From positions 1-33,384 of the forward strand of contig JALSHU010000012.1 in assembly GCA_026982075.1 (NCBI GenBank): a stretch of 33,384 nucleotides of DNA. The letters are read 5' to 3'. Below the pieces are notes generated by a model. The model had not been told where the DNA came from. It saw only the letters and a program-made list of their open reading frames with translations, and did not search any database. Each line of letters begins with the position of its first letter. Positions within the stretch are counted from its first letter, which is position 1. This document shows, one piece after another, positions 1 to 33,384 of this stretch. This stretch comes from Sulfurovum sp. Its GTDB lineage: Bacteria; Campylobacterota; Campylobacteria; Campylobacterales; Sulfurovaceae. The position numbers and the translations under genes were made by a program.

Positions 1-146
1 GTATAACTCTCCGGAGCTAGTACAAACTTATCTTGACAACTCTGAGAACAAAAATGATAGGTTTCATGCTTATATTCTGTAAAAAATTTAGTATCAGCTG
101 AAATATCCATACCACATACGACATCTTTGACTTTGGTACTCATCAT
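1..146 (-). CDS. N-terminus (partial) of YHS-domain heavy-metal (copper) P-type ATPase
   Basis: Reverse strand reads MMSTKVKDVVCGMDISADTKFFTEYKHETYHFCSQSCQDKFVLAPESY; VCGM...YHFCSQSCQDKF matches the YHS domain found at the N-terminus of CopA-type ATPases; runs off window start. Confidence 0.7.
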   Translation of the reverse strand, partial: MMSTKVKDVVCGMDISADTKFFTEYKHETYHFCSQSCQDKFVLAPESY

Positions 147-187
147 AGCTCCTTTATCAATTTGATATAGGTATATGGTAGTCAATA

Positions 188-210
188 AGTGTGCATTATA
201 TGTGCACACT
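188..210. promoter_or_regulatory. Perfect dyad AGTGTGCA-N7-TGCACACT, putative operator upstream of the P-type ATPase
   Basis: AGTGTGCATTATATGTGCACACT read directly; 42 nt upstream of the ATPase start; minus strand contains a TATAAT -10-like box within the dyad. Confidence 0.55.
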
Positions 211-221
211 GGATAAAGAGA

Positions 222-509
222 TTAGTTTCTGTCACTTTCTGTTTTGGAGGCTAAGATAAAAGCAAGTATATCTCTTGTTTCTTTACCTGTAAGCCCTGCA
301 CGTACACGCATATGATTCATTGAAAATGACCATGCTCTACTGCTTAGGTCTGAAGGCTGTCTCATATTATGACAGCGCATACATGTGTCAGCCCATACTT
401 GTGCTCCATTGACTGTATCTGCTTTATCTGCCTCTGTAGCTATCATCTCTGTATTGATACTGATAAATACACCTAATCCTATGATTATTGTTTTTACTAT
501 ATTTTTCAT
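222..509 (-). CDS. Small c-type cytochrome (single CXXCH heme motif)
   Basis: MKNIVKTIIIGLGVFISINTEMIATEADKADTVNGAQVWADTCMRCHNMRQPSD...; signal-like N-terminus, CMRCH heme-binding motif. Start chosen at internal Met rather than the ORF-track start. Confidence 0.75.
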   Translation of the reverse strand: MKNIVKTIIIGLGVFISINTEMIATEADKADTVNGAQVWADTCMRCHNMRQPSDLSSRAWSFSMNHMRVRAGLTGKETRDILAFILASKTESDRN

Positions 510-519
510 TTGTAACCTC

Positions 520-1662
520 CTAAAAACCAAATGCAAATTGTGCAAGGAAACGATTATTATTAGCCCGAGAACCGATAGCACTATCATCTTCATCCGTATT
601 AATCTCATATGCAATTTTTGCAATAATGTTATTGGCAAAAAGATAATTAAGTCCAAATGCCCATTGATTTCTGTTCGTTTCAGGGTTATGATAATCACTA
701 TATCTGACTACTGGTTCCAAATTAATAGAACTAAATTGATACGAGGCTTGTGTATACCATGCTCTCCATGTACCACCTTCTAACGTACTTAAGGTATTTT
801 CTCCAACCTTTTGTTGAATATATTCCCCTCTTAAACTGATAGCATTAAAGTGATATACAAAATCAGCCCCTAAAACATCATAATCTCGTAAAAGTTCATC
901 TCCGGACAACAATTCTTCAGATATATCTCCTGTAGCTGCAGAAATACCTATCTCCATATTACCTATTGGGTTGAGCGCATATCTAGCACCCCACATTTTA
1001 GCACCATCTACAGAAGCTGTTTTCCCTTCAGCACCTATGACAACATCACCATCTGCTGCTACACCAAAAGTAGGTGCATTGGAAACAAAGACTACATAAT
1101 TACTACGCATATTAGCCACTTTTGGTAGTCCTCCTCGCAGTGCTATCCCTACATTAGACGTAGGGGCTGCACCATCATGTCCAAAACCAACGGGTGTACT
1201 TGGAAGTTTATTAATCCATGAAGGGTGTAGGTTTTGTACAAATTGTCCTATAGGTGATAAAAATTTACCTATTTGTACACCCAAATAATCATTAACAAAA
1301 TAGGTTCCTGCAGCATATTCCAATTCTATGTCTGTTTCACCCTCATTGTTAATAGTAATATCTAACTCCCCTTCAAATTGAAATCTATCTCCATATTGAT
1401 AGTGAAAAATTGGAGCAAATCTCACTCCAGAAAATGAATCTTCTCCATTTTCTTCATTTGCATAATCAAACGAAGAATACCCTGCTAACTGAAATCCGGA
1501 CATAGCATTTGCATCACTTTCACGTTCCATTTTTTGATTGGCAAGTTTCAGTGTTTTGACATCTTCTTGCAACTGTGCGATTTCTGCATTTTGAGATGAT
1601 GCAGCATACAGTGTTGATGAAACTACTATACTTATAGTAGTACCCATGAGTAGCTTTTTCAT
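520..1662 (-). CDS. Outer-membrane porin-like beta-barrel protein
   Basis: MKKLLMGTTISIVVSSTLYAASSQNAEIAQLQEDVKTLK signal peptide plus coiled coil, amphipathic beta-strand-rich body, C-terminal ...FLAQFAFGF ending in Phe. Confidence 0.75.
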   Translation of the reverse strand: MKKLLMGTTISIVVSSTLYAASSQNAEIAQLQEDVKTLKLANQKMERESDANAMSGFQLAGYSSFDYANEENGEDSFSGVRFAPIFHYQYGDRFQFEGELDITINNEGETDIELEYAAGTYFVNDYLGVQIGKFLSPIGQFVQNLHPSWINKLPSTPVGFGHDGAAPTSNVGIALRGGLPKVANMRSNYVVFVSNAPTFGVAADGDVVIGAEGKTASVDGAKMWGARYALNPIGNMEIGISAATGDISEELLSGDELLRDYDVLGADFVYHFNAISLRGEYIQQKVGENTLSTLEGGTWRAWYTQASYQFSSINLEPVVRYSDYHNPETNRNQWAFGLNYLFANNIIAKIAYEINTDEDDSAIGSRANNNRFLAQFAFGF

Positions 1663-1714
1663 AATTAATTTTCCTCCTTTTATGTATAAAAGCAAGTATT
1701 AGATTATGACTTTT

Positions 1715-1735
1715 ATGTGCATGTAATGTGTACAT
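1715..1735. promoter_or_regulatory. Dyad ATGTGCA-N7-TGTACAT, copy of putative copper-cluster operator
   Basis: ATGTGCATGTAATGTGTACAT; same arm sequence and N7 spacing as the 188-210 dyad. Confidence 0.45.
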
Positions 1736-1760
1736 TTCATACACGTTACCTGCACACTTT
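1736..1760. promoter_or_regulatory. Second, inverted, weaker copy of the same operator-like motif
   Basis: Reverse complement AGTGTGCAGGTAACGTGTATG resembles ATGTGCATGTAATGTGTAC at 1715-1734 (GTGCA.GTAA.GTGTA shared). Confidence 0.35.
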
Positions 1761-1814
1761 TACTCTAAAATATGCTCATCACACAAATCATTTAGCCATA
1801 CAAAAGGAAACAAC

Positions 1815-2042
1815 ATGCAAAATTTATTACTGTCAAGTATCTTGGTATTAGGAGTAAGTGCGATTTACTCTTATGCTGGTACAGAAAATACTGCCCTAGA
1901 ACAATCAAAAACCTCTCTAAGTAAAACAGATAAAAAAATTGTGAATAAAAAATCTAAAAATATTCACAAAACAGAACAGTCAAAACCAAAAATGTCAAAA
2001 TGTGGCGCAGTACATAATAAATCTAAATCTGGTAAATGTTAA
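1815..2042 (+). CDS. Small secreted Lys/Cys-rich protein (75 aa), possible metal-binding peptide
   Basis: MQNLLLSSILVLGVSAIYSYAGTENTALEQ... signal peptide, Lys-rich body, C-terminus KMSKCGAVHNKSKSGKC. AAAGGAAAC upstream of ATG 1815. Confidence 0.6.
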   Translation: MQNLLLSSILVLGVSAIYSYAGTENTALEQSKTSLSKTDKKIVNKKSKNIHKTEQSKPKMSKCGAVHNKSKSGKC

Positions 2043-2141
2043 CATGTGTATTCATAACGTTTCAATCTTGTCAAGCACACTGTCTACACATTATTTCTCT
2101 ACTATACATGACATAAAGGTTTTACCCAAAGGATATGTACG

Positions 2142-3566
2142 ATGATGCAACGTAGAAAATTTTTAACACTTAGTAGTATTGCTGCACTTTATCTATTAAA
2201 TGCCTGTGGTGGAGGTAGAAATAGCTCTAGCTCTAATATCTCAAATCTCACTGTCAATAAAAAATCCCTTCCCATCCCAGAACTTTTACGACCTACTACA
2301 CGCAATGGCGTACAACATTATGACCTTACTATCCAAAAAGGAAAGCATAACTTCTTTCTGGATATCCAAACAGATACCTACGCCATTAACAGTACCTACT
2401 TAGGACCTACACTCCTCATGCAAAATGGTGAAAATGTTTCTATAAATTATACCAATACACTTACTGAAACCATCACCATGCACGGACATGGTATGCATGT
2501 ACCTCCATCTATGGACGGAAGTGCTCACCAGCCCATAGCAGTAGGTCAAACATGGTCATCTCAATACACAGTAAAACAAAGAGCCTGTACCAACTGGTAC
2601 CATCCACATACATTACATAAAACTGCTCCTCAAGTCTATCAAGGGTTGGCTGGTCTTGTTATCATAGAAGATGATGAAAGTAAAGGCTTAGATTTGCCCA
2701 AACGTTACGGTATCGATGATATACCTTTAGTTTTGCAAGATAGAATCTTTTCAAATGGACAACTACAATACAATCCTTCTACTATGGAAGTCATGCGTGG
2801 CTATATAGGAGATATATCTATAGCAAACGGTGCGATAGAACCTATTTTAGATGTAGAGGCCAAAGAGATACGTTTTCGCATACTGAATGGGTCTAACTCT
2901 TCTGTCTATACCTTAGGGTTTTCTGATGGACGGAATTTTAAGCAAATTGCTACAGATAATTCCTTTTTAGAATCACCTATAGAGATGACAAGACTCACTC
3001 TCTCCCCTGCAGAACGTGCAGAAATAGTTGTAGATTTCAGTACCCTACTTGGGGGAAAGGTAACATTTAGAGACTTCAAGAATGACAAAACGTTTATCAC
3101 TATTAATATCAATGAACCTGCAACACAACGTACCTCCCTACCAAATAGATTGACCACACTTGAAAAACTTGATGCCACCCAAGCTGTCAGAACCAGACCT
3201 TTTATACTTACTGGTAGAATGGGATCATTTGAAATCAATGGCAAAAGTATGGATATCAATCGTATCGATGAAAATGTTCCTTTAGGCGATGTAGAAATTT
3301 GGGAAATATCCAATAACATGATGGTAGACCATAACTTTCACATCCATGCCACACATTTTATGATACTAGAACGTAATGGAAGTCCCAACAATGTAGCAGC
3401 AAATGAAAAAGGCTACAAAGATGTTGTCTACATCCCTGCCAATGAAAGTGTAAAATTTATCGTAAAAATGATAGATTATACAGACAACGCTGTACCCTAT
3501 ATGTACCATTGTCATTTTTTAGAGCATGAAGACGCTGGTATGATGGGACAATTTATCGTCACTTAA
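2142..3566 (+). CDS. Multicopper oxidase (CueO/SufI-like), Tat-like signal with lipobox
   Basis: MMQRRKFLTLSSIAALYLLNACGGG; copper-ligand motifs HGHGMH, WYHPHT, HNFHIH, YHCHFLEHEDAGMMG. Confidence 0.9.
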   Translation: MMQRRKFLTLSSIAALYLLNACGGGRNSSSSNISNLTVNKKSLPIPELLRPTTRNGVQHYDLTIQKGKHNFFLDIQTDTYAINSTYLGPTLLMQNGENVSINYTNTLTETITMHGHGMHVPPSMDGSAHQPIAVGQTWSSQYTVKQRACTNWYHPHTLHKTAPQVYQGLAGLVIIEDDESKGLDLPKRYGIDDIPLVLQDRIFSNGQLQYNPSTMEVMRGYIGDISIANGAIEPILDVEAKEIRFRILNGSNSSVYTLGFSDGRNFKQIATDNSFLESPIEMTRLTLSPAERAEIVVDFSTLLGGKVTFRDFKNDKTFITININEPATQRTSLPNRLTTLEKLDATQAVRTRPFILTGRMGSFEINGKSMDINRIDENVPLGDVEIWEISNNMMVDHNFHIHATHFMILERNGSPNNVAANEKGYKDVVYIPANESVKFIVKMIDYTDNAVPYMYHCHFLEHEDAGMMGQFIVT

Positions 3567-3610
3567 TCTATATGATTTTATGTTAGAATATACCAAAAAA
3601 AGGACTCCTT

Positions 3611-3997
3611 ATGATTTATAGTGTACAAACATCCCAAGACATCCAAACCGTTAAGTCTGAACTTGAAGCAAAATCAAAAGATGTTGGCTTTGGTGTTTTA
3701 AAGATATATGAATTTAAAGAAATTTTAAAAGGCAAAGGTTTCCCTATAGAAAAAGATATTACAGTCTATGAGATTTGTAATCCCCCAGCAGCCCAACAAG
3801 CACTTTCTCAACTACCCATCATATCTGTTTATCTACCTTGTCGTATTTCTGTCTTTGAAGAAAACGGAAAAACAACACTCTCCACCATAGGATTTGAAGA
3901 TATGCTTGGATCAGTAGATGTCGATGAAGACTTTCAAGCGCATATGTCACTTATCTATGAAGATTTAAAACGTCTCATGCATAGTTGGGATAGTTAA
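3611..3997 (+). CDS. DUF302 domain protein
   Basis: MIYSVQTSQDIQTVKSELEAKSKDVGFGVLKIYEFKEILKGKGFPIEKDITVYEICNPPAAQQALSQLP resembles the DUF302 fold/motif (VLxIxN/EICNP..A...L). Confidence 0.75.
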   Translation: MIYSVQTSQDIQTVKSELEAKSKDVGFGVLKIYEFKEILKGKGFPIEKDITVYEICNPPAAQQALSQLPIISVYLPCRISVFEENGKTTLSTIGFEDMLGSVDVDEDFQAHMSLIYEDLKRLMHSWDS

Positions 3998-4005
3998 GTC
4001 CTTCT

Positions 4006-4026
4006 CTATGCACACTTTATGCACAT
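4006..4026. promoter_or_regulatory. Dyad CTATGCA-N7-TGCACAT, copy of putative copper-cluster operator, upstream of SHOCT-copA-copB
   Basis: CTATGCACACTTTATGCACAT, 9 nt upstream of a TATACT -10-like box at 4035-4040. Confidence 0.45.
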
Positions 4027-4078
4027 AATTCTCCTATACTACTCCCATGACACATCAAAATAACTTAAAGGATTTAAA

Positions 4079-4291
4079 ATGAATTATTTTAATCATGGTT
4101 GGGGTATGGGCTTTGGATGGCTTATTATACTTGTAATTATAGGAGGTATTTTTTACCTCTTTCAAGAGAAGAAAAAAGAGAAATCTTCTGCACAAGATAT
4201 TTTAGATAAAAGATTTGCAAGAGGTGACCTATCTGTAGAAGAGTATGAAGAGAAGTCAAAACTACTTAGAAACAAAAAAACAAAAGGCTAA
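4079..4291 (+). CDS. Small membrane protein with C-terminal SHOCT domain
   Basis: One TM segment (FGWLIILVIIGGIFYLF) followed by AQDILDKRFARGDLSVEEYEEKSKLL, a classic SHOCT motif. Confidence 0.85.
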   Translation: MNYFNHGWGMGFGWLIILVIIGGIFYLFQEKKKEKSSAQDILDKRFARGDLSVEEYEEKSKLLRNKKTKG

Positions 4292-4294
4292 TTT

Positions 4295-6034
4295 ATGCAA
4301 AGACGTACATTTGTAAAAGGTTTGGCTGCCACTTCCCTGCTCGCAGTAAGCAGTACAAGCCTAGAAGCAAAATCAAAACAAGCAAAAATATCTAATGCAA
4401 ACATCCTCACAGGAAAAGAATTTTTCCTCACTATTGACTATACACCTGTCAATCTTACAGGGGATAGAGCTGTAGCAACTACAGTCAATGGTCAAATCTC
4501 TGGTCCTACCTTAGTCTGGGAAGAGGGAGATACTGTCACCCTGCATGTCACCAATAAACTAAAAAAATCTTCTTCAATCCACTGGCATGGTATTATTCTG
4601 CCTTATCAAATGGATGGTGTACCAGGTATTAGTTTTGATGGTATTGCCCCTGGTGAGACTTTTACCTATACATTTAAAGTACAACAACACGGTACCTACT
4701 GGTATCATAGTCACTCTGGTTTTCAAGAACAAACAGGGGTGTATGGCACTATTGTTATTTTACCAAAGAAAAGAGAACCCTTTAGATACGATAAAGACTA
4801 CGTCATACAACTTTCAGACTGGTCAGATGAAAACCCAAATACTATCTATAGAAAATTAAAAGTGAGAAGCGACTACTATAATTTCTCTCAGCGTACTGTA
4901 GGTACGTTCATTAATGAAGTCAAAGAAAAAGGTCTCTCAAAAGCATTTAACGATAGAAAGATGTGGAACCAAATGCGAATGAGTGATGTAGATATCGCTG
5001 ACGTTACGGGTTACACCTATGAACATCTCATGAATGGCCAACCATCATCAAAACCCTTTACTGTGCTCTTTAAAAAAGGTGAAAAAATACGCTTACGTTT
5101 AGTAAATTCTGCAGCAATGACCTTTTTTGATGTACGTATCCCTGGGCTTCAGATGACTGTGGTCGCAGCAGATGGTAACCACGTTAAGCCAGTCAAAGTA
5201 GATGAACTTCGCATAGGTGTTGCAGAGACTTATGATGTCATTGTACAACCTAAAAAAAATAAAGCCTATGCTATTTTTGCACAAAGTATGGAACGCACAG
5301 GATATGCTCTAGGGTCTCTTACGCCAAATGCATCACTGCAAGCCAAAGCACCTAGAATGGATGCAGTACCTACACTCAAAATGGTTGATATGGGTATGGA
5401 TATGGCTACAATGAATAAAAAAGAAAGCGAAGGGATGAAATGTTCTTCAGCCATGAACATGCCGAGTAAAAAAAGTATGAAGAAATATAAATTCCAATCT
5501 ATGGAAAATCAGAAATACCCTATTACCAAACTCCCTATGGCCAGAGGGGTACAAACAACCATGATGGCAATGTCCCCTAAATACAGACTTGATGACCCAG
5601 GAGTAGGACTGCGCAATAACGGGAGAAAGGTACTAACCTATGCAGACTTAAAAAACCGATACTCTACCAAACATGATAAGAAACCAGATAGAGAGATAGT
5701 CTTACATCTTACTGGGAACATGGAGCGTTATATGTGGTCCATCAACGGTATCAAATATGCAGACAGTAAACCTCTTGTATTTCATTACGGTGAGCGACTG
5801 CGTATTACCTTTATTAACGATACGATGATGAATCATCCTATGCACTTGCATGGTCTTTGGAGTGATCTTGAAACTGGTGATGACAACCATTTGGTTCGTA
5901 AACATACCGTTATTGTGCAACCGGGATCTAAAATAAGCTACCGAGTCACTGTTGATGCCAAAGGAGAATGGGCCTACCATTGTCATATGCTGTACCATAT
6001 GTTAGGTATGTTTAGAAAAGTTGTTGTGAGCTAA
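4295..6034 (+). CDS. copA: Copper-resistance multicopper oxidase CopA/PcoA family
   Basis: Tat-type MQRRTFVKGLAATSLLAVSS; motifs IHWHGIILP, YWYHSHSGFQEQ, NHPMHLHGLWSD, YHCHMLYHMLGM; Met-rich insert MDMGMDMATMNKKESEGMKCSSAMNM. Confidence 0.92.
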   Translation: MQRRTFVKGLAATSLLAVSSTSLEAKSKQAKISNANILTGKEFFLTIDYTPVNLTGDRAVATTVNGQISGPTLVWEEGDTVTLHVTNKLKKSSSIHWHGIILPYQMDGVPGISFDGIAPGETFTYTFKVQQHGTYWYHSHSGFQEQTGVYGTIVILPKKREPFRYDKDYVIQLSDWSDENPNTIYRKLKVRSDYYNFSQRTVGTFINEVKEKGLSKAFNDRKMWNQMRMSDVDIADVTGYTYEHLMNGQPSSKPFTVLFKKGEKIRLRLVNSAAMTFFDVRIPGLQMTVVAADGNHVKPVKVDELRIGVAETYDVIVQPKKNKAYAIFAQSMERTGYALGSLTPNASLQAKAPRMDAVPTLKMVDMGMDMATMNKKESEGMKCSSAMNMPSKKSMKKYKFQSMENQKYPITKLPMARGVQTTMMAMSPKYRLDDPGVGLRNNGRKVLTYADLKNRYSTKHDKKPDREIVLHLTGNMERYMWSINGIKYADSKPLVFHYGERLRITFINDTMMNHPMHLHGLWSDLETGDDNHLVRKHTVIVQPGSKISYRVTVDAKGEWAYHCHMLYHMLGMFRKVVVS

Positions 6035-6039
6035 GGGAG

Positions 6040-6732
6040 ATGATGATGAAAAAAACACTATTACTACTAAGTACGATATTCACACTAGGACATACTTTAT
6101 ATGCAGCAGAAGGTGATGACCCTATTAGGAGTATGTTTCTTATGGATCAATTTGAAATAAGAAATACAGATACTGAAAACCTTCGTACATGGGAAGGTAG
6201 CTTTTATATAGGGTATGACATTGACAAACTCTATTTTTATAGCACAGGAGAAGCCACAAAAGAGGGCTTGGAAAGTAGCCAAAATGATTTGGTTTACTCC
6301 AGAGCCATTGCACCCTTTTGGGATGCACAAATAGGACTTGCTTATGACAAAAATGCAGATGCATCCAAAACATGGGGAGAGATAGCGATAGCAGGACTGG
6401 CACCCTACTGGTTCGAGACAAGAGCTGCACTACTTGTCAATAGTGACGGTAATGTAGGTGTAAGATTAGATGCAGAATATGAAGCTCTCATCACACAAAA
6501 ACTCATACTTACCCCTTCTTTGGAAGCTGATTTTTATACGAAAAATGATGCACAACTTGCTATAGGTTCAGGGCTATCTCTTGTAGAGGCTGGTCTACGT
6601 TTACGTTATGAAATAAAACGTGAGTTTGCTCCTTATATCGGTGTAGTATGGGAAAAGACATTTGGCAATACACGTGACTATAATCCTGTAGATGAAACCA
6701 GTTTGTTAGTAGGTGTACGATTTTGGTTTTAG
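6040..6732 (+). CDS. copB: Copper resistance protein B (CopB/PcoB) outer-membrane protein
   Basis: Signal peptide then DQFEIRNTDTENLRTWEGSFYIGYDIDKLYFYSTGEATKEG...APYIGVVWEKTFGNTRD, typical CopB; directly after copA. Confidence 0.9.
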   Translation: MMMKKTLLLLSTIFTLGHTLYAAEGDDPIRSMFLMDQFEIRNTDTENLRTWEGSFYIGYDIDKLYFYSTGEATKEGLESSQNDLVYSRAIAPFWDAQIGLAYDKNADASKTWGEIAIAGLAPYWFETRAALLVNSDGNVGVRLDAEYEALITQKLILTPSLEADFYTKNDAQLAIGSGLSLVEAGLRLRYEIKREFAPYIGVVWEKTFGNTRDYNPVDETSLLVGVRFWF

Positions 6733-6734
6733 CC

Positions 6735-6768
6735 AATATTAAGTATTTTTTTATTGTGACTTAATATT
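6735..6768. repeat. Perfect 10-bp inverted repeat AATATTAAGT / ACTTAATATT between copB and the riboswitch promoter
   Basis: Arms 6735-6744 and 6759-6768, 14-nt loop ATTTTTTTATTGTG; right arm abuts the -35 element. Confidence 0.6.
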
Positions 6769-6782
6769 ACAAGTGTTATACT
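6754..6782 (+). promoter_or_regulatory. Predicted sigma70-type promoter for the riboswitch/DUF1800-DUF1501 operon
   Basis: TTGTGA (6754-6759) - 17 nt - TATACT (6777-6782), upstream of the riboswitch aptamer. Confidence 0.55.
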
Positions 6783-6825
6783 AACTGTCAAAATGAAGTA
6801 ATATTCTGGTAATATTTTTCATTTA

Positions 6826-6908
6826 CAATACGACAAAGCTAAACCTATCGTGAGGTAGGGACAGAAAGCCATGGGTCTTCTAATAGAAGATCGCCAGGTT
6901 ACCTATTG
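6826..6908 (+). ncRNA. Cyclic di-GMP-I (GEMM-I) riboswitch aptamer
   Basis: CAATACGACAAAGCTAAACCTATCGTGAGGTAGGGACAGAAAGCCATGGGTCTTCTAATAGAAGATCGCCAGGTTACCTATTG: P1 CAATA/TATTG, stem CCTATC-[GTGA]-GGTAGG with GNRA tetraloop, GGGACnnAAAGCC, hairpin TCTTCT/AGAAGA, GCCAGGTTACC; compensatory CU/AG change at the conserved GC/GC tertiary pairs. Confidence 0.93.
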
Positions 6909-6918
6909 ATATACACAA

Positions 6919-6963
6919 GTTATACCTTCATATATGGAGATAACTGCGTCTATTTTTATTTTC
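6919..6963 (+). terminator. Candidate intrinsic terminator / expression platform downstream of the riboswitch
   Basis: Hairpin GTTATACCTTCA-TATA-TGGAGATAAC (two 5-bp helices with 2-nt bulge) followed by TGCGTCTATTTTTATTTTC. Confidence 0.5.
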
Positions 6964-7024
6964 AGGTTACTCCTTTCTCTCCTGTATACCCTACTGTTTG
7001 TTTGCTATCAAACAAAGGATATCT

Positions 7025-8716
7025 ATGTATCATAAACACACGCTACTCAGGTTGACTTCGACTTTTATTATCTCTCTTATGCTCACCAACTGTGGGGGTG
7101 GAGGAAGTGATGACAGTGTAACGGCAACACCAACAGGTACCCCGGCATCTACAACAAATACAGCCACTGAAGATACTATCTATGACTTATCATACAAAGG
7201 TCTAACTTTTTATCATAAAGATATGCCCCCATCTGAATATCAACTCAATCAAGTTAGCAATGATGAGTTTAATGCCTTTTCGGAACAAAAAAAGTTACAA
7301 GTTGCCAATAAACTCCTAAGTACTCTCTTTTTTGGATACCCTTTAAAAACGCTTGAGAATAAAATCAATTCTGGTAGTTTCATCAATGATATTCATTCAG
7401 GATTTACTGAAGATAAGACAGATAAAGCTTGGCTGGAAGATTACATTGTAAATGAAGACATCTTCAGGCAAGTCAGCTATAACGAACAAGTAGCTGTCGA
7501 TATTTTAAGTCGCTTTTTTGCCATGGAAGAATTAGACAGTTATTTCATCAAGAATTGGATGGCATATATACTCACACAAACGATTATGTTTTCTCCTGCC
7601 TATGAACTTGATTCAACCTCTACACCCAATATTGCCCGAGTGTATAATCGCCTTGTCAGCATGTTAAACAGCGAAAGTGGTATGCGATACATTGGATATG
7701 TGCATATGATGAGTGAAGATAACTGGAGACGTTTTAGAAGTCCAGAAGACAATGGTAGAGAAATGTTAGAAATTTTTACGTTGGATGAAGATGACTCTCA
7801 TGTACCTATAGCTGGACAAGCATTAAAAAATTGGAAACTAGACAGAGACAATGATACTTTAGTCGTCAGTCTCAATCAAAATACAGAAGCACTCACACTT
7901 TTTGGTACTACCATCTATAATGGTGATGACTTTTACAGAGAATTGGTTAAATCTAATTTATATACCAAAGGAGTGAGTAGCCGTCTTGTTGAATTTTTCT
8001 TTCCAAATGAAACAGAAAGTCAAAAAACAGACATCCTCAATGCTCTCATTGCCAGTAAACCAGAAACATGGAAAGACATTCTCATACAAATTGTCTTTTC
8101 AGAAGCATATCTTTTACATTCAGAACAAGCCAAAAGTGCAGAAGAACTCTTCTTTCCAATGGCAAAAAGAATGCACTTTAAACATCAAACACGTACCCTT
8201 CATAATCTTAAATATGCCCTTGATGAAATGCATCAAGCAACCATGAGATATAAACTGGGAAAACTTGAACGCGTCCCGCTTGATACCCTTTCTTTTGCAA
8301 ATTATCACCGTTTTATACGTGAACAGCTTATGTTAAAAAATTCAAATCCTACAAAAATAAATGATTACACCGCATATGACCGACATGGATGGGATGAGAG
8401 TTTCGTTGACAATACAAACTTCACCTTTGATGGTGAAAATGTTGTTGAAAGTTTAACGTCATTCATTCACTACCTTTTTAAAGCAACGATTATGCGTAAT
8501 GCTTCAACTGAAGAGTTAGCCCTTTTTAAAACGCATATGCTTATAGGTACAGTGGGTGACCAAATACTTCGAAATGAATTTAATATGTTTAGAACAGACG
8601 ATGATCCCGTAAGACAAAGAGAACAAAGAGAAATCAGAAAGAAACGTATTGCTACAGTTGTCCTAGACTATATCTCAAGATTAGAAGAAACATATACGCA
8701 ACAAAAGGTGAAATAA
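7025..8716 (+). CDS. DUF1800-like secreted lipoprotein (divergent)
   Basis: Start ATG 7025 preceded by AAAGGATATCT; lipobox LMLTNCGGGG; SPEDNGREMLEIFTLDED...AGQALKNWKL resembles the DUF1800 NENxARELxELFTLG...ARALTGW motif; directly upstream of a DUF1501 gene. Confidence 0.65.
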   Translation: MYHKHTLLRLTSTFIISLMLTNCGGGGSDDSVTATPTGTPASTTNTATEDTIYDLSYKGLTFYHKDMPPSEYQLNQVSNDEFNAFSEQKKLQVANKLLSTLFFGYPLKTLENKINSGSFINDIHSGFTEDKTDKAWLEDYIVNEDIFRQVSYNEQVAVDILSRFFAMEELDSYFIKNWMAYILTQTIMFSPAYELDSTSTPNIARVYNRLVSMLNSESGMRYIGYVHMMSEDNWRRFRSPEDNGREMLEIFTLDEDDSHVPIAGQALKNWKLDRDNDTLVVSLNQNTEALTLFGTTIYNGDDFYRELVKSNLYTKGVSSRLVEFFFPNETESQKTDILNALIASKPETWKDILIQIVFSEAYLLHSEQAKSAEELFFPMAKRMHFKHQTRTLHNLKYALDEMHQATMRYKLGKLERVPLDTLSFANYHRFIREQLMLKNSNPTKINDYTAYDRHGWDESFVDNTNFTFDGENVVESLTSFIHYLFKATIMRNASTEELALFKTHMLIGTVGDQILRNEFNMFRTDDDPVRQREQREIRKKRIATVVLDYISRLEETYTQQKVK

Positions 8717-10080
8717 TGGAAAGAAGAACATTTATAAAATTATCCATGGCCACAATTACAGCTCTCTTAGCGCCATCTATCAGTTCTGCAAAAGAATTAG
8801 ATGTCAGTCAAGTCATTTTTTCTTCTGCTATAAATAGTACGAATAATGCACAAACCATTATGATATTTATGTATGGAGGTGCCAGTCAACTTGGAGGAAA
8901 CCTCACCAATATAGACGAAATCCAAAATGCATCTCAAAGTAATTATAACAACTACTTTAGAGGTATTACCAAAACAATCAATAATTGTTGGCAAGAAGCT
9001 GGCGGTACATATATGGAAAGTCTTATGGCAGATGGAGATATGAGTCTCTTTAGGTGCTGTTACTCCCAAGTAAGAGAGGAAAATAATAACAAATCACACG
9101 GTTCATGTACAGTACAAAACCAAAAAGGCTCTTTTGATGATGACAATGCAGGTATGATTGCCACACTGGCACAAGTACTTGAAGCAAATGGTATTGTCAA
9201 TGAAAACAGTGTCATGCCATTTATCACTATGGAAGGGGAGTCCAAGTTTTATGCAGAAGGAAAAAACCCATTAAAAAGCTACCTAAAGCCAGTGGGGATA
9301 GATGAAAATTTGAGTAACCCATATAGCAGATACTCACGACAGTGGTATTATTATACAGATACAGAACAGGACATTCCAAACTATAACAATAAAGATACAG
9401 GATTTGATGCTGCACTGTATACAAAAATGGATACCCTCTCACAAACTAAAAATAAAGCAGGGAAAATCAAAGATGCTTTCACAAAACGAGCTTCACTTGA
9501 TACCTTCGTTGATACTATTGCAAACTCTGTAACACCTGATTTAGGTGCTGATGCTTATCCAACCAATAATCGTTTTGCAGAGAAAATAGAAACAGCTATT
9601 AAAATCTTATCAAACAACCCCGATACGAAAATACTTACCTTAGGAACCAATGGTCTTGGTGGTTGGGATGACCACAATGAAGCAAGAGATTATGTAACAA
9701 GAATGGAAAATCTTTTTAGAACACTCAAGTCTGCTATGGCACATATTAAGGCTGAAGGTAAAGCGCAAAATATCAATATCATGGTCTTTTCTGAATTTGG
9801 TCGAAATGTAAATCTCAATTCTGCATTTGGGTGGGACCATGGAAACTTGCAAAACTTCTATGTCTTGGGAGGAAAAGGCTACTTTAATCACAAAGGTGTG
9901 GTGGGAGAAACCGTACTTGAAAATACAGGTGCCATTAACCGAATGTTTTTAAAACCTAAAAGTGGAACCTACCAATTTGAACCAATGAGTATCGCAGCAA
10001 CACTCTATAAGATTTATGGTATAGAAAACCCAGAAACACTTACCAATGGAAATAATGCAGTGATGCCACTGTTTACTTAG
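8716..10080 (+). CDS. DUF1501 family protein with Tat-like signal
   Basis: MERRTFIKLSMATITALLAPSISSA; LGGWDDHNEARDYVTRMENLFRTLKSAM...IMVFSEFGRNVNLNSAFGWDHGNLQNFYVLGG is the DUF1501 signature; ATG overlaps the upstream stop codon. Confidence 0.88.
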   Translation: MERRTFIKLSMATITALLAPSISSAKELDVSQVIFSSAINSTNNAQTIMIFMYGGASQLGGNLTNIDEIQNASQSNYNNYFRGITKTINNCWQEAGGTYMESLMADGDMSLFRCCYSQVREENNNKSHGSCTVQNQKGSFDDDNAGMIATLAQVLEANGIVNENSVMPFITMEGESKFYAEGKNPLKSYLKPVGIDENLSNPYSRYSRQWYYYTDTEQDIPNYNNKDTGFDAALYTKMDTLSQTKNKAGKIKDAFTKRASLDTFVDTIANSVTPDLGADAYPTNNRFAEKIETAIKILSNNPDTKILTLGTNGLGGWDDHNEARDYVTRMENLFRTLKSAMAHIKAEGKAQNINIMVFSEFGRNVNLNSAFGWDHGNLQNFYVLGGKGYFNHKGVVGETVLENTGAINRMFLKPKSGTYQFEPMSIAATLYKIYGIENPETLTNGNNAVMPLFT

Positions 10081-10650
10081 CTATATCTTCACTCTTGCTT
10101 CCAATGCACGCGAGAGTGACATCATATCTATATTTTCTAACTCTACTCCTGTTGGGACACCTTGGGCAATTTTGGTAAATTCTATTTCAAGCCCCTTTAA
10201 TTTATCTTCTATATACAACATCATAGTATCCGTTGCGATACTTGGAGGAAAAGCAAATATAATTTCATCAACTCCGCCTACTGCATAAAAGAGATGTGCC
10301 TCATCTAGGTCACGTACTTCTGAAATAACATAATACACACCATCAAACTGTCCACTCTCTTCTATCGTCAAGATATCTTTTGCAGACTGTACGATACAAA
10401 GTTTTCGACTATCTCGATAAGGGTCAGAACAGATATTACATAGTTCATCTTCACTCATGTTATGACATTTTGTACACTTTTGTATGACATTCACGCCTGT
10501 CTCAAGCGCATGTGCCAGTTTCATCGCTGCAAATCCATCTTGCATCACAGCATGGTATGCTAAACGTACAGCTGTTTTTTTACCGATTGAAGGTAAAGAG
10601 TTAAAAGCTTCCACCAAGTTTTCAAAAGCTTCTATTTTATAGTTTTTCAT
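10081..10650 (-). CDS. recR: Recombination protein RecR
   Basis: LPSIGKKTAVRLAYH; Cys4 zinc finger CTKCHNMSEDELCNIC; Toprim LCIVQSAKDILTIEESGQFDGVYYVI. Confidence 0.95.
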   Translation of the reverse strand: MKNYKIEAFENLVEAFNSLPSIGKKTAVRLAYHAVMQDGFAAMKLAHALETGVNVIQKCTKCHNMSEDELCNICSDPYRDSRKLCIVQSAKDILTIEESGQFDGVYYVISEVRDLDEAHLFYAVGGVDEIIFAFPPSIATDTMMLYIEDKLKGLEIEFTKIAQGVPTGVELENIDMMSLSRALEARVKI

Positions 10651-10667
10651 AGGTATCTTTGTGACAT

Positions 10668-10961
10668 CTAAGCTCTATTGTAATCACAAGCTTTAGAATA
10701 TTCAACTACAGATTTGATGAAGGTCACTACTTTTTGATGTTCAGGATGTGCATCATAAGCATCAAGCCCTTCTTTGCCCTCAAACACTGCAATAATACTT
10801 AAGTCCATAGCTCTGTCAGCCTCTATAAAATTCACACCCACATCCATACTTCTAAGAGAAGGCACAGCTCCCATAAGGTTCTCAAGCATCTGTTTTGCCT
10901 GAATAATATTGGCTTTTTTATTTTCTTCTTTAAACTTAAACATAACAATATGAACGAGCAT
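10668..10961 (-). CDS. Dabb (stress-responsive alpha/beta barrel) domain protein
   Basis: MLVHIVMFKFKEENKKANIIQAKQMLENLMGAVPSLRSMDVGVNF...YDAHPEHQKVVTFIKSVVEYSKACDY. Confidence 0.85.
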   Translation of the reverse strand: MLVHIVMFKFKEENKKANIIQAKQMLENLMGAVPSLRSMDVGVNFIEADRAMDLSIIAVFEGKEGLDAYDAHPEHQKVVTFIKSVVEYSKACDYNRA

Positions 10962-11076
10962 ACGCAACCTTTAATACAATTTTTGTGATTATAGCTAAAT
11001 TATGATAGAATTCGCGAAATTATATATAGTGTATGGACACTTAACTCGTTTAAAAGATAATGAGAAGGAAAAATAA

Positions 11077-12210
11077 ATGACAGAATTAGATTATTATGAA
11101 GTACTCGAAGTAACACGTGACTGTTCAGGGGTAGAACTTAAAAAATCATACAGAAAACTTGCGATGAAATACCATCCAGACAGAAACCCAGGAGATAAAG
11201 AAGCTGAAGATAAATTTAAAGTTGTCAATGAAGCGTATCAAGTACTTTCTGATGAAGAAAAAAGAAGTATTTATGACCGTTACGGTAAAGCTGGACTAGA
11301 GGGACAAGGTGCAGGACGTGGTGGCTTTGGTGGTGCTAATATGGATGATATTATGGATGTTTTCAACTCCATGTTTGGAGGGTCCAGTGGCTTTGGTGGC
11401 TTTGGGCAATCCCGAAGAGATCCTAGTCAAAAATATCCATTGGATTTTGAAATCGAAATAGAACTTGAGTTCCATGAAGCTGTCTTTGGGTGTAAAAAAG
11501 AAGTCGATATGACCTACAAAACCTCTTGTGAGCCTTGTGATGGGACCGGTGCAAAAGATGCAAAAGTGGAGTCATGTGAATACTGTGGAGGTCAAGGACA
11601 AGTCCTTATGCGTCAAGGGCCTATGCAATTTGCACAAACCTGCCCTCAATGTCAAGGTCAAGGGAAAACTATTAAAGAGGCATGTGAAAGCTGTCATGGT
11701 AAAGGATACCATGTAGAAGAAGATACTGTTACTATCACTGTTCCAGCAGGTGTTGATAGTGGTAATCGTCTTCGAGCACAAGGGTATGGTAATGAAGGCA
11801 GGAACAATTCACGAGGTGACCTTATCATTACTTTTGCTGTAAAAGAAGATGAAAACTTTGTAAGAAATGGTACTGACATCTATATAGAAGTACCTGTTTT
11901 CTTTACCCAGTCTATACTGGGAGAAACTATCTCCATCCCAACACTTGATGGGGAACTAGATCTTAAACTTAATAAAGGTACAACAGATAAAGAACAATAT
12001 GTATTCCCTAATGAAGGGGTAGTTGATGTACACTCTGGAGAAAAAGGTCGTCTTATTGCTCAAATAAAACTCATCCTGCCTAAAAAAACAAATGATGAAC
12101 AAAAAGAGTTCCTTGAAAAGCTACAAGAAAGTTATGGGGTAGAAAGCCACCCTCACAAATCTACATTTGATTCTGCATTTGATAGAGTAAAGTCTTGGTT
12201 TAAAAACTAA
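11077..12210 (+). CDS. dnaJ: Chaperone DnaJ
   Basis: J-domain [45 protein letters not shown] region, four zinc-finger repeats ([32 protein letters not shown]). Confidence 0.97.
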
Positions 12211-12237
12211 TTTTTCCTTCTTTCCTTATCTTTTTTT

Positions 12238-12264
12238 AGTCTATGGAATATCTTGCCATAGACT
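12238..12264. repeat. Perfect 9-bp hairpin AGTCTATGG / CCATAGACT downstream of dnaJ
   Basis: AGTCTATGG-AATATCTTG-CCATAGACT; no convincing T-tract on the 3' side. Confidence 0.5.
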
Positions 12265-12320
12265 CATTTCATTAACCTTACTATTCTATACTAAATGAGT
12301 ATATCTTTACTATGTATAAA

Positions 12321-12340
12321 CGATAATTATTTTCCTTTAA
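12321..12340. promoter_or_regulatory. Fur/PerR-like box 1 upstream of the DPS-like ferritin
   Basis: CGATAATTATTTTCCTTTAA, resembles GATAATnATTATC and shares TTATTTTCCTTTA with box 2. Confidence 0.5.
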
Positions 12341-12359
12341 GTTTAGAGAAGCTATACTT

Positions 12360-12384
12360 GTAAAGGAAAATTATTTTCCTTTAC
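12360..12384. promoter_or_regulatory. Fur/PerR-like box 2: perfect 12-1-12 palindrome
   Basis: GTAAAGGAAAAT-T-ATTTTCCTTTAC; a -10-like TATACT (12353-12358) lies between the two boxes. Confidence 0.6.
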
Positions 12385-12410
12385 ATAATATATTTTAGAA
12401 AGGATTTATC

Positions 12411-12926
12411 ATGGCAACAAGAGGAAACTCTATCATCAAAGGTATTGAAATTAATGAAATCATTACAGTACTCAATAAAGCCTATGCAGATGAATGGCTA
12501 GCCTATTACCAGTACTTTATAGAGGCAAAAGTCATTAAAGGTATCATGAAAGATGCAGCTATAGCAGAGTTACAACAACATGCCACAGATGAACTTAGAC
12601 ATGCTAATATGGTAGCTGATCGTATTCTTCAACTAGGAGGTACTCCATTACTCAATCCTAAAGAGTGGTTTACCCATACAAACTGTGGGTATGAAGAGCC
12701 AAAAAATTTTGATGTAGTAAGTATACTTGAGGATTCTATCAAAGGTGAGCAGTGTGCTATCTCTATCTACTCCAAACTGGCAGAAATGACCAGAGATAAA
12801 GATATTGTGACTTACGATATTGTCAGTGAAATCCTTGCAGATGAAGTCGAACATGAAGAAGACCTCCAAGCACTGCATGATGATATTACAGAATTTGTAG
12901 CAGACATTAAAAAGAAGATAACTTAA
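12411..12926 (+). CDS. DPS-like / thioferritin-type ferritin-like protein
   Basis: YADEWLAYYQYFIEAKV...ATDELRHANMVADRILQLGG...TNCGYEEP...IKGEQCAISIYSKLAE...ILADEVEHEEDLQAL: ferritin-fold E/ExxH ligands plus two Cys typical of DPS-like proteins. Confidence 0.82.
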   Translation: MATRGNSIIKGIEINEIITVLNKAYADEWLAYYQYFIEAKVIKGIMKDAAIAELQQHATDELRHANMVADRILQLGGTPLLNPKEWFTHTNCGYEEPKNFDVVSILEDSIKGEQCAISIYSKLAEMTRDKDIVTYDIVSEILADEVEHEEDLQALHDDITEFVADIKKKIT

Positions 12927-12947
12927 AAGCAAATACATGAAATAGCT

Positions 12948-12981
12948 AAAGGTTTACGTAGCAGTAATCTACTGAACCTTT
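12948..12981. terminator. Bidirectional terminator-like hairpin between convergent genes
   Basis: AAAGGTTtaCGTAG...CTACtgAACCTTTT; overlaps the 3' end of the minus-strand gene. Confidence 0.5.
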
Positions 12982-13769
12982 TGAGATAAAACAATCTTGG
13001 AAGAAGATGGTGTTGTAATATCTGCATCATCTAGCCGTTTGTCATATGCTATCACATACACTTCATCACCACTTTGTAAATAATTATATTCACCAAACTC
13101 GGCATACGCTGTAGCCCCTATTGAAATAAATGCTTTTTTAGGATACTCACACTCTTTTAAATGTTTAGATATATCTTCTAATGGACCAAAATCTTCCTGC
13201 TGATTCATTTTTTCAATCAACCACTCTTTCAGTTCGGTATAGAAATAACTATACCCAAGTAAAGGTGCATCCACACCATAGGGGTGTAACATACCATCAC
13301 GTTCTACAAAAGAACATAGATGATAGTTATCCATAATACCACCCTCTTCGAACTTATCTATAGGTATCCATGTACTGCCTATACCTTTTGAATTACTTCC
13401 CCAAGATTTTTTCTCAGAAATCTTTTTTGCACCTTCTTTTCTTATGGTACAATCATTAAACGTTGTAAACTTTTGTGCTACCAAATCAACAACATTGTTA
13501 TCTGTGTCATACATCACATCAAAAAGTATGGCTATTTCAGGCTCTACTTGTGCGTTGGCTTCATAACTTGGTAGTGTTAAAATTTCTGTACTTATGGAAT
13601 ACAGTCCTAAAAATGACTCAGAACCAGGTAAATAAAAAGGGAAGATACCTTTAGGTGCATCTAGTCTGTCCGTCTTAACATTTTCAAAATCTTTAAGTTC
13701 ACCAGCTTGTTCTAAATGGTGTGCAAAATTTCCAGCTACTCCTAAACATATTACATCTTGTAATTGCAT
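12969..13769 (-). CDS. Uncharacterised conserved protein (possibly DUF5718 family, FAH-like)
   Basis: 266-aa ORF beginning MQLQDVICLGVAGNFAHHLEQAGEL; family name from memory only. Confidence 0.7.
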   Translation of the reverse strand: MQLQDVICLGVAGNFAHHLEQAGELKDFENVKTDRLDAPKGIFPFYLPGSESFLGLYSISTEILTLPSYEANAQVEPEIAILFDVMYDTDNNVVDLVAQKFTTFNDCTIRKEGAKKISEKKSWGSNSKGIGSTWIPIDKFEEGGIMDNYHLCSFVERDGMLHPYGVDAPLLGYSYFYTELKEWLIEKMNQQEDFGPLEDISKHLKECEYPKKAFISIGATAYAEFGEYNYLQSGDEVYVIAYDKRLDDADITTPSSSKIVLSQKVQ

Positions 13770-14043
13770 ACAATATCCTTAAACAAATAATTGTCATAGT
13801 ATATCTTAGGGATGATTATAGAGTGTTTTTAGAGTCATTTTGCACACTTTGAATATTCTAACCTTACGCATTGGTTTTTTAATCCTCATATTTAGACAAG
13901 AAAAATTTTTTAAATTACATTTTGTTCCTACTATTCAATTTTTTTCAGTTATACTTATTTATTATTTATATACCTATTTTAAGACTATAGAAATCGAATG
14001 CTATTTTATAGGTATCTAATGTGGGAAAAGGAAATAAAAGCAT

Positions 14044-16464
14044 ATGCAAGTTGAGATATCACGTAGAAAATTTCTTCAAGGTTCTGTCGCATTGAGTATT
14101 ACGGGGGGTAGTGCTGTATCATTTACTAACCTGTTGGCAACAGATAAAAAACCTTTACATAAAAATGTCAAAATAGCTACTGTCTGTGAAATGTGTGTGA
14201 ACAAATGTACTGCTTGGGCAAAAGTTGAAGATGGAATTGTTAAAAAACTAGATCCCAATCCCCTCTTTCCCAAGTCTAAAAATATGCTCTGTGCCAGAGG
14301 AGATGCAGGTATACATGCACTCTATGATCCAGACAGACTTAAATATCCTCTCATACGAATAGGCAAAAAAGGTGAAGGAAAGTTCAAGCGTGCAACATGG
14401 GAAGAGGCTTACCATGCCATTTTAAACGGTACCAAACTTTTTAAAGGTATGAAACAGATATTGGAAGAAGAAAAAGACAATCGTTCTACCCTAGGATACT
14501 GTGCTGGAGAGGGAATGGGTGAACATACTTTTAAACAATTCATGGGTGACCTTATAGGATCTGCAAACTTTGTAAATCATTCTTCCATTTGTCTTAAAAC
14601 TACTACTGCTGGATATGCACTGACTTTGGGAGCATATGGAAAAGCAGATTTGGATAATGCAAAATACGTCATCATGGCAGGCGCCAACAGAGCTGAGGCT
14701 ATTTTAACACCAGATACTATGGATATGTTTAAACGAACGAGGGGAAGAGGACTCAAACTTATTGTACTTGACCCACGCTATACCAATACTGCCCAACATG
14801 CCGATAAATGGTTAGGTATCAAGGTAGGTACTGATTTAGCATTTGTTTTAGCACTTACTTATGTAGTCATCAAAGAAGTACTTTTTAACAAAGAATTTGT
14901 TGCTAAAAATATGAACCATTTTCAAGAATACAAAACACATATACTCAGCAACAACTATACACCAGAATGGGCTGAAAAAATCACAGGTATTAAAGCCCAT
15001 GAAATATATACCATTGCCAGAGACTTTATGGCACATGCACCTAGTGCTATTTATTACCAAGGTAGAAGAACCGCATGGAGCTTACAAGATTTTCAACTGA
15101 GACGTGCGCAAGCAATCTTTACGGCCTTAGGTGGAGGTATAGATATGAAAGGTGGTATTGTTTTTGGGAAAAAACTACCTCTAGATGAACACACTGTAGA
15201 AATTCCTCTCTATGCAAATATACAAAGACGTATAGACAAAAAAGAAGCCACATTTGTCGGACCTAATGGTACATGGATAGGATTTAGAAATGCCATTATC
15301 GAAAAACGAACACCCTATCCTTTACGTGCGATGTTTTCTTATAAACAAAACCCCATGCAGGCCATTCCAAACATTGCCAAAACAAGAAAAATGTTTGAGA
15401 TGTTAGATTTGGCAGTGACCATAGACACTATGCCCAGCGATACTGTCATGATGTCTGATGTTGTCCTTCCAGAATGCACCTATCTTGAGCGAGAAGATCC
15501 TGTAAAATCTTTTGCAGGTGTTGAGCCAGCCATTATTTTAAGAAATAAAGTAATTGAACCTATGTATGATACTAGAGCTGTCTATGATATCTTAAAAGGT
15601 CTTAGTCAAGTCATCTCAAAACCTCTCTTTAAAATCACCGCCAAATATGATGCAGATGTACAAGAAGAGATAGAAGATGCAAGCTATGAAGATGTGTATG
15701 AAGAGAATGGGTTTGATCTTACAAAAGCATATGTACACACGCAGGAACATATCAACAAGGAACGCGTGGTCAATGAATATGGTGAGGAGGCATATAAGAC
15801 ACTGAAAGAAAAAGGTGTCTTTTACCCCCATATGGATACATACTTTAAACAATTGGGTATGAATGAATATCAATACTACCCAGATGATAAAAAGTACTAC
15901 ACCTCACCTGGGGGAGAAAAACTAGATGCGCAGGATACATGTATAGATGAAAAAGCTATTGCTGCACTTAAAAAGAATTTAGGAACAGCTTCTGGAAAAG
16001 TAGAATGTTATTTGGAAACAATGAAAAAAAATGGTGTTGATCCTATGCCCACCTGGAGAGATGAACTTTATAATGAAGCACCAAAGGGTAAATTTAAATT
16101 TGTCACTGGTCGTCATGCACAACAAACACAAAATTCTACAGCCAATAACATCATGCTCTTAGATGTCATGCGTGAAAACTATGTATGGATCAACAAAGAA
16201 CAAGCAGATGAAAAAGGCATTAAGTATGGTGATATTGTAGAAGTCAAAAGTTCTGTAGGTATTATACATATCAAAGCCTATCCAACCATAAAGATTATCA
16301 AAGATGTCGTTTTTTATGTGCATGGATTTGGACAAGAGTCCACAGGTCTTACCTTTGGATATAGAAATGGTGCTAGTGATAATATGATTATAGAAGACAC
16401 TATCGAATCAGTGTTTGGCACAGCAGCCATGCATGAGACACTTGTAGAAGTAAGAAAGGTATAA
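14044..16464 (+). CDS. psrA: Molybdopterin oxidoreductase, PsrA/PhsA (polysulfide/thiosulfate reductase) type catalytic subunit
   Basis: Tat signal SRRKFLQGSVALSITGG; CEMCVNKCTAW...LCARGDAGIHALYDPDRLKYPLIRIGKKGEGKFKRATWEEAY; NHSSICLK contains the putative Mo-ligand Cys; followed by PsrB/PsrC-type genes. Confidence 0.85.
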   Translation: MQVEISRRKFLQGSVALSITGGSAVSFTNLLATDKKPLHKNVKIATVCEMCVNKCTAWAKVEDGIVKKLDPNPLFPKSKNMLCARGDAGIHALYDPDRLKYPLIRIGKKGEGKFKRATWEEAYHAILNGTKLFKGMKQILEEEKDNRSTLGYCAGEGMGEHTFKQFMGDLIGSANFVNHSSICLKTTTAGYALTLGAYGKADLDNAKYVIMAGANRAEAILTPDTMDMFKRTRGRGLKLIVLDPRYTNTAQHADKWLGIKVGTDLAFVLALTYVVIKEVLFNKEFVAKNMNHFQEYKTHILSNNYTPEWAEKITGIKAHEIYTIARDFMAHAPSAIYYQGRRTAWSLQDFQLRRAQAIFTALGGGIDMKGGIVFGKKLPLDEHTVEIPLYANIQRRIDKKEATFVGPNGTWIGFRNAIIEKRTPYPLRAMFSYKQNPMQAIPNIAKTRKMFEMLDLAVTIDTMPSDTVMMSDVVLPECTYLEREDPVKSFAGVEPAIILRNKVIEPMYDTRAVYDILKGLSQVISKPLFKITAKYDADVQEEIEDASYEDVYEENGFDLTKAYVHTQEHINKERVVNEYGEEAYKTLKEKGVFYPHMDTYFKQLGMNEYQYYPDDKKYYTSPGGEKLDAQDTCIDEKAIAALKKNLGTASGKVECYLETMKKNGVDPMPTWRDELYNEAPKGKFKFVTGRHAQQTQNSTANNIMLLDVMRENYVWINKEQADEKGIKYGDIVEVKSSVGIIHIKAYPTIKIIKDVVFYVHGFGQESTGLTFGYRNGASDNMIIEDTIESVFGTAAMHETLVEVRKV

Positions 16465-16475
16465 AAGGTACTATT

Positions 16476-17156
16476 ATGAATTTTGCCATGGCATTAGACT
16501 ATCAAAGCTGCATAGACTGTAAAGCATGTGAAGTCGCATGTAAAGAAGAAAATGGTGTACAGCTAGGTGCTGATAAACAGCGTATTTGGGTAAGCCAATC
16601 TGAAAAAAGTATCTTTGGAGAGCCTTTTGTAGCTTTACATCCTTCTCAGTGTAACCACTGTCAAGATGCACCTTGCGTGGATGTCTGTCCAACTGGTTCA
16701 AGTTACTTTGCATTAGGTGGTATAGTCATGACTAACAAAGATACATGTATCTTATGTAAAGGATGCATGGAAGCCTGCCCCTATGATGCACGTTTTGTAG
16801 ATGACACCCATGTAGCAGTAGACAAGTGTACCTTTTGTTATGATACACGTATAGTAAATGGTGAGATGACCACAGCTTGTCAAGCTACCTGTCCTACTAA
16901 AGTAAGACTCTTTGGCGACTTAGACGATGAAGAGGGTGAACTCATACAAATGCTGAATAAAAGAAAGTTTTATGTGCTCAAAGAAGATGAAGGTACGGTG
17001 CCTAAACTCTTCTATATGCTTCCAGAACATGACAAAAACTATGCCATGAACTCTGTAGATGAGGGTACGAATATCTATACATGGGATGAGTTTAAACCTA
17101 TCATTGAAATGGCAAAAGCTAAAAGGAAACCACAATGGCAAGCAATGCAGGAGTAA
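16476..17156 (+). CDS. psrB: 4Fe-4S ferredoxin-type electron transfer subunit (PsrB/PhsB)
   Basis: Multiple cysteine clusters: CIDCKACEVACKEENG, CNHCQDAPCVDVCPTGS, CILCKGCMEACPYDAR, CTFCYD...CQATCP. Confidence 0.88.
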   Translation: MNFAMALDYQSCIDCKACEVACKEENGVQLGADKQRIWVSQSEKSIFGEPFVALHPSQCNHCQDAPCVDVCPTGSSYFALGGIVMTNKDTCILCKGCMEACPYDARFVDDTHVAVDKCTFCYDTRIVNGEMTTACQATCPTKVRLFGDLDDEEGELIQMLNKRKFYVLKEDEGTVPKLFYMLPEHDKNYAMNSVDEGTNIYTWDEFKPIIEMAKAKRKPQWQAMQE

Positions 17157-18397
17157 AAATAAACAACGTTACATTTAAATCACTCTTTACCTCAAATAGC
17201 ATGTATATCGCCTATGGCTTTTTGATTTTTGCACTCATTGGGATGATAGATGTTTTTTATGGACGATATTTCCTACCTTCTGCGACAGCTTTTGATGCTG
17301 GCTTAAACCCAGCAAGTAGAGAAGTTGCAGAAGCAATGAAAGTAGCTGTCTTTGGAAATGGTGGGGAAGTAAAAAGAGAAGCACCCTGGTCACTTTATAT
17401 TGTTAATTATATGTATATGATTTATGTAGGTTCTGGCATTATTTTCATTGTTGCTTGTGCAGAGTTACTCTCTATCTCCCTCATCAAAAAAACAGCGGCA
17501 GGTTTTCTTACATTGGGATTGGCCATGATTGTTGCAGGACTCTTTACCCTCCTGATGGATTTGAATATTTTACATCTTCCCAGTATGTTGTTTTCTCCTA
17601 ATATTAAATCTGGGATGTGGTTAATGCTACCCTTATATTTTATTTATATACCTCTTATAGTCTTTAAAATCTATCTTATTTTGAGCAATAACAAAAAATG
17701 GGGAAAACACATAAGTATTTTTATACTACTCCTTAGTCTTATTGTAGAAGTTTTAGAGTTTTATATTCAAGCAAAACTTTTTAATATGAACGAAGCTAGG
17801 AACCTTTGGACTACTTACCCCTTTTTAACCCTATACTTTATGGTCTCATCCTTTGCAGCATCAGCTGCTATAATGGTCTTTTACACCTATCTTACATATA
17901 GGAACAAAGATAGAACACAATGTTATGACTTAATGGCACTCATACAAAAGATAACACTCTATATGGTCATAGCACTGGGCGTGTATGAAGCAACCGCTTA
18001 TCTTTTCATTGACAAGCGATGGGCTGAAATTATTCTGTTTGGTGATTTTAAATTGTATTTTTATCTCTATCTTACTTTGGCTGTAGGTATTCCATTTATT
18101 GTTCTCTTTCAACATTCTATTCATAACTACTATAAAATACTTGCTTCAATCTCCATCATTGTTGGTACCTATTTAGGAAAAATCATTTTTGTCTATGGAG
18201 GAAATGCCTATCCAATGAGTGATAGATTTGGGGTAGGCTTTGAGAAATATGGAGAATACACACCCCTTCGGGATATCATTTTCTTTATGCCCTCATTTGG
18301 AGAAATAGCTGTAGTGGTCGGTTCTATCGGTATTGTCATTTTAGTTTATAGCATCATTGATATATATTTTTCTGTTTCTAAAATGAGGAATGAATGA
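17135..18397 (+). CDS. psrC: NrfD/PsrC-type integral membrane quinone-interacting subunit
   Basis: Multiple hydrophobic TM segments; overlaps psrB by 22 nt; syntenic with psrAB. Confidence 0.8.
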   Translation: MASNAGVKINNVTFKSLFTSNSMYIAYGFLIFALIGMIDVFYGRYFLPSATAFDAGLNPASREVAEAMKVAVFGNGGEVKREAPWSLYIVNYMYMIYVGSGIIFIVACAELLSISLIKKTAAGFLTLGLAMIVAGLFTLLMDLNILHLPSMLFSPNIKSGMWLMLPLYFIYIPLIVFKIYLILSNNKKWGKHISIFILLLSLIVEVLEFYIQAKLFNMNEARNLWTTYPFLTLYFMVSSFAASAAIMVFYTYLTYRNKDRTQCYDLMALIQKITLYMVIALGVYEATAYLFIDKRWAEIILFGDFKLYFYLYLTLAVGIPFIVLFQHSIHNYYKILASISIIVGTYLGKIIFVYGGNAYPMSDRFGVGFEKYGEYTPLRDIIFFMPSFGEIAVVVGSIGIVILVYSIIDIYFSVSKMRNE

Positions 18398-18501
18398 AAT
18401 ATGTAGGTATTTTACTCTCAATAGGTGAGAAGAAGTCCATGAATCACATAAAAGAAGAATTAAAACTGTACTTTTTCAAAGTACAGTCCAACACCTCATA
18501 A
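18394..18501 (+). CDS. Possible 35-aa small ORF overlapping the psrC stop (ATGA)
   Basis: MKYVGILLSIGEKKSMNHIKEELKLYFFKVQSNTS; 4-nt ATGA overlap suggests translational coupling; no recognised family. Confidence 0.3.
   Translation: MKYVGILLSIGEKKSMNHIKEELKLYFFKVQSNTS
18465..18487 (-). terminator. Perfect 10-bp hairpin between psrC and hup, terminator-like on the minus strand
   Basis: ACTGTACTTT-TTC-AAAGTACAGT; on the minus strand followed by TTTTAATTCTTCTTTTATG. Confidence 0.5.
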
Positions 18502-18520
18502 TTATGTTACTTAAAATTTA

Positions 18521-18802
18521 CTATGCGTTTGCAACAGCATCTTTAAGTGTTTTACCTATTTTAAATTTAGGTGCAGTATGTGCTGCTTTTGTATAGGTTT
18601 TATCTGTTCCTGGAACTTTACCAGATTTTTCTGCTACATCTACTGTAGAAAAAGTACCAAACCCTACCAAAGAGACAGTCTCTTTTTTTACCAATGCTTC
18701 TGTTACTGATGCAATAAATGCTTTTACTGCTCTTTCTGCTGCTGCTTTACTTTCGAACTCGCCATTTTTTTGTACTAGTTCTACGAAATCTGATTTTGTC
18801 AT
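18521..18802 (-). CDS. HU family DNA-binding protein
   Basis: MTKSDFVELVQKNGEFESKAAAERAVKAFIASVTEALVKKETVSLVGFGTFSTVDVAEKSGKVPGTDKTYTKAAHTAPKFKIGKTLKDAV. Confidence 0.93.
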   Translation of the reverse strand: MTKSDFVELVQKNGEFESKAAAERAVKAFIASVTEALVKKETVSLVGFGTFSTVDVAEKSGKVPGTDKTYTKAAHTAPKFKIGKTLKDAVANA

Positions 18803-18936
18803 TACTTCTTCCTTTAGTTTTAAAATTAAGATATATTCATTATAACACAATAAACTCTTAAGAAAAGCTAAAGAACCCTATAAATTGTCCTAAATTTTTC
18901 ATATTTATAAAAAAATCTAGTATATACGTCTCATTA

Positions 18937-19629
18937 TTACATTTTTTCTACAAGTTTGACCGCATCATAAGCATCTTTTTTTATAAAATCTGCATACTCT
19001 TCAAAATCTTCTACCTTCCCATAACCACACAATACACCTATGCTACCAATATTTGCATCATATGCTGACAATATATCTGCACTGGTATCCCCAATCATAT
19101 ATGCGATTCTCCCAAAACGGTAGTCGAGTGCTTTTAAGGCCTTCACAACAGGTTCAGAATCTGGTTTAGGATACTCTACCTCTTCTCTGCCTATAAGTAC
19201 ATCAAAATATTTCATCAAATCAAAATGCTCAAGCAGTACACGTGAATACTCACTTGTTTTGGTTGTCACTACTCCAAGACGTGCATATACGTGTGCTGCT
19301 TCTATCGCTTCTTTTGCCCGTGGAAGTAATACTGTTTTTTTTGTATGTATAGTTCGGTAATGTTCCTTATATGCTTTTACATATACCATTGCTTTTGTTT
19401 CATCGACCCCAAGCTTCATAAACATAACATCTAAGGGCAACCCTATAAGCGACTTAATACTGTCATGATCTGGAACATTTTCACCAAACGAGGTATATGC
19501 ATTTTCAAAACTCTCCAAAATGGCTTCAGTTGAGTCTATAAGTGTACCATCCAAATCAAAGAGTACAATTTTACCCTTTATGCCGTCTTCTTTCATTGTA
19601 TATATAGTGCTTGAGGACATCTCATCCAA
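18937..19629 (-). CDS. HAD-superfamily hydrolase (phosphoglycolate phosphatase-like)
   Basis: IVLFDLDGTLIDSTEAI...GVVTTKTSEY...YPKPDSEPVVKAL...YMIGDTSADILSAYDANIGSIGVLCGYG. Confidence 0.88.
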   Translation of the reverse strand: MDEMSSSTIYTMKEDGIKGKIVLFDLDGTLIDSTEAILESFENAYTSFGENVPDHDSIKSLIGLPLDVMFMKLGVDETKAMVYVKAYKEHYRTIHTKKTVLLPRAKEAIEAAHVYARLGVVTTKTSEYSRVLLEHFDLMKYFDVLIGREEVEYPKPDSEPVVKALKALDYRFGRIAYMIGDTSADILSAYDANIGSIGVLCGYGKVEDFEEYADFIKKDAYDAVKLVEKM

Positions 19630-19825
19630 TCCTTAATTCATATTTTAGAAACTTTTAAACGAATCAAAACTTCTACTATACCTCGCATCATACCCAGAAT
19701 TTATAAAGTTAACTTTTCAATACCAATTGACTAAATTTAAAATGTAAATATTCCTGTTAAATTACATTATAGAATAAAGTTTTTTAAAAAATCTGTGAAA
19801 AAATCTGAAGGCTTAGCTAAGAAGG

Positions 19826-19910
19826 TGGTGCGTCAGAGAGGATTTGAACCTCCACACCCGTAGGGCACTACCCCCTCAAGGTAGCGTGTCTACCGTTCCA
19901 CCACTGACGC
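19826..19910 (-). tRNA. tRNA-Leu (anticodon GAG), CCA encoded
   Basis: Minus strand GCGTCAG TG GTGGAACGGTAGACAC G CTACC TTGAGGG GGTAG ... long variable arm TGCCCTACGGGT ... GGAGGTTCAAATCCTC CTGACGC A CCA. Confidence 0.95.
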
Positions 19911-19982
19911 ATATAGACTAAAATAGTTTAAAGTACTATTTGAAACTTATAATAAATTTTAACAATAAATGAGGGGTTTAAA

Positions 19983-20010
19983 GTTGTGAAGGGATTATAT
20001 CCCTCACAAC
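19983..20010 (-). terminator. Hairpin downstream of atpE
   Basis: Minus strand GTTGTGAGGGA-TATAA-TCCCTTCACAAC then TTTAAACC; strong stem, short U-run. Confidence 0.5.
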
Positions 20011-20028
20011 CTTTTAATGTCTTTAAGA

Positions 20029-20340
20029 TTAACCTAAAAATGGGTTAGCGTAAAGAGCGATAAGTGCAATTACCAATGTATAGATAACTTGCGCTTCAAT
20101 CATTGCAAGAGCGATGAACATTGTAGTCATTAGTTTACCACCAAGACCTGGATTTCTAGCAGTACCCGCGATAGTAGCCGCAGCAGTATTACCCATACCA
20201 ACAGCTCCACCAAGAGCAGCAAGACCAAGACCAACACCAGCAGCAACTACTGAGTATGCTTTAATCATAGATTCACCATCTGCTTCACCAGCAAATGCAA
20301 CAGCACCAAGTGCTAAGAAAAGTAAGAAAAACTTTTTCAT
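20029..20340 (-). CDS. atpE: F0F1 ATP synthase subunit c
   Basis: Two-TM hairpin: GVGLGLAALGGAVGMGNTAAATIAGTARNPGLGGKLMTTMFIALAMIEAQVIYTLVIALIALYANPF. Confidence 0.95.
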   Translation of the reverse strand: MKKFFLLFLALGAVAFAGEADGESMIKAYSVVAAGVGLGLAALGGAVGMGNTAAATIAGTARNPGLGGKLMTTMFIALAMIEAQVIYTLVIALIALYANPFLG

Positions 20341-20524
20341 TTTAATATCCTTTAAGTTAATAGAGTTTAAGTCTCTTCGACTGTTTTATAAAGTCTGTTC
20401 GGATAGCGTAAACAATGTTACCATTGCCAACAACCACATAAATGCAAGCTGTTTCCCTACTAATTACTTTTTATAAACGTGAAAGTATAACTAAAAATGA
20501 TTTAATTTATACTAAAAACACTAC

Positions 20525-21319
20525 CTACTCAACCTTTGTATTTTCTTCTAATTTTATATTTTCAGGATCCATGAGACTTTCTAAATCCGCATGTGCAAAG
20601 ATTTGTTGAAGCAGTTGTCCTTTATCAAGATTAAGTGGCTCAAAAGTATGGTCTTCCAAAAGCTCAACAAACTCAAAAATCTCTTTTGTAATGTTAAACT
20701 CACCTTCTATAATGTTTAACTTTTTAAAATGTTTTAAAATCGCTTGAGTTGTTTTGTTTGGACTTTGTTCTAGCTCATGATATCCAAAGGCTATCACATA
20801 AACGCCTGCATCACAGGCTGATTCGATGAAATTTTGTATTCTTCTTAACTCGATATCCTCTGTAGGAAAGTTTTTCAGGTTAAGTAGTACTACATGGTAG
20901 GTCTCTTTAAGTTTTGATTTTTGGTTATGTTCTGTAATATTCGGTCTGTTACAGCATAACAATTCATTATGACGTGAGACAATAGTCTTTTCAAGGTTCT
21001 CAAAAAGGTCTGTCATCATCTCAGGATTATATGCTGTTTGGTAAAGTTCAATATGTTGTAACGTAGAGAGTGAATAAAACTTCTTTTTACCAAAGTCAAA
21101 CATGTCTACCTTCAAACTTCCATGAGGTAGACTAGAGAGTAATTCTAAACAAAGGCCTTCGAGTAAAGCATCTGCTTTTGCTTCAGATGCTTTATCATAT
21201 AGCAAACAAAACCCACCATCACTTGTATGTGTATATAAAGGTATTGTATTATTACCCTTGATTAAATCCCCAAGGTGAAACCCCCAAGGGAATGCATAAC
21301 GTTCATCTTTTTCTATCAT
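20525..21319 (-). CDS. Uncharacterised protein resembling a non-catalytic FtsK/SpoIIIE-like ATPase module
   Basis: GGFCLLYDKASEAKADALLEGLCLELLSSLPHGSLKVDMFDFGKKKFYSL...LFENLEKTIVSRHNELL...YHVVLLNLKNFPTEDIELRRIQNFIESACDAGVYVIAFG; pattern similar to FtsK-like segments but no Walker A motif seen. Confidence 0.5.
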   Translation of the reverse strand: MIEKDERYAFPWGFHLGDLIKGNNTIPLYTHTSDGGFCLLYDKASEAKADALLEGLCLELLSSLPHGSLKVDMFDFGKKKFYSLSTLQHIELYQTAYNPEMMTDLFENLEKTIVSRHNELLCCNRPNITEHNQKSKLKETYHVVLLNLKNFPTEDIELRRIQNFIESACDAGVYVIAFGYHELEQSPNKTTQAILKHFKKLNIIEGEFNITKEIFEFVELLEDHTFEPLNLDKGQLLQQIFAHADLESLMDPENIKLEENTKVE

Positions 21320-21347
21320 AGTTATTTCTACTCGCTTTTCTATATAT

Positions 21348-23480
21348 TTACGCTAAAAAATCTGGTGTGGCTAATTCCACCTTTTTACCTTTTTGTTCCA
21401 TCACAACAACAGTAATGGAGTCACCTTCATTATATCGTTCAGAGAGGTTATCCACACGCTCTTTCGCAACCTTTGAAATATGAAGTAATGCATCAAAACC
21501 ATCTGGCATTTCTACAAAAAGTCCAAAATCAACAATACGTTTTACTTTACCTTCATAACTCTCACCTACTTTATATTCCATCTGTTTTTTTACAGGGGCA
21601 GAAGCAAGGCTTTCGATATGTTCTCTTGCAGCTGATACTTTTGTTTTATCTCCACCAGATACTTTTACCCCACCTACATCACGATCAAGATCAACACTTA
21701 CTTCAAATTTTTCAATAATACCGCGAATCGTCGCTCCTGCTTTCCCTATAATATCTACTATTTTAGAAGGGTGGATAGTAAAATGTTCTGTACTTGGAAG
21801 TGCTTCACTTGTTTGAATATTCTTCATCGCATTTTCCATGAGATCTAAAATATGATTTTTCCCTTGACGTGCTTGCATCAATGCTTCTTTAAGTATGGAA
21901 AGGTCAACACCCCCTAAAGTAATATCCATTTGCAGCGCTGTAATACCGTGTCTCGTTCCTGCCACTTTAAAGTCCATATCTCCATCATGGTCTTCAAGTC
22001 CCATAATATCTGTAAGTACAGCATACTTACCATTTTCATGTACAAGTCCCATAGCAATCCCTGCAACAAGATCTGTCGTTTCAACTTCAGCTGCACGTAA
22101 TGCCAATGATCCCCCACAAATGGTTGCCATAGACGAAGATCCGTTAGATTCTAAAATCTCAGAGACCAAACGAATACTACCATCGTAATCTAACGGTATC
22201 GTAGATTCCATTGCTTTCTTACCAAGATTACCATGTCCTAACTCTCGACGTCCTGGTGCACCTATGAACTTAGCTTCTCCTACAGAATACCCTGGGAAAT
22301 TATAATGTACCATAAACCTTTCAGTCTGTGCTGTACTTTTAGTGATAAGTTCATACATTTGTGCGTCTTTTTTATCCCCTAATGTTACAGTCACCAACGC
22401 TTGTGTCTGTCCCCTTGTAAAAAGACAAGAGCCATGTACTGATGGTAATATATTGGTCTCTATACTAATGTCTCTCACTTCATCTAAGGCTCTACCGTCT
22501 GCACGAATATTGTGATCAATAATCATTGTTCGTACAGCTGTTTTTTTATAACGTTCAAGAACCTTCGCGACTACTTGTTTCTCTGTTGTGTTCCCCTCCG
22601 CTTCTAACGCTTCTAAAATACGCTTACGTATTTTTTTAAGTTCAGAAGAACGTTCACTTTTTGCCATATGTGCTATAGCCTTTTTTACATCTTCTGCATA
22701 GTTGGTCTCAATGTAAGTATATAAAGTTTCATCAACTTTATCTTCAGTTATCTCTAATACCAATGGTTCTCTGATAAAAGGGGTAAATACATCAACATAT
22801 TCTTGTGTTGATACTTCAATGGCTTCTGAAGCCATCGCTATCACATCCACAAGTGCTTCTTCTGAAAATTCATTGGCATGCTGTTCATTCTCATCTTTTG
22901 ATGCTAAAGTTCGCATCTCTATCATGACAATATCTTTTCCCGAACCCACTACCAACAAATCCAATTCTGAGTCTTCTTGTTGTCTCAAGGTAGGGTTTAC
23001 CACTAAATTATCCCCTTCCGTACCTATCCTTACTGCTGCGATAGATGTTGAAACAGGTATATCTGAAACGAAAAGTGCTGCATTGGCAGCATGCAGTGCG
23101 GCAACTTGCATGTCTACATTTTCATCTGCACTCACAACCATGATAGAAATAGTCACAGGATAATGAAAGCCTTGAGGGAAGAGAGGACGTAAAGAACGAT
23201 CTACTATACGAGAGGTTAATGTTTCAAAATCACCTGGTTTTGTTTCTCTTTTGATAAAACCACCAGGAATTTTAGCCGCAGCATAAGACTTCTCCATATA
23301 TTGTACAGTTAACGGAAGAAAATCTTCATCCACAGCTTTTTCATCTATAGCAACTGCTGCAATGAGTACAGCTTTACCTTGTGTATACATCACTGCACCT
23401 GATGCCTGTTTTGCTATTTTATTAAATGTATATTTTTCTTCAAGATTATTTATATTAATCTCTACAATTTGTTCTTTCAT
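21348..23480 (-). CDS. pnp: Polynucleotide phosphorylase
   Basis: Two RNase PH domains, KH domain (IVDIIGKAGATIRGIIEKFEVSVDL) and S1 domain (GESYEGKVKRIVDFGLFVEMPDGFDALLHISKVA). Confidence 0.97.
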   Translation of the reverse strand: MKEQIVEININNLEEKYTFNKIAKQASGAVMYTQGKAVLIAAVAIDEKAVDEDFLPLTVQYMEKSYAAAKIPGGFIKRETKPGDFETLTSRIVDRSLRPLFPQGFHYPVTISIMVVSADENVDMQVAALHAANAALFVSDIPVSTSIAAVRIGTEGDNLVVNPTLRQQEDSELDLLVVGSGKDIVMIEMRTLASKDENEQHANEFSEEALVDVIAMASEAIEVSTQEYVDVFTPFIREPLVLEITEDKVDETLYTYIETNYAEDVKKAIAHMAKSERSSELKKIRKRILEALEAEGNTTEKQVVAKVLERYKKTAVRTMIIDHNIRADGRALDEVRDISIETNILPSVHGSCLFTRGQTQALVTVTLGDKKDAQMYELITKSTAQTERFMVHYNFPGYSVGEAKFIGAPGRRELGHGNLGKKAMESTIPLDYDGSIRLVSEILESNGSSSMATICGGSLALRAAEVETTDLVAGIAMGLVHENGKYAVLTDIMGLEDHDGDMDFKVAGTRHGITALQMDITLGGVDLSILKEALMQARQGKNHILDLMENAMKNIQTSEALPSTEHFTIHPSKIVDIIGKAGATIRGIIEKFEVSVDLDRDVGGVKVSGGDKTKVSAAREHIESLASAPVKKQMEYKVGESYEGKVKRIVDFGLFVEMPDGFDALLHISKVAKERVDNLSERYNEGDSITVVVMEQKGKKVELATPDFLA

Positions 23481-23513
23481 TTATCTTTGTGTCCTTTTTT
23501 TAATTAATCTACT

Positions 23514-24224
23514 TTAATTTACTAATGATTCACTCTTGTCTTCATTGTCGTATTCTATAGACATTTGTCTGTTCACTATCTCTTCAATCTCTTCAAAAGT
23601 CATTGGCTCAAAATTTTTATAATAGTATTCTATCGAAATATAGTCTTGTATCTTATGAGGGCAAAAGACACCATCACATACTGTCAGCAAATTTTGATAG
23701 ACCGTTTTATCCAAAATAGGTGTTGCTATATAAATATTTTTAGCTTCCCTGGCAATAACGGACTTTAATGCTACCATCATAGTAAGTCCAGTCTCAATAC
23801 ATTCATCTGCAAGCACAACATATTTTCCCTTAAGTGAAATAAGATCTTTTCCTTTACGATATTTATAGACATAGGCAAGTATTTCTTCCTCATATTTCCT
23901 ATGTGCTTCACTATAGACATAATCTTCATTGATTCCAAAAGAATCTATAAGGGCTTTATGCATCACTACTTCTTCCGTTTCTGATATCATGGCTATTGCT
24001 AATTCTGGATTATTAGGAGCCAGGATGGGTTCGGTTAAAAGTATATCCATTTGAGCATGTATTTTTTTTGCAATTTTATCAGCATAAAAAACACCTCCTT
24101 CGCTAACACCTATCACAACCGTTTCATGTTTTAAAAATAATTCTACAGGTATCGTTTCTAAAAGCTGTACTGAGGCATCTTTTGCATCTTCAAAATAATT
24201 TTTATTATCTATATCTTTGGGCAT
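23514..24224 (-). CDS. Phosphoribosyltransferase-family protein
   Basis: VIGVSEGGVFYADKIAKKIHAQMDILLTEPI...LKGKYVVLADECIETGLTMMVALKSV (PRPP-loop-like VVLADECIETG); AGGAG RBS 6 nt upstream of ATG 24224. Confidence 0.75.
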   Translation of the reverse strand: MPKDIDNKNYFEDAKDASVQLLETIPVELFLKHETVVIGVSEGGVFYADKIAKKIHAQMDILLTEPILAPNNPELAIAMISETEEVVMHKALIDSFGINEDYVYSEAHRKYEEEILAYVYKYRKGKDLISLKGKYVVLADECIETGLTMMVALKSVIAREAKNIYIATPILDKTVYQNLLTVCDGVFCPHKIQDYISIEYYYKNFEPMTFEEIEEIVNRQMSIEYDNEDKSESLVN

Positions 24225-24471
24225 GGTCTGCTCCTGGAAATTGTTTGGAAACTTCTTCTTCATCAAAAGTATAACGAAACTCTTCTATATACTTCATCAA
24301 TAACTGATATGCACTATTTAACTGCTCCATTTTCATAGCCTCACCCCCTAAGTCTGGGTGATTTTTTTTAGCAAGAAAGTGATACTGTCTTTTCACATCT
24401 TCTTTTGTAATCAGTTTAGGTAACCCCAAGGTATCCAAGGCATTTTCTATTTCTTCTATAGGACTAAGCAT
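24205..24471 (-). CDS. Small J-domain protein
   Basis: MLSPIEEIENALDTLGLPKLITKEDVKRQYHFLAKKNHPDLGGEAMKMEQLNSAYQLL with HPD motif. Confidence 0.9.
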   Translation of the reverse strand: MLSPIEEIENALDTLGLPKLITKEDVKRQYHFLAKKNHPDLGGEAMKMEQLNSAYQLLMKYIEEFRYTFDEEEVSKQFPGADHAQRYR

Positions 24472-26567
24472 TATCTTGTACCCACACTTCCTGCCACACC
24501 AGTTCCTGTGCCAACTCCACCAAAAGGTATAAACTGGAATTGTACAAAAAATGTATTAAGTGTTGTAAACCCTGTTGGTCTGGGAGTAATGTCTTGTCTA
24601 ATTGAGGCATCCACACTCCAGCAGTCTTGATGATATGAACCACCAAAGCGCCACTGTCGACTTGATGATTCCTCCACATTATATGTTAAACCTCCGTTGA
24701 ACGAAACCCTTTGATTATACATATAAGTAAACGACATATCAACATCATTTGCAGTACTTGCATTTGGTAAATCAGGTAAAACTTCTTTATATGTATGTCC
24801 CACAGAGAGACTATAATCAGCACCAGATAAACCTACACGTGTGGAAGACTCCCGAATCTTATCAAATTCATGAGAATATACTATATTACTATACATACTC
24901 CATCTACGCCAATTATACTGCATTTCATTACTCAAATCTGCTAACTTATAGTTTCTGCCAGGATAATATTTTTGTGAAAACCGTTGAAAAAACTTTAACC
25001 TCATATTTTTATCATAAAAATATTGACTAAAAGACAGATCAAATTGTTCTTCAGGTAAACCTACTGTAAAAAGCGCTTTTTGTTCTTCATCCAATAAAGA
25101 AAATTCAACAGGCGACTGATTTTCACTCCCTGGCTTCAGATAAGAAAGTGAAGGTTGGAACACATGAATAAAACTATCAAATTGTTTTGTCAAATCTGTA
25201 AATAATTTTGCTTTACTTATAGTACTATAATATTGAAAATCATCATATATAAAAGTACCATTTTTAAAAAAGAATTTAGAATAGAAGAACTCTTCTCCTA
25301 GAGATATACTCATAAAGTCATCAAAAAATGAAGTTGTAAATTCTATAGGTATACGTACTTCTGCCTGACGCATAGTTGTGCCTTTTTTCCTATCAAAATT
25401 ATTTACTTTTAAATCTGCACTGTATGTTAGATTGTTCCAAAGAAAATGTTGTAAATATTTATGTCCTTGTATAGAAGGCAATATCTGTATTGTTTCATCC
25501 TGATCAACATTATTTCGTGTATCAATAAAGTATTTGGCATTTAAACCCATATAATAATCATTATTATATGCAAAATAATTTACACGAGATTCTTGTAAAG
25601 GAGTAAGACCAAAGTGGCTCAGGTTATTTTGTTGTAAATTAAGATAGTCAATATCATTTAAAAAAGTAGTATTAACATACAAACCATCTGTAAAACCTTT
25701 AGGGAGTATGCTAGGAAACACTTTTGAAGATTCATAATTAAATTCAAAACCATAATGACTATCATTGGGTAAGTTTTGTTGTTCTACATAACTTTGATTA
25801 TCTTTAAAATATCCTATCCTCATAGTTCCAGCAGAATAAGCACTATCAACAAAACGCAATGTAGAATATATACCTACCGATCGTGAAGTGCGTATTTGTG
25901 GGTTGAACTCCATATCCACACTGTCAGATATAGCCCAAAAAATAGGCTGTTCATACAAAAATCCTTCTAAGTCCGTATATCCAAAACCCGGAAATAATAA
26001 TCCTGAACTTCTTTCCTTATGTGTAGAAAATGCCAAGTATGGTGTATAGAGTAATGGTATATCCAAAAAATAAATTTTTGCATCATACACTTTCATATAC
26101 TTATCTTGACTATCATATACAGAACGATCAAAAACCATTGTCCACAATGGATCTTCTATCTCACATGAAGAGAGCATACTTTGTCCAAATGTATAATTTC
26201 CATCAACACGATGCGCCTTGTCTGCTAAAAGCCATACATCATTTTGACTCGAAAAAAAAAGTTTTTCAAAATGTACTTCTTTCGTATCTGTTTGAATTTC
26301 CATATGATTTGTATGTTCTTTTGTACCCTGATAACCTATCATTTCAACATTGCCATCTAAAATAAGTAATTTGGTTTTTTTGTTATACACTGCTGTGGAA
26401 GCTTTGATAACAGCGTCATCATAATACACCACCACACCTTCACTCGCTTCTACTGTCTCATTTGTTGTATGTAACGATTTAGCAGTAACCTCTATCTTGT
26501 TACCCTGCGCATACAAAAACCATGTAAGCAAACCAATAACAATAAAAAACTTGTACAGTCTAAACAT
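24471..26567 (-). CDS. lptD: LPS-assembly protein LptD
   Basis: N-terminal OstA-like domain (VTAKSLHTTNETVEASEGVVVYYDDAVIKASTAVYNKKTKLLILDGNVEM) and long beta-barrel with CSVDASIRQDITPRPTGF. Confidence 0.9.
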   Translation of the reverse strand: MFRLYKFFIVIGLLTWFLYAQGNKIEVTAKSLHTTNETVEASEGVVVYYDDAVIKASTAVYNKKTKLLILDGNVEMIGYQGTKEHTNHMEIQTDTKEVHFEKLFFSSQNDVWLLADKAHRVDGNYTFGQSMLSSCEIEDPLWTMVFDRSVYDSQDKYMKVYDAKIYFLDIPLLYTPYLAFSTHKERSSGLLFPGFGYTDLEGFLYEQPIFWAISDSVDMEFNPQIRTSRSVGIYSTLRFVDSAYSAGTMRIGYFKDNQSYVEQQNLPNDSHYGFEFNYESSKVFPSILPKGFTDGLYVNTTFLNDIDYLNLQQNNLSHFGLTPLQESRVNYFAYNNDYYMGLNAKYFIDTRNNVDQDETIQILPSIQGHKYLQHFLWNNLTYSADLKVNNFDRKKGTTMRQAEVRIPIEFTTSFFDDFMSISLGEEFFYSKFFFKNGTFIYDDFQYYSTISKAKLFTDLTKQFDSFIHVFQPSLSYLKPGSENQSPVEFSLLDEEQKALFTVGLPEEQFDLSFSQYFYDKNMRLKFFQRFSQKYYPGRNYKLADLSNEMQYNWRRWSMYSNIVYSHEFDKIRESSTRVGLSGADYSLSVGHTYKEVLPDLPNASTANDVDMSFTYMYNQRVSFNGGLTYNVEESSSRQWRFGGSYHQDCWSVDASIRQDITPRPTGFTTLNTFFVQFQFIPFGGVGTGTGVAGSVGTR

Positions 26568-27024
26568 CTATCACTACACAATGTGTCAATTTATCATGTA
26601 AAGTTTGTTTAAGTGGGAGAAAAAAAGCTACAAGGAATCCTAAATAAAAGACTACTTCACTGGTGATACGTAACGATGCTCTTAAAAAAGATTTATACAA
26701 TGTGAGGTTCTCTCCATCAAGTAGAGATATAGCTTTTATTTTCATCATATACTTACCCAAAGTCATACCATTTTGCCATATAAAAATGGTATGATATAAA
26801 ATTTTCAATGCAATAATCAGTAATAAATTATTGACTGAAAACTGATGCATCTCTTGTTTGAAAATTTCTATCGATTCTTCCGTTATTATAGTAGGCAAAT
26901 GTCCTGTAATTGTCATCAGTTGTTCATAAAAAATCACAAATAATAAAAGAGCTATGACAATATCATCTATCACAAAAGCAAAAGCCCTTTTTTTTGTATT
27001 TGCAATCGCTAAGGAGTCAGACAT
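26560..27024 (-). CDS. RDD family membrane protein
   Basis: KKRAFAFVIDDIVIALLLFVIFYE...WQNGMTLGKYMMKIKAISLLDGENLTLYKSFLRASLR...FLPLKQTLHDKLTHCVVI. Confidence 0.9.
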   Translation of the reverse strand: MSDSLAIANTKKRAFAFVIDDIVIALLLFVIFYEQLMTITGHLPTIITEESIEIFKQEMHQFSVNNLLLIIALKILYHTIFIWQNGMTLGKYMMKIKAISLLDGENLTLYKSFLRASLRITSEVVFYLGFLVAFFLPLKQTLHDKLTHCVVIDV

Positions 27025-27034
27025 ATACCGTATC

Positions 27035-28303
27035 CTACAGTACCTGATAGGCAATATCAGTTCGGCATTGTTTTCCTGCGTAATGTATCTGACCTACAAG
27101 CATATAGGCATGACGCTGTGCTTCTTTAATACTATCACCAATACCCACGCAAACCAAAACACGCCCACCTGTAGCATACAGTTTACCTTCATCACCCCGA
27201 GTAACCCCTGCATACGAAATATGTGCATTTTCATTTAATTCTTCATGATAAATATCATCAATAATAATTTCAGCAGGTGCAGAACTTTTATAAGGGTAGT
27301 CTCTGCTTGCCATAACTACACCCACGGCGTATTTGTCATGAAACTCTATTTTAGCACTCTTCAAGTCAGCTGTTGCTGCTTTGTAAAAAAGTTCAGACGC
27401 TGGTGATTTGAGTAAAGGCATGAGTTCTTCACATTCAGGATCTCCAAAGCGTACATTGTACTCCAGAATAATAGGTTCACCTTTTACAACCATTACTCCG
27501 ATAAACAATACACCTTTAAAAGGCATACCTTCAGCCCTCATGCCTTCTAAAGTTGGGATAATCACACGTTCATCAAGTTTCTTATATATGTCATCATTAA
27601 CCAATGGTGTAGGTGCATACGCCCCCATACCACCAGTATTTGGGCCCTTGTCATTGTTTAACAGTCTTTTATGATCCTGGGCTGCAGGTAAAACAATATA
27701 ATCATTACCATCACAAATAGCAAATACAGACAACTCATATCCATCTAAAAACTCTTCAACAACGATACTTGTCCCTGCATCCCCAAATGAATTCCCAGAA
27801 AGCATCTCTCCTGCAGCTTTTTTCGCTTCATCTTTACTTTGTGCAATAATAACACCTTTTCCGCCACACAAACCATCTGCTTTTACTACAATAGGCTCAT
27901 CTAATTTCTCAATAAATGCATACGCATCTTGCAGGGAATTTGTTTCAATATATTTAGCTGTTGGTACATTATGTCGTGCCAAAAAGTTTTTCATAAATAT
28001 CTTAGAACCCTCCAACTGTGCAGCTTTTGCAGAAGGACCAAAAATAGTCAAACCTCTGGCTTCAAATACATCAACTATCCCATCTACTAGTGGACCTTCT
28101 GGTCCGACAATAGTCAAATCAACAGCATTATTTTCAACAAAGTCTGCCAACTCCGAAAAATCGGAGATACTCAGGTTTTCTCCTAAGGTATCGGTTCCAC
28201 CATTGCCAGGAGCAAAATAAATTTTCTCTACATTCTCATCTTTACTGAGTGCCAATCCAATAGAATATTCTCTACCACCTGCACCTAATATTAATACATT
28301 CAT
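27035..28303 (-). CDS. purD: Phosphoribosylamine-glycine ligase
   Basis: MNVLILGAGGREYSIGLALSKDENVEKIYFAPGNGGT...TIVGPEGPLVDGIVD...FGDPECEELMPLL; start set at MNVLILGAGGRE. Confidence 0.97.
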   Translation of the reverse strand: MNVLILGAGGREYSIGLALSKDENVEKIYFAPGNGGTDTLGENLSISDFSELADFVENNAVDLTIVGPEGPLVDGIVDVFEARGLTIFGPSAKAAQLEGSKIFMKNFLARHNVPTAKYIETNSLQDAYAFIEKLDEPIVVKADGLCGGKGVIIAQSKDEAKKAAGEMLSGNSFGDAGTSIVVEEFLDGYELSVFAICDGNDYIVLPAAQDHKRLLNNDKGPNTGGMGAYAPTPLVNDDIYKKLDERVIIPTLEGMRAEGMPFKGVLFIGVMVVKGEPIILEYNVRFGDPECEELMPLLKSPASELFYKAATADLKSAKIEFHDKYAVGVVMASRDYPYKSSAPAEIIIDDIYHEELNENAHISYAGVTRGDEGKLYATGGRVLVCVGIGDSIKEAQRHAYMLVGQIHYAGKQCRTDIAYQVL

Positions 28304-28384
28304 AAATTTCTCCCAAATATCAAAAATCAACCAATTGTGGGCTTGTTTAATAGTGATAAGAATTGTACGTAGAGGGTTTTTCAA

Positions 28385-28649
28385 AATGTCTGAAGGCGAA
28401 CTCCCTGTTCGTCAATGGCATTTTGGGAAAGCCTATGCGTGCAAATATCGTTACTAATACATGCCCCGGATGAGCGTTCTGTTTTAAGTCGGCCCTAATA
28501 AGCCAACGGTGTAGGAGAGAGTCTCTCTTTAGGGGATAGTTTCTCGTGTATTAACCACACTCAAACGAAAGCTTCCACTCACCAAAAGACTACATGTCCC
28601 ACTAAGATTAATGTTGGACCCCAAATACAGTCGTCGCATCATCTAGGTT
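28385..28649 (-). ncRNA. Candidate structured ncRNA upstream of purD (6S RNA-like?); 3' boundary uncertain
   Basis: GC-richer non-coding stretch on the minus strand with a TATAAT -10 box (28656-28661) just upstream; complementary segments UUUGGG/CCCAAA, GUGGGA/UCCUAC, CCCUAA/UUAGGG, CCAAC/GUUGG and hairpins AGAGA-GAC-UCUCU and CGAAC-AGGGA-GUUCG; no long ORF. Confidence 0.45.
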
Positions 28650-28685
28650 AAGTTAATTATATCCTATTTGAAATTATAGTTAGGC

Positions 28686-29315
28686 TTAAATTAAAGATTT
28701 TGCTTTTTTAATACATGCTTCAATCATAGGCTCATCTGCCACAACACATTTTACATTATCTGGTAAATGTTTTTTTGTTGATTCACCTATCACAACTGCC
28801 GTATAGCTCTTATCCCATTTAAAATTTTTTAAAAAACAATGGATTGTAGAGGGTGAAGTAAAAATAATGATAGCATCCTTACATGGTTTATCTATATTCT
28901 TATAGTGAACACATGATGTTTGATAGATAATGTGTTCTGTTATCTCTAAGCCTGCATGAGATAAAAACTGCTTTACATCAAAAAATACTTCTTTGGGACG
29001 TAGATACAAGATTTTTTTATACTGAAATTTTTGAATAATATCGTTACCCAATCTTTCTCCATAAAATGATTCGGGCTTATATATCACCCTTCCTCCTAGA
29101 TTGACTATTTCTCTTGCTGTAGCAGCCCCTATTGCTAAACAGGGAAGCTCTTTCCATTTTGGATTCAATTGTTCTATGCTTTTAACAGCTTGCTTTGAAG
29201 TAAACATAAGAATATCATAACCAGAAAAATCTATCTGTACATCTAACAAAGAAAACTCAATCATAGGAAGATGATAAATATTTTCTTTAGAAACAGGTGA
29301 TAAAAGATATATCAT
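28686..29315 (-). CDS. hemD: Uroporphyrinogen-III synthase
   Basis: YDILMFTSKQAVKSI...LPCLAIGAATAREIVNLGGRVIYKP...ILYLRPKE...IIIFTSPSTIHCFLKNF...AVVIGESTKKHL. Confidence 0.85.
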   Translation of the reverse strand: MIYLLSPVSKENIYHLPMIEFSLLDVQIDFSGYDILMFTSKQAVKSIEQLNPKWKELPCLAIGAATAREIVNLGGRVIYKPESFYGERLGNDIIQKFQYKKILYLRPKEVFFDVKQFLSHAGLEITEHIIYQTSCVHYKNIDKPCKDAIIIFTSPSTIHCFLKNFKWDKSYTAVVIGESTKKHLPDNVKCVVADEPMIEACIKKAKSLI

Positions 29316-30241
29316 TCCTTCTCTTTTAATAAAGTGTGGTCATTTAACATTGCCTCATTGATTGCCTCATCATCATAAGGATCAAAATGTGGCGTGATTA
29401 CCCATTTTTTTTGCTTTTCAATGAGTTTAATCTTATCTTCTATTTCATCTGCAATTCTATGTGCTTCTATTAGACGCATACTAGGACGCAAGACCAGGTG
29501 AAACTCAACAAAATTAGTACTCCCATCTGTTCTTGTTTTAAGCCAGTGATAGCTGGTAACCTCTGGATGTTGAGAAATAATTTCACCAATCTTGGCTACA
29601 CTATCCCCTTCTAATGCACGATCTAGAAGTATTTCTATACCCTCAACAATAATTTCATAAGCCGTATAAATAATATATACTCCTATGCCTAAACCAAACA
29701 GTGCATCTATCCAGTCTAGGCCTGTCATTGCAACTAATGCCAATGCCAATAAAACTGCTGTATTTGATAAAAGATCTGTCTGGTAATGCAAGGCGTCTGC
29801 TTTTATGACCAAGCTATCTGTTTCCTTGGCAACTTTACGTAAATACTGTACCAAAAAGTATGTAAGTAAAATAGAAATCAACATAGCAATAATAGAAGGT
29901 ATCAAAAGAGAAGTTTTGGTTGTATTTACCAATTTTTCAATCGCTATATAAATAATGTAAAACCCTGATATCGTAATCACTGTACCTTCAATGACAGCAG
30001 CAATTGCTTGAATTTTTCCCTTACCGTATTGATAAGCACTGTTAGGGTGTTCTTCAGATTTTTTAATCGCAAAATAATTAAACAGAGATACTGCCATATC
30101 TAAAATAGAATCAATGGCTGAAGCGAGTACTGCAACAGAGCCACTTGCTAAACCTACAATGAGCTTAATCAGCACAAGTATCATGGCCACTGAACTTGAA
30201 ATAATAGTAGCACGTTTTTGTGGTGATTGTTGTTGATCCAC
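29312..30241 (-). CDS. Cation diffusion facilitator (CDF) family transporter
   Basis: GLASGSVAVLASAIDSILDMAVSLFNYFAI...HPNSAYQYGKGKIQAIAAVIEG...LVIKADALHYQTDLLSNTAVLLAL. Confidence 0.92.
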   Translation of the reverse strand: MDQQQSPQKRATIISSSVAMILVLIKLIVGLASGSVAVLASAIDSILDMAVSLFNYFAIKKSEEHPNSAYQYGKGKIQAIAAVIEGTVITISGFYIIYIAIEKLVNTTKTSLLIPSIIAMLISILLTYFLVQYLRKVAKETDSLVIKADALHYQTDLLSNTAVLLALALVAMTGLDWIDALFGLGIGVYIIYTAYEIIVEGIEILLDRALEGDSVAKIGEIISQHPEVTSYHWLKTRTDGSTNFVEFHLVLRPSMRLIEAHRIADEIEDKIKLIEKQKKWVITPHFDPYDDEAINEAMLNDHTLLKEKE

Positions 30242-30388
30242 GAACTTTCCTTCTTAAAAATATAACTTACATAAGTATGCTAAATTATTCTATCATATAT
30301 TGATTAATATAATCTCATTTATGCTATAGTTTAACTTCAACATCATACTTTATATAAAGTTAATTTAAACATACATCGGATAAGAACA

Positions 30389-32722
30389 ATGAATAATCAA
30401 ATAAATGCAGAAGATTTTAATCAAGCTATTGACAATAAGTCCATCTCATTTGAAAACCGCCTAACCTACGATAAATTAAGTTTTTACTATATCTCAGTAC
30501 CTATTATGCTACTTGGTAATATATTAGGAGCATTCTTACTAAGTGCTATGCAGATTAATGTTGTAGATTTCTACTTTATAGGTATCTGGTTACTTGTGAG
30601 TTTTATTATGTTTTTGTATCAACTGTACCATTACTATCAATTTAAAAATGAAACAGAAGAAAATAAACTTAAAAATGCTGATATATGGCTAGATAAATAC
30701 TATACTAATATACTCCTTAGTGGTATTGTATGGGGTAGTGCCGCATTTTTAGTTTTTCCTGAATCCAATCTACTAAATCAAATGATTGTCATGTTGTTTC
30801 TATTTGCCATTGGTTTTTCTGCTATGGGAGTACTTGCTTCAAAGCAAGATTTGCTTTTAACCTATGTCTTAGCTACCTATTCACCCCTTATTTTACGTTT
30901 ATTTTTTATGGAAGATGATTTATATACTAAAATTGCTTATGCGGTATTGGCTTTAATGCTTATCATGATACTCATAGCAAACTATTATGGCAAAATCATC
31001 AATAACTCTTTAAATAACCGTCAACACTTTATTACCATTAAACATTCCCATGAAAAGCTGAAAGAACGATTTTTTTCCTTATTTGAACGTGCACCTGTAG
31101 GCATATATTATTATGACAAAGATTTAAAACTGCAAGATGTTAATACTCACTTTATACAAATGAATAAAGTAGAGACAAAAGAGGATTTACTCAATTTAAA
31201 TCTTAACACATTAACTGATAAGCGAATTATCAATACACATGAAAAAGTATTTAAGGGGAACAGTAGTCATTATCGTGGTCCATTTGAAATACAAAACAAT
31301 GATACAAATATTTATGTAAACCTCTCGTGTGTACCTATGTTTGACTCGGATGGTAATGTTGCTGGAGGTATTACAATCATTAATGATATTACCAATGAAA
31401 TTACAGCAAAAGAAGAAATGATTAGGCATGCCTATTATGACATGCTTACCAGTATTCCAAATCGTACACTACTCATGGATAAATTAAAAAGTTTTCTCAT
31501 TGATAGAAAAGATCAAAAAGAATATGCATCACTTCTTTTTTTAGATATTGATAATTTTAAAAAAGTTAATGAAACTTACGGACATGATGTAGGAGATAAT
31601 TTACTTAAGCAAGTTGTAATCCGTATAGAAAAAATGATTGGTAATACGGAAATATTTGCACGTATCAGTGGAAATAAGTTTGTTATATTACTTCCTATAT
31701 TAGATATAGACGAAATACAATCTCAAACATTAGTAACACAGTACATAGACTCAATTAACAAACAGTTTCTTCTCCCCTTAAATTTGGCAGGAGAAGAGTA
31801 TCATCTGAGTTTTACTATTGGTGCTGTTTTATTTCATGATAATACTGTATCAGCATATGACCTTCTCAAGCGTTCTGAGACAGCAATGTACCGGGCAAAA
31901 AATTCAGTCAAAGGCTCAAGCCTATTTTATCGAAGCAGTATGAGTGAATATATTAAAGAAGAACTCATGCTTGAAAATGACATCCATAAAGCGATCAAAA
32001 ACCATGAATTTGAAATATATTATCAACCACAACTTGATTTTTATGAAAATAAAATTATAGGGGCTGAAGCACTTGTACGATGGAACCACCCGACGAAGGG
32101 GTCTATCCCTCCTGCAAAATTTATACCTATCGCTGAAGAGAGTGGTATTATTATTAAACTAGAAGAATTGATTTTTGATAAAGTACTTGAAGAAATAAAA
32201 ATACTTAGTTTATTGGAAAATGGTTTTACACTTAATCATATTGCTATTAATGTTAGTACCATACATTTTCTACAGCCACATTTTGTTGAAAAACTAATGC
32301 TTCTAGTGAGTAAACACAAAGTCAAACCAGAATGGGTTGAACTTGAAATAACTGAAAATGGGGTGATGCAAAATATTAAAGATGCGGTCCAGAAAGTGCA
32401 TGAATTAAAATCTTTTGGTTTTACAATTTCTCTCGATGATTTTGGTACAGGATACTCCTCATTAGCATATTTGAAAGAATTGCCAGTAGATACCATAAAG
32501 GTTGATCAATCATTTGTTTTTAATATGAATGAAAATGCTGGTGATGCAATGATTGTGGAGTCAGTTGTAGCCATAGGGAAAAAATTTAGTTTCAAAATTT
32601 TAGCTGAAGGAGTTGAAAATAAAGAGACATTAGCACAGCTAAAATTAATCAATTGTGATTCTTATCAAGGTTTTTTTGCGCATAAACCAATGCCTCTTGA
32701 GCAGTTAATAAAATTACTCTAA
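30389..32722 (+). CDS. Membrane-anchored PAS-GGDEF(degenerate)-EAL protein, putative c-di-GMP phosphodiesterase
   Basis: N-terminal TM helices; PAS-like FERAPVGIYYYDKDLKLQDVN; GGDEF domain with SGNKF in place of GGDEF; EAL domain with EALVRW, INVS, LEITE, DDFGTGYSS, KVDQSF, AEGVE, QGF. Confidence 0.93.
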   Translation: MNNQINAEDFNQAIDNKSISFENRLTYDKLSFYYISVPIMLLGNILGAFLLSAMQINVVDFYFIGIWLLVSFIMFLYQLYHYYQFKNETEENKLKNADIWLDKYYTNILLSGIVWGSAAFLVFPESNLLNQMIVMLFLFAIGFSAMGVLASKQDLLLTYVLATYSPLILRLFFMEDDLYTKIAYAVLALMLIMILIANYYGKIINNSLNNRQHFITIKHSHEKLKERFFSLFERAPVGIYYYDKDLKLQDVNTHFIQMNKVETKEDLLNLNLNTLTDKRIINTHEKVFKGNSSHYRGPFEIQNNDTNIYVNLSCVPMFDSDGNVAGGITIINDITNEITAKEEMIRHAYYDMLTSIPNRTLLMDKLKSFLIDRKDQKEYASLLFLDIDNFKKVNETYGHDVGDNLLKQVVIRIEKMIGNTEIFARISGNKFVILLPILDIDEIQSQTLVTQYIDSINKQFLLPLNLAGEEYHLSFTIGAVLFHDNTVSAYDLLKRSETAMYRAKNSVKGSSLFYRSSMSEYIKEELMLENDIHKAIKNHEFEIYYQPQLDFYENKIIGAEALVRWNHPTKGSIPPAKFIPIAEESGIIIKLEELIFDKVLEEIKILSLLENGFTLNHIAINVSTIHFLQPHFVEKLMLLVSKHKVKPEWVELEITENGVMQNIKDAVQKVHELKSFGFTISLDDFGTGYSSLAYLKELPVDTIKVDQSFVFNMNENAGDAMIVESVVAIGKKFSFKILAEGVENKETLAQLKLINCDSYQGFFAHKPMPLEQLIKLL

Positions 32723-32729
32723 TCTTATT

Positions 32730-32766
32730 GTTACGACATCTTCTCTAAAAAGAAGATGTTGTAAAC
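32730..32766. terminator. Hairpin between convergent EAL gene and htpG
   Basis: GTTACGACATCTTCT-CTAAAA-AGAAGATGTTGTAAAC; strong stem, weak U-tract. Confidence 0.5.
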
Positions 32767-32768
32767 AC

Positions 32769-33384
32769 TTAAATTACTTTGCTGGTTAAAGATGCTATAC
32801 GAGAAGCAAATGCCCCTTTATCTTTAATCTCTATACCTTCAGAAAGCCTTGCAGAATCCAATAGTATCCAAGAGATGTCCTCAAATAATGCTGTGTCATC
32901 TAAAGTACCTAGCTTTTGTATTAACTCATGGTCTGGATTAATTTCCAATATCATTGGTGCTTCAGGCATTGCCTCACCCATCTGTGCAAATATTCCTGCC
33001 ATTGCAGCCATAGGATCTGATGGATCATTCACCACACAAGAAGGACTATCAATCAGACGTGTAGATGTTTTTACAGTTTTCACTTCTGAACCTAAAACTT
33101 CTTTTATTTTGTCAGTGAGTGCTTTAAATTCTTTTTCTATCTCTTCTCTCTCTTCTTCAGTTTTAGAATCAGGTGCTTCGATAGTTGTAATATCTTTTAG
33201 TTCCCACTCTTTATACTGCCCTATCATAGGGGTAACAATACTATCTTCATCTTTGTCATCCATGATAAGTACTTCAATATTTGCTTTATTGTATGCTTCA
33301 AGCAAAGGTGAGTTTCTAAGCATTTTTTCATCTTCACCTAAAAGATAGTAAATTACTTTCTTCTCTGAATCTGCTCGTGAAATA
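32769..33384 (-). CDS. htpG: Heat-shock protein HtpG (HSP90), C-terminal part, truncated at window edge
   Basis: KVIYYLLGEDEKMLRNSPLLEAYNKANIEVLIMDDKDEDSIVTPMIGQYKEWELKDIT...LEINPDHELIQKL; frame continues beyond 33384. Confidence 0.9.
   Translation of the reverse strand, partial: ISRADSEKKVIYYLLGEDEKMLRNSPLLEAYNKANIEVLIMDDKDEDSIVTPMIGQYKEWELKDITTIEAPDSKTEEEREEIEKEFKALTDKIKEVLGSEVKTVKTSTRLIDSPSCVVNDPSDPMAAMAGIFAQMGEAMPEAPMILEINPDHELIQKLGTLDDTALFEDISWILLDSARLSEGIEIKDKGAFASRIASLTSKVI

Follow-up and report, generated by a model that had tools for sequence, protein, structure and literature searches.

Organization of the locus

The window analyzed here is a stretch of 33,384 nucleotides of Sulfurovum sp. 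DNA (contig JALSHU010000012.1). Positions 6754–10080 of this window are occupied by a single unit consisting of a promoter candidate, a riboswitch aptamer, and two genes, with the following features on the forward strand.

6754–6782 (+): sigma70-type promoter candidate, TTGTGA-17-TATACT with TG before the −10 element (consensus scan, 9/12 matches)
6829–6907 (+): c-di-GMP-I riboswitch aptamer (Rfam models; covariation in 17 sequences)
about 6826–6909 (+): extent of the aptamer as lengthened by an outer helix, CAATA/TATTG
6918–6945 (+): hairpin AGUUAU...AUAACU 3' of the aptamer, with a broken U-run behind it
6967–6982 (+): pyrimidine tract TTACTCCTTTCTCTCC, recurrent in most leaders of the family
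7025–8716 (+): first gene, encoding a 563-aa predicted lipoprotein, a remote DUF1800 homologue
8716–10080 (+): second gene, encoding a 454-aa Tat-type DUF1501 protein (MERRTFIK)

The −10 element TATACT is found at 6777–6782, where an earlier sequence-only reading of this DNA had placed the promoter; its status is that of a consensus match, and it is retained in the closest relative (L066). The first gene begins about 115 nt downstream of the aptamer, most likely at ATG 7025 rather than at the upstream TTG 6998; ATG 7025 is preceded by a good Shine-Dalgarno sequence, AAAGGA, and the lipoprotein signal peptide begins there. The stop/start overlap of the two genes noted in that reading was confirmed as TAATG at 8714–8718, in which the TAA of the first gene (8714–8716) shares one base with the ATG of the second (8716–8718), and this tight coupling is kept in relatives. 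At 10080 the unit is closed by a directly adjoining convergent recR-like gene (10081–10650), which identifies it as a two-gene operon. After copB, a 10-bp AT-rich inverted repeat (AATATTAAGT/ACTTAATATT, window 6735–6768, z = −2.6) overlaps the −35 element of the operon promoter and may be a terminator-like dyad or an operator.

The riboswitch aptamer and its leader

The c-di-GMP riboswitch is confirmed at 6829–6907 on the forward strand, where it lies above the thresholds of two Rfam models, with 64.8 bits against RF01051 (c-di-GMP-I, gathering score 35) and 61.5 bits against RF03167 (c-di-GMP-I-GGC, gathering score 59), the latter being ranked first by cmscan. The GGC class was considered and rejected: next to the short inner helix, on its 3' side, the model consensus has G, but the window and all 17 aligned sequences have A, and the aptamer is therefore filed under c-di-GMP-I. 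In this alignment, which comprises 17 sequences from the genome of the window and its relatives, 10 of the 20 helix pairs have changed on both sides yet remain paired in at least one sequence, and few are broken; this covariation indicates that the RNA is under selection. The columns that we assign to pocket nucleotides G20, A47, and C92 (literature numbering of the class) are G, A, and C in 17/17 sequences; given this invariance, c-di-GMP should be the ligand that the RNA prefers. The element thus resembles the c-di-GMP-I (GEMM-I) class in score, helices, conserved core, and 5' leader position, but differs from it in that no classic terminator was found in the leader and that its target genes were not found reported for the class in the literature searched.

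The candidate terminator of the sequence-only reading was not confirmed: a terminator scan of 6600–7100 returned no classic intrinsic terminator. What is present is the hairpin at 6918–6945, which is weak (−6.4 kcal/mol), is followed 5 nt later by a broken U-run, and folds only mildly better than shuffled sequences (z = −1.67); it is part of the expression platform but not a terminator of the classic kind. Leaders of relatives share a common order of aptamer, variable hairpin, pyrimidine tract, and Shine-Dalgarno sequence, with the tract usually located at +30 to +56 after the aptamer (mean z of 2.0 in 23 leaders). Minimum-energy folds in which the tract is paired with the aptamer core were obtained for several leaders, suggesting a specific anti-aptamer pairing. 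This candidate was rejected, because in a shuffle test of all 23 leaders of the pair and most riboswitches of other genes the pairing was no stronger than in composition-matched shuffles. The lack of an evident intrinsic terminator makes it probable that control is exerted via translation or Rho-type readthrough.

The Hydrogenimonas-like leaders (L138, L143, L144, L145, L053, and L054) are longer and carry a TATAAT-like sequence between riboswitch and gene that could be a second promoter bypassing the riboswitch.

The two encoded proteins

The first protein had been described as DUF1800-like, a description that stands at the level of profile–profile homology and fails at the level of Pfam membership. 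It has no Pfam or NCBIfam match to DUF1800, and none of 18 family members shows a DUF1800 match even at E = 10. Comparison by hhalign of its 77-sequence family with 14 DUF1800 proteins nevertheless gives E = 5.2e-5 over 214 columns (probability 67%), pairing DNGREMLEIFTLD in register with the DUF1800 block ENYAREIMQLFTLG and extending through the following W-containing block. Three control comparisons of unrelated families gave E values of 0.13 to 0.72, and the true-positive comparison of the second protein with DUF1501 gave E = 1.3e-15. An earlier comparison that used three DUF1800 sequences had stayed short of significance (E = 0.062), which was reached with 14. On the basis of this E value and the lack of a Pfam match, the first protein is best described, from profile evidence, as a remote relative of DUF1800 and not a member by the Pfam definition. 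It thus differs from canonical DUF1800 (PF08811) in falling below Pfam detection and in forming a lipoprotein family of its own, which is centered on sulfur bacteria. Its AlphaFold model is of high confidence (pLDDT 86.8) and mostly helical, and a structure search found no counterpart of the fold in the PDB, where neither protein has a sequence relative.

The assignment of the second protein to DUF1501 (PF07394) is confirmed at 35.9 bits against a cut-off of 27. The Tat motif MERRTFIK is present, and none of 43 sequences departs from its two arginines or from F6. Compared with 13 canonical DUF1501 members, the SH, GGWDDH (canonical GGWDxH), EFGR, and DHG motifs are kept, whereas the canonical GGxD is replaced by GGxS and an insert. 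With the canonical DUF1800-DUF1501 pairs the operon further shares gene order, tight coupling, and the Tat signal on the second protein. The structural model of the second protein (pLDDT 86.6) matches alkaline phosphatases and sulfatases with a probability of 1.00 and E values down to 9e-8, but with low TM-scores of about 0.3–0.5. An alkaline-phosphatase/sulfatase-like fold is accordingly what the model predicts, and a putative metal-dependent hydrolase is the natural reading of it. The likeness to this superfamily, which includes LtaS, lies in the predicted fold and the DHG motif; the differences are the low TM-scores and the lack of sequence similarity to solved structures.

Recurrence of the riboswitch upstream of the gene pair

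Related loci were taken from public genomes, 80 in number and 770 kb in total, and searched with the covariance model. All 18 strong riboswitch matches in the 770 kb are on the coding strand and upstream of the pair; 17 directly precede the first gene, and one precedes a response-regulator gene located just upstream of the pair. The gene following the first is the DUF1501 partner in 74/74 readable loci. Presence was counted in the 70 loci having at least 450 nt of upstream sequence, whole-genome loci included, and a c-di-GMP-I riboswitch is found upstream on the same strand in 22 of them, against a chance expectation of about 0.1 among 70 genes based on the density of 6.8 riboswitches per genome in the genus. 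The Hydrogenimonas-like clade, a Sulfuricurvum sequence, and several Sulfurovum groups have riboswitch-bearing loci, and the tree requires at least nine gains or losses; among the Desulfobulbaceae members, no riboswitch was found before the pair. The remaining 48 loci lack a riboswitch, and riboswitch control is therefore inessential to the pair.

The association extends to a canonical pair. In one Campylobacterales genome (G092), a riboswitch is located 47 nt before a DUF1800-DUF1501 pair recognized by Pfam (267 and 92.6 bits), and a riboswitch also precedes a second gene cluster containing a DUF1800 gene; this is the only one of 150 genomes in a sample of the phylum with a Pfam DUF1800 match. 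The earlier reading of the locus as an operon under a c-di-GMP riboswitch, encoding a DUF1800-like lipoprotein together with a DUF1501 protein of the Tat type, held up in the tests applied here and is strengthened by this recurrence.

DUF1800-like/DUF1501 pairs were also observed in metagenome-assembled genomes (MAGs) of Desulfobulbaceae/Desulfocapsa, Hydrogenovibrio, and Thiotrichaceae (L102–L105, L108–L110, L117, L123, L124, and L127). Their occurrence in bacteria of other groups suggests horizontal transfer or errors in MAG binning.

Other riboswitch targets and c-di-GMP context

Riboswitches of the c-di-GMP-I class are present in 72 of 78 genomes of the genus (531 in total, about 6.8 per genome and up to 21) and in 15 of 200 genomes across the phylum. 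In the window's genome, other riboswitches of this class precede genes for an NlpC/P60-LysM protein, a CarboxypepD_reg lipoprotein, and a GGDEF protein, and one lies upstream of threonine synthase. The CarboxypepD_reg lipoprotein gene lies behind two tandem c-di-GMP-I riboswitches (L057:9893-10109, contig C103 of the window's genome, G000), and similar tandems were seen in relatives G044, G047, G012, and G028. The GGDEF target is a diguanylate cyclase gene (L059:4303-5488, contig C39 of G000), the riboswitch control of which is likely to form a feedback loop. Across the phylum, targets comprise genes for PilJ-domain proteins, chemoreceptors (MCP), DUF4214, and SpaA-fold proteins, a TolC-type (OEP) protein followed by a giant protein, and collagen-like and F5/8-C lipoproteins. 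Within the genus, most genes downstream of riboswitches begin with signal or lipoprotein peptides as read by eye. These other targets, mostly of surface, lipoprotein, or adhesin type, point to a surface programme, and the surface or biofilm role proposed for the pair in the sequence-only reading would fit them.

The genome of the window encodes 13 GGDEF domains over cut-off. One GGDEF-type protein is encoded in the window itself (30389–32722, +), with GGDEF confirmed and a likely EAL domain. The window also contains a purD RNA motif (RF01069, 28464–28593, −, 78.8 bits) upstream of a purD-like gene.

Discussion

The reading that we consider reasonably probable is that the locus is a riboswitch-controlled two-gene operon for an envelope pair belonging to a c-di-GMP surface programme. 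The operon would be transcribed from its own promoter into a leader RNA bearing the c-di-GMP-I riboswitch, which would sense cellular c-di-GMP and adjust the output of both proteins through the part of the leader 3' of the aptamer, that is, the hairpin, the pyrimidine tract, and the Shine-Dalgarno region. As a lipoprotein, the first protein would belong to a divergent DUF1800-like family; the DUF1501 partner would be exported in folded form via Tat, retaining the metal-site-like GGWDDH, EFGR, and DHG motifs of a hydrolase fold. We infer that the two form an obligate envelope pair in which the lipoprotein most likely holds or positions the Tat enzyme, and that this enzyme may modify an envelope or extracellular polymer within the c-di-GMP surface programme. 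The direction of control is presumed, with a slight preference, to be ON at high c-di-GMP, because the other riboswitch targets resemble surface genes of sessile life. Several results weigh against the reading as a whole: 48 of the 70 loci do without the riboswitch, neither a classic terminator nor a tract pairing better than shuffles was found in the leader, the TATAAT-like sequence of Hydrogenimonas-like leaders could bypass the switch, and the fold matches of the second protein have low TM-scores.

The opposite direction is a less probable alternative, in which binding of c-di-GMP would free the pyrimidine tract to cover the Shine-Dalgarno sequence or to load Rho, so that the pair would serve motile or dispersing cells. 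The recurrence of the tract at its usual distance after the aptamer in most leaders and its pairing with the aptamer core in several minimum-energy folds are what such an OFF switch would predict, but the pairing does not exceed that of composition-matched shuffles and the other targets look sessile rather than motile.

Somewhat less probable still is that the Tat enzyme and lipoprotein constitute a general export module not tied specifically to c-di-GMP, the riboswitch being one of several interchangeable controls that some lineages have acquired and the function being, for example, release of nutrient phosphate or sulfate. The phosphatase/sulfatase-like fold, the lack of a riboswitch at more than half of the loci counted, and the occurrence of DUF1800-DUF1501 pairs in many bacteria and varied contexts are all consistent with such a module; against it, the riboswitch association recurs in separate clades and has an independent counterpart at the canonical pair of the Campylobacterales genome. 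A relic aptamer, or one with a different ligand, as the first rank of RF03167 (the best match of its Rfam clan) might suggest, is highly improbable given the higher bit score of RF01051, the A in place of the GGC-model G, and the covarying helices of an RNA under selection.

One published account (PMC5122149) names DUF1800 and DUF1501 as partners in a shared operon, notes the Tat signal, and connects the pair with bacterial chitin synthases and polysaccharide synthesis. The operon described here differs in its riboswitch control and in that no chitin synthase is found among the annotated genes of the window. Sulfurovum symbionts are reported to have expanded sets of c-di-GMP genes, in an account that leaves riboswitches unmentioned (PMC7580541). 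Literature searches found nothing linking DUF1800/DUF1501 to c-di-GMP riboswitches, nothing combining DUF1800 with riboswitches of any kind, and nothing in which the phrase c-di-GMP riboswitch accompanies Sulfurovum or Campylobacterota. The link between the pair and the riboswitch is thus likely to be new to the literature, a grading kept short of certainty because subscription journals lay outside the search.

DUF1501 and DUF1800 proteins are widespread, usually paired, and functionally unexplained, and the riboswitch provides a first regulatory clue to them; Pfam, in addition, misses the divergent DUF1800-like family that vent and sulfur bacteria carry. Sulfurovum emerges as a very heavy user of c-di-GMP-I riboswitches, with a riboswitch-heavy c-di-GMP regulon. 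As a tentative generalization, DUF1800-like/DUF1501 pairs may represent an unrecognised c-di-GMP output, repeatedly wired to c-di-GMP-I riboswitches in sulfur-oxidising Campylobacterota, in which a lipoprotein and a Tat-exported metallohydrolase-like enzyme would remodel the surface or matrix when the level of the messenger changes. Direct and recurrent control by a riboswitch for a known second messenger would assign the pair to a signalling programme and open its role to tests in which c-di-GMP is raised or lowered.
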